A stretch of 64,000 nucleotides of DNA from Flavobacteriaceae bacterium (lineage in GTDB: Bacteria > Bacteroidota > Bacteroidia > Flavobacteriales > Flavobacteriaceae): positions 1 to 64,000 of the forward strand of contig CANGFO010000005.1 of assembly GCA_947453195.1 (NCBI GenBank), given 5' to 3'. This document shows, piece after piece, positions 1 to 64,000 of this stretch. The first letter of the stretch is position 1. Each line of letters begins with the position of its first letter. The notes beneath the pieces are model-generated. The model did not search any database. It saw only the letters and a list, made by a program, of their open reading frames with translations, and was not told the DNA's origin. A program made the translations under genes and the position numbers.

Positions 1-1440
1 AATTTCTGTATATAGTGATGCGTATACAACCAATGTTGGAACTAATTACAACCCATTCTGGGGACAATCTGGTTCAGTGAATACAACTTACAGCCCAACT
101 GGTTCTGGAAGTAATTATGCAATGGCATATACAAACTTCAATTATCAAGGTACTGAAACTAGTACTCAAAATGCTGCTTCAATGGACTATGTTCACATTG
201 ATGTTTGGACTGCTAATGCTACGGTATTAAAATTCTCTCCAATTAACAATGGTACTGGTGCTGCTGAATTTTTGGTTAATGTACCATTAGTAAATGCTGG
301 ATGGAGTAGTGTTGATTTGCCTAAAAGTGCCTTTGTAGGTATGAATTGGGATTCCATTATCCAAATTAAATTTGATTGTCAAGCTGGAGTTTCACCTTCT
401 ACTATTTATTTGGATAACATCTATTTCTGGAAAACTTCTTCGCTTCCATTAACTGCACCAAATACAAATGCTCCAACACCTACTCATGCTTCTGCAGATG
501 TAATTTCTGTATATAGTGATGCGTATACAACCAATGTTGGAACTAATTACAACCCATTCTGGGGACAATCTGGTTCAGTGAATACAACTTACAGCCCAAC
601 TGGTTCTGGAAGTAATTATGCAATGGCATATACTAACTTCAATTATCAAGGTACTGAAACTAGTACTCAAAATGCTGCTTCAATGGACTATGTTCACATT
701 GATGTTTGGACTGCTAATGCTACAGTTTTAAAATTTTCACCTATTAACAATGGAACTGGAGCTGCTGAATATCTTGTAGATGTACCACTTGTTACTGGTG
801 GATGGAGTAGTGTTGATTTACCAAAAAGTGCCTTTGTAGGTATGAACTGGGATTCTATTATTCAAATTAAATTTGATGGTCAAGCAGGAGTTTCTCCTTC
901 CACCATTTATTTAGATAACATTTATTTCTGGAAAACTGCTTCACTTCCATTAACTGCACCGATCACTAATGCACCAACACCAACTCACGCTCAAGTAGAT
1001 GTAATTTCTATTTATAGTGATGCATACACTAATATAGCTACTGATTATAATCCAAACTGGGGACAATCAGGTTCTGTAAATACAACTTACAGCCCAACGG
1101 GTTCTGGAAGTAATTATGCTTTGGCCTATACTAACTTCAATTATCAAGGTACTTATATGCCGCAAACCAATGCGGTAAATATGGAGTACTTACATATTGA
1201 TATTTGGACTTCAACTGCAACTTCTGTTAAAGTGTCTCCAATTAATAATGGTACTGGTGTTGGAGAATACTTAGTAAATATCCCATTAGTAAATAGCGGA
1301 TGGAGTAGTGTGGATATCCCAAAAAGTGACTTTGTTGGAATGACATGGGATTCCGTATTTCAATTAAAATTAGACGGACAATCAGGTGTTTCTCCTTCTA
1401 CAATTTATTTAGATAATATCTATTTCTGGAAAACGGCTGC
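1..1440 (+). repeat. Three tandem in-frame repeats, period 501 bp (167 aa)
   Basis: aatttctgtatatagtgatgcg at 1 and 502 and aatttctatttatagtgatgca at 1003; each unit ends in STIYLDNIYFWKT. Confidence 0.93.
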
Positions 1441-2476
1441 ACCAACTGGAACCCCAACAATTGGAAACTTTATTGTTCCAGCTAAAAATACTGGTGATGC
1501 ACCATTTGTATTAACAGATCCAACAAGTAATAGTTCAGGTGCTTTTTCTTATTCAAGTAGCAATTTAGCTGTAGCAACTATTTCTGGAAACGTGGTAACG
1601 GTTGTAGGTCCTGGGGTATCTATTATTACAGCAACACAAGCGGCGGCTGCTCCTTATATTTCAGGAAGTGTTACTGCAAACTTAGTGGTTACTCAGGTGC
1701 CTTTAGTAGCTGCACCAACACCACCAGCAAGAAACTCTTGGGATGTTATATCTTTATTCAGTAATGCTTATTCTGATATTACTATTTCTGACTGGGCTGC
1801 TGGTTTAGGATGGGGAGGATTAGCACCAATTACTGATCTTCAAATTGCAGGAAATGATACTAAGAAAATTGCTTTTGGTAATTTTATTGGAGTTGATTTT
1901 GGAGCAGGTCATCATATTGATGCTACGAATATGACAGATTTCCATATGGATTTTTGGATTCCTAGTGCAACTGATTTAGTTGGAAAAGTATTGAATCCTA
2001 AATTCTCAGCTTGGACTTCAGATACTTCTGGAGAAACTTCTAGTTTCTTATTAACTTACCTTCCTTCAGTAAATGGAACTTGGGCTTCAATTGACGCACC
2101 AATATCTACATTCACTTCAGGTAACAGTAATCCAAATATTAGAAATAACGTTGCTCAATTTTTAGTTTCATCTAATTTAGGAACTATTTATGTAGATAAT
2201 ATCTATTTATACAGAGCACCTACTGCTACTACGGATACATTCAATACTTCTAATGTGAGATTATATCCTAATCCAACTTCAACTAGTTTAACTATTGAGG
2301 CTAAGGAAGCTATCGAAAGTATTGCAATCTATAATGTTTTAGGTCAACAAGTTATTAGTAAAAATCCAATGTCAAATACGATGACTATGGATGTTTCTAA
2401 TCTTGAAAATGGGCTTTATTTTGTAAATAGCACAATAGATGGTAAAACATCAACAACAAAATTCATTAAAAATTAA
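1..2476 (+). CDS. T9SS-sorted multi-modular surface protein (5' truncated): three tandem 167-aa modules, Big-like domain, divergent fourth module, type A sorting domain
   Basis: Frame is open from base 2 (ISVYSDAYT...). Modules start at about 1, 502 and 1003 (501-bp period). C-terminus VRLYPNPTSTSLTIEAKE...LENGLYFVNSTIDGKTSTTKFIKN is a typical T9SS CTD. Confidence 0.85.
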   Translation, partial: ISVYSDAYTTNVGTNYNPFWGQSGSVNTTYSPTGSGSNYAMAYTNFNYQGTETSTQNAASMDYVHIDVWTANATVLKFSPINNGTGAAEFLVNVPLVNAGWSSVDLPKSAFVGMNWDSIIQIKFDCQAGVSPSTIYLDNIYFWKTSSLPLTAPNTNAPTPTHASADVISVYSDAYTTNVGTNYNPFWGQSGSVNTTYSPTGSGSNYAMAYTNFNYQGTETSTQNAASMDYVHIDVWTANATVLKFSPINNGTGAAEYLVDVPLVTGGWSSVDLPKSAFVGMNWDSIIQIKFDGQAGVSPSTIYLDNIYFWKTASLPLTAPITNAPTPTHAQVDVISIYSDAYTNIATDYNPNWGQSGSVNTTYSPTGSGSNYALAYTNFNYQGTYMPQTNAVNMEYLHIDIWTSTATSVKVSPINNGTGVGEYLVNIPLVNSGWSSVDIPKSDFVGMTWDSVFQLKLDGQSGVSPSTIYLDNIYFWKTAAPTGTPTIGNFIVPAKNTGDAPFVLTDPTSNSSGAFSYSSSNLAVATISGNVVTVVGPGVSIITATQAAAAPYISGSVTANLVVTQVPLVAAPTPPARNSWDVISLFSNAYSDITISDWAAGLGWGGLAPITDLQIAGNDTKKIAFGNFIGVDFGAGHHIDATNMTDFHMDFWIPSATDLVGKVLNPKFSAWTSDTSGETSSFLLTYLPSVNGTWASIDAPISTFTSGNSNPNIRNNVAQFLVSSNLGTIYVDNIYLYRAPTATTDTFNTSNVRLYPNPTSTSLTIEAKEAIESIAIYNVLGQQVISKNPMSNTMTMDVSNLENGLYFVNSTIDGKTSTTKFIKN

Positions 2477-2498
2477 GTTAAGTTAAGTTTTTGTTATT

Positions 2499-2530
2499 TA
2501 AAGCACGTTATTTTATAACGTGCTTTTTTT
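2499..2530 (+). terminator. Rho-independent terminator after the surface protein
   Basis: aaagcacgttat-ttt-ataacgtgctttttttt: long perfect stem plus T run. Confidence 0.9.
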
Positions 2531-2602
2531 TGTTTTACTATTTGATATTTGTCAATATTGTATATCTTTAGTGCTGATAAATTTTAAATAATAAACAAAA
2601 AA

Positions 2603-5422
2603 ATGCCCAAAATATTTTGTTTTAGAAAAGTATCCTTTCTTATTTTATTAATTTCATTTTTTGGATTTTCGCAAGAATTACCCCCAATTGTAAAATTCAA
2701 TCCGGTAACTTATAATGCCGGAAATCAAAACTGGATGGTTTCTCAAGATAAAAACCACCTCCTTTATTTTGCAAATAATGAAGGCTTATTAGAATATAAT
2801 GGTACTTCTTGGACTCTATATAAATCTCCAAATGAAACAATCATTAGATCTGTAAAAGCAATTGATGATTTGTTATATACTGGAAGTTACATGGAATTTG
2901 GGTATTGGAAAAGAGGCTCTAATGGAAGATTGAGTTATGTTTCATTAAGCAAGAGCATTAAAAATAAAATTATCGATGACGAACAATTTTGGAATATTGT
3001 AAACTTTGACAAATATGTTATTTTCCAATCCTTAAATAGAATTTATATTTATGATTTGGAGGCTAAAAAATTTAATATAATTACTCCAAAAAATAGTATC
3101 ACTAAGGTATTTAAAACCGAAAATGCAATTTATTTTCAAGTTTTTAATGAAGGATTGTTTGAAATCGAAAATGGTAGAAGCAAATTGGTTTCTAATGATA
3201 TTGCTTTTAAGAATAATAAAATTGTAAATGTATTTTCAGAAATAAACGGATTAATTATTCATACTCAAACTAATGGTTTTTATAAATTAACTAATTCTGT
3301 TGTTTCAAAATATAATACTTCTGCTGATTCCGAATTAATTCATGCGAGTAGTTACAGTAGTTGCCAATTACGAAATGGAAATTTTGCAATAGGTACAATT
3401 TCAGATGGAATTTATATTGTTTCAAAATCAGGAAAGCTAGATTATCATATTTCGCAAACCAATGGTTTGAGCAATAATACGGTTCTTTCATTATTTGAAG
3501 ATTACGATAAAAATTTATGGATTGGCCTTGATAATGGAATAAATTGTATCAATCTTCAATCTCCAATTAAAAGTTTTTTAGATGAATCAGGTAAATTAGG
3601 AACAGTATACGCCTCTGTTTTATATCAGGGTATTCTTTATGTAGGGACTAATCAGGGATTGTTTTATAAGTCAAATAATAGTTCTGATACCTTCCAGCTT
3701 GTGAGTGGTACAAAAGGTCAGGTTTGGTCTTTATTTGTATATCAAGGAACACTTTTTTGCGGCCACGATTCGGGTACTTTTGTTATAAATGGCGCTGCAG
3801 CCAAATGTATTTTTAATCAATCTGGAACTTGGAAGTTTCAAAGCATTTCAAATACTAATTTATTGCTTCAAGGAAATTATTATGGAATTTCAGTTTTGCA
3901 AAAAACCAATAATCAATGGGTTTTTAGGAATAAAATTACTGGCTTTGATTACTCATCAAAATACTTTGAATTAAATTCAAAAAATGAAATTTATGTGAGC
4001 CATGAGTACAAAGGAATATTTAAGTTTACTATAGGAAAAGACTTTTCTAAAGCTTTTAAAGTAGTAAAATTAACAGCCCCAACAAAAGGTAAAAACGCAA
4101 GTTTGATTAAATATAATAACGCAATATATTATGCTTATAAAGAGGGCGTTTTCAAGTTAAATGATTCTAAAAATGTTTTTGAAAAAGATGTCATATTAAG
4201 TAAAGTATTTACAAATGACGAGTTTACTTCGGGTAAAATGATTGTAGATCAATCAAATAAAATATGGTTCTTTTCTAAGCATTACATCTATTATTTTTAT
4301 AGAAATAAATTCAACTATGAACTGAAGCAAAACGCTATTCCTATTCCTTCTAAGTTTACTAATGCACTAACGGGGTATGAGAATATTACTCAACTTAACG
4401 ATTATAGTTATTTAATTGGAACAACAGATGGATATAATACCATAAACATCAATGACCTTAGTTTTAAAAATTATAAGGTTTTTATTTCTTCAGTTAGTGT
4501 CAATAAACTAAATGAAAAATCGAGTTACTTTTCTATTAATGATGAAGTTGAGTTAAAGCATGATGAAAACAATATCACAATTAACTTTTCGGTAGCACAA
4601 TTTAATAAATATATAGCTGCTGAATACCAATACAAATTAGAAGGTTTTCAAGATAATTGGAGCCAATGGAGTAATAAACCATCGGTTAATTTCAAAAATT
4701 TATCATCAGGGGAATATAAATTCGTTGTTAGATCAAAAATTGCAAATACCACTTTAGAAAACACTGCTGTTTATAATTTTACAATATTAAAACCTTGGTA
4801 TTTTACAAATTTAGCGCTGTTTGTTTATTTAATAGGATTGATATATCTCGGCTATTGGATTAATAAAAGATATCAAAATTACTACCACCAGCAAAGAGCA
4901 AAACTTATTGAAGAAAACAATTTACTTTTAGAAATAAAAGAATTAGAAAACGAGCAACAATTAATGAAGCTTCGCAATGATCAATTGTCTATGGATGTTG
5001 ACGCCAAGAACAAAGAGTTGGCCGTTTCTACAATGAGTCTTATTAAAAAAGATGAACTTCTCTCGCTTATTAAAGAAGACTTGAAGAAAACAGCCGATGA
5101 AGAAAATAAAAACACTAGCATAAAATCGGTGATTACTACAATCACAAAAAACATAAATAACGAAGATTCCTGGAATGTTTTTAAAGATGCCTTTGATACT
5201 GTAGATAAAGACTTTTTGAAAAAACTTAAAAGCATGCATCAATCACTTACTCCTAATGATCTGAGACTTTGTGCCTATTTAAGATTGAATCTTTCTTCTA
5301 AAGAAATAGCACCTTTACTTAATATTTCTGTTCGAAGTGTAGAGATAAAGCGATATCGTTTGCGTAAAAAGATGAATTTGAGCCACGAAAACGGTTTAGC
5401 TGAGTATATTTTGTCTATTTAA
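2603..5422 (+). CDS. SusR-like transmembrane regulator: beta-propeller (Reg_prop), Y_Y_Y domain, TM helix, coiled coil, LuxR-type HTH; no histidine kinase
   Basis: LFEDYDKNLWIGLDNGINCINL propeller repeat; YKLEGFQDNWSQWS...GEYKFVVRSK Y_Y_Y; TM WYFTNLALFVYLIGLIYLGYWI; C-terminal SSKEIAPLLNISVRSVEIKRYRLRKKMNL HTH. Confidence 0.85.
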   Translation: MPKIFCFRKVSFLILLISFFGFSQELPPIVKFNPVTYNAGNQNWMVSQDKNHLLYFANNEGLLEYNGTSWTLYKSPNETIIRSVKAIDDLLYTGSYMEFGYWKRGSNGRLSYVSLSKSIKNKIIDDEQFWNIVNFDKYVIFQSLNRIYIYDLEAKKFNIITPKNSITKVFKTENAIYFQVFNEGLFEIENGRSKLVSNDIAFKNNKIVNVFSEINGLIIHTQTNGFYKLTNSVVSKYNTSADSELIHASSYSSCQLRNGNFAIGTISDGIYIVSKSGKLDYHISQTNGLSNNTVLSLFEDYDKNLWIGLDNGINCINLQSPIKSFLDESGKLGTVYASVLYQGILYVGTNQGLFYKSNNSSDTFQLVSGTKGQVWSLFVYQGTLFCGHDSGTFVINGAAAKCIFNQSGTWKFQSISNTNLLLQGNYYGISVLQKTNNQWVFRNKITGFDYSSKYFELNSKNEIYVSHEYKGIFKFTIGKDFSKAFKVVKLTAPTKGKNASLIKYNNAIYYAYKEGVFKLNDSKNVFEKDVILSKVFTNDEFTSGKMIVDQSNKIWFFSKHYIYYFYRNKFNYELKQNAIPIPSKFTNALTGYENITQLNDYSYLIGTTDGYNTININDLSFKNYKVFISSVSVNKLNEKSSYFSINDEVELKHDENNITINFSVAQFNKYIAAEYQYKLEGFQDNWSQWSNKPSVNFKNLSSGEYKFVVRSKIANTTLENTAVYNFTILKPWYFTNLALFVYLIGLIYLGYWINKRYQNYYHQQRAKLIEENNLLLEIKELENEQQLMKLRNDQLSMDVDAKNKELAVSTMSLIKKDELLSLIKEDLKKTADEENKNTSIKSVITTITKNINNEDSWNVFKDAFDTVDKDFLKKLKSMHQSLTPNDLRLCAYLRLNLSSKEIAPLLNISVRSVEIKRYRLRKKMNLSHENGLAEYILSI

Positions 5423-5749
5423 ATGGTTGCTTTTTATAGGTTTATACCTATACATAAGTACATCATTTTACATGTTTATTTTTGATAAATTAGTTTGTAT
5501 GCTCAGAGTATTTATTTGTAATTGCTTAAAAATCAATTATATAAATCGAATTTACTTCTGTAATGTTGTATAGTGTCTTTTGTATGAATTTTGTTGTATT
5601 TATTTTTACAAATATTAGCAGGATATAAAATACTTTTATACTAATTTTAAAAATTAATTATTGATTTTAATCAAAAGAATTATTCTTAAAAAAATTAATA
5701 ACCAAACCTAAATTATTTGAACATCAAACAACAAATTAAGCCTAGCCTT

Positions 5750-8700
5750 ATGAAAAAAATTATTTTTTTACTTACGCTTTTTATTTACTCCTCTGCTATT
5801 TATTCTCAAGCAGATAGAGTAGAGGTAGAAAAGAGTAATTCAGGATTTAAATTGAAAGTCAACGGAAATGACTTTATTATTAATGGAATGAATTGGGATT
5901 ATTACCCAATTGGAACTAACTATTCTTATAGTTTGTGGAAACAATCTGATGAAGTAATCAAGGCAGCCTTAGATACTGAGATGGGCTTGTTGAAAAATAT
6001 GGGAGTTAATACCATTAGACAATATACCGGAATTCAGCCTAAATGGATTACATATATCTATCAAAAATATGGAATATATACCGTAATAAATCATTCTTTT
6101 GGTAGATACGGACTGACCTTAAATGGAACCTGGGTTCCTAATACAGATTATTCCAATTCGCTTACTCAAGAAATGTTGCTTAAAGAAACTAAAGAGTTGG
6201 TGGCGGAATATAAAAACACTCCTGGGTTGTTATTGTTTCTTTTAGGAAATGAAAACAATTATGGTTTGTTTTGGGATGGAGCAGAATCTGAAAATATTCC
6301 GATGGAAGATAGAAAATCTACGGTAAGAGCTAAAGTAATGTATAAATTATTTAATGATGCAGCTCTAGGAATGAAAAAAATAGATACGACTCACCCAATA
6401 GCTATTTGTAATGGTGACTTACTGTTTTTAGATATTATTGCTAAAGAATGTAAAGACATCGATGTAATTGGAACAAACATGTACCGTGGTGTTTCATTTA
6501 CAGATGCTTTTCAAAAAGTGAAAGAAAAAATCGACAGACCATTAATGTTTACTGAGTTTGGAGCCGATTCATTTAATACTATCGACAATGCTGAAGATCA
6601 AAAATCACAAGCGTATTATTTAGTAAATAACTGGAAAGAAATTTATGAAAATGCTGCCGGAATGGGTAAAACAGGAATTTCTATTGGAGGGTTTACCTTT
6701 CAATTTAGCGATGGATGGTGGAAATTCGGACAAACAAAGAACCTAGATATTCACGATAACAATGCATCATGGTCTAATGGGGGGTATCAATCGGATTTTC
6801 AAAATGGGGAAAACAACATGAATGAAGAATGGTTTGGTATATGTGCAAAAGGACCAACTAATTCAAGAGGATTATATAATTTATATCCACGTGCTGCTTA
6901 TTATGCATTAAAAGAAGCCCACAATATTAATCCATACGAAATTGGAACAACTGCCGAAAGCATTGAAAAATATTTTGGTAAAATCCAATTAATGGATGCA
7001 GTATTAAAAGCAAGAGGAGACAAAGCGGCATTAGGTTCAAACGATACCGATATGTTAAAAGTGAGCAACCTAAGAGCTGAGTTTACAACATTCAATACTG
7101 GAGGAAGTTTAATTACAACTCCAAAAACGGCAGATCCAACTTCAACATCTTATCCTAATAAATTAGGTTTTGATCACATGCAATCCTACTATGTAGGTGT
7201 AGAAGGTAATCCAGCACCAAACATGAAAGCCAATGTAAATGTAAATATATTGGGTCATGTTGCAGAAAATCCAATAAATGAAATTTTCTACGAAAACAGA
7301 GGTAGAACTCAAAATGTAAAAATTGAAAACGGAGTAGTTACTCAAAGTGATGTTAATCGAGTTCAAATTTATAACGCATCCTACACATGGAACGAAAAAT
7401 ATTTTGATTTAAAAGGTTTTTATAGAACTGGTCATTACCATTGGGGATATGAAGGCGATTTCTTTGGGTTGTATCCAGAAGCAAATTACGGTCCAAATTT
7501 AGACCTATATAATGGAGAAACATCTGGTTTTGAATTTGAAGGAAAAAAAGGAATAGAAGGTCTTAAAGGTGCATTTGGTCCTCAATTATGGTGGGGAGCC
7601 AACCCAGCTTATTTATTGAAGTACAGTAGAAAAATTGGAAAAATAGATGCCACTGCGGTGTATCATGAAGATATTGCAGATGCTAATGCAGCAACAACTT
7701 CAATCGCTATACCACTACCTAAAACAAGAAGAGCGACTGTTTATTTTAAATCAAAAATTGGTAATTTAGGTTTAGAAGTTGGAGGTATTTGGGCAGGTCA
7801 ACCATTAAACGGAAGAGTTTTTCAATATGCAAAAGAATTGGACGGGGTTTACACTACGTATGATGATAAAATAACAGGAAAAGACAATTGGGGAGGTAAA
7901 GCAAAAATTACCTATAGAAACGGTCGTTTTAATATGTACACCCAAGGGGCTATTATGGGACTTGTTGCCAACGGTGGTGCAGATAACACAAAAACATTCA
8001 CAGGTTGGAAACTTAAAGATAGCGGAAGCGGAAATCAAACCAACTTCTTAGCTGGATTTACTTACAATATTGGAAACCTACAAATTGCACCAAACTTTTT
8101 ATGGCAAAAACCATTAGTTGGTGCTATGCCAAATGATATTAATGCGCCAGGAAGACTAAGAAACATTCAATCGGATCCATTCGTTGTTAGATCAAATCGC
8201 GAAACATTAGGAGGTGAGTTATTACTTACTTACGATCCAACGCCAGCAACTTGGTATTACGAATGGGATAATGATGTTGCAGAAGATGCAAAATTTGCCA
8301 TCAATGCTGATTTTGTTTTCCGTCATTTGCCAACCACTCAAGATGCTGCTATTGGTTTCTTAGTAAATCGTACCGCATTTGCTTTTCCAAATTCAACACC
8401 AGCGCACGATTTATGGGAAGTAAATTCAAGAATTGTATCCAAATTAACTCCCGATTTAGGCTTTATTACCAATATTTATTTTGGTAATACACAAGCAAAC
8501 GGAAGTAATTCAAGACTTATTGAAAGAATTGGTGGTGACGTTCGATTAATTTACAGAAAAGTAAAAGTAGTTACCTCGCTTAAATTGAATGACTGGGGAC
8601 CATATGATTACCACCGTGATTTTAACTTAACCTATCCTACACAGTTTTCATTAGATTTATCTACTTCTGTAGGAAAACCAAATTGGTTTATATTACCAAA

Positions 8701-8875
8701 TACTAAAATTGGAATCATGGGAACTTGGAGATCTTTAGATCAATATTCACCACGATTTTCACCAAATCAAACGGCAACATTATATGCAACACAGCCTATT
8801 ATAAGTCCAGTTGGATTTAATAACGGTTCAGAATGGGAAATTAGAACTTACGTTCATATCAACATCGGAAAATAA
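5750..8875 (+). CDS. Clan GH-A-like TIM-barrel glycosidase fused to a putative outer-membrane beta-barrel
   Basis: ATG at 5750 (track used TTG 5717). Signal peptide MKKIIFLLTLFIYSSAIYSQ; LLGNENNYGL (putative acid/base) and LMFTEFGAD (putative nucleophile); C-terminal ~580 aa of alternating aromatic/polar strands ending WEIRTYVHINIGK. Confidence 0.75.
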   Translation: MKKIIFLLTLFIYSSAIYSQADRVEVEKSNSGFKLKVNGNDFIINGMNWDYYPIGTNYSYSLWKQSDEVIKAALDTEMGLLKNMGVNTIRQYTGIQPKWITYIYQKYGIYTVINHSFGRYGLTLNGTWVPNTDYSNSLTQEMLLKETKELVAEYKNTPGLLLFLLGNENNYGLFWDGAESENIPMEDRKSTVRAKVMYKLFNDAALGMKKIDTTHPIAICNGDLLFLDIIAKECKDIDVIGTNMYRGVSFTDAFQKVKEKIDRPLMFTEFGADSFNTIDNAEDQKSQAYYLVNNWKEIYENAAGMGKTGISIGGFTFQFSDGWWKFGQTKNLDIHDNNASWSNGGYQSDFQNGENNMNEEWFGICAKGPTNSRGLYNLYPRAAYYALKEAHNINPYEIGTTAESIEKYFGKIQLMDAVLKARGDKAALGSNDTDMLKVSNLRAEFTTFNTGGSLITTPKTADPTSTSYPNKLGFDHMQSYYVGVEGNPAPNMKANVNVNILGHVAENPINEIFYENRGRTQNVKIENGVVTQSDVNRVQIYNASYTWNEKYFDLKGFYRTGHYHWGYEGDFFGLYPEANYGPNLDLYNGETSGFEFEGKKGIEGLKGAFGPQLWWGANPAYLLKYSRKIGKIDATAVYHEDIADANAATTSIAIPLPKTRRATVYFKSKIGNLGLEVGGIWAGQPLNGRVFQYAKELDGVYTTYDDKITGKDNWGGKAKITYRNGRFNMYTQGAIMGLVANGGADNTKTFTGWKLKDSGSGNQTNFLAGFTYNIGNLQIAPNFLWQKPLVGAMPNDINAPGRLRNIQSDPFVVRSNRETLGGELLLTYDPTPATWYYEWDNDVAEDAKFAINADFVFRHLPTTQDAAIGFLVNRTAFAFPNSTPAHDLWEVNSRIVSKLTPDLGFITNIYFGNTQANGSNSRLIERIGGDVRLIYRKVKVVTSLKLNDWGPYDYHRDFNLTYPTQFSLDLSTSVGKPNWFILPNTKIGIMGTWRSLDQYSPRFSPNQTATLYATQPIISPVGFNNGSEWEIRTYVHINIGK

Positions 8876-8894
8876 TTATTTAATAAAAGATAAT

Positions 8895-10304
8895 ATGAAA
8901 AATATAAAAATCAATACAATGAAAAATTCGTTCTTATTAGCTGTTATTTTGCTGATGAATGTGAGTTGCGAAAGAAATTTATCGGATGATGCAACACTTT
9001 CTACATTTTCTAAAAATGCCGATGTATTTATTGATACATTCAGTGCTGGATTAGGATACGGAGCTTTTGGTGGTACAGATTATACCGCCTTTACAGTAGA
9101 TACCGATGTGAAATATCAAGGAACTGCTTCCATGAGATTTGATGTGCCAAGTGTAGGTGATCCTAGCGGAGCATATGCAGGTGGAGCATTTATTGATGGT
9201 TCAGGTCGTAATTTAACTGATTATGATGCGTTAACTTTTTGGGTTAAAGGATCTCAAGCGGCAACTATAAATGAAGTTGGTTTTGGAACCGATTTTGGAT
9301 TGAATAAATATAATGTTAGAATGCAAAATGTTCCCATTGATACCAATTGGAAAAAGATAATTATTCCACTTCCAGATGCTTCAAAATTACTTCAAGAAAA
9401 AGGAATGTTTTGGTATTCAGAAGGTGCTGAAAATAATTTAGGATATACTTTCTGGATTGATAATGTTAAGTATGAAAAGCTAGGAACACTTGCGCATCCA
9501 CAACCAAAAATCATGGATGGAGCTGATTCAGTTCAGCAAACGTATATTGGTGCAAATATTACTATGACAGGACTTACCGATACTTTCAACATGCCAAACG
9601 GTTTCAATCAAACAATTTCAATAGCACCAAGTTATTATACCTATACTTCTTCTAATCCAAGTGTTGCAACAGTTAGTGAATCAGGAGTTGTGTCGGTATT
9701 GTCTGGAGGAACCACAGTAATTACAGCTACTTTAGCAGGAACTAATGCACAAGGATCTTTAACAATTAATTCTCTTGGAGTATTTGTACCTGCACCAACA
9801 CCAACAGTAAACCCTGCAAATGTTTTATCTATTTTTTGTAATGCCTATACCAATGTTCCAGTTGAATATTATAACGGATATTGGGCTCCTTATCAAACAA
9901 CATTAGGGCAAGCAGATATTCATATTAATGGTGATGATTTAATTAAATATTCTCAATTTAACTTTGTTGGAATTCAATTTTCTCAGCCAACTATTAATGC
10001 GAGTCAAATGACTTATGTGCATGTTGATTTAAAAGTACTTAATACTACTGGAGCAAGAAATTCTATTAAATTGAAACTTGTTGATTTTGGTTCGGATGGC
10101 ATCTATGGAGGAGTGGGAGATAGCTCTCATGAATATACATTTAATAGTGCTGCATTACCAACAGGTAACTGGGTAAGCGTAGAACTTCCTCTTTCAGCTT
10201 TCACAGGATTAACCAGTAAAGCACATTTAGCCCAATTTATATTAGGACCAACTACATCTGGAATAACAGATTTACTTGTTGATAATGTTTATTTCCATAA
10301 TTAA
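8895..10304 (+). CDS. Lipoprotein: galactose-binding-like/CIA30-like domain, Big_2-like domain and SDAYT-type module
   Basis: ATG at 8895 after the preceding stop (track start 8811 overlaps it); lipobox LLMNVSC; SSNPSVATVSESGVVSVLSGGTTVITATLAG; PAPTPTVNPANVLSIFCNAYT like the 1..2476 protein. Confidence 0.75.
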   Translation: MKNIKINTMKNSFLLAVILLMNVSCERNLSDDATLSTFSKNADVFIDTFSAGLGYGAFGGTDYTAFTVDTDVKYQGTASMRFDVPSVGDPSGAYAGGAFIDGSGRNLTDYDALTFWVKGSQAATINEVGFGTDFGLNKYNVRMQNVPIDTNWKKIIIPLPDASKLLQEKGMFWYSEGAENNLGYTFWIDNVKYEKLGTLAHPQPKIMDGADSVQQTYIGANITMTGLTDTFNMPNGFNQTISIAPSYYTYTSSNPSVATVSESGVVSVLSGGTTVITATLAGTNAQGSLTINSLGVFVPAPTPTVNPANVLSIFCNAYTNVPVEYYNGYWAPYQTTLGQADIHINGDDLIKYSQFNFVGIQFSQPTINASQMTYVHVDLKVLNTTGARNSIKLKLVDFGSDGIYGGVGDSSHEYTFNSAALPTGNWVSVELPLSAFTGLTSKAHLAQFILGPTTSGITDLLVDNVYFHN

Positions 10305-10336
10305 TAAGTAGCATTTAACTTTAATAAATTTCAATC

Positions 10337-11143
10337 ATGATATTAAATATAAAAAATACTCTACTTGCAAGTTCTTTAGTACTTGTTTTAGGTTGTTCTA
10401 CAGATGAAAAACAAACTGTGACTACTATGACGCAATTGGTAAAACAAGATGAGTTTAATGTAGACGGTGCTCCAGATAGTTCTATGTGGACGTATGACAT
10501 TGGAACGGGTTCTAATGGATGGGGAAATAGTGAGCTAGAATATTATACCAATAGACCTCAAAACATTAAAGTTGAAGGGGGTGTATTGAAAATAACTGCC
10601 AACAAAGAAACGTATATGAGTTCTGCATATACATCAGGTAGAATTACATCTAAAAATAAATTCGAACAAAAACACGGACGTTTTGAAGCACGTATTAAAA
10701 TGCCTTGGGGAAAAGGGATTTGGCCAGCATTCTGGTTGTTAGGAGCAAACTCAAGCACGGTCTCATGGCCACAATGTGGTGAAATTGACATCATGGAATA
10801 TTTAGGAAACAATCCAACAACTGTGTTTGGTTCACTTCACGGTCCGGGGTATGCAGGAGCGAATTCATTAACTAAAACGTTCAGTTTAACAAACGATCGT
10901 TTCGATACCGATTTCCATATTTTTGGAATTGAATGGGGAGAAGATTATATTAATTACTACGTTGATAATGTACTTTATAATCAAATTACACCAGCCAATG
11001 CTCCAGGGGATTGGGTTTTCAATCAGCCATTTTATATTATTCTGAATCTTGCTGTGGGAGGTAATCTGCCGGGTTCACCTAATAGTGATACTGTTTTCCC
11101 GCAAACTATGCAGGTTGATTACGTAAGAGTATATCAGAAATAG
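10337..11143 (+). CDS. GH16 endo-beta-1,3-glucanase (laminarinase-like) lipoprotein
   Basis: Lipobox LVLVLGCS; catalytic motif GEIDIMEYLG; GRFEARIKMPWGKGIWPAFWLLG. Confidence 0.92.
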   Translation: MILNIKNTLLASSLVLVLGCSTDEKQTVTTMTQLVKQDEFNVDGAPDSSMWTYDIGTGSNGWGNSELEYYTNRPQNIKVEGGVLKITANKETYMSSAYTSGRITSKNKFEQKHGRFEARIKMPWGKGIWPAFWLLGANSSTVSWPQCGEIDIMEYLGNNPTTVFGSLHGPGYAGANSLTKTFSLTNDRFDTDFHIFGIEWGEDYINYYVDNVLYNQITPANAPGDWVFNQPFYIILNLAVGGNLPGSPNSDTVFPQTMQVDYVRVYQK

Positions 11144-11172
11144 ATTCTAAATAATAAAAATTTATTACCAAA

Positions 11173-11218
11173 TAGTAGACTTTTTAACTTAAAAAAGTCT
11201 ACTTGGTTTTTATATCAA
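11173..11218 (+). terminator. Hairpin terminator/attenuator between GH16 and the phosphorylase gene
   Basis: agtagactttttaacttaaaaaagtctacttggttttta. Confidence 0.7.
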
Positions 11219-11243
11219 TAAAATAATTGCTTTATAAAACATC

Positions 11244-14200
11244 ATGAATCAAAGCTTTAATGCCTTAGAGGAAAACGATTTGAAAAATAGTCCTAAAACT
11301 GTTTCTATGGAAACAGCAGTAATTGATGGAGAAAAATTTTATAAAATCGCTAACAATGATGTAATGCGTCCTTTTTTTATGAGTATTGTTAGCGACTCAA
11401 ATCATTGGATGTTTATCTCTAGTAATGGCGGACTTACGGCAGGTAGAAAAAATTCTGAATTTGCTTTATTCCCCTACTATACGGATGATAAAATCACCGA
11501 ATCGGCAGATATCACAGGAAGTAAAACTATTTTTCAAATTGATCTTGATAGGAAATTAGTAGTTTGGGAACCCTTTTCAGAACGTTATACAGATCAGTAT
11601 GTCATTACCCGAAATATATATAAAAACTTCTATGGTAATAAAATCATTTTTGAAGAAATAAACCACGATTTACAACTAACTTTCAGGTACCACTGGAATT
11701 CAAGTAACAAATATGGTTTTGTAAAAAAATCAGAAATATACAATCACTCCGATAAAGAGTATAAAATTTCTGTATTGGACGGACTTCAAAATATTATGCC
11801 TTATGGAGTAAATACCGATTTGCAAGCCACCACCAGTAATCTTGTGGATGCGTATAAAAGAAGTGAATTGCATGTAAATTCTGGGCTAGGAATTTTTGCT
11901 TTAAGCGCCATCATCGTTGATAAAGCAGAGCCTAGCGAAGCACTAAAAGCAAATAGTGTTTGGTCTTTAGGATTAGAAAATCCAACATATTTAGTTTCTT
12001 CATTACAGCTTTCAAACTTTAGAAAAAAGCAAAAAGTAACTTCTGAAAATGATATCAAAGGTGAAAAAGGAGCTTACTTTATAAATTCAGATTTAGTCTT
12101 AAATTCCAATTCTAAGAAAGAATGGATGTTTGTTGCCAATGTAAATCAAGATCATTCGGATATTGTTCAAACAATTGAAACGATTAAAACGAATAAGAAC
12201 ATTGAAAGTGTAGTAAAAGCAGATGTTGAATTAGGAACCAAAAAATTAATTGAAATTAATGCTTCTTCTGATGGGCTTCAAGCAACTGCAGATCATTTAA
12301 GAGATACCAGACATTTTTCGAATACCCTATTTAATATAATGCGTGGCGGAATATTTGATTTTAATTATCAAATAGAAAAGGCCGATTTTATAGGTTATTT
12401 GAAAAAAGCAAATACAGTTGTTTTTCAAAATTTTGAAAAAGAAATAAATCAGCTTCCGGAATTATTTTCGTTACAAGCTTTAAAAGAATTTGCTGCAAAG
12501 CAAAATAATATTGATCTTCTTAGGTTAGCATCAGAATATTTACCGCTTAAATTCAGCAGAAGACACGGAGATCCAAGTCGTCCTTGGAATAAATTTTCTA
12601 TCAATACACAAAGTGAAATTGACGGTTCTAAAATATTAGATTACCAAGGAAACTGGCGTGATATTTTTCAAAACTGGGAAGCATTAGCGCATTCCTATCC
12701 TGATTTTATGGACAGTATGATTCATAAATTCTTGAATGCCTCAACTTTTGATGGGTATAATCCGTATCGCGTAACCAAAGATGGTTTTGATTGGGAAACC
12801 ATCGAGCCTGATAATCCATGGTCCTACATTGGGTATTGGGGAGATCACCAAATTATCTATCTATTAAAATTCCTTGAATTCATAGATAAACACGAGCCAA
12901 ATAAATTGGATTCGTATTTTGAAAATGAATGTTTTGTATATGCAGCCGTTCCATATACCATAAAACCGTATGAGGCTATTTTGAAAAATCCAAAGGATAC
13001 TGTTGGATATAATCACGAATGGGAAAAACTAATCAATCAAAGAAAACAAGCTATAGGCGCCGATGGTGCTTTGTTAAATAGTAATGATAAAGAAATTTAT
13101 CATGTGAATTTCATTGAGAAGATACTAGCGACTGTCTTGTCTAAAATGTCAAATTTCATTCCGGAAGGTGGTATTTGGATGAATACCCAACGGCCAGAAT
13201 GGAATGATGCCAACAATGCCTTAGTCGGTAATGGAGTTTCCATGGTGACGCTATATTATTTAAGACGATTTTTGAAATTCTTCCAACAAATTTTAGAGAA
13301 TTCAAAATTAGAAAATATCAAAATCTCGAATGAAATGGTTGAGTTTTACCATGAGGTAAGAGAATGTTTAGTCGAAAATAAGCAGTTACTTTCAGGTAAG
13401 ATTGATGATGCTTCCCGTAGAATAATTATAGATCGTTTGGGTAAAGCGGCATCCGATTATCGTTTTCAAATTTATAATAGTGGTTTTTGGGGTAAAAAAA
13501 GAACCCATTCTATGACTGGTTTAAAAACATTTACCCAAGTGTGTTTGGATTTTATTGACCATTCTATTGAAGCAAATAAAAGACCTGATAATTTATTCCA
13601 CGCTTATAATTTAGTGACCATTAATAACGAAAAAGAGATGTCAATTTCTTATTTAAGCGAAATGCTTGAAGGTCAAGTTGCCGTTTTAAGCTCGGGTTAT
13701 TTAAGTTCAAAAGAGGCATTGGTAGTTTTAGATAGTTTAAAGTCTAGTAAATTATTTAGAGAAGATCAATACAGTTATTTACTGTATCCAAACAAAGAAT
13801 TGCCAAAATTCTTAGCTAAGAATACAATTCCAAAAGAGGCCGTTGCACAATCAGAGTTGCTTACTCAATTGGTTTCCAAAAAGAACCTGCAAGTAATTAA
13901 AATGGATTGTGATGGGAATTATCATTTTAATGGAAATTTCAACAATGCCAATGATTTAAAAGCAGCACTAGAGCAATTAAAAAATCAAGAAGAATTTAAA
14001 GCATTAGTTGAAAAAGAAACCAGTACTATAACCGAGATTTTCGAGCAAGTTTTTAATCATAAGGCCTTTACCGGAAGATCGGGAACATTCTACGGATATG
14101 AAGGTTTGGGATCCATTTATTGGCATATGGTTTCTAAACTGCAATTAGCAGTGCAAGAATGTTGTTTTGAAGCTCAAGAAGAAAAGGAATCTCCAGAAAT

Positions 14201-14720
14201 TATTGGTCGTTTATTAGAGCATTATTATGAAGTAAACGCCGGAATTGGTGTGCATAAATCGCCTGCTTTATATGGAGCTTTTCCTACCGATCCGTATTCG
14301 CATACGCCTGCTGGAAAAGGAGCCCAGCAGCCAGGAATGACCGGACAAGTGAAGGAAGATGTATTGAGTCGATTTGGAGAACTTGGAGTTTTTGTGAAAA
14401 AGGGTTGCCTTTATTTCGCCCCATTGTTATTGCGTAAAGAGGAATTTTTAGCGGAAGCCAAAACATTCCATTTCGTAGATGTATTTATGAAGCAAAAAAC
14501 AATTGAATTGCAAGAAGATTCACTTTGTTTTACCTATTGTCAAACTCCAATTGTATATAAAATTGGGAATTCAAATAGTATTGAAGTAGCCTATTCTAAT
14601 GGAACTGAAGCCATTTTTGATTCAAATAAAATAGATGTTCAAACAAGTCAAAAGTTGTTTTTAAGAACAGGTGAAATCATAAAAATAAAAGTAACTATTG
14701 ATAAAATAGTATTACGATAA
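11244..14720 (+). CDS. Beta-1,3-glucan phosphorylase, GH149-like (GH94-related), cytoplasmic
   Basis: 1158 aa, no signal peptide; RRHGDPSRPWNKFSI, YQGNWRDIFQNWEALAHSYP, RPEWNDANNALVGNG (Asp at 13206-13208 aligns with the GH94 catalytic Asp), HKSPALYGAFPTDPYSHTPAGKGAQQPGMTGQVKED; encoded with two GH16 genes. Confidence 0.75.
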   Translation: MNQSFNALEENDLKNSPKTVSMETAVIDGEKFYKIANNDVMRPFFMSIVSDSNHWMFISSNGGLTAGRKNSEFALFPYYTDDKITESADITGSKTIFQIDLDRKLVVWEPFSERYTDQYVITRNIYKNFYGNKIIFEEINHDLQLTFRYHWNSSNKYGFVKKSEIYNHSDKEYKISVLDGLQNIMPYGVNTDLQATTSNLVDAYKRSELHVNSGLGIFALSAIIVDKAEPSEALKANSVWSLGLENPTYLVSSLQLSNFRKKQKVTSENDIKGEKGAYFINSDLVLNSNSKKEWMFVANVNQDHSDIVQTIETIKTNKNIESVVKADVELGTKKLIEINASSDGLQATADHLRDTRHFSNTLFNIMRGGIFDFNYQIEKADFIGYLKKANTVVFQNFEKEINQLPELFSLQALKEFAAKQNNIDLLRLASEYLPLKFSRRHGDPSRPWNKFSINTQSEIDGSKILDYQGNWRDIFQNWEALAHSYPDFMDSMIHKFLNASTFDGYNPYRVTKDGFDWETIEPDNPWSYIGYWGDHQIIYLLKFLEFIDKHEPNKLDSYFENECFVYAAVPYTIKPYEAILKNPKDTVGYNHEWEKLINQRKQAIGADGALLNSNDKEIYHVNFIEKILATVLSKMSNFIPEGGIWMNTQRPEWNDANNALVGNGVSMVTLYYLRRFLKFFQQILENSKLENIKISNEMVEFYHEVRECLVENKQLLSGKIDDASRRIIIDRLGKAASDYRFQIYNSGFWGKKRTHSMTGLKTFTQVCLDFIDHSIEANKRPDNLFHAYNLVTINNEKEMSISYLSEMLEGQVAVLSSGYLSSKEALVVLDSLKSSKLFREDQYSYLLYPNKELPKFLAKNTIPKEAVAQSELLTQLVSKKNLQVIKMDCDGNYHFNGNFNNANDLKAALEQLKNQEEFKALVEKETSTITEIFEQVFNHKAFTGRSGTFYGYEGLGSIYWHMVSKLQLAVQECCFEAQEEKESPEIIGRLLEHYYEVNAGIGVHKSPALYGAFPTDPYSHTPAGKGAQQPGMTGQVKEDVLSRFGELGVFVKKGCLYFAPLLLRKEEFLAEAKTFHFVDVFMKQKTIELQEDSLCFTYCQTPIVYKIGNSNSIEVAYSNGTEAIFDSNKIDVQTSQKLFLRTGEIIKIKVTIDKIVLR

Positions 14721-14769
14721 TAAAAAGTTGAGTGTAAACTCAAAAAAATATAAATTAAAAACAGTAATT

Positions 14770-16242
14770 ATGTCAAATAACAGCTTCAACTCAAACGGAT
14801 CAGTTTCTATGGGTCAAAAGATTGCCTTTGGATTAGGAATGTTAGCTAATCAAATGTTTCCTGCTGCCCTAGGAATATTTATGGTTGTGTTGGTTCAGAA
14901 TTTAGGTTTTCCAGCTTGGATGTGGGGGATTTTGTTCTTTTTGCCACGAATTTTTGATGCCTTTATTGATCCTATTATGGGATTCATTTCTGATAATACT
15001 AGATCTAGATGGGGCAGAAGAAGACATTATGTTTTTATTGGTGCCATCATCATGGGGATTTCATTCGTATCTATGTGGCAATTATATAAAGAAAACGGAG
15101 TTCAATATAATTTTATTTTCTTCCTATTATGGTCGTTTGTTTTTTACTTAGGACTTACAATTTTTAGTGTACCTTATGTAGCAATGGGTTATGAAATGAG
15201 TGATGATTTTCATGAGCGCACAAGTATTATGGCAATCTCACAATGGATTGGTCAATGGGCTTGGGTAATTGCGCCATGGTTTTGGGTTATTATGTATGAT
15301 CCCAATTGGTTTCCAAATGCGCATGCCATAAATCCATTAAAGCCAGATGCAGATACCGCTTTAGCAACAAGAACTTTGGCAATTTGGGTTGGAGTAATTT
15401 GTATGCTTTTAGCAATGGTTCCTGCACTATTTATAAAAAGTAAATCAACTAAGGATGAAACAAGTTTTTCGCCCTTAACATTCAAAGCAATTGGTGGTAG
15501 TTTCAAAGAAATACTAAAAAGTTTCAAAGAAGCATTTAGCAATAAACCCTTTACAAAACTTTGTATATCTACTTTTTTAATTTTTAATGCATTCAATACA
15601 GTTGCGGGTTTTACTTTCTTTATTGTAGTGTATTATCTTTTTAATGGAAACACTGTAGATGCTGGAATTTGGCCTACTCTTTTTGGATGTGTTGGTGCCT
15701 TAGCGACTACTTTTATTGTAATTCCAATTGTTGCCTACATCTCAAAAAAAATGGGTAAAAAAGATGCCTTTTTGCTTTGTCAAGGAATTTCGGTTTTTGG
15801 CTATATTTTGCTTTGGTTTCTGTTTATACCAGGTAAACCCTACATGTTTTTATTTGCGCTACCATTTTTCTCTTTTGGAATTGGAAGTTTATTTACCCTA
15901 ATGATGTCTATGACCGCTGACGTTTGTGATATGGACGAGCTTACATCTGGTAAAAGAAGAGAAGGTATATTCGGTGCTATTTATTGGTGGATGGTTAAAT
16001 TTGGATTTGCAATAGCAGGGCTATTAACCGGAGTAATAATGTCGGCGGTAGGTTTTGATCCAAATGTGTCCGTTCAAGCTGATGGAGCTATTACTGGTTT
16101 ACGATTGTTTTTCTCTGGAATACCAATTTTAGGTACGTTAATTGCAATGTGGATTATGCGTAATTATGATTTAACCGAAGACAAGGCTAAAGAAATTAAA
16201 GAGCAATTAGTACTTGCTAGAGGAGAAAAATCTTCTAAATAA
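14770..16242 (+). CDS. GPH/MelB-type sugar:cation symporter
   Basis: FDAFIDPIMGFISDNTRSRWGRRRHYVFIG motif and about 12 TM segments; ATG at 14770. Confidence 0.85.
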   Translation: MSNNSFNSNGSVSMGQKIAFGLGMLANQMFPAALGIFMVVLVQNLGFPAWMWGILFFLPRIFDAFIDPIMGFISDNTRSRWGRRRHYVFIGAIIMGISFVSMWQLYKENGVQYNFIFFLLWSFVFYLGLTIFSVPYVAMGYEMSDDFHERTSIMAISQWIGQWAWVIAPWFWVIMYDPNWFPNAHAINPLKPDADTALATRTLAIWVGVICMLLAMVPALFIKSKSTKDETSFSPLTFKAIGGSFKEILKSFKEAFSNKPFTKLCISTFLIFNAFNTVAGFTFFIVVYYLFNGNTVDAGIWPTLFGCVGALATTFIVIPIVAYISKKMGKKDAFLLCQGISVFGYILLWFLFIPGKPYMFLFALPFFSFGIGSLFTLMMSMTADVCDMDELTSGKRREGIFGAIYWWMVKFGFAIAGLLTGVIMSAVGFDPNVSVQADGAITGLRLFFSGIPILGTLIAMWIMRNYDLTEDKAKEIKEQLVLARGEKSSK

Positions 16243-16288
16243 ATAGTCTGCTTATTTTAGAATTTGAATTAATAAATAAAAACTAATA

Positions 16289-17992
16289 ATGAAAACTACA
16301 ACGCCATATAAATTGCTTTTATCATTTTTCCTGTTCTGCCAATTTGGATTAGCGCAGGTTGATGTAGTTTACTCCGATTTAGTTTGGTCGGATGAATTTA
16401 ATTCTAGTGGGCCTGTAGATTCAAATAAGTGGTTTCAACAAACCCAATTGCCTTCCGGCGGAAGTTGGTACAATGGGGAAGTTCAGCATTACACCAATCA
16501 ATTATCCAATTCATTTGTAAATGCAGGTTTGTTAAATATTGTGGCCAAAAAAGAACCTTATACAGATCAAGGCATCACGAAACAATATACTTCAGCACGA
16601 TTAAATTCGAAATTTGCCTTTAAATACGGGCGAATAGATGTGAGAGCTAAACTTCCTATCGATGCCGGAACTTGGCCTGCTATTTGGATGTTGGGAAAAA
16701 ACATCAATGAACCAGGAGGGTATTTTGCTTCAAGTTTTGGATCTGTTGATTGGCCTACTTGTGGTGAAATTGACATTATGGAACACGGAATTTTTCAAGG
16801 ACAATCCATAAATTACATTCAAAGCACCTTACATACTCCTTCTTCTTTTGGAGGTTCGGTTAATAATGGCGGGACAATTGCATCCGATCTGGCAAATAAT
16901 TATCATGTATATTCTTTAAATTGGTCGCCTTACCAATTAACATTTCTGTTAGACGGTGTGCCTTATTATACTTATAATCCTTCGGTAAAAAATGCAAGCA
17001 CATGGCCATTTGATTTGGAACAATATATTTTATTGAATGTTGCTTTAGGAGGTACAGCAGGTGATGTATCGAGCAATTATACACAATCTTCAATGATGGT
17101 TGACTATGTAAGAGTGTACCAAAATATAACTGTAGATACCCAACCACCGATGAATTTTACAGCTTCTGTTGGAACAGTTACCAGTACATCTATAGAGTTG
17201 TTACTAAATGCTACCGATAACTCGGGTGCAGTGGGATATAATGTAGCCTACGGTACCAACTCCAATGGTTGCGCAGGAACATCAGGGGTGCAAAAATCGG
17301 TTGTAATTTCTGGATTGAATCCAAATACTAGTTATAGTTTTTCAGTTACGGCAAATGATTTATCTGGAAATGTAGCAGCTAATAATCCAATTTTATTGAA
17401 TGCTACTACTTTGCCTAACTCAACTTTAATCTGTTCAGGAACGTCTAATTTAGCTCAAATAGGAAGTTTTTCTACAGGTTATAATTATGAATTTCAAACA
17501 AATGGTACCGATGTGAAAATTACTTACGGACTTTTAGATACCGATAAAGTTGGTGTTGTGGCCTTTTTGTGGAAACAAACTCCTTTTTCAGAAGTTCAAA
17601 TGACAAATGTCTCAGGAAATACTTTTACACATACCATCACCAATCAAACAATTGGCTCTACGATTAATTATGGGGTGAAATTTGCTTATGCCGGCGGAAT
17701 GTCCGTAACTAATTACTATTCCTATGTGGTTGGAAGTACCTGCTCAATGGGAGTAAGTAGCTTTTCAGAATTAAATCAACTTTCATTTCCAAATCCAGTT
17801 TCGGATAATATTTTCATTAATTCAAATGTTTCGATTGATAAGGTTGAAATTTATAACCTAATAGGTAATCTTGTGTTAAAACAAGAAGTTGACACGAAAC
17901 AAATAGATGTAACAAATTTACAATCTGGAATTTACCTTATTTCATTCTTTTCAGGCGAAGAAAAAATTGTCAGAAAGATAATTATTAAATAA
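16289..17992 (+). CDS. Secreted GH16 beta-glucanase with FN3 domain, an extra beta-sandwich-like domain and T9SS sorting domain
   Basis: GEIDIMEHGI; DTQPPMNFTASVGTVTSTSIELLLNATDNSG FN3; C-terminal NQLSFPNPVSDNIFINSN...LQSGIYLISFFSGEEKIVRKIIIK. Confidence 0.9.
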   Translation: MKTTTPYKLLLSFFLFCQFGLAQVDVVYSDLVWSDEFNSSGPVDSNKWFQQTQLPSGGSWYNGEVQHYTNQLSNSFVNAGLLNIVAKKEPYTDQGITKQYTSARLNSKFAFKYGRIDVRAKLPIDAGTWPAIWMLGKNINEPGGYFASSFGSVDWPTCGEIDIMEHGIFQGQSINYIQSTLHTPSSFGGSVNNGGTIASDLANNYHVYSLNWSPYQLTFLLDGVPYYTYNPSVKNASTWPFDLEQYILLNVALGGTAGDVSSNYTQSSMMVDYVRVYQNITVDTQPPMNFTASVGTVTSTSIELLLNATDNSGAVGYNVAYGTNSNGCAGTSGVQKSVVISGLNPNTSYSFSVTANDLSGNVAANNPILLNATTLPNSTLICSGTSNLAQIGSFSTGYNYEFQTNGTDVKITYGLLDTDKVGVVAFLWKQTPFSEVQMTNVSGNTFTHTITNQTIGSTINYGVKFAYAGGMSVTNYYSYVVGSTCSMGVSSFSELNQLSFPNPVSDNIFINSNVSIDKVEIYNLIGNLVLKQEVDTKQIDVTNLQSGIYLISFFSGEEKIVRKIIIK

Positions 17993-18087
17993 TTTTAAAT
18001 AAAAACCCCTATTTAGTTTTAATTATCTAATAAAAATTTAAATTTTAAGTTATTTTAATAATAATAATGTTAAAATTTAATAGTATG

Positions 18088-18120
18088 TTTGGATGTTAAG
18101 AAATAATTATGTTATATTTG
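18088..18120 (+). promoter_or_regulatory. Bacteroidota sigma-A-type promoter TTTG-N21-TATATTTG
   Basis: TTTG 18088-18091, TATATTTG 18113-18120, upstream of the sigma-factor CDS. Confidence 0.65.
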
Positions 18121-18215
18121 TCCATAACTAATTAACTACAAAAAGTCGCCTATCGTATAAAATTACTTTTAGAAATAAATATTTAGATTATTATTAACTA
18201 CTAAAAGGTAATTTT

Positions 18216-18800
18216 ATGGCTACTACTCAAATTCCTGATGCTTTATTGGTAAAGAATTATATAGATGGCGACGAGAACGCTTTGTCTATATTGATTAAGA
18301 AACATCAATCTAAAATTTATGGATTTATCTATTCCAAAATGCCAGATCGCGATGTAGCTGATGATATTTTTCAAGATACTTTTATTAAGGTAATCAAAAC
18401 TTTAAAATCGAATTCATATAATGAAGAAGGAAAGTTTTTACCTTGGGTTATGCGAATTGCTCATAACTTAATTGTAGATCAGTATAGAAAAAACAAAAAG
18501 ATGCCTATGCTTCGTGAAACCGAAGAATTTTCAATCTTTTCAATTCTTTCTGACACTTCATTAAACGTTGAAGGCAGAATTATCACCGATGCTATAGAAA
18601 AAGATTTGCAAAAAATTATTCAAGAACTTCCAAGTGATCAAAAAGATGTGTTAGAGATGCGCATCTATCAAGACTTGAGTTTTAATGAAATTGCAGAGCT
18701 AACCGGAGTAAGTATAAATACTGCTTTAGGGAGAATGCGTTATGCCTTGATGAACTTGAGAAAAATCATTGAAAAAAATAATATTATTTTAACTAATTAA
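18216..18800 (+). CDS. RNA polymerase sigma factor, sigma-70/ECF family
   Basis: DRDVADDIFQDTFIKVIK region 2; LPSDQKDVLEMRIYQDLSFNEIAELTGVSINTALGRMRYALMNLRK region 4. Confidence 0.92.
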   Translation: MATTQIPDALLVKNYIDGDENALSILIKKHQSKIYGFIYSKMPDRDVADDIFQDTFIKVIKTLKSNSYNEEGKFLPWVMRIAHNLIVDQYRKNKKMPMLRETEEFSIFSILSDTSLNVEGRIITDAIEKDLQKIIQELPSDQKDVLEMRIYQDLSFNEIAELTGVSINTALGRMRYALMNLRKIIEKNNIILTN

Positions 18801-18848
18801 ACAATATTTCGTTTGCTATATCGTTATAGAATAAACTTAAATATTTCT

Positions 18849-18992
18849 ATGGCGAAACTTTACTCTAAAAAAGCATTAGCAAACAACAAAATGGCACCTA
18901 AAAAAGAAACTATTAGTTTTATACTTAACTATTCAAAAGCATTGAATATCGTTAAAATTGGTAACCACAACTTTGAAGTTATTGCTAATTAA
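18849..18992 (+). CDS. 47-aa small protein (MAKLYSKKALANNKMAPKKETISFILNYSKALNIVKIGNHNFEVIAN), not in the ORF track
   Basis: ATG-TAA ORF just downstream of the sigma factor, followed by a strong terminator. Confidence 0.6.
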   Translation: MAKLYSKKALANNKMAPKKETISFILNYSKALNIVKIGNHNFEVIAN

Positions 18993-18996
18993 AAAA

Positions 18997-19029
18997 AATA
19001 TCCCGTGTATTAGCGGGATATTTTTTTTT
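18997..19029. terminator. Bidirectional terminator between small ORF and nth
   Basis: atatcccg-tgtattag-cgggatattttttttt; overlaps the nth stop codon. Confidence 0.85.
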
Positions 19030-19669
19030 CTATTTCTTTGATAATTGATTTTCTTCCAATTGTTTTGGTAATAAAATCCTTGTCTAAATCCCAGCCTCTA
19101 GCTGGAGAATATTCTCTGCCATACCAAATTATTTGGAGGTGTAAATCATTCCATAAATCTTTTGGAAATAGTGCTTTGGCATCTTTTTCAGTTTGAATTA
19201 CATTTTTCCCATTACTCAATCCCCATCGGTACATTAACCGATGAATGTGGGTATCTACAGGAAAAGCGGGTACTCCAAATGCCTGACTCATAACCACACT
19301 TGCGGTTTTATGACCCACGGCCGGTAGCGATTCTAAAGCTTCAAAACTTTGCGGTACTTCTCCATTATATTGATCAAGAAGTATATGGGATAATCCATGG
19401 ATGCCTTTCGATTTCATTGGAGATAAACCACAAGGACGAATAATTTCTTTAATTTCTTCTACGGTCATTTTGATCATATCCTTTGGATTATCAGCTTTTG
19501 CAAATAAAAGAGGTGTGATTTGATTGACTCTAACATCGGTGCATTGCGCAGAAAGTAATACCGCAATAAGCAACGTGTATGGATCTTTGTGATCTAATGG
19601 AATAGGGATGCTTGGATAAATTTCTTTTAACGAATTTATAACAAATGTTGCACGCTCTTTTTTGGTCAT
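19010..19669 (-). CDS. nth: Endonuclease III family DNA glycosylase lacking the C-terminal Fe-S cysteines
   Basis: LLSAQCTDVRVNQ, ALESLPAVGHKTASVV (catalytic Lys), FPVDTHIHRL (catalytic Asp); C-terminus GREYSPARGWDLDKDFITKTIGRKS. Confidence 0.9.
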   Translation of the reverse strand: MTKKERATFVINSLKEIYPSIPIPLDHKDPYTLLIAVLLSAQCTDVRVNQITPLLFAKADNPKDMIKMTVEEIKEIIRPCGLSPMKSKGIHGLSHILLDQYNGEVPQSFEALESLPAVGHKTASVVMSQAFGVPAFPVDTHIHRLMYRWGLSNGKNVIQTEKDAKALFPKDLWNDLHLQIIWYGREYSPARGWDLDKDFITKTIGRKSIIKEIEKKISR

Positions 19670-19736
19670 TAATGGTTAAATTTGAATTGTAAATTAAATC
19701 AATTTAGCCGACAATCACAATAAATAAATTAGATCC

Positions 19737-20195
19737 ATGACAACATTAAAAAAAGGTGATAAAGCGCCAAATTTTTCAGGTAAAGACCAAAATGGAACTC
19801 CACATTCTTTAGCTGATTACCAAGGGAAAAAACTAGTTATTTTCTTTTATCCAAAAGCAAATACTCCAGGTTGTACGGCCGAAGCTTGTGATTTGAGAGA
19901 TAACTTTGACCGATTTGAATCTAATAACTATGCTTTACTTGGGGTAAGTGCCGATTCACAAAACGCCCAATTAAAATTTAAAGAAAAATTCAATTTCCCT
20001 TTTCCTTTATTAGCGGATGAAGATAAATCGGTGATTAAAGCATTTGGTGTTTGGGGACCAAAAAAATTCATGGGAAAAGAGTACGATGGCATCCATAGAA
20101 CAACTTTTGTTATTAACGAAAATGGAATTATTGAAGACGTAATTTCTGAAGTTAAAACTAAAGTTCACGCAGCTCAAATATTAGGCGAATCGTAA
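19737..20195 (+). CDS. bcp: Thioredoxin-dependent thiol peroxidase (BCP/PrxQ)
   Basis: FFYPKANTPGCTAEACDLRDNF. Confidence 0.93.
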   Translation: MTTLKKGDKAPNFSGKDQNGTPHSLADYQGKKLVIFFYPKANTPGCTAEACDLRDNFDRFESNNYALLGVSADSQNAQLKFKEKFNFPFPLLADEDKSVIKAFGVWGPKKFMGKEYDGIHRTTFVINENGIIEDVISEVKTKVHAAQILGES

Positions 20196-20771
20196 ATTAT
20201 TTAATTCTATTTTTTCCAAAAAAACTCGATTTTTAAAAGTTTTAGCTTTTTTGAAATGAGTGGGTGTAATTCCTGTAATTTGTTTGAATTGATTGGATAA
20301 ATGAGCTACACTACTGTATTGTAATTGGTGGGTAATTTCATTTAATGTTAATTCATCATACAATATGAGTTCTTTGGCTTTTTCTATTTTATGTAATACT
20401 ATAAAATGTTGAATGGTCATTCCGGTTACCTCCTTAAATAAATTGGATAAATAAGTATAATTAAGATTTAATTTTTTACTCAAGTAAATGGATAATTTTA
20501 CTCTAGGTAGCTCGTTGCTGTAATGCACCATTTCAATAATGCAATTTTTTATTTTTTCAACTGTTGTTGATTTTTTCTCTTGCATTAATTCCAATCCACA
20601 ATCTGAAAGAATAGCTACTAGCGCCTCTTTTTTTGATTCAAATAATTCGGATTCAAGTAATTCTACTTCACCTAAATTGACTTGTTTGTAAGGAATCCCC
20701 GTGGTGTTTAGTGCTTCTTTAACTACTTTAATGCATCTTAAAGAAACCATGTGTTTAATATGAATTATCAT
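20181..20771 (-). CDS. AraC-type HTH regulator with N-terminal HMA-like domain
   Basis: AraC HTH KLNLNYTYLSNLFKEVTGMTIQHFI...YSSVAHLSNQFKQITGITPTHFKK; N-terminus MIIHIKHMVSLRCIKVVKEALN. Start placed at 20771. Confidence 0.8.
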   Translation of the reverse strand: MIIHIKHMVSLRCIKVVKEALNTTGIPYKQVNLGEVELLESELFESKKEALVAILSDCGLELMQEKKSTTVEKIKNCIIEMVHYSNELPRVKLSIYLSKKLNLNYTYLSNLFKEVTGMTIQHFIVLHKIEKAKELILYDELTLNEITHQLQYSSVAHLSNQFKQITGITPTHFKKAKTFKNRVFLEKIELNNLRFA

Positions 20772-20983
20772 ATAATAATTTGAATTAGCTAATTTGTTAA
20801 ATACAAAATGCAACAGAATTCTGTTCTGATACAAGCCAATTGAAATAGTAGGGGTAGTTTAATTTGGTTCTTCGAGGGCTGAAGTAATAACTATAATGAT
20901 AGTTAAATAGTTTTATAAAATTAATAATTAATATTGAATTGTACAAACTGAATTTATAATAATTAGGAATTAACTTATAAAAT

Positions 20984-21015
20984 AAAAAAAGCCTCAATTA
21001 ATATTGAGGCTTTTG
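20984..21015 (-). terminator. Terminator for the 21018-22490 gene
   Basis: aaaaaaagcctcaat-taat-attgaggctttt. Confidence 0.85.
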
Positions 21016-21017
21016 AT

Positions 21018-22490
21018 TTATGCATTGGCTACATCTTCTAGTACTTTATTAGGATCGTACCCAAATAATTTATGCTGTTTAATCAACTCGGCAGTTCCAG
21101 GAGGCAGTAATCTTTCCCAGCCTGTTGTGCCAGAACTAATCATTTTTAATACTTCTCGAGAAAAGATTTTTAAATTTTCTTTATCATAATCAGTTACGTC
21201 AATAACTTTTCCATTGTAGGCAAAGAATTTATATAATTCTTTCATTCTTGGATGTACTTTTAAGTTTTGAGAGGTAATTACTTCTCCGTCCTCAAGCATA
21301 GGGTATAGGTAAACTTTTAAATCTCTGTAAAATAATTTTCCAAATGCTTCCAATATACCTCCACTTAAGTGACGGTAGTATTTTTCATCAAAAATATCTA
21401 CTAAGTTATTTACACCCATTACCAATCCCATTCGGGCTTTAGTGTAACTTGAGAAATATTCAACCACTTTATAATATTCTTGAAAGTTGGATATCATTAC
21501 CGTTTGGCCAAGTGAACAAAGTAATTCGGCTCGATCCATGAAATCTCTTTCGTCAATTTCGCCTTCTGAACGTAAATTGGATAAAGTGATTTCAAAAATC
21601 ACAAAAGTATTTTCTTTCTCAACTTTATTTTCTTTAGTAAACATTTCCAGTGAGAGATTCAACATGTCCATATTTACTTTCGTAACCGGACGGAAGCTTC
21701 CTCTTAAAGCTAAGATGTTCTTTTTATATAAAACTGCTGCCGGTAAAATATTGTGTCCATCTGGGCTAAACATTACGGCGTCGGTCATTCCATTTTTAAC
21801 TAATTGCAAACTCATTAATCGGTTGTCTACATTAGCAAAACGAGGGCCAGAAAAGTTGATGGTGTCTATTTCTAATTGGTCTTTTTCTAAGTGATCGTAT
21901 AGGTAACGAAGTAATTTTTTAGGATCATTGTATTTATAAAATGCACCATAAATTAGGTTTACGCCAAGAATACCAAGGGTTTCCTGTTGTAAACGAGCAT
22001 CGGTTTCTTTAAAACGAATGTGAAGAATAATTTCATTGTAATCTTCTTCAGGCTCTAATTGGTATTTAATTCCAACCCATCCGTGGCCTTTAAACTGCTT
22101 TGCAAAATCAATTGTTGCAACGGTATTAGCGTAACTAAAAAATAATTTATTTGGATGTTTTGCTCGGTCTAATCTTTTTTCAATTAAATCAACTTCATGA
22201 GAAAGCATTCTAGTTAGTCTACTTTCAGTAACATAACGGCCATCCGTTTCTACTCCATAAATAGCATCACTAAAATCCTTATCGTAAGCAGACATAGCTT
22301 TTGCAATAGTTCCAGAAGATCCACCTGCTCTAAAAAAATGACGAACGGTTTCTTGCCCAGCACCAATTTCTGCGAAAGTTCCGTAGATGTTTTCGTTCAA
22401 ATTTATGCGTAAAGCCTTGTCTTTAATTGAGGGTATTTGCTCAATTACTTTATCTCCTTTTAATTTTATGTCTAATCCGGAATTTCCCAT
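21018..22490 (-). CDS. Large conserved-looking protein of unassigned function, apparently cytosolic
   Basis: About 490 aa intact ORF with no signal peptide or TM segments; start likely MGNSGLDIKLKG at 22490. Confidence 0.7.
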   Translation of the reverse strand: MGNSGLDIKLKGDKVIEQIPSIKDKALRINLNENIYGTFAEIGAGQETVRHFFRAGGSSGTIAKAMSAYDKDFSDAIYGVETDGRYVTESRLTRMLSHEVDLIEKRLDRAKHPNKLFFSYANTVATIDFAKQFKGHGWVGIKYQLEPEEDYNEIILHIRFKETDARLQQETLGILGVNLIYGAFYKYNDPKKLLRYLYDHLEKDQLEIDTINFSGPRFANVDNRLMSLQLVKNGMTDAVMFSPDGHNILPAAVLYKKNILALRGSFRPVTKVNMDMLNLSLEMFTKENKVEKENTFVIFEITLSNLRSEGEIDERDFMDRAELLCSLGQTVMISNFQEYYKVVEYFSSYTKARMGLVMGVNNLVDIFDEKYYRHLSGGILEAFGKLFYRDLKVYLYPMLEDGEVITSQNLKVHPRMKELYKFFAYNGKVIDVTDYDKENLKIFSREVLKMISSGTTGWERLLPPGTAELIKQHKLFGYDPNKVLEDVANA

Positions 22491-22610
22491 AATCAAATTA
22501 ATAGGAAGCAAAGTTAGTAAAATTGGTGTTTTATAAAAGGATAATTAATGTAATTTTGTATTTAATTAACGAAGATTTAATTTTTTGTTTTAATTCCCAA
22601 ATTAATACTG

Positions 22611-23375
22611 ATGAAGGTTTATTTTTTAGGTACTGGTACATCTCAAGGTATTCCTGTAATTGGAAGCGATCACGAGGTTTGTAAAAGCCAAAATCCAAAA
22701 GATAAAAGGCTTCGAGTTTCCGTTTGGGTGCATACCGAAAACACCTCTATTGTAGTTGATTGTGGTCCCGATTTTAGACAGCAAATGCTTACATCTAAAT
22801 GCAGTAAAGTAGATGCAATATTGTTTACCCATGAACATGCAGACCATACCGCTGGGATTGATGATATAAGGCCTTTTAATTTTAGGCACGGAGAGATTCC
22901 AATTTATGCCCATTCACGTGTGATTGAAAATTTGAAAAAACGATTTGATTATGTTTTTGAAACTGAAAACCGCTATCCGGGAGCCCCTTCTGTAAAAGCA
23001 ATTGAAGTTGCAAATAATGTTCCGTTTACAGTGGGTGACATGCAAGTTGTTCCTATTAATGCCTACCACGCCAATCTTCAAGTTTTTGGTTTTAAAATGA
23101 ATGATTTTGCCTATTTAACTGATGTAAAAACTATTGAACCCGATGAAATTGAAAAAATTAAAGGCGTAAAGGTGTTGGTAATTAATGCCTTAAGAGAGGA
23201 ATCACATCACTCGCACTTTAGTTTGCAGGAAGCCTTAGATTTTGTAACTTTGGTCCAACCCGAAAAAGCATATTTAACTCATATTAGTCATTTATTAGGC
23301 TTTCATGATGAAGTTGAAGCGAAGTTGCCTTCTAATGTTTTTTTGGCTTATGATAATTTAGAAATAGCTTTATAG
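22611..23375 (+). CDS. MBL-fold metallohydrolase (PhnP-like)
   Basis: LGTGTSQGIPVIG; FTHEHADHTAGIDDIRP. Confidence 0.9.
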   Translation: MKVYFLGTGTSQGIPVIGSDHEVCKSQNPKDKRLRVSVWVHTENTSIVVDCGPDFRQQMLTSKCSKVDAILFTHEHADHTAGIDDIRPFNFRHGEIPIYAHSRVIENLKKRFDYVFETENRYPGAPSVKAIEVANNVPFTVGDMQVVPINAYHANLQVFGFKMNDFAYLTDVKTIEPDEIEKIKGVKVLVINALREESHHSHFSLQEALDFVTLVQPEKAYLTHISHLLGFHDEVEAKLPSNVFLAYDNLEIAL

Positions 23376-23377
23376 CA

Positions 23378-23869
23378 ATGAAAAGACAATTATATTTATA
23401 CTTATTTATTTTAACGGCATTAGTTGCTGCTTTCACCTATATGTATTATTCGAAAGCGCTTTCTTTTGAAATGAAAAAAAATGAAAGTGAAATAAAGTAT
23501 TATAAAGACAGCATTGCCGGGATTACCAATAAATTATTTGAAGCAGATCATTTTTCATTAGAGAACAATGATTTTGCTAAAGAATATTTCGTGGATTATG
23601 ATGTGCAAAAGTTGATGCCCCAAATAAAAGAGGCATTATTAGCTTATAATGATGATCCAAAAGGAAACAGCTACACAGGTCAAGAAAAATTAGGTGACCA
23701 AAAATTCATTATCAATAAAATAAAAATCTTAAACCACCGTTGGATTATTGCCGACTATAGTGACGGTCAATATTGGGGTGATGTAGTACTTAAATATTTT
23801 GTTGAAAAAGACGGAAAAATAACCTTTCAAATAATGGATACCTTTATTTATCCGAAACAAGTATACTAA
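23378..23869 (+). CDS. Hypothetical membrane-anchored protein
   Basis: N-terminal TM helix; 2 nt after the MBL-fold gene. Confidence 0.65.
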   Translation: MKRQLYLYLFILTALVAAFTYMYYSKALSFEMKKNESEIKYYKDSIAGITNKLFEADHFSLENNDFAKEYFVDYDVQKLMPQIKEALLAYNDDPKGNSYTGQEKLGDQKFIINKIKILNHRWIIADYSDGQYWGDVVLKYFVEKDGKITFQIMDTFIYPKQVY

Positions 23870-23906
23870 TAAAATAAAATTTTAAGCCCAATAAAATTTT
23901 AATCCT

Positions 23907-24389
23907 ATGAAAAACCTACTAAAACTAATTGCTATAGCTTCAATATTCATTTCATGTAAATTAAATGATACGACCGATGAAGAGGTAAAAGCACCTGTTA
24001 AAGACTCTACTATTGTTGGAGCAGATAAAGATGAAAACGGATGTTTGGCATCGGCTGGATATACTTGGTCTAAGCTGAACAAAGAATGTGTAAAAGCTTT
24101 TACAGGAATTCAGTTAAATCCTGCATCAGATGCTACAACCGAAGATGAGACTTTGTGTGCCTATGTATTATTTAATGAAGATGGTGACAAAGCCGAAATA
24201 TTTTTACCAGATGATAAATCGTTTATTGTTTCTAAAAGCGGTTCTGAAAAAGTATGGTCATTTCAAGATTACCAATTAATTGGTCAAAATGGATACCAAC
24301 TTAAAAAAGCCGGTCAAGTGGTTTTTTCTGGAGATGGTGAAATAGGGAGTAAAGTTTCCGGTTCGGATAACCCTGACGGTCAAGAATAA
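23907..24389 (+). CDS. Hypothetical lipoprotein
   Basis: MKNLLKLIAIASIFISCKLND lipobox. Confidence 0.7.
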   Translation: MKNLLKLIAIASIFISCKLNDTTDEEVKAPVKDSTIVGADKDENGCLASAGYTWSKLNKECVKAFTGIQLNPASDATTEDETLCAYVLFNEDGDKAEIFLPDDKSFIVSKSGSEKVWSFQDYQLIGQNGYQLKKAGQVVFSGDGEIGSKVSGSDNPDGQE

Positions 24390-24392
24390 AAA

Positions 24393-24421
24393 TAAAAAAG
24401 TCTCAATTGAGACTTTTTTTT
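24393..24421. terminator. Bidirectional terminator
   Basis: aaaaaagtctcaattgagactttttttt between convergent genes. Confidence 0.85.
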
Positions 24422-25058
24422 ATTGCTGTAACCAATTTTTGAAATCATAAAAATTCTGTGGAGCAACACCATGGCCCACAGGATATTCTTTATAAACTAT
24501 ATCTATTCCTAGTTGCGTTAAAGCAGGTGCTGCTTTTCTAGCCCAGTCTACAGGTACTACCTGGTCTACCGTACCGTGGGAAGCAAATATCTTTAGATTA
24601 CTAAAGTTATTAGTTTCAAAATTTGGCTTAACCATTTCAGTATTTAAATAGCCACTCATAGCAACCACTCGTTGAATTTTATCAGGGTAGGAGAGTGCCA
24701 CTGCGTAACTCAAGATGGTGCCTTGACTAAATCCAATTAAGGTAACATTTGAGGGATCGATAGGATAATTCGCAACTAATTCATCAATGAAATTTGCTAT
24801 TAAATCTCTAGATTGTTGTGCCTGTGGAATATCAGAAAATTTATTTTCATCGGCATCAAAATTAATTGCATACCAAGCATAACTTCCAAAGCCCATATCA
24901 TAGAGAGCTCTAGCAGAGATTACATAATATTCTTCGGGAAGTTCAGATGCAAAAGAAAATAAATCTTCTTCATTGCTTCCATATCCATGTAATAATAACA
25001 ATAATGGATTTTTATCTAATATAATTTTTGGCGCTCTAACTAAATGGTGAAGTGTCAT
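24420..25058 (-). CDS. Alpha/beta hydrolase, phospholipase/carboxylesterase family
   Basis: LLLLHGYGSNEEDL; LIGFSQGTILS nucleophile elbow; PVGHGVAPQ. Confidence 0.88.
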   Translation of the reverse strand: MTLHHLVRAPKIILDKNPLLLLLHGYGSNEEDLFSFASELPEEYYVISARALYDMGFGSYAWYAINFDADENKFSDIPQAQQSRDLIANFIDELVANYPIDPSNVTLIGFSQGTILSYAVALSYPDKIQRVVAMSGYLNTEMVKPNFETNNFSNLKIFASHGTVDQVVPVDWARKAAPALTQLGIDIVYKEYPVGHGVAPQNFYDFKNWLQQ

Positions 25059-25066
25059 ATAAATAA

Positions 25067-25393
25067 TTAAAAATTACTAAACCATTTTTGGTACCATTTC
25101 CCTAGCAAAGGCAACGGAATTGTCTCTCCTTTGGCAGCGGTGAAAATTCCGTAAATGGTCAATACCGAAATGAAAATCCACATTGGTGCTGCAATCATAA
25201 TGCTTTCAAAATAGCTAATGGAAACTCCCAAAGTAATGAAAGTTAGGGTTAAACCTAATCCTTGGCGGATGTGAAAAGAAGCAAATGAATTCTTATTTTC
25301 TGAATTCATAGATATAGCAATTAGCACCCCTACAATTAAAATGTAACTTGTTATGGCTGCCGATTTTCCTTCGTCAATTGTTTTTTGATCCAT
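25067..25393 (-). CDS. Small membrane protein (DUF4870/Tic20-like)
   Basis: Multiple TM helices; SFASFHIRQGLGL motif. Confidence 0.65.
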   Translation of the reverse strand: MDQKTIDEGKSAAITSYILIVGVLIAISMNSENKNSFASFHIRQGLGLTLTFITLGVSISYFESIMIAAPMWIFISVLTIYGIFTAAKGETIPLPLLGKWYQKWFSNF

Positions 25394-26646
25394 TACGCCT
25401 CAATAAAAGTTTTATTGTTGTAGATTCCGATTACTTTTCCTTTCATTTTGGTTCCAAGAAAAGCCGAATTTTTAGATTTAGAAAGTATATTTTCTTTTGC
25501 AAAAACCCATTCGCCATCTGTGGAGAAAAGTGAAATGTTAGCTGGTTTGCCTTCTGCAATTTCGGAATTTGTTACATTAAATACCGATTTGGCATTTGTA
25601 AGTTTCGTAACGATAGTTACTACTGGTAAAACGGTAAGTAAAGCTCCAAAAGCACTTTCTAGTCCAATTGAGCCATTTTTCGCACCGTCAAATTCCATTT
25701 TCTTGTGCTCAATATCCATCGGATTGTGATCGGAAGTAATCATATCAATGGTATTGTCTGTAACTCCTGCAAGTAGTGCCAATCGATCTTCATTGGTTCT
25801 AAGTGGAGGTGAAAGTTTAAAGCGCGTATCAAAACCATCTAGTTTTTCATCGGTTAAAACCAAATTAGAAACCGAAACGCTGCAGGTAACTTGAAGCCCT
25901 TTGGCTTTAGCCTCCCGAATCAATTCAACCGACTTAGCTGTAGATATTGTTGGAATATGAAGTTTACCACCGGTGTATTCTAACAAAAATAAGTTTCTTG
26001 CTACTATAAGTTCTTCGGCAAGATTCGGAATTCCTTTTAATCCCAATCGGGTAGAAACGATACCTTCATTTACAACTCCGCTTCCTTTTATTTTTTCATC
26101 TTGACAAAAAGCAAGTACTAATCCGTCAAAATCTTGAACATATTGCAAACCAATTTTTAACAAATTGGCATTGGTTAAACTTTTTCCATAATCTCCAAAA
26201 GCTATGGCTCCCGCATTTTTCATGTCGAATAATTCGGCTAAATCGGTTCCTTCGCTGTTTTTAGTTAAGGCGCCAATTGGATATAAATCGGTTGCCGATT
26301 GTGCTGCTTTTTGTTTTACAAAATGTATTTGTGATTGATTGTCAATTACGGGAAAACTATTCGGTTGCAAAGCTATTGCAGTAAAACCGCTTTTTGCGGC
26401 GACTTGAAGTCCATTACTTATTGTTTCTCTATCTTCATAGCCAGGCTCACCAAGCGAAACGCTGCTGTCCATCCATCCTTGAGAGAGGTGTAAATTGGAA
26501 TGGCTTATTTCCTTGTAATCGGGTGCGTTAGGAATATTTTTTCCAATTTGTTCAATAATACCATCACTAATTTTTACATCAACTATTTGTTGGTGAAACG
26601 GACTTTTTGGGTCGATAATCTTGGCTTCTCGGATTAGGATTTTCAT
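25393..26646 (-). CDS. Dihydroorotase homologue lacking canonical metal ligands (pseudo-DHOase)
   Basis: Amidohydrolase/DHOase fold (GWMDSSVSLGEPGYEDRET, MITSDHNPMDIEHKKMEFDGAKNGSIGLESAFG) without the HxH motif. Confidence 0.85.
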   Translation of the reverse strand: MKILIREAKIIDPKSPFHQQIVDVKISDGIIEQIGKNIPNAPDYKEISHSNLHLSQGWMDSSVSLGEPGYEDRETISNGLQVAAKSGFTAIALQPNSFPVIDNQSQIHFVKQKAAQSATDLYPIGALTKNSEGTDLAELFDMKNAGAIAFGDYGKSLTNANLLKIGLQYVQDFDGLVLAFCQDEKIKGSGVVNEGIVSTRLGLKGIPNLAEELIVARNLFLLEYTGGKLHIPTISTAKSVELIREAKAKGLQVTCSVSVSNLVLTDEKLDGFDTRFKLSPPLRTNEDRLALLAGVTDNTIDMITSDHNPMDIEHKKMEFDGAKNGSIGLESAFGALLTVLPVVTIVTKLTNAKSVFNVTNSEIAEGKPANISLFSTDGEWVFAKENILSKSKNSAFLGTKMKGKVIGIYNNKTFIEA

Positions 26647-26686
26647 ATTTTAGTTTATTGTATTTTCAATTCGATTGAATTAAAAA

Positions 26687-28615
26687 TCATTTTACAAATT
26701 TTTGAATTAGTACTTCAAGCGTTATAAATAATAAAGATAATAAAATAAATAATTTCCACATTTGATTGTCACTTCGGTTGGCATGAAGTGTATCAAAAAT
26801 AGCATTTACATTATTGATCTCTTTATAATTAGTAAAGGCATCAGTATTGGTGTTTTCTAAATTACTTTCGGTACGACTGTAGTTAAAACTAATAGTGCTT
26901 ACCGGAATCTGATTGTTGTTTATTTCAAAATTCCCTGCTTCTTTTGGATTGTCATTGCAAGTAATTTTTACTTTATTATTAAATAGTTGCTGCAATGGGA
27001 TAAAACTTTCTGTACTGTTTTTTACAGACACAATTTCATCTTTTCCTAATTTTGTTTCAACAAGAAATGGTTTATTTTCTCCAATTTGTAACACATTTAG
27101 TCCTGCCTTTTGAGCATTTTGTCCCATATTATAAAATACAGGAACTACAATAGGTGAATTTTGAAAATTACTATTCAACTTGTTTATTGGAGCAGCAAAA
27201 ACATAAGTTGTTGCAACCTCACTTTGCGAGGAACTTAAAAAAGCAGTTTGATCGTTATAGCCTAAAACTACGGGTGAAGTATTACTAATTTCGAATGAAG
27301 TTTTTGTTTTTGGAAATTGAAAATTAGTGACTTGTTTTTCAAATACACTACTGAATAGGGGATGGCTAAAATTAATTTTAGTAACCAACTTCTCAGCATT
27401 GTTTTTTGTTTTGTATTGAATGCTGCCTATGGTAGATAAAAATGCATTCATATTAGAGACTGAGGCTTCTTCGCTTGGGATAAATATAATGTTTCCGCCT
27501 TTTTCGGCAAATGATTTTAATGTTGTTTGTAAAGCTTGTGGTATTTCTTTCAGCTCATTCAATACAATAGCATCTTGTTTTTCGATTGTGTTATAATCTA
27601 AGCCGGATAATTCTGTATTGGAATAATTAAATTCGGTATCCGTATAAATTCGGGATAAAAATTGACTTTTATCGGTATTTCCGATGCTGATTACATTGCT
27701 TTTTTGAGGTTTTGAAAGACTAAAATAATAGCTGTTGTCGTATTCTAAGCTATTATCAGAAACTGATACATAACCATGAAAATCCGCTTTAGGAATGGTG
27801 AAATTAATAACCTTATTTTGAGTTTCAAGGTTTACTAATGTCTTTGCTACTAATTTATTCTTATTGAATAATGCAATCGGAATGTCATTAAAATCTTCGC
27901 CATATGCCGATAATTTAACGCCAATCTCATAAAAATTATCCAAAGTTTGGTTTATGAAAACACTATCAATGGCAATGTTGTTTGTTTTTTCGGCTTCTGA
28001 AATTATATAATATAAATTTTCGTCTTCACTTTTTGAAGGAGTGTTTTTTGATTGCAATCCAACTGCATCCGTAATGACCACAATGTCTTTTCTAAACGCC
28101 GATTTGTGTGCTTTAATTTTTGAAAGTATGGATTCTAATTGAAATGGGGTTGCACTGTATTTTAAATTCTGCAATTCCTTTTGAATCGATTTTATATCGG
28201 TATTCCAATAATTATCAGTACAAGTTAATAAAGAGAAATTGGCGTCTTCGGGTGTGTTTTCAAGTAAATCTTGGATAGCTCGTTTTAGTAATTCACCTTT
28301 TTGCCCTTTGGCCTGCATACTAAAAGAATTGTCGAGTACAATATAAAGTTCGTTTTTAGCGTCTTTGTGGTCTTTAGCAATAAAGAAGGGTTTTGCAAAG
28401 GCAAGGATTAATGCAGCAAGCAATAATAATCGGGTTGTAAGTAATAAGTATTTTTTAATTTTCGAACTTTTTCGGGTTTGAACAACAAGTTCTTTAAGGA
28501 ATTTTACATTCGTAAAATATTCGGTTTTGAATTTACGAAGCTGAAAAAGATGCACCAGAATTGGAATTACCAATAAGAAAAGGAAATAAAGAATTTCTGG
28601 ATGTTGGAACTGCAT
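26687..28615 (-). CDS. BatA/vWA-domain membrane protein
   Basis: N-terminal MQFQHPEILYFLFLLVIPILVHLFQLRKFKTEYFTNVKFLKEL; LYIVLDNSFSMQAKGQ. Confidence 0.88.
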   Translation of the reverse strand: MQFQHPEILYFLFLLVIPILVHLFQLRKFKTEYFTNVKFLKELVVQTRKSSKIKKYLLLTTRLLLLAALILAFAKPFFIAKDHKDAKNELYIVLDNSFSMQAKGQKGELLKRAIQDLLENTPEDANFSLLTCTDNYWNTDIKSIQKELQNLKYSATPFQLESILSKIKAHKSAFRKDIVVITDAVGLQSKNTPSKSEDENLYYIISEAEKTNNIAIDSVFINQTLDNFYEIGVKLSAYGEDFNDIPIALFNKNKLVAKTLVNLETQNKVINFTIPKADFHGYVSVSDNSLEYDNSYYFSLSKPQKSNVISIGNTDKSQFLSRIYTDTEFNYSNTELSGLDYNTIEKQDAIVLNELKEIPQALQTTLKSFAEKGGNIIFIPSEEASVSNMNAFLSTIGSIQYKTKNNAEKLVTKINFSHPLFSSVFEKQVTNFQFPKTKTSFEISNTSPVVLGYNDQTAFLSSSQSEVATTYVFAAPINKLNSNFQNSPIVVPVFYNMGQNAQKAGLNVLQIGENKPFLVETKLGKDEIVSVKNSTESFIPLQQLFNNKVKITCNDNPKEAGNFEINNNQIPVSTISFNYSRTESNLENTNTDAFTNYKEINNVNAIFDTLHANRSDNQMWKLFILLSLLFITLEVLIQKFVK

Positions 28616-28714
28616 TTTAATTTAATTTGTCAAAAGTAATAAAAAGATTAAAAGTATAAAAGTTAAAGGTTTGAAAGTTTTATACACTGCATGGTTCCTC
28701 ATTATTGAAGCTAT

Positions 28715-30058
28715 TTATTTCTTCTTTTTAGCATCTCTTTTTCGTTCCACACCTCGGTTTCTCGATTCGGTTTTTCTAGGTTTTGTTTTAGCTGGACCAC
28801 CAAGATTAACTTTCTGATTTTTCTTAGATTTTTCGTGAAAAGCAGCGCCACCTTCTTGTTTTACGCGTTTTAAAAGTTGTTTTACTTTCTTTTTATCTTT
28901 TTCAAATTCTAATAAGCGCTCGGATACTTCAACTTCTTCTGGAAAATCTAAAAACTCAATTTCTTTTTCCATTAGCATTTCCGCCTCAATTTGAATTTCT
29001 TCTTCCTTTGGGCTAATGAAACTTATAGCAATACCCGATTTGTCTGCACGTCCAGTTCTACCAATACGGTGAATGTATTGCTCTGGAATTTCTGTAAATT
29101 CAAAATTGATTACATGCGTAACATCCGAAATGTCTAATCCACGCGCCATTACATCAGTAGTTACTATTCCTCGTAACTCACCTGCCTGAAATGAAGCCAT
29201 GGTGTTTAATCGGTAGTTTTGTGATTTATTTGAATGGATAACTCCAAATTGCTCTGGGTAATTTTCTTCAATACTATTGGCAATTAAATCAACCGATTTT
29301 TTATTATTTGCAAAAATCAAAACCCTACTCGTATTTTCATCGGTAGCTAGAATATGATTCAGCAAATTTAGTTTGGTTAGAAAATTAGGTGTTGTATACG
29401 CTAATTGTTCAATTTTTTCTAAAGGTGTTCCTGATGGAGCTAAAGTGATTTCTTCTGGAAGTTCAAAATATTCTTCAAGCATTTCATCTACTTCATCAGT
29501 CATGGTTGCCGAGAATAAAATGTTTTGACGCTTGTTCTTCATCATAGATAATAAGGAGGTCACTTGAAAACGGAAACCTAAGTTTAAGATTTCGTCAAAC
29601 TCATCAATTACCAATTTTTGAAGTGAATCAAAGCGAACGACATTATCCAAAGCTAAATCCATCGTTCTACCTGGAGTTCCAACCAGGATGTCAATACCTT
29701 CATATACCGCTTTCTTTTGCGTATTGATGTTCACACCGCCATAAATACCTAAAGTTCTAACCGACATGTATTGGGTTAAACTTTCAATGACTTCAACGAT
29801 TTGAACTACCAATTCTCTTGTAGGTACAATAATCACCACTCGAGCAGAATCGGTTGGAACAAATTTCCATTGTTTTAATAGGGGTAACAAATAGGCTAAT
29901 GTTTTTCCGGTACCAGTTTGTGCAATTCCCATAACATCCCTTCCCGACATGATGGAAGAAAACGATTTTTCCTGAATTGGAGTTGGGGTAGTTAGACCTA
30001 AATCATCGACTGCTTTTTGTAAAGATTTAGGAAGATTGAATTGCTCAAAAGTACTCAT
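28715..30058 (-). CDS. DEAD-box RNA helicase
   Basis: AQTGTGKTLAYLLP, VIDEFDEIL (DEFD variant of motif II), FSATM, HRIGRTGR. Confidence 0.95.
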   Translation of the reverse strand: MSTFEQFNLPKSLQKAVDDLGLTTPTPIQEKSFSSIMSGRDVMGIAQTGTGKTLAYLLPLLKQWKFVPTDSARVVIIVPTRELVVQIVEVIESLTQYMSVRTLGIYGGVNINTQKKAVYEGIDILVGTPGRTMDLALDNVVRFDSLQKLVIDEFDEILNLGFRFQVTSLLSMMKNKRQNILFSATMTDEVDEMLEEYFELPEEITLAPSGTPLEKIEQLAYTTPNFLTKLNLLNHILATDENTSRVLIFANNKKSVDLIANSIEENYPEQFGVIHSNKSQNYRLNTMASFQAGELRGIVTTDVMARGLDISDVTHVINFEFTEIPEQYIHRIGRTGRADKSGIAISFISPKEEEIQIEAEMLMEKEIEFLDFPEEVEVSERLLEFEKDKKKVKQLLKRVKQEGGAAFHEKSKKNQKVNLGGPAKTKPRKTESRNRGVERKRDAKKKK

Positions 30059-30117
30059 TAGGTATTATTTTCGGCAAAGGTAAGGAATTCTTTTTTGGGT
30101 TTAGTCTTGCAAAATTA

Positions 30118-31959
30118 TTACTGATAGGGAATAAGTGCGGGCTGCCCAATTTGAAAATCACGAAACTCAATGTTGTTGTTTTGAAATGCATTGGTTTTAA
30201 TTATGTTACTTCCTTCAATAGGTAAAGAAGGGTAGTAGGAGAAGGACAATTGAAAGCTATTAAATACCAAGTAGTTGTTGTTTACCAATACTCCTATACC
30301 AATTTGAGAATACATTTTGTTGCTAAAAAAGATGTGATCGCCTTGGTCTAAAAAACCTAAGGTAAAATTGAAATACGGACTAAAATTAAAACCATACCAC
30401 TCTTTTTGATTGTAAGACTGCGTTTGAAATGTAGCTAAGAATTTTTTTGTCCCTGTAAGCGGAGCACTATTAAATCCAGGAATTCCATTTACGTCTATAA
30501 GGTTTAATCGGTCTTGTGTAGTGTTTATTCTATTGGTGCCAAGGACTAAAACGGGTTTGAAGAATTGTCTAAATTTCCAGGATCCAATTGGGAATAAATT
30601 AGTGAAATAATTCAATTCAAATTTATAAATGCTTTGTTCTGATTTTCCATTGTTAAAGAAGCTCCCAGCTTCAAAATTTCCTTGTAAATAACCAAAATTG
30701 AAATAGTTTCCATAGGAAAATCTTCCGCCAAAGTACGCTCTATTAATAGTGTTTTTATTTTCAAACCCGCCTGTTACAGCAAGTATCTTTCCATAGGGGA
30801 TGTCTTCTATGGTTCCAAAACGGAATAAATATTTGTCTTGATAAAATTTTTGGGTAGAAATTCCAATTGTAGCTAATGCTAATTTAGAAGAACTAAAATA
30901 GTGAAGCGGATCAAGAGTTATATCGGGTTTAGTTTGATAATTTGCATTAGTAAATCCAGCAGTTACAACTAGGTGAGAGGTTTTGGAAATTTCTGCTTTC
31001 CTTCCAAAAACATTAAATGAATGACCTCCCCAAAAGGAATACGAATTGGTATTGAAGTTTTGAGTAACTGCAATCGAATTTTGATCAAAAAGAGTTTGAT
31101 TGAAAGACTTGTAGTCAAAATACATTCCTCCCGCCCAATGGGTGAAAGTAGAGTAAAAGGGGCGATCAACTTTTATTGATTTGTAGGTGTTGTTGTATAG
31201 ATCTTTTTTTGAAGCAACCGAAGTATTTATGAAAGTGTTTAATACGTTTGGAATAGTATATTTGGAATCATACCCATAATTATTTGCCGTGCTGTTGTCT
31301 AAACTTTTTAAATAATTAATATCAAATTCGTGACCTAATCCTATAAAGTTTCTTTCATTGATGTCAAAATTTGACACGTTGTTGGAATAAGCACCCGTTA
31401 TAGCAGCACTCCAAGTATCTAAAACCCGAATAGAAACATCAATTGAATCCTTGCAATTTGGTATAGCTACTGGCAAAATTTTCACACTTCGAACATACCG
31501 CTGCCCACGTATTAAACGTTCTGATTCTTTTAGTAATAAGGAATCTAGTTCTTCGTTTTTATTGAATAATAGTAAATTTCGGATTGTCCAATTTTTTGTT
31601 TTTATGTGTAAGGAGTTTCCAATTTTCTCTAATTTATTTGTGGGAATACTATTTTTGTTTTCTGCTGAAAACCCAAATGGATCAAGCGTTTCAATTGTGA
31701 TGTTTCTAATTATTTTGCAATTGTAATTTGAATAGTCAACTGGAGCAATTGAAGCAGAATTTTGTCTTTTTTTATTGCTTATTTCAGAAGCATCAACACT
31801 GCGAAATAGGATTTTATGCATGAATTTATAGAATTTCTTTTCTTGTGATATTTTATAAATTTTAGTGTAAACACTATCCGATTTAGTTGAAACACTGGTT
31901 TGAGCTGTCATATTGAAACTGCCCAAGAAATAGACCAATATGTACAAATAGTTTCGCAA
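30118..31959 (-). CDS. Outer-membrane protein with POTRA-like N-terminus and Omp85-like barrel
   Basis: Signal peptide; IIRNITIETLDPFGF...RYVRSVKILPV...DSIDVSIRVLDTWS; C-terminal aromatic beta strands. Confidence 0.65.
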   Translation of the reverse strand: MRNYLYILVYFLGSFNMTAQTSVSTKSDSVYTKIYKISQEKKFYKFMHKILFRSVDASEISNKKRQNSASIAPVDYSNYNCKIIRNITIETLDPFGFSAENKNSIPTNKLEKIGNSLHIKTKNWTIRNLLLFNKNEELDSLLLKESERLIRGQRYVRSVKILPVAIPNCKDSIDVSIRVLDTWSAAITGAYSNNVSNFDINERNFIGLGHEFDINYLKSLDNSTANNYGYDSKYTIPNVLNTFINTSVASKKDLYNNTYKSIKVDRPFYSTFTHWAGGMYFDYKSFNQTLFDQNSIAVTQNFNTNSYSFWGGHSFNVFGRKAEISKTSHLVVTAGFTNANYQTKPDITLDPLHYFSSSKLALATIGISTQKFYQDKYLFRFGTIEDIPYGKILAVTGGFENKNTINRAYFGGRFSYGNYFNFGYLQGNFEAGSFFNNGKSEQSIYKFELNYFTNLFPIGSWKFRQFFKPVLVLGTNRINTTQDRLNLIDVNGIPGFNSAPLTGTKKFLATFQTQSYNQKEWYGFNFSPYFNFTLGFLDQGDHIFFSNKMYSQIGIGVLVNNNYLVFNSFQLSFSYYPSLPIEGSNIIKTNAFQNNNIEFRDFQIGQPALIPYQ

Positions 31960-32023
31960 TGCTTACTGTTTTAGATTATAAAGATATCATATTAATATTT
32001 GAAATGCTACAGCTTTAACAAAA

Positions 32024-32054
32024 CAAAAAATCCCTAATAAATTAGGGATTTTAG
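32024..32054 (-). terminator. Terminator for the nucleoid-associated protein gene
   Basis: aaaaaatccctaataaattagggatttt. Confidence 0.8.
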
Positions 32055-32069
32055 AAATAATATAAAGGG

Positions 32070-33128
32070 TTAAGATTTTTGCTCTTTATTAAAATAAACC
32101 AAGTAATAATACATTTGTTTTTCTTCATCCCATCCTTTTTCTACAAATTTCTCAACGCTTTCTGCATTAATAAAATCTAATTTAATTTGAATATTTGTAT
32201 CTAAATTAATTACATTTTTAATTGATTTTCTAGCGTCAGTTACTGCTGCATTAGCAATAGGGAAGGTTGTCACATCTTCAATGCTGTATTTTTCTCCACG
32301 GTCTGCTTTATAGCTTTTAAACTCCGGAATCAAGTCTGGGTTTTCCATTACATCGTTCAAGAATGCTGTTTCTTCAAAATTATCGTTTTTTGCAAAATGA
32401 TTCACTGCACGATTCATAAACATTACTTCTTGCTTTTTGTCTTCGGCAGGAAAAACAATTTCTTTTGCAAATTCTTGACAGAATTTCAAATATTTTTTAG
32501 TCATGAAATTTTCATCCTGAAACGCATCTACCGAAAGGAAATGCTCCAACCAATAGCGCGCATCATAGCGGTTGCTATCAACAGTTAAGATTTTGTAACC
32601 TTCCTCTTTCTTGTGGTTGAAAATCAAGCAGCCTTTGTCTAACTTATTTAAGTTAATACCTTCTTGCAGAATCATTTCTAAAGTGCTTTCTTTTTCTTCA
32701 AATTGTAAGAAATCGTTACGCAATTCACTTTTAAAAACGCCAATTGCATCAACTACATTATTATCAATTGATACATTAGTCAAATAGGTTACATATACCT
32801 CTCCGTTTTTAATGTGTGGATGATTGGATTGCTCAAATAAATGCTGGGTAATTTTTTTAGAAACTTCATGAACAGCACTAGGATTGGTGAAAATTTCAGC
32901 TGCAAATTTGAACATTTCATTGTATTCTAAATCTACTTCATGAGCAAATTGATAATAATTTTCTTCTTTTTCACGAAAAGATCTAAAGAAATATTCTTTC
33001 AGAATAGGAACTATTTCATCATTTAAACCATATTGGTTCTCTGATAAGAAAATTGCTTCATTGCGGCTTTTATTTCCAACTTTATGAATAGATAAAGTTT
33101 CGATGTGCGTATTAAATAGGTTAATCAT
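32070..33128 (-). CDS. Nucleoid-associated protein (NdpA/YejK, 37-kDa family)
   Basis: IHKVGNKSRNEAIFLSEN; GCLIFNHKKEEGYKILTVDSN...ARYWLEHFLSVD. Confidence 0.8.
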   Translation of the reverse strand: MINLFNTHIETLSIHKVGNKSRNEAIFLSENQYGLNDEIVPILKEYFFRSFREKEENYYQFAHEVDLEYNEMFKFAAEIFTNPSAVHEVSKKITQHLFEQSNHPHIKNGEVYVTYLTNVSIDNNVVDAIGVFKSELRNDFLQFEEKESTLEMILQEGINLNKLDKGCLIFNHKKEEGYKILTVDSNRYDARYWLEHFLSVDAFQDENFMTKKYLKFCQEFAKEIVFPAEDKKQEVMFMNRAVNHFAKNDNFEETAFLNDVMENPDLIPEFKSYKADRGEKYSIEDVTTFPIANAAVTDARKSIKNVINLDTNIQIKLDFINAESVEKFVEKGWDEEKQMYYYLVYFNKEQKS

Positions 33129-33171
33129 TTTTTAAGTTGCTAAGGTGTTTAGGTCCTAAGTTGCTGAGGTT

Positions 33172-33530
33172 TTAGTTTCGTTCTTTTATTTTGTTAATGA
33201 AGGAAACAAGCATTCTCTCTAACTCACGGCTGTCCTCATAAAGGTTATTAAATTCTATTTCATTAATGTAATTTATATTTTTGCAATTTCCAATTGTGTC
33301 TGAAATTCAAATAAGGAACTAATTGACACATTTAAAAATCTTAAGTATTCTTTGTTGCTTTCTCTTCCACAACCTTCTGCAATATTAATCGGTACTGAAA
33401 TTATGCATCTTCTAATTTGTGAAGTCAATCCGAAAATTTCTTCTTTTGGAAATTGTAAAGTACTACTATAAGTATTTGTCACTAAGTTCATGGCTTTTTG
33501 CCAAATGAGAAGGTTTCTAAAATTACTCAT
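33172..33530 (-). pseudogene. Four-helix-bundle (23S rRNA intervening-sequence type) protein interrupted by a one-base frameshift
   Basis: ORF stops at 33273 (...TQLEIAKI*), but a shifted frame continues NINYINEIEFNNLYEDSRELERMLVSFINKIKERN* to 33172. Confidence 0.8.
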
Positions 33531-33614
33531 GATTTTTAATATTTAAGTTCAATTAAATATACAATAAAAATCTCAGAACCTTTTTTTTCTTAGTGTCTCA
33601 TAGCCTAAAAGAAA

Positions 33615-34187
33615 TTAATTCCAATTCTCTTCAAATCCGTAATCTTCAAAGCTGTCGTCTCCGCTAAACATATCTAAATCGTCTTCGTCTAAATCGTCTT
33701 CAAATTCATTGTAGCTTTCTTCTTCATCAAAGTCGGAAACAAAATGTTTTTCCATGGCTTCTGCAGGCATTTCTCCATGAGTAAACAACAAGTTAGGGTA
33801 GATTACTCCGGGCTCTATTGAATCTTCAATTGCTGCAAGTTCCACTAAGAAAGTCCACATATTTATAAAATCATACACGTAAATGATCTTAGTGTTTTCA
33901 TCATCTAAGATGGAATTTAAAGTATAATCGCTCATGATTTTGGTTTCTCCAGGAATATCACCTGCATCAAACATCGGAATTTCGTCCTCTTGATTCCAAG
34001 TGTCATCACAAGTATAAAAAGAAGCCACTTCCAATCCGTCAAAGCCAAAAGCGTTAACAATTGCATTGTGTAAATCTTCTAAAGTATCATTCTCTAAGAT
34101 GGCGATATCTCTAAATACATCTTCTTCTGCATCTAGAATTACTCTAAATTTATAGACCATAGGTTGTAATTTTATTTGAGAGCTCAA
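33615..34187 (-). CDS. Plasmid pRiA4b ORF-3-like family protein
   Basis: YKFRVILDAEEDVFRDIAILENDTLEDLHNAIVNAFGFDGLEVASFY; acidic C-terminus. Confidence 0.8.
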   Translation of the reverse strand: MSSQIKLQPMVYKFRVILDAEEDVFRDIAILENDTLEDLHNAIVNAFGFDGLEVASFYTCDDTWNQEDEIPMFDAGDIPGETKIMSDYTLNSILDDENTKIIYVYDFINMWTFLVELAAIEDSIEPGVIYPNLLFTHGEMPAEAMEKHFVSDFDEEESYNEFEDDLDEDDLDMFSGDDSFEDYGFEENWN

Positions 34188-34290
34188 ATGTAAAATATTA
34201 ATTAGGAATATCGAATTAAGAAATACGAATTGTTGATAATATTTTTAATTGAAAAGGAATTTGTATTTTTGGATTTTCAACCAAATTCAT

Positions 34291-35052
34291 ATGAAAATTG
34301 TAATCTCTCCTGCCAAAACTTTAGATTTTGAAACGCCATTGCCTACTAAGGAATATTCGGAATATGGATTTCAAAAGCAATCACTTGCAATTGATAAAGT
34401 ATTAAAGAAGAAAAAACCCAAACAGTTGGCTGAATTAATGGCTATTTCGGATAAGTTGGCCGATTTAAATTGGCAGCGAAATCAGGAGCGAAATGTGGCA
34501 GAAATTACTCCCGAAAATTCGCGTCCTGCTATTTTCGCTTTCAGTGGGGAAGTGTATGTTGGTTTGGATGCTTATTCGTTATCAGAAGATAATATAAACC
34601 TTTTGCAAGACCGTTTGCGAATATTATCTGGATTGTATGGTTTGCTAAAGCCATTGGATTTAATGCAGCCGTATCGATTGGAAATGGGAACCAAACTTGC
34701 TATTGGGACTAAAAAGAATTTGTATGAATTTTGGAAGGCAACTTTAACCAAGGAATTGAATTCGCAATTAGAGAAACACGAACTTTTCATTAATCTTGCC
34801 AGTGCTGAATATTTTGATGCAGTCGATGTAAAGAAACTGAAAGTTCCAGTAATCACTCCAGAATTTAAAGATTACAAAGACGGCAAATTAAAAATGATTA
34901 GTTTTTTTGCTAAGAAGGCTAGGGGGATGATGGTACGATATATTGTAGATACCCATGCACAAACTATTGAGGATTTAAAAGGATTTAATTATGAAGGCTA
35001 TGCTTTTGATGCTAATTTGAGTAAAGGAACTACTTTAGTTTTTACTAGATAA
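34291..35052 (+). CDS. yaaA: Peroxide stress protein YaaA
   Basis: MKIVISPAKTLDFETPLPTKEYSE; YRLEMGTKLAIG; SFFAKKARGMMVRYI. Start 34291. Confidence 0.93.
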   Translation: MKIVISPAKTLDFETPLPTKEYSEYGFQKQSLAIDKVLKKKKPKQLAELMAISDKLADLNWQRNQERNVAEITPENSRPAIFAFSGEVYVGLDAYSLSEDNINLLQDRLRILSGLYGLLKPLDLMQPYRLEMGTKLAIGTKKNLYEFWKATLTKELNSQLEKHELFINLASAEYFDAVDVKKLKVPVITPEFKDYKDGKLKMISFFAKKARGMMVRYIVDTHAQTIEDLKGFNYEGYAFDANLSKGTTLVFTR

Positions 35053-35055
35053 TAA

Positions 35056-35089
35056 TAAAAAACCTCTGAAATTTCAGAGGTTTTTTATT
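35056..35089. terminator. Bidirectional terminator
   Basis: aaaaaacctctgaaatttcagaggttttttatt. Confidence 0.85.
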
Positions 35090-36665
35090 AATGAGAAGCA
35101 TCAGCAAGACTAATTTTACTTTGCCCTTTTTTGATTAAAAATATAATCGGGATACAAAATAAAAACAACAGCCCAAGAGCCATAAATATATCCATATAAG
35201 ATAAAACGGTGCTTTGTTTTAATACTGAATAATCCAGTACTTGGTAGGCTTTTTTCAAGGCTTCGTTAGCGCTAAATCCTTTCGACATAAATCCTTTTTG
35301 TAAAACCAATATGCGTTGTTGCACTTCCAATCGGCTTCCGTTAAGATTCATCAATAAATCTACTCGGTGTTTTTGAGTTAATCGAGTTATGAACGTTGTT
35401 ATAATTGCAATACCAAAAGACCCTCCAAGTTGACGCATCATTCCGGTAAAGGCGGCACCTTCTCCAATGCTTTTTCCTTTTAAGGTTGAAAGCGATAGGG
35501 TAGTAATGGGTACAAAAAGTAACCCCATACCAATCCCTCTTAAGATTAGAGACCAAAAGAAATGTTCTACCCCTGTGTCTGGCGTCATGGCATTTCGCAT
35601 CAAGAAGGTAAATAGAAAGAAAATTACAAATCCTACTGCAACCATGTATCCTTGTGGAACCCCTTTTTGAATCATTTTTCCAATAAAAGGCATCATGAAT
35701 GCAGTGGTTAAAGATCCAGGAATTAATAATAATCCGGCATCGGTAGCCGTCCATCCTAAAATGGATTGCGTGTAAATAGGAATGATAAGCGTTGATCCAT
35801 ACAATCCAAATCCTAAAATGAAAGACATCAAAATACCAATTCTTAGATTTCCATCTTTCAATACACTTAGATTTACAATTGGAAATTTATAGCTTAATTG
35901 CCTCCAAACAAATGCTAATAATCCTAATAAAGAAACGATACTCAATGTAAGAATCAATTCATCATTAAACCAATCGTCTTGCTGACCGTGTTCTAAAACA
36001 AATTGTAACGAACCAATAAAGGCAGCTAAGAAAAAGATTCCCCACCAATCAACTTGATTGGCTTTAAGTTTTTCGCCGTATTTCGGACTTCTAACAAAGG
36101 TTAGCGTAAGTATTGTTGCAATTATACCAATTGGAATGTTGATGTAAAAAATGAAAGGCCAAGAAAAGTGATCCACAATATAACCTCCTAATGGCGGACC
36201 TAATGTAGGTCCAACAATTACCCCCATACCATAAATTGCTTGCGCCATACCCCGTTTTGCAACAGGATAACTTTCGGTAATAATGGTTTGTGCTGTTACA
36301 AGTAAGGCACCACCTCCAAGACCTTGAACAAATCTAAAGGCTACTAATTCCCAGATATTAGATGCATTTCCGCAAAGAAAAGAGGAGACTGTAAAGATAA
36401 TAATGGAAAAGGCAAAGTAATTTCTACGTCCAAATTGTTGTGACAACCAACTCGTCATTGGAATCACAATTACATTGGCGATAGCATAGGCAGTAATTAC
36501 CCAGGCTACATCGGTAAGTGTAGCACCAAGACTTCCGCGCATGTTGGTTAATGCCACGTTTACAATGGTGGTGTCTACAATTTCTAATAAGGCGCAAAGT
36601 ACCGCGGTGATGGTTATAATAACCCTCCTGTAGCCATATTCTACTAAATCGTCTGCTTGTACCAT
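35088..36665 (-). CDS. DHA2-family multidrug efflux MFS permease (EmrB-like)
   Basis: ALLEIVDTTIVNVALTNMRGSLGA; about 14 TM segments. Confidence 0.92.
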   Translation of the reverse strand: MVQADDLVEYGYRRVIITITAVLCALLEIVDTTIVNVALTNMRGSLGATLTDVAWVITAYAIANVIVIPMTSWLSQQFGRRNYFAFSIIIFTVSSFLCGNASNIWELVAFRFVQGLGGGALLVTAQTIITESYPVAKRGMAQAIYGMGVIVGPTLGPPLGGYIVDHFSWPFIFYINIPIGIIATILTLTFVRSPKYGEKLKANQVDWWGIFFLAAFIGSLQFVLEHGQQDDWFNDELILTLSIVSLLGLLAFVWRQLSYKFPIVNLSVLKDGNLRIGILMSFILGFGLYGSTLIIPIYTQSILGWTATDAGLLLIPGSLTTAFMMPFIGKMIQKGVPQGYMVAVGFVIFFLFTFLMRNAMTPDTGVEHFFWSLILRGIGMGLLFVPITTLSLSTLKGKSIGEGAAFTGMMRQLGGSFGIAIITTFITRLTQKHRVDLLMNLNGSRLEVQQRILVLQKGFMSKGFSANEALKKAYQVLDYSVLKQSTVLSYMDIFMALGLLFLFCIPIIFLIKKGQSKISLADASH

Positions 36666-36670
36666 TTTAA

Positions 36671-37750
36671 TTATTTCAAGTGTACGTCTACGTCTACATT
36701 CATTCCTGGGCGAAGTAACTTGATTTTTTCCGCGTCATTATCGGTGTCAATAGCGATTTTAACAGGAAGACGTTGAATTGTTTTTACGAAGTTTCCGGTA
36801 GCATTATCTGGAGGCAAAATAGAAAATCGTGCTCCTGTAGCTGGAGAAAAACTGGTGATTGTACCTTTAAATTCGGTGTCAGGATACGCATCCACTTTAA
36901 TAGTTACTTTTTGACCAATAACCATTTTATTTAATTGCGTTTCTTTAAAATTAGCAGTTACCCAGGCTTCCGAATTATTGATAATGTAAAATAACGATTG
37001 TCCCGGTTGAATAAATTGCCCTGGTTGAACGGCTATTTTAGAAACTTGACCGTCAATTGCTGCTGTAACTACGGTATAATTTAAATTTAATTGAGCAGCA
37101 TCAAATAGTGCTTGCGCTTTTTTAATGTTTGCCGAAGCCACTTCTGCTTGTTTGTTAGAAACAGTAGTTCGAGCGGAAGCTACATTCTTTTGAAAAGAAC
37201 TTGCTTTTTGTTGCTCTTGTAAAATGCGTAACTGACTTTGTGCTTCAAGTTTTGCAGCTTCTGCTTGCTCGTATTGCTGCTTTGTAATACTGTGATTTTT
37301 ATACAAATTAGCATAGCGATCAAAATCATTTGAAGCGCGCGTTAATCTAATTTTAGCAGTTTCTATATTTCCTTTAGCCGATTGCACGTTGGCATCCGAA
37401 ACGGAAACATTTGCTAGAGCAGTTCCTATATCTGCTTTTGAAGCCTCAAAACTTCCTTCGGCAGCTAATAAAGCGGCTTTTGCTTCTTCAACTTTAACTA
37501 AATAATCTTTGTTGTCAATGGTGAATAAGGTATCTCCCTTTTTTACAAAATCATTGTCTTTTACATACACCTTAGTGATATAACCAGCTACCCTTGGTAT
37601 AATAGGGTTCATGTTTTTCTCTATTTGAGCATCATCAGTTGTTTCATGTGCTTGCGCATGCAAATATTTATAGGTGCCGTAAGATCCTCCTACAAGTATT
37701 AATGTAGCAAATATCAGGATGAATTTTTTATTAGTTTGAGTCTTTTCCAT
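36671..37750 (-). CDS. HlyD/EmrA-type membrane fusion protein
   Basis: AHETTDDAQIEKNMNPIIPRVAGYITKVYVKDNDFVKKGDTLFTID. Confidence 0.92.
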   Translation of the reverse strand: MEKTQTNKKFILIFATLILVGGSYGTYKYLHAQAHETTDDAQIEKNMNPIIPRVAGYITKVYVKDNDFVKKGDTLFTIDNKDYLVKVEEAKAALLAAEGSFEASKADIGTALANVSVSDANVQSAKGNIETAKIRLTRASNDFDRYANLYKNHSITKQQYEQAEAAKLEAQSQLRILQEQQKASSFQKNVASARTTVSNKQAEVASANIKKAQALFDAAQLNLNYTVVTAAIDGQVSKIAVQPGQFIQPGQSLFYIINNSEAWVTANFKETQLNKMVIGQKVTIKVDAYPDTEFKGTITSFSPATGARFSILPPDNATGNFVKTIQRLPVKIAIDTDNDAEKIKLLRPGMNVDVDVHLK

Positions 37751-37758
37751 GGTGTTTA

Positions 37759-39072
37759 TTATTTAGTTGGTGTAGTTAAGTTGAATGAATTTATAAGTTT
37801 TCCGGATGCAAATTGTAATTGGTAGTATTTAAGAGCGATTTCTGCTTGGCTTAGAGCTAGATTTATTTTGCTTTGCAATTGCATTACATCCGCCTCTAAT
37901 AAATCGTTTGTATTAGCTAAGCTGTTGTCGTATTTGTCTTTTATAATTCTATAGTTTTCGATAGCTTGTTCAGAAGCTAACGCATAAACCTTACTTTGTT
38001 GCAAGGAAAGCGAATAGTTTTCTTGAGCTTGCTGCGTTTCTTCTTTTATTTTATCTGATAATTGTGTAATGGCTTGTTTTGCTTCCTGCGATTTGATTTT
38101 GGCAAGTTTTACTTCTTTTCCATTTTTAAAAATAGAAGCCAAATCATAATTGAAGCCAACTCCCAAATTCATAGCGTTGGTTACCGAAATAGTATTTTTT
38201 AAATCCAATGCAATATAGCCGCCTGTTAAGGCTAGTGAAGGGTAGTAGCCAGCTTTAGCGACTTTAATTCTTGCGTCACTTGCTTTTTGTTGAAAGTTTA
38301 AAGCTTCCAAATCATTGCGTAGAGCCGTAATGGTTAGCATTTGGTTGGTAGCCATGTCTTTTTTTACTGCCTCAATATCTATATCGATGCTGGTGTTTTC
38401 TGGCAAATGCAAAAGAGAAACTAATTGGTAGTTTATAACGTTCACATTCTTTTGGGCAGTAGCTAAAGAAAGCGCCACATTAGATTCTTGTAGTTGAACT
38501 TTTAATAAATCATTTCGAGCTAATATACCGTTATCAACCATGGCAGAAAAATCTTTAGTACGCTGTTGTGTGCTTTTAAAATTTTCTTTAAGTAAACTAA
38601 CCATTTCAGTTGATTTATATAAACTTGCAAATAATTCAACTACATCTAAAGCTAATTCTTCTTTAGTGTGCGAGGCGGTAAAACTTTGAGCTTTATAATT
38701 GTTTTCTGAGGCAGAAATACTGTTTTTTATTTTGAATCCGCTAAAGATTGGCAAGGCAACATTGGCTTGTCCAAGAAGTAACTGACTCACGTCAAGTCCG
38801 CTTCCAGAACCACCTAAATGCGAATTGACATTTGCTCCTGATAAATGCATGTATTGCCCCGAAACTTTAATACTTGGGTACTGATTGTTTTTCATTATCT
38901 CCATTTCTAGTTTGGAGGCAGCAACTTTGGTATTAGCTAAAATTGCGTCGTTGCTGTTTGTTATTACGAGTGCAATGGCGTCTGTGAGCGACATGGTTTT
39001 TCTTTCCTGGGCATAGCTGATGCTATAAATGGAAAGAAAAAGCACAAATCCTTGAAGTAATTTAGTTTTCAT
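37759..39072 (-). CDS. TolC-family outer-membrane efflux protein
   Basis: Signal peptide and two OEP-like coiled-coil halves; co-oriented with the MFP/MFS genes. Confidence 0.9.
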   Translation of the reverse strand: MKTKLLQGFVLFLSIYSISYAQERKTMSLTDAIALVITNSNDAILANTKVAASKLEMEIMKNNQYPSIKVSGQYMHLSGANVNSHLGGSGSGLDVSQLLLGQANVALPIFSGFKIKNSISASENNYKAQSFTASHTKEELALDVVELFASLYKSTEMVSLLKENFKSTQQRTKDFSAMVDNGILARNDLLKVQLQESNVALSLATAQKNVNVINYQLVSLLHLPENTSIDIDIEAVKKDMATNQMLTITALRNDLEALNFQQKASDARIKVAKAGYYPSLALTGGYIALDLKNTISVTNAMNLGVGFNYDLASIFKNGKEVKLAKIKSQEAKQAITQLSDKIKEETQQAQENYSLSLQQSKVYALASEQAIENYRIIKDKYDNSLANTNDLLEADVMQLQSKINLALSQAEIALKYYQLQFASGKLINSFNLTTPTK

Positions 39073-39682
39073 GAATGAGTAGGGCTTTTATTGTTTTTTG
39101 TATGTGTTGTGTTAAATCGTTTGATATGTAATTTTCGTATTTTTCATCTGAATCTAATTGAAGTAATTCTGCAAAATAGCTTTTATTCATATGGAAATGA
39201 GTCGTTGTCCCTATGATAACGGGTGGTATTAAGGCAATATTGATATTAGATTGAAAGATCCCTTTTTCTTGTCCTTCATGGATAATGTTTTCTAATAGCT
39301 TTAAATTATTCCTTTTAACCTGTGTGAATTCTTCTAAATTCAGCTCTCTTTTAGTTGTAGAGAGTTCAAAATGCACTATTTGATACATACACCGATTGGA
39401 GTTAATTCTCTGAATGTAGTATTCAATAAGCTTTTCAATCTTCTCAATAGGAGAGATGTTTTCTGTAGAAAGCGATTCTAAATGCAGCTGCAGTCCAGAT
39501 ATTCTATATAAAACTAGGGCTTCAAGAAGCTTTTCTTTGGATCCAAAATAATAAGAAATCATTGCAACGTTGATGTTTGCAATTTTGGCGATTTCTCTAA
39601 CGGAAGTTCCATCAAAACCTTCTTCGGCAAAAAGTTGCTCAGCTACAAGAAGTATTTCAATTTGTTTTTCGTTGAATTCCAT
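39062..39682 (-). CDS. TetR-family regulator of the efflux operon
   Basis: LLVAEQLFAEEGFDGTSVREIAKIANINVAMISYYFGSKEKLLEALV; overlaps the TolC-like gene start. Confidence 0.93.
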   Translation of the reverse strand: MEFNEKQIEILLVAEQLFAEEGFDGTSVREIAKIANINVAMISYYFGSKEKLLEALVLYRISGLQLHLESLSTENISPIEKIEKLIEYYIQRINSNRCMYQIVHFELSTTKRELNLEEFTQVKRNNLKLLENIIHEGQEKGIFQSNINIALIPPVIIGTTTHFHMNKSYFAELLQLDSDEKYENYISNDLTQHIQKTIKALLIHEN

Positions 39683-39702
39683 TATACATTATTAATCGAT
39701 TG

Positions 39703-39741
39703 CAAAGTTAAACATTTGTTTAAATTAAACACTTGTTTAAT
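39703..39741 (-). promoter_or_regulatory. Two tandem TetR-type palindromes overlapping a -7 element
   Basis: TTAAACATTTGTTTAA (39708-39723) and TTAAACACTTGTTTAA (39725-39740); minus-strand TAACTTTG at 39703-39710. Confidence 0.75.
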
Positions 39742-39902
39742 AAATTATTAACGATTATTTAATGATAAATTCGCTATAGATAATATCTATAGGTTAAATT
39801 TAAATGATTTATTATCAAATAAATGAGATGAATTAATTAAATAAATAATTTAATTTAAATAATTTGTATTTGTTTGAAATAAATAAACAAAAAGTTAGGG
39901 GT

Positions 39903-40469
39903 TTATTCCTGAATCCAGTTGGATAATATGGTTTTTCCGAATGGAGTTAAGATACTTTCAGGATGAAATTGAATTCCTTTTACATTGAACTGTTTGTGTC
40001 GAATTGACATGATTTCTCCGTTTTCGGACAGCGAAGTAATTTCAAGCACTTCTGGAAAATCGACCTTATTGATCACCCAAGAATGATATCGGCCAACTTG
40101 TAATTGCTGAGGTAAGCTGTTGAATAGGTTGTCGTCGCTAGTTTGTGTGATGGTATCTGCCACTCCGTGATGTACGGTGTTTAAATTTAGCAGTGTTGCC
40201 CCAAATACTTCTCCAATAGCTTGATGTCCAAGGCAAATTCCGAGTATTTTTTTTGTTGAAGCATATGTTTTAATAACTGCTAATAAAAGTCCTGATTCTG
40301 AAGGAATTCCAGGTCCTGGTGAAAGTAAAATTGCATCAAAATTTTTAAGTTCTTCCAGTTCTAATTCATCATTTCGAAAAACGATAACTTTACAATTTAG
40401 ATCCTCTAAATAATGAACTAAATTGAAAGTAAAACTATCGTAATTATCTATGAGAGCTATTTTTTTCAT
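39903..40469 (-). CDS. Glutamine amidotransferase, anthranilate/aminodeoxychorismate synthase component II
   Basis: IDNYDSFTFNLVHYL; LSPGPGIPSE; GICLGHQAIGEVFGA; GIQFHPESILTP. Confidence 0.93.
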   Translation of the reverse strand: MKKIALIDNYDSFTFNLVHYLEDLNCKVIVFRNDELELEELKNFDAILLSPGPGIPSESGLLLAVIKTYASTKKILGICLGHQAIGEVFGATLLNLNTVHHGVADTITQTSDDNLFNSLPQQLQVGRYHSWVINKVDFPEVLEITSLSENGEIMSIRHKQFNVKGIQFHPESILTPFGKTILSNWIQE

Positions 40470-40493
40470 AGCGCAAATATAGCATAACTGCAT

Positions 40494-40528
40494 AAAAAAA
40501 ACCTTAAAGAATTTCTTTAAGGTTTTTT
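40494..40528. terminator. Terminator between YceI gene and component II gene
   Basis: aaaaaaaccttaaagaatttctttaaggttttttaa. Confidence 0.8.
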
Positions 40529-40547
40529 AATTATAAAGTTTGTTTTA

Positions 40548-41111
40548 TTAGAACTTTAAATTTACTGTTAATTCAAATTCATCAGCAATAGCTTTATCTC
40601 CTAAGCTGTCAAAGAAACTTCCTGAACCGTATTTGATGCCAAATTTAGTTCTGTCAATTTTTAAAGCTGTAGTAGCTGATCCACCTTTAACTGTAAGTAC
40701 AAAGTTGATAGGATTTGTAACATCTTTAATAGTTAAATCTCCTGTAACATTATAAACTCCGTTTCCTTTATCAGCGATTTTTTTGAAAACTAATTTAGAA
40801 GTTGGGTATTTATCAGTTCCAAAGAAATCATCAGCTTTTAAGTGACCATTTAATTTTCCTTGGTATTCACCAGTTAAATCAGTTGAAGTCAAGCTTGTCA
40901 TATCAACTACAAAAGATCCTCCAGTTAATTTTTTTCCTTTAAAAGTAAGGCTTCCTTCTTTTAAGTTGATAGTTCCACTGTGTTCACCAGTAACTTTTTT
41001 ACCTAACCAAGCAATGCTACTTTTTGCTGCATCTACTTTTTTAACTTGTGCGGTAGCAATTGTTGAAACAGCTACTAATAATGCAATTGCGATTGTTTTT
41101 AAATTTTTCAT
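40548..41111 (-). CDS. YceI family protein
   Basis: Signal peptide; KSSIAWLGKKVTGEHSGTINLKEGSL...GDLTIKDVTNPINFVLT. Confidence 0.92.
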   Translation of the reverse strand: MKNLKTIAIALLVAVSTIATAQVKKVDAAKSSIAWLGKKVTGEHSGTINLKEGSLTFKGKKLTGGSFVVDMTSLTSTDLTGEYQGKLNGHLKADDFFGTDKYPTSKLVFKKIADKGNGVYNVTGDLTIKDVTNPINFVLTVKGGSATTALKIDRTKFGIKYGSGSFFDSLGDKAIADEFELTVNLKF

Positions 41112-41138
41112 TTTTGTTTATTGTTTGGGTTATTGAAA

Positions 41139-41771
41139 TTAAATAGTAATAAATAAGTCTTCGTTTGATTTTCTAACTTTAGCAGCATGTTGTGTAGCAT
41201 CCTCTTCATGACGGTATCCTACAGTAGCAACAAGCGATGCATTTAAGTTTAGTTTGTCTAAGCCTAAAATTTCATTGTATTGCGCTGGTACAAAACCTTC
41301 CATTGGAGTGACATCAATTTTTAATTCAGCAGCAGCATTTAATAAATTACCTAAAGCAAGGTAAGTTTGTTTAGAAGTCCAGATTGGTTTTACTTCTTCT
41401 GGCATGTTTCCGATAGCCCCTTTCATGTAGTCGCCAAATCCAGCTAAAGCCTCAGCAGGAATGCTTCTTGTAGCAGCTACATTGTTAATGTATCCGTCTA
41501 CATCTGCATCAGTTACCGAAGTTTGATTGGCAAAAACGATAAGGTGTGACGCATCTACAATTTGAGCCTGACCCCAAGATGCTCCTAGTAATTTTGCTCT
41601 TACTTCTGGATTTTCAACTACAATTACTTTGTATAATTGTAATCCGAAAGAAGAAGCAGATAAACGAATTGCTTCTTTTAAAGTTGCCAAATCTTCAGCA
41701 GAAACTTTTTTGGTTGCATCGAATTTTTTTGTGGCATAACGCCATTTTGCATTTTCATTAAATTGACTCAT
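41139..41771 (-). CDS. NAD(P)H-dependent nitroreductase-family oxidoreductase
   Basis: WRYATKKFDATKKVS; LSASSFGLQLYKVIVVE; GFVPAQYNEILGL. Confidence 0.92.
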   Translation of the reverse strand: MSQFNENAKWRYATKKFDATKKVSAEDLATLKEAIRLSASSFGLQLYKVIVVENPEVRAKLLGASWGQAQIVDASHLIVFANQTSVTDADVDGYINNVAATRSIPAEALAGFGDYMKGAIGNMPEEVKPIWTSKQTYLALGNLLNAAAELKIDVTPMEGFVPAQYNEILGLDKLNLNASLVATVGYRHEEDATQHAAKVRKSNEDLFITI

Positions 41772-41776
41772 AGTAT

Positions 41777-42235
41777 TTATTTTAAGGTTCTATATTTTTC
41801 TAATAAGGTGTTAAGTTGTACTTTTTCTTCAGGGCTTAAGTTTTCGGCAAATTGATTTTCATATTCAATTACTTTTGGATCTAAAATTTTTAATAATTCC
41901 AACCCTTTGTTGGTGATAAGTACTTCAATTTTTCTTCTATTTTCAGGACAAACTTCTCTTGTAACTAATTCTTTTAAAAGTAATTTATCAATAAGTCTCG
42001 TGGTGTTGCTGTTTTTGGCAAGCATTCTTTCTTGAATGATACACATATTAGCAGGGCAGCCCTTTTGACCTCTCAAAATTCGTAATACATTGTATTGTTC
42101 GCTAGATAAATCATAAGGCTTGATGATTTCATTAAATTTATCAGCAATTACATTTTGAGTATACATAATATTCAAGATGATTTTTTTAGAATCTTCTAGA
42201 TTAATATTTGATTTGATGACTTTTTCAATTTCCAT
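41777..42235 (-). CDS. MarR-family regulator
   Basis: LSSEQYNVLRILRGQKGCPANMCIIQERMLAKNSNTTRLIDKL; start placed at 42235 because the track's extra 19 codons cover the promoter and palindromes. Confidence 0.9.
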   Translation of the reverse strand: MEIEKVIKSNINLEDSKKIILNIMYTQNVIADKFNEIIKPYDLSSEQYNVLRILRGQKGCPANMCIIQERMLAKNSNTTRLIDKLLLKELVTREVCPENRRKIEVLITNKGLELLKILDPKVIEYENQFAENLSPEEKVQLNTLLEKYRTLK

Positions 42236-42248
42236 TATCGCACTCAAT

Positions 42249-42293
42249 ATTTGTAGGTACAAATGTAAATGATTTTTTAGTTGTATATACAAA
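42249..42293 (-). promoter_or_regulatory. MarR promoter with two palindromic operator candidates
   Basis: ATTTGTA-GG-TACAAAT (42249-42264) and TTGTATATACAA (42281-42292); minus-strand TTTG (42290-42293), N22, TACATTTG (42260-42267). Confidence 0.75.
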
Positions 42294-42344
42294 TGTTGTG
42301 TTATTTTTTTGTTAACTTAATAATAATACCAGAAAAAACGGTGG

Positions 42345-42374
42345 TTTGTAAGTGAAAGAAAATTCCTATTTTTG
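42345..42374 (+). promoter_or_regulatory. Promoter TTTG-N18-TATTTTTG for the rhodanese gene
   Basis: TTTG 42345-42348; TATTTTTG 42367-42374; ATG at 42390. Confidence 0.6.
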
Positions 42375-42389
42375 AAAAAAAATATTCAA

Positions 42390-42704
42390 ATGAACTTATC
42401 ACAAGAAGAATGGGCTAGCCAATTGGCAGCAGATACCAATGCAGTAATACTAGACGTGCGAACTGAAGATGAATGGGAAGACGGAATCATTCCGGGAGCG
42501 TTATTAAATGATATTTATAAAGGACAAGGCTTTATATATCGTTTGGAAGAACTGGATAAATCTAAAAATTATTATGTGTATTGCAAAGCTGGAGGAAGAA
42601 GTGCACAAGCTTGTTCGATTATGAATCAAATGGGTTTTTCCAATACGTATAATTTAGAAGGAGGGATGATGCATTGGGAAGGTGCAGTTGTAGCTCCAGA
42701 ATAG
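42390..42704 (+). CDS. Rhodanese-like domain protein
   Basis: VILDVRTEDEWEDGIIPGAL; YVYCKAGGRSAQA. Confidence 0.92.
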   Translation: MNLSQEEWASQLAADTNAVILDVRTEDEWEDGIIPGALLNDIYKGQGFIYRLEELDKSKNYYVYCKAGGRSAQACSIMNQMGFSNTYNLEGGMMHWEGAVVAPE

Positions 42705-42708
42705 TATT

Positions 42709-42743
42709 AAAAAAAGCCTCTAAAAATTTTAGAGGCTTTTTTT
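42709..42743. terminator. Bidirectional terminator
   Basis: aaaaaaagcctctaaaaattttagaggctttttttg. Confidence 0.85.
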
Positions 42744-42759
42744 GTAAATCAATAATTTA

Positions 42760-43020
42760 TTATTTATTGTTACATGGTTTATAAATGGCGCCAGTAGCAA
42801 AATCTACAATTACTCCAGGCCAAAAAAGCAAGATATCAGCAATTAATGCACCGCCTCTAATAGCTCTAGAGGGTTGTCCAGCCACAGGCTTGGTTCTTTG
42901 ACAATCTGAAACTTCACCACCAAAAACTGTAGCGCAACTTGATAAAGAGCATGTTATTAGGATAACTGCTGTTACATTTAATAGTATTTTTTTCATTTCT
43001 TTTTTTTTATTGTTATACAC
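42760..43020 (-). CDS. Small hypothetical lipoprotein
   Basis: VILITCSLSSCATVFGG lipobox. Confidence 0.65.
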   Translation of the reverse strand: MYNNKKKEMKKILLNVTAVILITCSLSSCATVFGGEVSDCQRTKPVAGQPSRAIRGGALIADILLFWPGVIVDFATGAIYKPCNNK

Positions 43021-43167
43021 AAATATAATAATAATTTATATTAGTTATTAATTAGTTCGATATTTCCTGAAAAATTTGAATTTGACGGAAAAAAATGTCG
43101 AACTACTAGAATTAATGATGTTTTTGAGACTTATATTACAGATAGACAATGGTTTACAAAATAAAAA

Positions 43168-43208
43168 AAAGTGGACAATTCTCGAAAAAAATCGAGTTGT
43201 CCACTCTA
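43168..43208 (-). terminator. tmRNA terminator
   Basis: Plus strand aaaaaaaagtggacaattctcgaaaaaaatcgagttgtccact, giving a T run on the minus strand. Confidence 0.85.
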
Positions 43209-43209
43209 G

Positions 43210-43605
43210 TGGAGTCGCCGAGAATCGAACTCGGGTCCAAACAAGCAATCAAAGAGCTTTCTACACGCTTATTTTCTGATTGAATTTTCGATATTCTGCT
43301 TGGCCAGAAACAGCCACAAAATACTTATCTTCTTTAATTTTCGTAACAGCTCCGAAGCTTCACTGTTCTTAGGTTCGTATTTACGATTCCCCTTTGTCGA
43401 CCGCCACAAACCAGAGCTTTCGAGGAGAATCCTGCTTTCCTACCTGGTAGGAGCGTGGCTAATCTTACTATGATTCAGATTATGCAGCAAGAGCGTAGTT
43501 TCCTTCGCCGTTTATAGTTGTGTAAATTCGGATTTACGAGCTGAAAATACAAAGCTCGACGTGCTTACAGTTTAATTCCACTCGCTGTCAAAACCAGTCG
43601 ACCCC
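43210..43605 (-). ncRNA. ssrA: Transfer-messenger RNA (tmRNA)
   Basis: 5' GGGGTCGACTGGTTTTGACAGCGAGTGGAA; tag ORF GGC GAA GGA AAC TAC GCT CTT GCT GCA TAA (GEGNYALAA*) at 43480-43509; 3' GACCCGAGTTCGATTCTCGGCGACTCCA; acceptor-stem complementarity GGGGUCG/CGACUCC. Confidence 0.95.
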
Positions 43606-43640
43606 AAATGTAATGCAGGGCATTGCAAAAACCATGCCTG

Positions 43641-43672
43641 CAAATATACTAACAATAATAGTGCTGTACAAA
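43641..43672 (-). promoter_or_regulatory. tmRNA promoter TTTG-N20-TATATTTG
   Basis: Minus-strand TTTG (43669-43672) and TATATTTG (43641-43648), 36 nt upstream of the mature 5' end. Confidence 0.8.
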
Positions 43673-43710
43673 ATAGTAGAAGAATCAATTGAAAAAGAAA
43701 AGAAGCTAGT

Positions 43711-44910
43711 TTATTCTTCTCGTTCGTCAATCGTTTTAAAAGGATAATCCCCAAATAGCGGTGCTAATTTTTTGGTTTGATACGTTTTTTTAGTGTATTT
43801 ATTGGATATGACAAACATGGTAACCTTTTCTTTTCTCATGTTAATATAACATGAAGTGTTGCCATGCCACCATCCGTTGTGGTAATAAAAAGGTTCGCTT
43901 TCTTCAAATTCTAGCATTCGAATTCCCAAGCCATAATTGCGTTGTCCCTTTCTCTCATTGCTATAACCATGGTAAACCTTTTTAATTAATTCTGGATTTA
44001 AATAGCATTTTGAATATTTTGCCATATCAAATTTTAGTAAATCTCTAGGTGTTGAATATATGTTTTTATCTCCATATACGCCATCTAAATATTCTACTGC
44101 CAAATCCATGTTGCCTTTGTATGAAAGCGATACTTTGCCTTTGTGTTTCGAAGTTTCGTAAACAAAAGTATGGGTCATGCCCAATGGTTTAAAGATCATT
44201 TCTTGCATGGCATCCGGATAAGTTAATCCGGTTACTTTTTCAATAATTAATGCCAACATGGCATAATTGGTATTGCAATAGGCAAAACGGGTATCGGTTT
44301 TTGATTCCAATCCAATGTTTCTGTCTTTCATTACCGAAATGATGTCTGCGTTGGTTAGTTCTTTTTTTCGATCCCAATTACCATCTTCATAAGTAAAATA
44401 AGCATAATTTCTCATTCCGCTACGGTGGTTCAGTAATGTTAATACGGTAACATCTGGATAAGGAAAACTCGGAAGAAACTCGGTTACCTTTTGCTCTAAC
44501 TTAATTTTTCCGGCATCTACAAGCATCAATACAGCAGAGGCAGTTAGCACCTTGCTTACCGATGCAATGTGTAATGGGGTGTCTTTATTGATCGTGTCCT
44601 TTTTATAGCGGTTAGCATAACCATTGTAGTTTTCGTAAAGAATTTTTCCGTTTTGGGCAACCAAAAAACTTACGTTATCTTCTTTATTCCACACTTTGTG
44701 AAAGAAGTTGTCAATTCTAATTTTTTTGTCATTGCAATAACTAGCAGTGAGTTCGGGTAATTTTTCTTGCAGGGGTTGTAAAACTGGAATTCCATTTGAA
44801 TTGGTTTTGGATTCACATGAGACACTTTTCTTTTTTTCTTTGTAGCAAACAATAGACAAGATACTTAATCCAGCAGCTAGAATAATATATAGTAGGTATT
44901 TAAATTTCAT
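43711..44910 (-). CDS. Serine beta-lactamase-like/penicillin-binding-type hydrolase
   Basis: HIASVSKVLTASAVLML (SxxK), FAYCNTNYAML (YxN), YYHNGWWHG (HxG); start MKFKYLLYIILAAGLSILSIVC at 44910. Confidence 0.88.
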   Translation of the reverse strand: MKFKYLLYIILAAGLSILSIVCYKEKKKSVSCESKTNSNGIPVLQPLQEKLPELTASYCNDKKIRIDNFFHKVWNKEDNVSFLVAQNGKILYENYNGYANRYKKDTINKDTPLHIASVSKVLTASAVLMLVDAGKIKLEQKVTEFLPSFPYPDVTVLTLLNHRSGMRNYAYFTYEDGNWDRKKELTNADIISVMKDRNIGLESKTDTRFAYCNTNYAMLALIIEKVTGLTYPDAMQEMIFKPLGMTHTFVYETSKHKGKVSLSYKGNMDLAVEYLDGVYGDKNIYSTPRDLLKFDMAKYSKCYLNPELIKKVYHGYSNERKGQRNYGLGIRMLEFEESEPFYYHNGWWHGNTSCYINMRKEKVTMFVISNKYTKKTYQTKKLAPLFGDYPFKTIDEREE

Positions 44911-45076
44911 TTTATTTGGGATAAAAAAGCAAATATAAATAATACTATTTCTCTCCAAAGCAGATTTTAATAAAGCTATTAACATGTTTTTCACAGTCTA
45001 AAAAAACAGTAGTGTAATTATTTGTTTTTCAGTAAATAGTACTTTTTTTGATACTAATAAAATTTGATGGATTTGT

Positions 45077-45108
45077 TTTGGTAAACGATTTCGTTAATGG
45101 TATTTTTG
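45077..45108 (+). promoter_or_regulatory. Promoter TTTG-N20-TATTTTTG
   Basis: TTTG 45077-45080 and TATTTTTG 45101-45108, 25 nt before the ATG at 45134. Confidence 0.75.
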
Positions 45109-45133
45109 CAAAACAAACTAGAATACGCTGCAC

Positions 45134-46336
45134 ATGAAATTTGGAATTGTTAAAGAAAGAAAATCCCCACCCGACCGAAGAGTTGTTTTTACCCCCGAAG
45201 AATTAGTACGCTTACAAGCTCAGTTTCCAATGGCGGAAGTAAAGGTGGAAAGTTCTGATATTCGAGTTTTTTCGGATGAAGAATATACCAATCTGGGGAT
45301 TTCTGTAACTTCCGATTTGACTGATTGCGAGGTGTTGTTTGGTGTAAAGGAAATCCCAGTGGATGCCTTAATTCCGAATAAAAAATATTTTTTCTTTTCG
45401 CATACCATAAAAAAACAGCCTTACAATAGAAAATTATTGCAAGTAATTTTAGATAAGAATATCGAACTTTACGATCACGAAACAATTGCAGACGCTACGA
45501 ATAAAAGGTTAATTGGCTTTGGCCGATATGCCGGAATTGTTGGTGCATACAATGGTTTTAGAGGATTCGGAATGAAATACGATTTGTTTAATTTACCTAA
45601 AGCAGAAACCCTAAAAAGTCAAGCCGATTTATTGGCAAGATTGAAAAGACAAACCCTTCCTAATATTAAAATTGTGGTTACCGGATATGGTAAAGTTGGA
45701 ATGGGGATAAAAGAAATGCTGGATGGAATGAAAATTAAAGAAGTTAATGTGGAGGATTTTTTAACCAAAAATTTTTCTTCTCCGGTATATACTCAAATAG
45801 ATGTGTTGGATTACAACAAAAGATTGGACGGAAAAATATCGGATAAAAAAGATTTCTATCAACACCCAGAAAATTACACTTCAGATTTTGAGCGATTTTC
45901 TAAAGTAGCCGATATGTTTATTGCGGGACATTTTCATGGAAATGGAGCCCCAGATATTCTAACTAACGCGATGCTAAATGCACCGGATTGTAAAATAAAA
46001 GTTGTTGCCGATGTCTCTTGTGACGTGGATGGACCTATTGCTTGTACCTTAAAAGCTTCAACCATTGCCGATCCATTTTTTGGATATTTACCATTTGAAC
46101 ATAAAGAAGTTCCCTATACGCATCCAGGTTCAATTTTAGTGATGTCGGTTGATAATTTACCTTGTGAATTACCAAAAGATGCCAGCGAAGGATTTGGCGA
46201 AATGTTTATGGAACATGTGATTCCGGCGTTTTTTAACAGTGATAAAGACGGAATTTTACAACGTGCTAAAATTACCGAAAACGGCAAACTTACTCCTCGT
46301 TTTGAATACCTTCAAGATTATGTAGACGGAAAATAA
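45134..46336 (+). CDS. Saccharopine/alanine dehydrogenase-like NAD(P)-dependent oxidoreductase
   Basis: MKFGIVKERKSPPDRRVVFTPEEL; KIVVTGYGKVGMGIKEML. Confidence 0.8.
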   Translation: MKFGIVKERKSPPDRRVVFTPEELVRLQAQFPMAEVKVESSDIRVFSDEEYTNLGISVTSDLTDCEVLFGVKEIPVDALIPNKKYFFFSHTIKKQPYNRKLLQVILDKNIELYDHETIADATNKRLIGFGRYAGIVGAYNGFRGFGMKYDLFNLPKAETLKSQADLLARLKRQTLPNIKIVVTGYGKVGMGIKEMLDGMKIKEVNVEDFLTKNFSSPVYTQIDVLDYNKRLDGKISDKKDFYQHPENYTSDFERFSKVADMFIAGHFHGNGAPDILTNAMLNAPDCKIKVVADVSCDVDGPIACTLKASTIADPFFGYLPFEHKEVPYTHPGSILVMSVDNLPCELPKDASEGFGEMFMEHVIPAFFNSDKDGILQRAKITENGKLTPRFEYLQDYVDGK

Positions 46337-46460
46337 TTTTGGTTTCTTACTTTTTTCAGAATTAAGAAAAGTTTTCGTTAACAACTATTTTAATCGAACT
46401 ATTGGCAGTTTAGATTATAAATGTATTTTTATAATCTATAAATTGGCATGCCAAAATCGA

Positions 46461-46502
46461 TTATCAATTATGAAAAAACTTTTATCAATTATGAAAAAAC
46501 TT
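46461..46502 (+). repeat. 21-bp perfect tandem duplication containing the start codon of the GH97 gene
   Basis: (ttatcaattatgaaaaaactt) x2 at 46461-46481 and 46482-46502. Confidence 0.97.
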
Positions 46503-48587
46503 TCTTATTTAGTTTTATTTATTTGCACTATTTCTAGCGCTCAAAGCATTTTATCTCCTTCAAAAAAATTGCAACTTACTTTTAGTGTTTCTAAAGAAGG
46601 AAAACCAACGTATTCCGTAAATTTCAAAAACCAACCAATCGTTAAAGAAAGTAGTTTAGGCATTGTTTTAAAAGATGCTGATGATTTGGTTGCAAATTTT
46701 AAAATTGACAGTATAGGTCATAAGAGTGTTAATGAAACTTGGCAGCCGGTTTTGGGCGAACAATCCAATATCAAAAACAACTATAATGAAATGACGGCGG
46801 CACTTTCTCAGCCTGCAACCGGAAGAAGAATAAATATTATTTTCAGAGTTTTTGATGAAGGAGTAGCTTTTCGTTATGAATTTCCGAAGCAAAAAAATCT
46901 GAATTATTTTATAATTTCTGATGAAAAAACAGAATTCAATTTGGTTGGAAATCACAAAGCTTTTTGGCTTCCAGGAGATTTTGACAGTCAAGAATACCCC
47001 TACACCGAATCCAAATTATCAGAAATAAATACAGATAATATCAATAAAAATAATGGTATTGGATTAAAATCTATTGCTGGAAAATACATTGTGCAATCTC
47101 CATTAATGATGAAAACGGCTGAGGGAGTTTACATCAATATCTTTGAAGCGGCTGTGGTAAATTATCCCATCATGCATTTGGATGTAGTGCCTGAAGCATA
47201 TCAATTTACTTCTCATTTAGTGCCAAATGCTATTGGTGATAAAGCCTATTTGCAAGCGCCTTGTGTTTCACCATGGAGAACCATTATGGTAAGTGATGAT
47301 GCGCGCGAAATTGTGAGTTCTAAAATGATTTTCAACTTAAATGAACCTTGTAAAATTGAAGACACTTCTTTTATAAAACCAATGAAGTTTGTCGGGGTTT
47401 GGTGGGAAATGCACGTGGGTAAATCAACTTGGGATTATGCTGGTTCTCAAAATGCACAAAATGCTGCCGATGGTCAATTAAAGCCATCAGGTAAACACGG
47501 AGCAACTACAGAAAACACTAAGCGTTATATTGATTTTGCTGCAAAGCATGGTTTTGACGGCGTTCTTGTTGAAGGCTGGAATACCGGCTGGGAAGATTGG
47601 TTTGGAAACTGGAAAGAAAACGTTTTTGATTTTGTAACTCCTTACCCAGATTACAATTTGAAAGAAGTAAATGATTATGCTAAAACAAAAGGAGTTAAAA
47701 TGATTATGCATCATGAAACTTCGGGTTCTGTGGCTAATTATGAAAGACATTTAGATCGTGCATTTAAATTGATGAACGATTATGGATATACTGCTGTGAA
47801 ATCAGGTTATGTTGGACGAATTATACCAAGAGGGGAATTTCACGACGGACAAACTATGGTAAATCATTACAATTATGTAGCGCAAAGAGCTGCCGAAAAT
47901 AAGATTATGATTGATTCTCATGAAAGTTCACGTCCAACAGGTTACAACAGAACCTATCCTAATTATGTTGCTGCAGAAGCAGCTCGTGGAAATGAATTTA
48001 ACGCATGGAGTGTCGGAAATCCGCCAATGCACGAAACTATTTTACCTTTCACTAGATTATTGGGTGGCCCAATGGATTACACACCGGGAATATTTGAAAT
48101 TAAAATGAGTTATTACGATAAATCGAAAACCGAGCAAGTGCATACCACTTTAGCTAAACAATTGGCTTTGTATGTTACAATGTATTCTCCGGTTCAAATG
48201 GCAGCCGATTTACCAGAAAATTACGAACGCTATGCAGATGCTTTTCAGTTTATTAAAGATGTTGCTGTAGATTGGCAAGACTCTAAATATCTAGAAGCAG
48301 AACCAGGAGATTATTTGACTGTAGCTCGAAAAGAGAAAAATGGAGAGCGTTGGTTTTTAGGCGCAATTACCGATGAAAATGCAAGAGATACTGAAATTAA
48401 ACTAGATTTTCTTACTCCAAATAAAAAGTATAAAGCAGTTATTTATCAAGATGGTAAAGATGCCGATTGGAAAAATAATCCTAAAAGTTATGATATAAAA
48501 ACTATACAAGTTACTTCTAAGTCTAAAATTAATTTACATTTGGCAAACGGAGGTGGAGCTGCTATTAGTTTTCAACCCATTAATTAA
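46470..48587 (+). CDS. Glycoside hydrolase family 97 protein
   Basis: VGVWWEMHVGKSTWDY; HGFDGVLVEGWNTGWEDW; MIMHHETSGSVANYERHLDRAFKLMNDYGYTAVKSGYVG. Start 46470 or 46491. Confidence 0.92.
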   Translation: MKKLLSIMKKLSYLVLFICTISSAQSILSPSKKLQLTFSVSKEGKPTYSVNFKNQPIVKESSLGIVLKDADDLVANFKIDSIGHKSVNETWQPVLGEQSNIKNNYNEMTAALSQPATGRRINIIFRVFDEGVAFRYEFPKQKNLNYFIISDEKTEFNLVGNHKAFWLPGDFDSQEYPYTESKLSEINTDNINKNNGIGLKSIAGKYIVQSPLMMKTAEGVYINIFEAAVVNYPIMHLDVVPEAYQFTSHLVPNAIGDKAYLQAPCVSPWRTIMVSDDAREIVSSKMIFNLNEPCKIEDTSFIKPMKFVGVWWEMHVGKSTWDYAGSQNAQNAADGQLKPSGKHGATTENTKRYIDFAAKHGFDGVLVEGWNTGWEDWFGNWKENVFDFVTPYPDYNLKEVNDYAKTKGVKMIMHHETSGSVANYERHLDRAFKLMNDYGYTAVKSGYVGRIIPRGEFHDGQTMVNHYNYVAQRAAENKIMIDSHESSRPTGYNRTYPNYVAAEAARGNEFNAWSVGNPPMHETILPFTRLLGGPMDYTPGIFEIKMSYYDKSKTEQVHTTLAKQLALYVTMYSPVQMAADLPENYERYADAFQFIKDVAVDWQDSKYLEAEPGDYLTVARKEKNGERWFLGAITDENARDTEIKLDFLTPNKKYKAVIYQDGKDADWKNNPKSYDIKTIQVTSKSKINLHLANGGGAAISFQPIN

Positions 48588-48618
48588 ACCAACCTAAAAC
48601 TAACCAAAAATTTAAATT

Positions 48619-50055
48619 ATGAATTCAAAACAAATTAAAACCAACTGGGCACAATTTATCCCGCTAGTTACCGTATTCTTCTTTTGGGGATTTGTTGCTG
48701 CGAGTAATGATATATTAATTCCCGTTTTCAGAAAAGCATTTGATTTAACTCAAGGGCAAAGCCAATTGGTATCGGTAGCTTTTTACATTGCATATACTGT
48801 AGGATCAATTATTTATATGCTAATTTCTCTTGCAATTGGTAAGGATTTAGTGAATAAAATTGGTTATAAAAATGGATTAGCTCTAGGATTAACTATTTCT
48901 GCATTGGGTACGTTATTGTTTTATCCTGCTGCCAATTTGCATTCATTTCCTTTAATGCTTTCCGGATTATTTACTGTAGCATTAGGATTTTCATTGCAAC
49001 AAACCGTTGCCAATCCACTGGCAATTGCATTAGGACCAATCACTACCGGATCACAAAGGTTAACTTTGGCAGGTGGAATTAATAACTTAGGAACTACCAT
49101 TGGACCTCTTATTGTTAGCTTTGCTATTTTTGGAGCTGCATCTTCTACAAATACAGAAATGAGTATCGAAAGTGTAAAAATTCCCTACCTAGTATTGGGT
49201 GTTGCTTTTTTATTAGTAGCTATTTTACTTAAAATGTCTTCTTTGCCAGAACATCCAGAAACTATTGAAAAAACGGTATCCGAAAGTAGTAGTTCAAGAA
49301 GTTCGGCATTACAATACCCACAATTAATTCTAGGGATGATTGCTATTTTCATCTATGTAGGAGTTGAGGTTTCTACTGCAAGTAATTTGCCTGCTTATAT
49401 GGAAAAAAATCTAGGGTTATTGACTCAAAATATCGCGCCTTATATTTCATTATATTGGGCAAGTTTAATGATTGGTCGTTGGACAGGAGCTGTAGAAGCA
49501 TTTACAGACAAAATGGATTTACAAAAAATATTGCGTTTTGTGGCACCTTATCTTGCTTTTGGTGTTTTCTTAGTGGTTAATGCCATTGCCAATCACGATC
49601 TAACTCCGTTTTATGTTTATGCCTTAATTATATTAGTACTAATTGCAGCAGATATTGCAAGTAAAGGAAATCCTGCGCGAATGCTATTGATATTTTCTGC
49701 ATTAGGAATTGTTGCCCTACTTATAGGAATGGCAACTAGCGGAATGATTTCAGTTTATGCGTTTATAAGTGTTGGATTGTTTTGTAGTACTTTATGGCCA
49801 TGTATTTTTACCTTGGCAGTAAGCGGTTTAGGAAAACATACCAGTCAAGGAAGTAGCTTCTTAATTATGATGATTATGGGTGGTGGAATTGTTAGTTGGT
49901 TGCAAGGAACTGTAGCTGATTCAATTGGAATTCAAAATAGTTACATCGTTGGGGTTGTTTGTTTTGCTTATTTGGCTTTTTATGGCTGGAAAGTAAGTTC
50001 TATATTAAAAGTGCAAGGAATTGATTTTGATAAAAAAATTAGTGGCGGACACTAA
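48619..50055 (+). CDS. MFS sugar transporter (FucP/GluP-like)
   Basis: VTVFFFWGFVAASNDILIPVFRKAFDLTQGQSQLV; about 12 TM segments. Confidence 0.88.
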   Translation: MNSKQIKTNWAQFIPLVTVFFFWGFVAASNDILIPVFRKAFDLTQGQSQLVSVAFYIAYTVGSIIYMLISLAIGKDLVNKIGYKNGLALGLTISALGTLLFYPAANLHSFPLMLSGLFTVALGFSLQQTVANPLAIALGPITTGSQRLTLAGGINNLGTTIGPLIVSFAIFGAASSTNTEMSIESVKIPYLVLGVAFLLVAILLKMSSLPEHPETIEKTVSESSSSRSSALQYPQLILGMIAIFIYVGVEVSTASNLPAYMEKNLGLLTQNIAPYISLYWASLMIGRWTGAVEAFTDKMDLQKILRFVAPYLAFGVFLVVNAIANHDLTPFYVYALIILVLIAADIASKGNPARMLLIFSALGIVALLIGMATSGMISVYAFISVGLFCSTLWPCIFTLAVSGLGKHTSQGSSFLIMMIMGGGIVSWLQGTVADSIGIQNSYIVGVVCFAYLAFYGWKVSSILKVQGIDFDKKISGGH

Positions 50056-50077
50056 AAAATAATATTATTCAATTTAA

Positions 50078-50112
50078 ACTCCGATGGAAATTAATTCTAT
50101 CGGAGTTTTTTA
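50078..50112 (+). terminator. Terminator
   Basis: aaactccgat-ggaaattaattct-atcggagtttttt. Confidence 0.85.
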
Positions 50113-50169
50113 TTAATTATAGAACAACTACTAAGTATTTCATTTATTTTTGAAGCAAATAATCCAATT

Positions 50170-51534
50170 ATGAAAAAATCACTTTTATTCATTTTATTGC
50201 AATCTACATTATGCTTCTCGCAAAGTGCTGATGAGGCAACGTTAAAACAACTATATAAATCGGCATTAACGGATAGCCACTGCTATGGTTGGTTAGATGA
50301 TTTATCAAATAAAGTTGGACAGCGGTTATCGGGCTCGGTAGGTGCAGAAAAAGGAGTTTTATATACCAAACAGCAGCTGGAAACTCTTGGTTTAGACAGA
50401 GTCTACTTGCAAGAAGTAATGGTGCCAAAGTGGGAGCGAGGCGATAAAGAAATAGCCTATGTTCAAGTGGCAAAGAAAAAAATAAGTTTTCCAATTTGTG
50501 CTTTGGGTATGTCGGTTGCTACTCCGAAAGAGGGAATTTTAGCTCAAGTAATTGAAGTGAAAAGTATAGAGGAATTGAAATCATTAGGAACCGATAAAGT
50601 TAAAGGCAAAATCATTTTCTTTAACCGACCAATGAACCCCGAATTTATAGAAACGTTCCACGCTTATGGAAGTTGTGTAGACCAAAGGTCATCTGGTGCA
50701 AGAGAAGCTGGAGAGTTAGGTGCAGCTGGGGTTATTGTGCGTTCAATGAATCTTCGTTTAGACGATCTACCGCATACCGGAATGACTAATTATAAAGATA
50801 CTCCTGTAGAAAATCGAATTCCTGCTGCAGCAATTTCAACCAACGGGGCAGAGGCTTTAAGCAAACTTCTAATAGAGAATTCCAACCTTTCTTTTTTCTT
50901 CAAGCAATCGTGTCAAAGTTTTGAAGATGTTAAATCGTATAATGTTATTGGTGAGATTAAAGGAACCGAGCATCCAGAACGAATTATGGTGGTTGGCGGA
51001 CATTTAGATTCTTGGGATCTAGGCGATGGATCGCAAGATGATGGCGCAGGATGTGTGCAAAGTATGGCCGTTTTAGAATTGTTTAAAAAATTAAATTATC
51101 ATCCTAAAAATACCATTCGTGTAGTACTTTTTATGAATGAAGAAAACGGGGTAAAAGGCGGGACAAAATATGGTGAGGAATCCAAAAAGAACAATGAGAA
51201 TCATATTTTTGCAATGGAAAGTGATTCAGGTGGATTTTCACCAAGAGGATTTTCAATTGATGCTGATGAGATGAACTTTTCGAAAATTACAGGTTGGAAG
51301 AAATTATTCGAACCGTATTTAATTCATATTTTTGAAAAAGGACATTCCGGTACCGATGTCGAACCTATTCAATCGGATGGAATAGTTAAGATTGGATTAC
51401 ATCCAGATTCACAACGCTATTTTGACTACCATCATGCTGCAAATGATAAGTTTGATTCAGTTAATAAACGCGAATTAGAACTCGGAGCTGCAACAATGTC
51501 GTCATTAATGTATTTGTTTGATAAATATAACTAA
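50170..51534 (+). CDS. M28-family peptidase with PA-like insert
   Basis: Signal peptide; VVGGHLDSWDLGDGSQDDGAG; FMNEENGVKGG; HPDSQRYFDYHHAANDKFD. Confidence 0.9.
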   Translation: MKKSLLFILLQSTLCFSQSADEATLKQLYKSALTDSHCYGWLDDLSNKVGQRLSGSVGAEKGVLYTKQQLETLGLDRVYLQEVMVPKWERGDKEIAYVQVAKKKISFPICALGMSVATPKEGILAQVIEVKSIEELKSLGTDKVKGKIIFFNRPMNPEFIETFHAYGSCVDQRSSGAREAGELGAAGVIVRSMNLRLDDLPHTGMTNYKDTPVENRIPAAAISTNGAEALSKLLIENSNLSFFFKQSCQSFEDVKSYNVIGEIKGTEHPERIMVVGGHLDSWDLGDGSQDDGAGCVQSMAVLELFKKLNYHPKNTIRVVLFMNEENGVKGGTKYGEESKKNNENHIFAMESDSGGFSPRGFSIDADEMNFSKITGWKKLFEPYLIHIFEKGHSGTDVEPIQSDGIVKIGLHPDSQRYFDYHHAANDKFDSVNKRELELGAATMSSLMYLFDKYN

Positions 51535-51536
51535 AT

Positions 51537-51568
51537 AAAAAAGAGACTTTTATAGTCTCTTTTTTTAT
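51537..51568. terminator. Bidirectional terminator
   Basis: aaaaaagagacttttatagtctctttttttatg. Confidence 0.8.
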
Positions 51569-51586
51569 GATTTTAATTTTATGTTT

Positions 51587-52432
51587 TTATAAGTTAAAAA
51601 TACCTCCAAAAGATATTACTCTTTGTAAGAATGTGAAATGTTGACTAGCAGTATCATTTGTTAGTGCAGTAGTTCTAATATCTGGCATATTAATGTATCC
51701 TGCTTTTAATTCTCCTTGAATAAAGTAATGCTTGAAGAATGTTAGATTTAATCCTACTTTTGCAGCAACTCCATATCCCGAAACATGAAAATCATCGTGT
51801 CTTTCTTTACCTAATACTTTAGCATTCGTTTTTGGATATAAAACTCCTGCACCAACACCTTCGGTTAAGTTTATTTGAATTTTATCTGTATTTGTTATTC
51901 CAAAATATTTAGAGAAGTCATCTACACGGGAAATTTCAGAATTAATATAATTTAAACCGTCTGTATGTTCAAAAGTTAAAAAGGTTTCGTCGGTTAAATT
52001 AACCTGACCATTATTAATTTGATTCCCTACATAACTAGAAGGGTAAGTTCCGCTAATATTTACTGTTTGCGTTTGAACCATAATGTATTTCATGTGATCA
52101 ACACCCACAGAGATATTGTAGTGATCATTAATAAAATAACCTAATCTAAAATTAGTTTGAGGTATGGTCATCATTGTTGGGTTGATATAATTGATGTGCC
52201 ATCCTACAGGATGATCTTCTGCCGAAACATTATTTATTGTAAAATCATAATCATCACCTTTAAAGTGAATGTCCGACTTTGAATAACTGTCTCTGTTTCC
52301 CCCCCAATAAATGTAAAATTTACCTTTATTATGAGCGGTGTATTTTACAGGATTAGGAGTTTCTTGGGCAGTTGTGAATTGAGTAAAAATAAATACTAAA
52401 ACTATTAATATTGATTTGAATTTTGATAACAT
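51587..52432 (-). CDS. Secreted/outer-membrane beta-barrel protein, unassigned
   Basis: Signal peptide; alternating aromatic strands. Confidence 0.65.
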   Translation of the reverse strand: MLSKFKSILIVLVFIFTQFTTAQETPNPVKYTAHNKGKFYIYWGGNRDSYSKSDIHFKGDDYDFTINNVSAEDHPVGWHINYINPTMMTIPQTNFRLGYFINDHYNISVGVDHMKYIMVQTQTVNISGTYPSSYVGNQINNGQVNLTDETFLTFEHTDGLNYINSEISRVDDFSKYFGITNTDKIQINLTEGVGAGVLYPKTNAKVLGKERHDDFHVSGYGVAAKVGLNLTFFKHYFIQGELKAGYINMPDIRTTALTNDTASQHFTFLQRVISFGGIFNL

Positions 52433-52442
52433 ATTTTAGATA

Positions 52443-53261
52443 TTAAAATTGATTTACTGTTTTTCTGATGGCTACTAATTTGGTCATTAAATCTTCAAAA
52501 TAATCCAAATGTAGCATGTTTGCACCATCACTTTTTGCATTTGCAGGATCAAAATGAGTTTCAATAAAAATTCCATCTACACCAACAGCAATTCCTGCTT
52601 TGGCAACGGTTTCAATCATATCGGGTCTTCCGCCGGTTACACCTACTGTTTGATTTGGTTGTTGTAACGAATGCGTCACATCTAAAACCGTTGTAGCATA
52701 CTGTTGCATGGTAGGAATTCCCCTATAATCTACAATCATATCTTGGTATCCAAACATGGTTCCTCTATCAGTTACCATTACATTTTCGTTATGGCAATCC
52801 AATACTTTTTGTACCGCATGTTTCATACTTTCCGGACTCATAAATTGTCCTTTTTTCAAGTTTACCGTTTTTCCTGTATTTGCGGCAGCAACAACAAGGT
52901 CGGTTTGACGAACTAAAAAGGCAGGTATTTGAAGAATATCTACATATTCGGCTGCCATTGCCGCATCTTCATTGGTGTGAATGTCTGTAACGGTTGGAAC
53001 CTGAAAAGTTTCAGCTATTTTTCTTAGAATTTTTAAAGCTTTTTCATCTCCAATTCCCGAGAAACTATCAATTCTTGAGCGGTTCGCTTTTTTGAATGAT
53101 CCTTTAAAAACATAAGGGATTTCTAGTTTGTCGGTAATGGTAATTAATTTATCAGCAATACGCAAGGCCATTTCTTCTCCTTCAATTGCGCAAGGTCCTG
53201 CTAAAAGGAAGAAGTTGCCACTATCGGTATGCTTGATTTTTGGGATATTAATTAAATTCAT
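52443..53261 (-). CDS. kdsA: 3-deoxy-8-phosphooctulonate synthase
   Basis: FFLLAGPCAIEGEEMALRIAD; YVFKGSFKKANRSRIDSFSG; MVTDRGTMFGYQDMIVDYRG. Confidence 0.96.
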   Translation of the reverse strand: MNLINIPKIKHTDSGNFFLLAGPCAIEGEEMALRIADKLITITDKLEIPYVFKGSFKKANRSRIDSFSGIGDEKALKILRKIAETFQVPTVTDIHTNEDAAMAAEYVDILQIPAFLVRQTDLVVAAANTGKTVNLKKGQFMSPESMKHAVQKVLDCHNENVMVTDRGTMFGYQDMIVDYRGIPTMQQYATTVLDVTHSLQQPNQTVGVTGGRPDMIETVAKAGIAVGVDGIFIETHFDPANAKSDGANMLHLDYFEDLMTKLVAIRKTVNQF

Positions 53262-53334
53262 GTGCTTAAATTTTTTGCAAATATACTAAGAAAAAACCTT
53301 CTAATGTACTATTAAAAGGTTTCGTATTAAATAA

Positions 53335-53799
53335 TTATTGTGGATTGTATTTTTTTATTTGCAATCCTTTAGGACATAAAACTTTTCCTTTTTCGTAGAT
53401 ATTTAAATACAATTGTAATTTTTTATCAGTTCCTTCAATGCTTACTTCATAAACTTCTAAAGTGCCCGCACCCATAACGCTTCTTTTTGTAGGATAAGGG
53501 CAGCAATTTTCTTTTTTTAAATAAAATATTTTTTCACCTTTCGGACCTTCCAATCCATTAAAGAAATACGCAATATTCTTTGGTGAATTCTTTTCGTTTT
53601 CAAACCCTAAGTTAATTGGATAATCTTTATCATAACCATAATTTGAGTCTTTTGCATATTCTGTAATTAGGAATTGCTCATTTTTTACTTGTGGTTTGAT
53701 TGCTGCGTTATCTATGTTTTTTAGGTTGGATTTAATTGTTCCACATGAGGTTAGTAAAGTAATTGCAAATAGCACAAGGATCGCTTTAGAACTTTTCAT
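53335..53799 (-). CDS. Hypothetical lipoprotein
   Basis: ILVLFAITLLTSCGT lipobox. Confidence 0.75.
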   Translation of the reverse strand: MKSSKAILVLFAITLLTSCGTIKSNLKNIDNAAIKPQVKNEQFLITEYAKDSNYGYDKDYPINLGFENEKNSPKNIAYFFNGLEGPKGEKIFYLKKENCCPYPTKRSVMGAGTLEVYEVSIEGTDKKLQLYLNIYEKGKVLCPKGLQIKKYNPQ

Positions 53800-53886
53800 A
53801 ATTGGAAGTAAATTTTATTAATTAATTATTAAAATTATAATCAAAAATCAAACCACTCTCTCTATTTTTGTGAAAAAATAAATAAA

Positions 53887-54444
53887 ATGAATTTATTGTC
53901 TGCAACATGGCATTGGTCTGTTTCTGGTTTTCTAATTGGTATGGTCATGCTCTGTTTACTTTATTTTGGAAAATCCTTCGGAATGTCTACTAATCTTAGA
54001 AGTTTATGTTCAATTGTAGGATTAGGAAAGCGGGTTTCGTTTTTTAATTGGGATTGGAAATCACAAAGATGGAATTTAGTTGTGTTGGTAGGAGCCATGT
54101 TAGGAGGTTATTTCGCTACACATTTTTTATCGGATCCATCCAATGTTTCAATTAACCCAGTAACCATTTTAAAATTAAATAAACTAGGAATAGCTGCACC
54201 AAACGGAAAATTATTACCGGATGCTCTTTTTGGATCGGAAGTTTTTCAATCGCCTAAAAAAATATTTTTATTAGTTTTTGGAGGATTTCTTATCGGTTTT
54301 GGTTCTCGTTATGCAGGGGGATGTACTTCGGGTCATGCCATTTCGGGGTTAAGTAATTTTCAGTTGCCTTCTCTCAAGGCGGTGATAGGATTTTTTGTTG
54401 GAGGTTTAATTATGGTGAATTTTATTTTTCCATTAATTTTTTAA
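53887..54444 (+). CDS. YeeE/YedE half-transporter 1
   Basis: GFGSRYAGGCTSGHAISGLSNFQLPSL; multiple TM helices. Confidence 0.9.
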   Translation: MNLLSATWHWSVSGFLIGMVMLCLLYFGKSFGMSTNLRSLCSIVGLGKRVSFFNWDWKSQRWNLVVLVGAMLGGYFATHFLSDPSNVSINPVTILKLNKLGIAAPNGKLLPDALFGSEVFQSPKKIFLLVFGGFLIGFGSRYAGGCTSGHAISGLSNFQLPSLKAVIGFFVGGLIMVNFIFPLIF

Positions 54445-54449
54445 TCAAA

Positions 54450-54863
54450 ATGAATTTAATTAAATATTTAGTAGTTGGTTTTGTATTCGGAGTAGTATTA
54501 ACTAAAACAGAAGCCGTTTCTTGGTACCGCATTTATGAGATGTTTCAGTTTGATTCATTTCATATGTATGGCATAATCATGACTGCCATTGCAACAGGTG
54601 TTATTGGAATTCAAATAATTAAACGTTATAAAATTAAAGATATCAAAGGATTGCCAATTGAGATTTTAGGTAAAGAACGCGGTACCTTTAGATACTGGAT
54701 TGGCGGATTGATTTTTGGATTGGGTTGGGCTCTTGTTGGAAGCTGTCCGGGTCCTATTTATATTTTAATTGGCTCTGGATTTATTACTGTTGGTTTTGTG
54801 TTGTTTGGAGCCTTATTCGGAACTTTTATTTACGGTTATTTCAAAGATAAATTGCCTCACTAA
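54450..54863 (+). CDS. YeeE/YedE half-transporter 2 (DUF6691-like)
   Basis: GLIFGLGWALVGSCPGPIYILIGSG; 5 nt after half 1. Confidence 0.9.
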   Translation: MNLIKYLVVGFVFGVVLTKTEAVSWYRIYEMFQFDSFHMYGIIMTAIATGVIGIQIIKRYKIKDIKGLPIEILGKERGTFRYWIGGLIFGLGWALVGSCPGPIYILIGSGFITVGFVLFGALFGTFIYGYFKDKLPH

Positions 54864-54937
54864 TTGTTGATTAAGTGACATTTGTTACACAACGTTTATA
54901 GCCGTTATACTATATTTGAATATAAAATTCAAATACC

Positions 54938-55204
54938 ATGACAACTACACTTATTATACAAAATTTAAAATGTAATGGTTGCGCTACAACTATTACAAAC
55001 AAATTAACTGATTTAGAAAATGTTTCTGATGTAAAAGTAAATGTCGAAGAGGATTCGGTAACTTTTAATTATTTGAATGAAGAATCGTTACTTCATGTAA
55101 AAGAAACATTAAAATCTAATGGCTATCCCGAAGCTGGTGAAAACAATCCTTTAGGAACTAAAGCAAAGTCCTATGTAAGCTGCGCGATTGGAAAAATGAG
55201 TTAA
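54938..55204 (+). CDS. Heavy-metal-associated (HMA) domain protein
   Basis: LIIQNLKCNGCATTITNKLTDLENVSDVKVNVEEDSVTF. Confidence 0.85.
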   Translation: MTTTLIIQNLKCNGCATTITNKLTDLENVSDVKVNVEEDSVTFNYLNEESLLHVKETLKSNGYPEAGENNPLGTKAKSYVSCAIGKMS

Positions 55205-55205
55205 T

Positions 55206-55481
55206 TTATTCAATAACTGCGCTTAATCCCAATTCTAATAATCGAGTACATTGGGGTTTTAGCACTTCAAATGATCCTGTTTTAACTCCACATTTACCGG
55301 TGTAATGAACAATAATAGCGCATTGTTCAGCTTGCTCTGAGGTGTGTTTGCAAACTCGAATTAGGCAATTAATTACATGGTCAAAAGTATTGACGTCATC
55401 GTTGTAAAGTACAATTTCATGATTGTTTTCTAATTGTTCCTCAACTAATACGTCTTCCTGTACTTTTTCAATGGTACTCAT
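55206..55481 (-). CDS. clpS: ATP-dependent Clp protease adaptor ClpS
   Basis: IVLYNDDVNTFDHVINCLIRVCKHTSEQAEQCAIIVHYTGKCGVK. Confidence 0.95.
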   Translation of the reverse strand: MSTIEKVQEDVLVEEQLENNHEIVLYNDDVNTFDHVINCLIRVCKHTSEQAEQCAIIVHYTGKCGVKTGSFEVLKPQCTRLLELGLSAVIE

Positions 55482-55502
55482 AAACTAATAAAAAGTAAAT
55501 TT

Positions 55503-56336
55503 CTAATTTATATATTTTAAAGAAACCCAATTGTTTCGTTCAAATTTCTTAACATAAGTCAGTCCTTTTTCGGTGCAGGAGGCATCAATAAACGGAATAT
55601 CTTCATTGTAAAAACCACTTAATAATAGGATTCCTCCTTTATTCAAGCAATCAATATACGCTTGCATGTCGTTTAGTAATATATTTCGATTGATATTGGC
55701 AATGATTAAATCATAATTTTTACCTTCAAGCAAACTGGCTTCACCTTCATATACGGTGATTTCGTGGCAATTATTTCGTTGTGCATTTTCAATTGAATTT
55801 AGATAGCACCAATTGTCAATATCAATTGCATCAATAGGTTTGGCCCCCTTCATTTCAGCAAGAATGGCTAGAATTGCAGTTCCGCATCCCATATCAAGCG
55901 TTTTCAATCCGGTAACATCGGTTTCAAGTAAATGCTGAATCATCATGTGCGTGGTTTCGTGATGACCCGTACCGAAACTCATTTTCGGTTCGATTACAAT
56001 ATCAAATTCAGCTGTTGTTTTAGGATGAAAAGGAGCACGAACATGGCATTTTCCATCTACATCAATCGGTTCAAAATTCTTTTCCCATTCTTCATTCCAA
56101 TTGACTTGATCTATTTCTTCAATTTTGTAGGAAACAGTAAATTCAGGAGAGGATAAAATAAAGATATCATCTAAAACATCTGCTGTGCAAAGTTCTTTTT
56201 GTATATAGGCCACAATACCCGTTTCAGTTTCAATAAAACTTTCAAAAGGTTTTTCACCTAATTCGGCAATTAATATTTCAGAACCTAACTCTTTCGGTTC
56301 AATTGTAAAATGATATCCTAAATAGATGTTTGACAT
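55503..56336 (-). CDS. prmA: Ribosomal protein L11 methyltransferase
   Basis: MSFGTGHHETTHMMIQHLLE; LDMGCGTAILAILAEMKGA; LIIANINRNILL. Confidence 0.95.
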   Translation of the reverse strand: MSNIYLGYHFTIEPKELGSEILIAELGEKPFESFIETETGIVAYIQKELCTADVLDDIFILSSPEFTVSYKIEEIDQVNWNEEWEKNFEPIDVDGKCHVRAPFHPKTTAEFDIVIEPKMSFGTGHHETTHMMIQHLLETDVTGLKTLDMGCGTAILAILAEMKGAKPIDAIDIDNWCYLNSIENAQRNNCHEITVYEGEASLLEGKNYDLIIANINRNILLNDMQAYIDCLNKGGILLLSGFYNEDIPFIDASCTEKGLTYVKKFERNNWVSLKYIN

Positions 56337-56355
56337 GAAGTTATTTTTTTTAAGC

Positions 56356-56751
56356 TTATTTATTGTTTTTTAAGTCATTGCAAAGCAATACGATTCGATG
56401 AAAGATGTCGTGAAGATCTTCAAAAGCACGCATAATTTCGACATTTGGAGCTTTGTTTTTCACTAAGTCATTTACCAATTTAGTTTGTTTTTTTAGAATA
56501 ACTAGGTTGCTCTCCACTTTTGGATTTCTAAATTCCTGAGGTAGGGTAGCCACATTTAATGCTTCAGCTTTTGAATTTAATTCCTGTGAAAATTCTTTTA
56601 TTGGTCCAAAGTTTCCATCTTCTGAAGGATGAAATGTTTTTGATAAAAGCTCGTGGTATTCCGAAAAAGGTTTCCATTTTTCAACTAGTGATTGCGCTGA
56701 AAGTGTTTGCATTCCAATGCAGATAAAAGCTAAGAGAAAAAGTTTTTTCAT
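56356..56751 (-). CDS. Hypothetical secreted protein
   Basis: Signal peptide MKKLFLLAFICIGMQTLSAQ. Confidence 0.7.
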   Translation of the reverse strand: MKKLFLLAFICIGMQTLSAQSLVEKWKPFSEYHELLSKTFHPSEDGNFGPIKEFSQELNSKAEALNVATLPQEFRNPKVESNLVILKKQTKLVNDLVKNKAPNVEIMRAFEDLHDIFHRIVLLCNDLKNNK

Positions 56752-56822
56752 AATGACTTAATTTATACGCAATAGTACTACTATTCTGATTAAAATTATA
56801 ATAGAAAAATTGAATTTAACAT

Positions 56823-57593
56823 TTAGGTAAAGTAATATCTTCTGATAGAAATCATCACCAAAATTAAGATGTTATAGCCAATAAAAAACGGAACAATAAC
56901 TTCTATCCAGCCAATTGTTAGCATAAATCCAATTAGAAATAATTGAAAGCCTAAGCCAAACAAAGATACAAATGTCATAAACCAATTTGAAAAAATAGAG
57001 GCTTTATAAGCATCGGGATCTAAAGCATGAATTATTTTATCAAACACACCATAAACAAGGGTATAAATGAAAAACAAAATAGTAACCGATTTTTGACTTT
57101 CACCGGCTAAAGCTTTTGGGGTTTTATATTCAAATATTTTACTCGTTGTATCTCCTCCAGCGGTTTTATTTCTTAAAATTACATAGTAATAATTGTATAA
57201 AGTCCCTTGCAATTGAATACTAATGAATCCTAATAAGGTTAGCCAAATTGTTGTTTTTGAAACGAAACAAATTGCCATAAAGAGTAGAAAGTTGATTATT
57301 ATATCAAAAACACTATCAAGATATCTTCCAAAGTAGGAAGGAGTGTTTTTTAAACGAGCTAATTCACCATCTGCAGCATCAATTCCCGATTTTAAAAGGA
57401 TAAAAATAAAGGCTAAAATAAAATGATTGGTAAGTAAAAAATAAATAGCTGTTAGCCCTGATATGCCGAAAAGTATCGTTACGTGAATAGGGGTGAAACG
57501 TGTGTTTTTTAAATTATTTGCAAGAAATCTTCCAAAGGGTCTTCCATAATCAGATAAGTCAATAAATTTATTTTCGGCTGCAAGTTTAGACAT
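56823..57593 (-). CDS. CDP-alcohol phosphatidyltransferase family protein
   Basis: DGELARLKNTPSYFGRYLDSVFD signature. Confidence 0.9.
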   Translation of the reverse strand: MSKLAAENKFIDLSDYGRPFGRFLANNLKNTRFTPIHVTILFGISGLTAIYFLLTNHFILAFIFILLKSGIDAADGELARLKNTPSYFGRYLDSVFDIIINFLLFMAICFVSKTTIWLTLLGFISIQLQGTLYNYYYVILRNKTAGGDTTSKIFEYKTPKALAGESQKSVTILFFIYTLVYGVFDKIIHALDPDAYKASIFSNWFMTFVSLFGLGFQLFLIGFMLTIGWIEVIVPFFIGYNILILVMISIRRYYFT

Positions 57594-57656
57594 TTAATTA
57601 AAGTAAGACGGAATGTGACAATATAGTCGGGTATTTTGTTTTATAAAGTTTATCAA

Positions 57657-58676
57657 TTATTTAGATAATTGATGTAAAGTATAGGTCATTGCTGCTAGTA
57701 AAAGAAAAGCCATAGCTTGATGTGTTACACCTAGCCATAAAGGCACACTTAATAATAAAGTTAGTACTCCAAGTGTAAATTGTAAAAACACGATAAATAC
57801 TAAGGCATTTAATCCGTTTTTTTGAGTATTTGTAAGTGAATATTTTTTGCTTTTGAAGAATAAAAATAATATCAAACTTACCACAATATAGGCAAGAGTT
57901 CTGTGCACAAATTGCACGCCACTTTTACCCTCTGTAAATCGTTCCAGCCAAGTGTTTTTTTCAATTGAAATACTTTCATGAAAGAATTGTCCGTCGCTCA
58001 TTAAAGGCCAATGGTTATGGACAAACCCAGCATCCAATCCGGCAACGAAACCACCGTAAATAATTTGTAGTATTAAGAAAACTAGTGTTATTCGAGCTAA
58101 TTTCTTTAACGGAAGTATTACTTCATTTTGGGTTGGATATACTAAATCTAGTGCTACCCATAATGTATAGGCAAACGTAATAAAAGCAAAGGTTAGGTGT
58201 AAAGAAAGACGAAAATGACTCACGTCAGGGTTGTTTACTAATCCGCTTTTTACCATAAACCAACCTAAGAAGCCTTGGAATGCTCCCATTGCTAATAAGA
58301 TTCCGCATTTTTTTAGAGTTTCTCGATCTATTCTTTTCTTAATTAAGAAATATACAAATGGTATGATGAATACAAATCCAAGAATTCTTCCGATAAATCG
58401 GTGAAACCACTCCCAGAAATAAATGAATTTATAATCGGCAAGTTGAAAATTGTTGTGAACGTTAATTAATTTATATTCAGGAAATTGTTTGTAGGCATCA
58501 AATGCTTGTTGCCACGCAGCTTCTGTTAGTGGTGGAAAGGTATCCGTAACTAAATGCCAATCGGTCATTGAAAGGCCCGAATTAGTTAACCTTGTAATCC
58601 CTCCAACAACCACCATAACAAATACAAGGAAACAGCCAAGTAGTAACCAAATTATTACAGATTTATTTTCTTTCAT
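57657..58676 (-). CDS. ctaA: Heme A synthase (COX15/CtaA)
   Basis: VVGGITRLTNSGLSMTDWHLVT; WEWFHRFIGRILG; QFVHRTLAYIVV. Confidence 0.93.
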   Translation of the reverse strand: MKENKSVIIWLLLGCFLVFVMVVVGGITRLTNSGLSMTDWHLVTDTFPPLTEAAWQQAFDAYKQFPEYKLINVHNNFQLADYKFIYFWEWFHRFIGRILGFVFIIPFVYFLIKKRIDRETLKKCGILLAMGAFQGFLGWFMVKSGLVNNPDVSHFRLSLHLTFAFITFAYTLWVALDLVYPTQNEVILPLKKLARITLVFLILQIIYGGFVAGLDAGFVHNHWPLMSDGQFFHESISIEKNTWLERFTEGKSGVQFVHRTLAYIVVSLILFLFFKSKKYSLTNTQKNGLNALVFIVFLQFTLGVLTLLLSVPLWLGVTHQAMAFLLLAAMTYTLHQLSK

Positions 58677-58748
58677 TGTGTATGATTTTTTTACAAAATT
58701 ATTTTATTACCTATGAAAATAAGATTCAACGTTCGTTAATGTTTTCTT

Positions 58749-60170
58749 TTAGTTCTCCACTTTTTGTAATCCTAATTTTTCAGCTCTATTTAATACAAAC
58801 TCATAGGCCGCTTCGTACTCATTCGGAATTTTTCCATCTAAAATAGCTTCCTTAACCGCTTCTTTTAGCATGCCTATCTCTCGTGATGGTTTTAAATTGA
58901 AAAGATGCATGATTTCTTCACCAGAAATTGGTGGTTGAAATTGCCTTACATGATCTTTTTCTTCAACTTCAATTATTTTCTTGCGAACAATATCAAAGTT
59001 ATTGTGGTACTTTTTAAATTTTGTTGGATTTTTGGTAGTAATGTCAGCTTCACAAAGTGTCATTAAATCATCTACATCATCACCGGCATCAAATACTAAT
59101 CGTCTAACCGCCGAATCAGTAACTGTGTCTTGAGCTAGAACAATAGGTCTAGAACTCATAATGACCATTTTCTGTACAAATTTTAATTTGTTGTTAAGTG
59201 GCATGTGCAATCGTTCAAAGATTTTTTTGACCATTTTACCACCTAAAAATTCATGCCCATGAAAGGTCCAACCTTGTTTTTTATTGAATTTTTTTGTGGG
59301 TGCTTTTCCAATATCATGAAGCAAAGCCGCCCACCGCAACCATACATCTTCGGTATTCGGACAAATATTGTCTACGACTTCTAAAGTGTGATAAAAATTG
59401 TTTTTATGGGTGTGTCCTTCAACTTCTTCTACATTATTTAAGGCAGTTAATTCAGGTAAAATTAAATCTAACAATCCCGTTTTGTACAAATGTAAAAAAC
59501 CAATTGAAGGTTTATCGGTTGACAATATTTTATTTAATTCATCAACAATTCGTTCACCAGAAATAATATTCAAACGCTCTTTATTTCGTTCAATTGCTAT
59601 TAATGATTCTTGCTCAATATCAAAATTTAATTGGGTTGCAAATCGAATTGCGCGCATCATTCGCAAGGGATCATCAGAATAGGTAATATCAGGGTTTAAA
59701 GGAGTTTTAATGCATTTGTTTTGCAAATCCTCTAATCCATTAAATGGATCGATTAATTCACCATAAGTATCTTTGTTCAGAGATATTGCTAAAGCATTTA
59801 TCGTGAAATCTCTTCGGTTTTGGTCGTCTTCTAGGGTTCCGTTTTCTACAATTGGATTCCGACTTTCTTGTAAGTAACTTTCTTTTCGTGCGCCTACAAA
59901 TTCTATGTCGATATCTTTGTAACGCAACATGGCTGTTCCGTAATTTTTAAAAACTTGAACTTTAGGTTTATTTGGAATTAATTCCGAAACTTTTAATGCC
60001 AATTCAATTCCAGATCCAAGCGCTACTACATCTATGTCTTTTTTGAAATCCCGTTCTAAAAGATAATCACGCACAAATCCTCCAATTACATAACTCTCTA
60101 AGTTAAGTTCTTGGCTTGCTTGTGCTATTATTTTAAAAATAGGATTATTTAGCGCTTTGGTGTAATTCAT
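58749..60170 (-). CDS. CCA tRNA nucleotidyltransferase / HD-domain protein
   Basis: [50 protein letters not shown]. Confidence 0.95.
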
Positions 60171-60171
60171 T

Positions 60172-60738
60172 TTATTTTCTAATAACCTTCACTTGATTGT
60201 CTAATGAAAGTTTAATAATAGTAGATGGATTTTTGCATACTTTATCTCGCTGCAAATTTACTACATAGTCTACACCTTTTATAATTTCAGGACTAATTTC
60301 TTTAAAAGTTTTTGGAGCTGCCATTCCAGAGATATTAGCCGATGTAGAAACTATTGGTTTTTTCATTCGCTCTAATAATTTAAAACAAAAAGGTTCCTTA
60401 ATTATACGAACTCCAAGTGTTTTATCGGCAGCAATTAAATTCTCGGCAATATTTCTCGGATTATCTAATATCAAAGTAGTTGGTTTTTCAGATAATTCCC
60501 ATAAATCCCATGCCAAATCTGGAATAGCCGAAAATACATTGTACATCATTTTATCGCCATTCATTAGCACAATCATACTTTTAGAATCTTCTCGCTGCTT
60601 TAACGCATATATTTTCGCAATCGCTTCAGGATTAGTGGCATCACAGCCAATCCCCCACACTGTGTCGGTTGGGTAAAGAATAATTCCGCCATTTTTTATT
60701 ACTTCAAAGGCATTGTGTACTTCGGTATTGATGTCCAT
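60172..60738 (-). CDS. L-threonylcarbamoyladenylate synthase (Sua5/YrdC)
   Basis: [46 protein letters not shown]. Confidence 0.94.
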
Positions 60739-60850
60739 GATGATTTATTTATAAGGTGCAAAGATATTTTTTTTTAGTGATAAATACCTTTTATAAACAA
60801 ATTCAATCAAGTAAAGAATTTGTTATATTTGCCAATAAAGTTATGCATTT

Positions 60851-61555
60851 ATGAAGCTTGAAAGACTGGATTGGGATAGTACTTTTTTTAATTACGACAT
60901 AGGTAGTGTAGTAGTTAATGAAAATCAGTCTCTTGCTATTTCTGATTTTCTTTTAAATAGTATAGGTTATAAGCTGGTTTATATCTTTTCAAAATTAAGT
61001 TTGTCTAATGAATTATTTAAATTAGTAGATGAAAAAGTCGTTTTACATCAAGAATTAAGTCAAATAAAATTTGATTTTTCTTCCGATTTTTTCACCATTA
61101 CCTCATTTGATAAATCTAACCACAATAAACAAGAATTAGAAAAATTAGCTCTTGAAAGTGGTATATTTTCTAGATTTAATGTTGATGAAAATTTTAAATC
61201 AGGTGAATTTAAAAAATTATATTTAGAATGGATAGCACTTTCTATAGAAGGAAAATTAGCCTTTGATATACTAATTGCTATCGATAATAATGAAAGTATT
61301 ATTGGTTTTATTACACTTAATAAAAAAAGTGAAAGCCTTGTAGATATTGGTTTAGTAGCTGTTTCAGATGGATTTAGGGGAAAGGGAATAGGCAAAAAAC
61401 TGATGCAATATGCGCTAACTAAATCTTATGAATTGGGCTACAAAGAAATACAAGTTGTTACCCAATCAAATAATATAAGTGCAATGAAATTATATGAATC
61501 TGTAGGATTTAATATTAAAGAAAAAACATTTGTTTATCACTATTGGAATTTATGA
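60851..61555 (+). CDS. GNAT acetyltransferase, WecD-like
   Basis: GLVAVSDGFRGKGIGKKLMQYALTKSYELGYKEIQVVTQSNNISAMKLYESVGF. Confidence 0.82.
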   Translation: MKLERLDWDSTFFNYDIGSVVVNENQSLAISDFLLNSIGYKLVYIFSKLSLSNELFKLVDEKVVLHQELSQIKFDFSSDFFTITSFDKSNHNKQELEKLALESGIFSRFNVDENFKSGEFKKLYLEWIALSIEGKLAFDILIAIDNNESIIGFITLNKKSESLVDIGLVAVSDGFRGKGIGKKLMQYALTKSYELGYKEIQVVTQSNNISAMKLYESVGFNIKEKTFVYHYWNL

Positions 61556-62679
61556 TACCATTCAATAAACCTTATTTATCCGGAAAGGAAACTTTTTATA
61601 TAGAAGACGCTGTAGGTAGTGGGAAAATTTCTGGAAACGGAAAATACACTAAATTGTGTCAAGATTATTTTGAAAGTAAATACGCTTTCAAAAAATGTTT
61701 GCTGACAACTTCCTGTACCGATGCGTTAGAAATGTGTGCTATTCTTGCAAATATTGAAAAGGATGATGAAATAATCATACCAAGTTACACATTTGTTTCT
61801 ACTGCCTTGGCATTTGTTAGGCAGGGAGCTAAAATAATTTTTGCAGATTCTAATTCAGAAAATCCCAACATTGATGTAGCAAAAATCGAATCCTTAATTA
61901 CCGAAAAAACCAAAGCGATTGTTCCCGTTCATTATGCAGGAATTGCTTGTGATATGGAAGGTATAATGAATTTGGCAACAAAATATAATTTGTTGGTTAT
62001 CGAAGATGCGGCACAAGCCATAGATAGCTATTTCATTTTTAAAGATGGTACCAAAAAAGCGTTAGGATCTATTGGCCATTTGGCAGCTTTTTCATTCCAT
62101 GAAACTAAAAATATTATTTCTGGAGAAGGAGGGATGTTGGCAATTAACGATGCAAAATTCATCCACAGAGCCGAAATAATTTGGGAAAAAGGAACCAATA
62201 GAGCCGAATTTTTTAGAGGTGAAATAAATAAATACGGTTGGGTTGATACCGGATCTTCTTTTTTACCATCAGAAATAATTTCTGCTTTTTTATGGGCACA
62301 ACTGGAACAGTTGGATTTTATTCAAAATAGGAGAAAAGAGCTGTGGAATTTATATTATAAATTACTAAAACCCCATGAGAATTTAGGATTTAAGATTGTT
62401 GAAATCCCTAATTTTGCTACCAATAATGCTCATATGTTTTTTATTGTCTTTGATAGTTTAGAAAAAAGAACGAAATGTATTGAAAAGCTAAAAAACAATA
62501 GCGTTATGGCGGTTTTCCACTATTTAAGTTTACATAAAAGTGATTATTACAAAGATAAATATTCTGGCGAAGAACTTATTTGGAGTGATCATTATACCGA
62601 TAGATTGCTGCGATTGCCAATGTATTTTGAATTGACTGAGTCAGACATTAATAAAATTGTTACTTTAATAACTGAATAA
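61552..62679 (+). CDS. wecE: dTDP-4-amino-4,6-dideoxygalactose transaminase
   Basis: MIPFNKPYLSGKETFYIEDAVGSGKISGNGKYTKLCQDYFE; AFSFHETKNIISGEGGML. ATGA overlap with the upstream gene. Confidence 0.92.
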   Translation: MIPFNKPYLSGKETFYIEDAVGSGKISGNGKYTKLCQDYFESKYAFKKCLLTTSCTDALEMCAILANIEKDDEIIIPSYTFVSTALAFVRQGAKIIFADSNSENPNIDVAKIESLITEKTKAIVPVHYAGIACDMEGIMNLATKYNLLVIEDAAQAIDSYFIFKDGTKKALGSIGHLAAFSFHETKNIISGEGGMLAINDAKFIHRAEIIWEKGTNRAEFFRGEINKYGWVDTGSSFLPSEIISAFLWAQLEQLDFIQNRRKELWNLYYKLLKPHENLGFKIVEIPNFATNNAHMFFIVFDSLEKRTKCIEKLKNNSVMAVFHYLSLHKSDYYKDKYSGEELIWSDHYTDRLLRLPMYFELTESDINKIVTLITE

Positions 62680-62682
62680 TTT

Positions 62683-63861
62683 ATGAATTATCATATCATG
62701 ATTGACGATAAGTTCATAGATGGATTTATTGATGACGCCGAAAAAGTTTCCCCTAGTAGCACTAATGTTTATTTTGTTAATGGGAAAAAAGAGGATTCAA
62801 GATATGTTAAGAATGCAATTGCGAAATGGATACGTTTTAGTGATCAAGAATTCCTATCGATTATTAAAAATGCAACTAAAAATGATAAAGTAATTGTTCA
62901 TTGGTATGATTTAAAAACTGGTCAATTTCTTTTAGAAAATTTGCAAAGTGAAGTGCCATTATATGTTGCCCTATGGGGAGGCGAATTTTATGAAGACCCA
63001 TATTTATACCATATGGATTGGATTCATGATAAATTGACTTTAGATTTTGTGAAAAGCAACAATATTGTTCCTGATAAATACAATAGAAGACCCCATTTGT
63101 TTTTTAAGAAAATTTGGTTAAAACTGAATTACAAGTCAAAAGCTAAAAAGCAATTTGAAGAAAAAATAAAAACAATAAAAAGAATCGATAAATTATTGTT
63201 ACCTAAAAATAACGAATATGAAGTTGAACTGATTAAAAAAATATACGGACTTGAAAAATTAGATTTTGCTGATTTTAATTATGATCAAAATGTAGATTTG
63301 GCCAGTGTTAATGCAATAGAAAATTCATCAGTTAATAAAGATGAAATAGTCATACAAATTGGTAATTCGGCAACAGAAAGTAACAACCATGCCGACGCAT
63401 TATTTTTATTAAGTAAGTTTAAATCCAACACGATTAAGTTGGTTTTACCAATGGCTTATGGCAATGTAAAATACAGTTCATTTGTAAAAAAGCACGGTGC
63501 ATTTTTTTTTAATACTAAGATCGAGTATGTTGAGAATTTTGTTCCAAGGGCCGAATACATTACTAAGTTAAAGGAAACAAATGTATGCATAATGTATCAT
63601 AATAGACAACAAGCATTCGGAAACTGTATTCCGCTTTTAATGCTTGGGAAGAAATTATTTTTGAAGAAAGAAAATTCACTTTTTGTGTTTTTTCAATCAA
63701 TTGGAGTGACTGTTTTTGATGCAAATGAGATTGATACTATGAGTTTTGAAGAATTTTGCAAACCGTTAGCAGAAAATCAAAAAAATCAGAATAAAATTAT
63801 ACTACAAGGATTGTTTTCAGAAGAAAAACGATTGCAATATTTAAGAGAAATAGTAAATTAA
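62683..63861 (+). CDS. TDP-Fuc4NAc:lipid II Fuc4NAc transferase-like (GT56/WecF-like)
   Basis: VPLYVALWGGEFYEDPY; IVIQIGNSATESNNHADALFLLSKF; MYHNRQQAFGNCIPLLMLGKKLFLKKENSLF. Confidence 0.82.
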   Translation: MNYHIMIDDKFIDGFIDDAEKVSPSSTNVYFVNGKKEDSRYVKNAIAKWIRFSDQEFLSIIKNATKNDKVIVHWYDLKTGQFLLENLQSEVPLYVALWGGEFYEDPYLYHMDWIHDKLTLDFVKSNNIVPDKYNRRPHLFFKKIWLKLNYKSKAKKQFEEKIKTIKRIDKLLLPKNNEYEVELIKKIYGLEKLDFADFNYDQNVDLASVNAIENSSVNKDEIVIQIGNSATESNNHADALFLLSKFKSNTIKLVLPMAYGNVKYSSFVKKHGAFFFNTKIEYVENFVPRAEYITKLKETNVCIMYHNRQQAFGNCIPLLMLGKKLFLKKENSLFVFFQSIGVTVFDANEIDTMSFEEFCKPLAENQKNQNKIILQGLFSEEKRLQYLREIVN

Positions 63862-63865
63862 AGAT

Positions 63866-64000
63866 ATGAAATTAGCACCAATTGTATTATTTACTTATAA
63901 TAGACCTAAACATACCCAAAACGTATTGAATTCATTAGCCAATTGCAATGAAGCTAAAGACAGTGTATTGTATGTGTTTTGTGATGGTGCCAAAGCAAAT
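63866..64000 (+). CDS. Glycosyltransferase, N-terminal fragment cut by the window edge
   Basis: MKLAPIVLFTYNRPKHTQNVLNSLANCNEAKDSVLYVFCDGAKAN. Confidence 0.8.
   Translation, partial: MKLAPIVLFTYNRPKHTQNVLNSLANCNEAKDSVLYVFCDGAKAN

Follow-up and report, generated by a model that had tools for sequence, protein, structure and literature searches.

A single open reading frame of a Flavobacteriaceae bacterium encodes a glycosidase joined to an outer-membrane β-barrel, and its product probably serves as an outer-membrane import device for β-1,3-glucan of the laminarin type; we put this reading at roughly 60%. The frame lies at 5750..8875 on the + strand of the window, by which we mean the whole stretch of 64,000 nucleotides that was analysed. 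Laminarin is among the largest marine carbon flows. To our knowledge, its uptake by Bacteroidota has been described almost wholly via SusC/SusD. The import reading is favoured because the four barrel losses with a readable locus all fall in loci that carry SusC/SusD, and those genomes also lack the full-length form of the lipoprotein encoded next to the fusion. If the reading is true, a 'GH2' annotation masks an importer that is at work in many flavobacteria and in other Bacteroidota, and PUL finders that require susCD therefore miss or misread such loci. With the fusion, one could also test in a simple way whether uptake through a pore that has no TonB-gated plug can be driven by hydrolysis at that pore.

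Architecture and distribution of the fusion protein

The frame opens with ATG at 5750 and ends with a stop codon at 8875, encoding 1041 residues with no internal stop. Its layout, derived from the reading frame, its relatives and structural models, comprises four parts, all on the + strand. The signal peptide (MKKIIFLLTLFIYSSAIYSQ; 5750..5809, residues 1-20) has no lipobox; it was recognised by eye in the translation, and residues 2-18 are modelled as a helix. It is followed by a clan GH-A TIM-barrel glycosidase domain (5813..6934, residues 22-395), assigned from PF02836 and Foldseek matches to GH158, and by a helical linker (6935..7054, residues 396-435), which is delimited by the models and the conservation profile and shows the lowest conservation within the mature protein. 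The remaining part, about 605 residues with 24-26 predicted strands, is an outer-membrane β-barrel (7055..8869, residues 436-1040), identified by models, Foldseek and strand alternation. An AlphaFold2 model of the full fusion, built from an alignment of 76 homologues (mean pLDDT 74.9, pTM 0.61), shows the TIM barrel at about residues 24-390, helices at 402-428 and about 24-26 antiparallel strands at 436-1040.

Relatives of the fusion numbered 568 in a tblastn search of GTDB contigs. The best 80 of these align at 64-92% identity across essentially the full length and include records from Flavobacteriaceae, Saprospiraceae, Chitinophagales, Cytophagales and Bacteroidales. Because it recurs at this identity in at least 80 genomes, the two-domain reading frame is not a product of chance. 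Judged by these matches, the fusion is a conserved Bacteroidota family, widespread but overlooked. The TIM domain has a match, mostly full length, in 93 of 301 genomes of the bacterium's own taxonomic family. The barrel used as a query on its own was present in 35 of 396 genomes of the phylum, and none of the 396 had a free-standing barrel; two matches were short or lay at split contigs. One record titled as a Bifidobacterium breve MAG (L061) has a Flavobacterium-like version of the locus and is a mislabelled or contaminated bin. In another relative (L169:6679-9827, genome G062) the fusion is spread over two overlapping frames, covering residues 5-280 and 281-1041, through a frameshift or a sequencing error.

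Two trivial explanations of the reading frame were ruled out: an assembly artefact fusing two genes by the identical join in 80 genomes, and a pseudogene by the lack of stops together with strong conservation.

The N-terminal glycosidase domain

An earlier note on this DNA had read the chain up to about residue 400 as a GH-A-like TIM barrel with GNEN near 6245 and FTEFGAD near 6550. The motifs start at 6245 and 6548, and the fold is borne out by the AlphaFold2 model and by two kinds of search. The sole Pfam match of the fusion, PF02836 (the GH2 TIM barrel), covers residues 73-278 with 27.5 bits against a cut-off of 21. Of the GH2 architecture, only the TIM-barrel domain was recognised; the N-terminal sugar-binding and Ig-like sandwich domains gave no Pfam match, and about 20 residues separate the signal peptide from the TIM barrel. 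Foldseek against the PDB placed GH158 laminarinases at the top, namely 9oro (E 8.5e-14) and BuGH158 (6pal, E 9.8e-11). The domain has the GH-A fold, the N-E acid/base motif and the nucleophile glutamate of GH158, with a borderline sequence match (phmmer E 3e-4, profile E 0.018). No GH158-type C-terminal Ig-like domain follows the TIM barrel; in the model, the chain enters the helical linker and then the outer-membrane barrel.

The catalytic pair is intact. N167-E168 in the GNEN motif (6248..6253, +), the predicted acid/base after strand β4, aligns with the NE of GH158, and E269 in the FTEFG motif (6554..6556, +), the predicted nucleophile after strand β7, aligns with its TE(F/W)G. All three residues are invariant in the alignment of 76 homologues and correspond to N136, E137 and E220 of BuGH158, mutation of which abolishes activity (PMC7157763). 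The enzyme may hydrolyse or transglycosylate its substrate. Distant stand-alone TIM relatives of about 340 residues (L172:8419-9429; L173:7686-8705) share 29-37% identity with this half, are lipoprotein-like, adjoin GH149 and GPH symporter genes in small flavobacterial genomes and show weak matches to GH72 glucanosyltransferases.

The C-terminal outer-membrane barrel

Residues beyond about 400 have no match in Pfam, NCBIfam or PHROGs, and neither phmmer with the barrel half nor a whole-family profile found a barrel among PDB sequences. The structural evidence is of another kind. Modelled alone, the barrel half has the same strands with better scores (pLDDT 78.9, pTM 0.74). Its best 50 Foldseek matches in the PDB are all outer-membrane barrels (best E 4e-10), with BtuB as the top single match and MOMP, PfeA, OpdQ, AlgE and LptD among the others. 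Model confidence is moderate, and TM-scores against known barrels reach just about 0.3-0.4; because these scores to single barrels are modest, the count of 24-26 strands is not firm. Along the modelled strands, hydrophobicity alternated between inward and outward positions more strongly than in 2000 of 2000 within-strand shuffles (z 5.1). The antiparallel amphipathic strands, their even number, the alternation of long and short turns and the fold matches are those of an outer-membrane β-barrel in general. The outer-membrane barrel that the earlier note had seen in this half thus holds up on models, fold matches and strand alternation. A soluble β-sandwich is not predicted, and fold matches and amphipathicity rule it out.

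No match to the TonB plug family PF07715 and no TonB box were seen in the fusion protein. According to the models, a plugless barrel of 24-26 strands would be a very wide pore. It may be closed by the conserved loops, by the docked enzyme or the helical linker, or by the lipoprotein.

The barrel half is conserved nearly as strongly as the enzyme half (0.78 vs 0.81). The highest 20-residue block of the whole protein, at 0.96, is an aromatic and acidic loop predicted to be extracellular (GHYHWGYEGDFFGLYPEANY; 7430..7489, +, residues 561-580), and the predicted barrel loops match the active site in degree of conservation. Since loops of outer-membrane proteins usually vary, the conserved loops suggest a specific ligand.

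The locus and its neighbours

The fusion gene sits between a regulator and a lipoprotein, as had been noted before. The regulator (2603..5422, +) combines propeller, Y_Y_Y and LuxR-type HTH domains in one protein (PF07494, PF07495, PF00196); in contrast to the hybrid two-component regulators known from gut PULs, it gave no match to a histidine kinase. Upstream of it, a gene at 77..2476 (+) encodes repeated carbohydrate-binding-like domains and a type IX secretion tail (PF18962), and the final domain of the lipoprotein matches it partially at four places. The window starts where its contig starts, and this gene is therefore incomplete at the contig edge. The surface-type lipoprotein (8919..10304, +; LLMNVSC-ERNLSDD) has CBM11-like and Big_2 domains by Pfam and no SusD family or fold match. 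It adjoins the fusion downstream in 80 of 80 barrel loci, so that the pairing is obligate there.

The genes that follow, all on the + strand, make this a β-1,3-glucan locus: a GH16 endo-β-glucanase that is a lipoprotein (10337..11143; LVLGC; PF00722, E 9e-29), a GH149 β-1,3-glucan phosphorylase (11244..14720; NF058639 of NCBIfam, 1810 bits against a cut-off of 1150), a GPH-type (MFS_2) sugar:cation symporter of the inner membrane (14728..16242; PF13347, E 5e-69) and a GH16 glucanase with a type IX secretion sorting domain (16289..17992; PF00722, PF18962). The order regulator, fusion, lipoprotein, GH16, GH149 is strongly conserved among relatives, often with the GPH symporter as well; the regulator usually lies directly upstream of the fusion, and the laminarin genes GH16 and GH149 usually come after the lipoprotein. 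Laminarin loci of Formosa and Muricauda have a similar gene order (PMC6246565, PMC13188888), and that of Formosa is induced by laminarin (PMC6246565). In several loci, GH149 is followed by a protein of about 425 residues with a signal-like N-terminus (L173:6393-7676; L175:3971-5245), and the one in L173 matches GH17 (PF00332).

This setting bears on the idea that the fusion exports or remodels a self-made glucan, as AlgE or PgaA/PgaB do. AlgE is among the barrel matches, GH149 phosphorylases are reversible, and the GH-A relatives include glucanosyltransferases, as in the weak GH72 matches above. However, no polysaccharide synthase was found among the families of the locus, the genes nearby encode surface GH16 enzymes and a symporter for uptake, and the similarly ordered Formosa and Muricauda loci are laminarin loci, in Formosa with induction by that glucan. 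Export is therefore very improbable, and import into the cell is preferred.

Apparent exchange of the barrel with SusC/SusD

The locus lacks the SusC/SusD pair of a canonical PUL. Neither a TonB-plug receptor nor a SusD was found on any part of the window's contig, in line with the earlier remark that SusC/D was not visible; that remark does not carry over to all relatives, because SusC and SusD are both present in 8 of the 20 barrel-bearing loci that extend 17 kb upstream (absent in 12). SusD genes number just two in this genome, both on other contigs. One stands beside an α-glucan set (LacI regulator, GH65-like and amylase-like genes) and the other has no recognised sugar enzymes around it, the flanking genes of both having been named by eye from N-terminal sequences. 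Both GH16 genes of the genome, its only ones, are in the fusion locus. The absence of a laminarin SusCD is judged here on a MAG of 94.7% completeness in which the contig starts just upstream of the locus.

Five relatives have the TIM domain without the barrel (G201, G178, G260, G413 and G955, the last from the window's own genus), and no barrel was found elsewhere in these five genomes. Their TIM domain is kept at 57-66% identity; most have a plain signal peptide without a lipobox, and none has a type IX tail. One of them (L165:7378-9435, 685 residues, G201) has the TIM domain fused to GH16 instead of the barrel, a second partner for the same enzyme.

In a tree of the TIM domain, the barrel-less proteins are scattered among the barrel-bearing ones, and the supported branches cannot be explained with fewer than four changes. 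Placement of all barrel-less proteins in one clade was rejected (AU p 2.6e-5), as was that of the three short-branched ones (p 2.1e-7). This scatter and this rejection make it probable that the fusion is ancestral and that its barrel was lost repeatedly and independently, at least four times.

These losses occur in loci that have SusCD. All four barrel-less relatives with a readable locus carry SusC and SusD there, compared with 8 of 20 barrel-bearing loci (one-sided Fisher p 0.047, a value that depends on four cases). In G955, SusCD lies between the regulator and the TIM gene, whereas its sister in the tree, L105, is without SusCD. None of the 5 barrel-less genomes has the full-length lipoprotein, which is present in 5 barrel-bearing controls as well as in the window. 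The simplest reading is that the barrel and the lipoprotein do the job of SusC and SusD and become dispensable once SusCD is present. The pattern of gene loss suggests that the fusion and its lipoprotein can stand in for a SusC/SusD importer on algal β-glucan such as laminarin. The two are not strictly interchangeable, because both are present in 8 of 20 relatives.

The regulator is retained where the barrel is lost and thus does not need the barrel. This argues against a barrel that is a sensor or an enzyme in its own right, binding glucan outside and signalling to the regulator or remodelling the chain without transport. The highly conserved aromatic and acidic loops and a regulator gene that is usually the next one upstream would fit such a role. 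However, no known enzyme barrel is among the best 50 fold matches, and we regard this alternative to import as quite improbable.

Membrane orientation and the proposed import mechanism

In the models, the barrel has an even number of strands, and turns of 2-3 residues alternate with loops of 5-36 residues. This topology would put both ends of the barrel, and the enzyme along with them, in the periplasm. The barrel-less forms would be periplasmic by default, because they have a signal peptide, plain in most, and no type IX tail. A periplasmic enzyme would act after glucan entry, and surface cutting would be left to the GH16 enzymes.

The opposite orientation belongs to surface display, in which the barrel is mainly an anchor and a secretion channel, as in autotransporters, and the enzyme, either threaded through the barrel or kept on its outer side, cuts β-glucan at the cell surface while other channels serve for import. 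The order of N-terminal passenger, helix and C-terminal barrel is that of autotransporters; the barrel-less protein of L165 joins the TIM domain to GH16, which is usually a surface enzyme; and BuGH158 works in a locus with surface lipoproteins (PMC7157763). However, the barrel has 24-26 strands in the models rather than 12 and matches no autotransporter family in Pfam. Moreover, predicted loops conserved like an active site would be needless for a mere anchor, the barrel-less forms would be periplasmic by default as set out above, and barrel loss tracks SusCD and the lipoprotein. Surface display is thus unlikely, though it is the strongest of the alternatives to import.

For the preferred import reading, the following pathway can be proposed. 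The surface GH16 enzymes would cut the polymer, and the lipoprotein, in the role that SusD has for SusC, would bind chains at the mouth of the barrel. Fragments would pass through the C-terminal barrel, and the N-terminal GH-A domain would cut or transglycosylate the arriving chain on the periplasmic side. The GPH symporter would then move oligosaccharides into the cytoplasm, where GH149 would phosphorolyse them. The earlier note had suggested that cutting is coupled to import. Such coupling is now the favoured inference because of the evolutionary swap with SusC/SusD, with one correction: the cutting by this enzyme would come after entry.

More tentatively, and with less confidence than in import as such, the system may be a second outer-membrane glycan importer of Bacteroidota, independent of SusCD and possibly of TonB. 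It would consist of a plugless barrel of 24-26 strands that bears a glycosidase where the pore opens to the periplasm and is capped by a lipoprotein; cutting of the chain would clear the pore and pull import. In these laminarin loci it would be ancestral and would have been replaced by SusCD several times.

Comparison with known systems

No glycosidase/outer-membrane-barrel fusion was found described in the open-access literature, and papers on such loci seem to label the fusion just 'GH2'. In the Muricauda laminarin locus, the corresponding gene is reported only as a GH2 β-glycosidase (PMC13188888). It is very probably the same gene, since the order LuxR-GH2-GH16-GH149 is that of the Muricauda locus L095. 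The term 'outer membrane' is absent from the text of that paper, so the barrel half went unremarked there. From the gene order of L079, our guess for the Formosa homologue is FORMB_24670.

The TIM half resembles GH158, as represented by BuGH158 (6pal) and GH158(Pro) (9oro), in its fold, in the N-E and E catalytic residues and in the GH16/β-1,3-glucan type of locus. It differs in its 13-14% identity in structural alignment with borderline sequence E-values, in the lack of the C-terminal Ig-like domain and in being joined to a barrel, whereas the barrel-less forms are soluble. Type Va autotransporters share with the fusion an N-terminal passenger enzyme, a helix and a C-terminal barrel, but their translocator has 12 strands, whereas the fusion has 24-26 in the models and no Pfam match in this part.

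A laminarin locus of Formosa also encodes a glycosidase joined to a transport protein, FORMB_24740 (FbGH17B), an MFS transporter-GH17 fusion likewise proposed to couple transport and hydrolysis (PMC6246565). It belongs to the inner membrane and to GH17, whereas the fusion described here belongs to the outer membrane.

Like SusC/SusD, the fusion and its lipoprotein combine an outer-membrane barrel with a surface lipoprotein encoded alongside, within a glycan locus that has a dedicated regulator, and the two systems swap at the same operon position. The fusion differs from SusC in having no plug domain, no TonB box that could be seen and a glycosidase of its own. The SusC barrel has 22 strands, compared with 24-26 in the moderate-confidence models of the fusion, whose best single fold match is BtuB. 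As a possible counterpart of SusD, the fusion has an adjacent lipoprotein in all 80 barrel loci, but one that gave no SusD family match.
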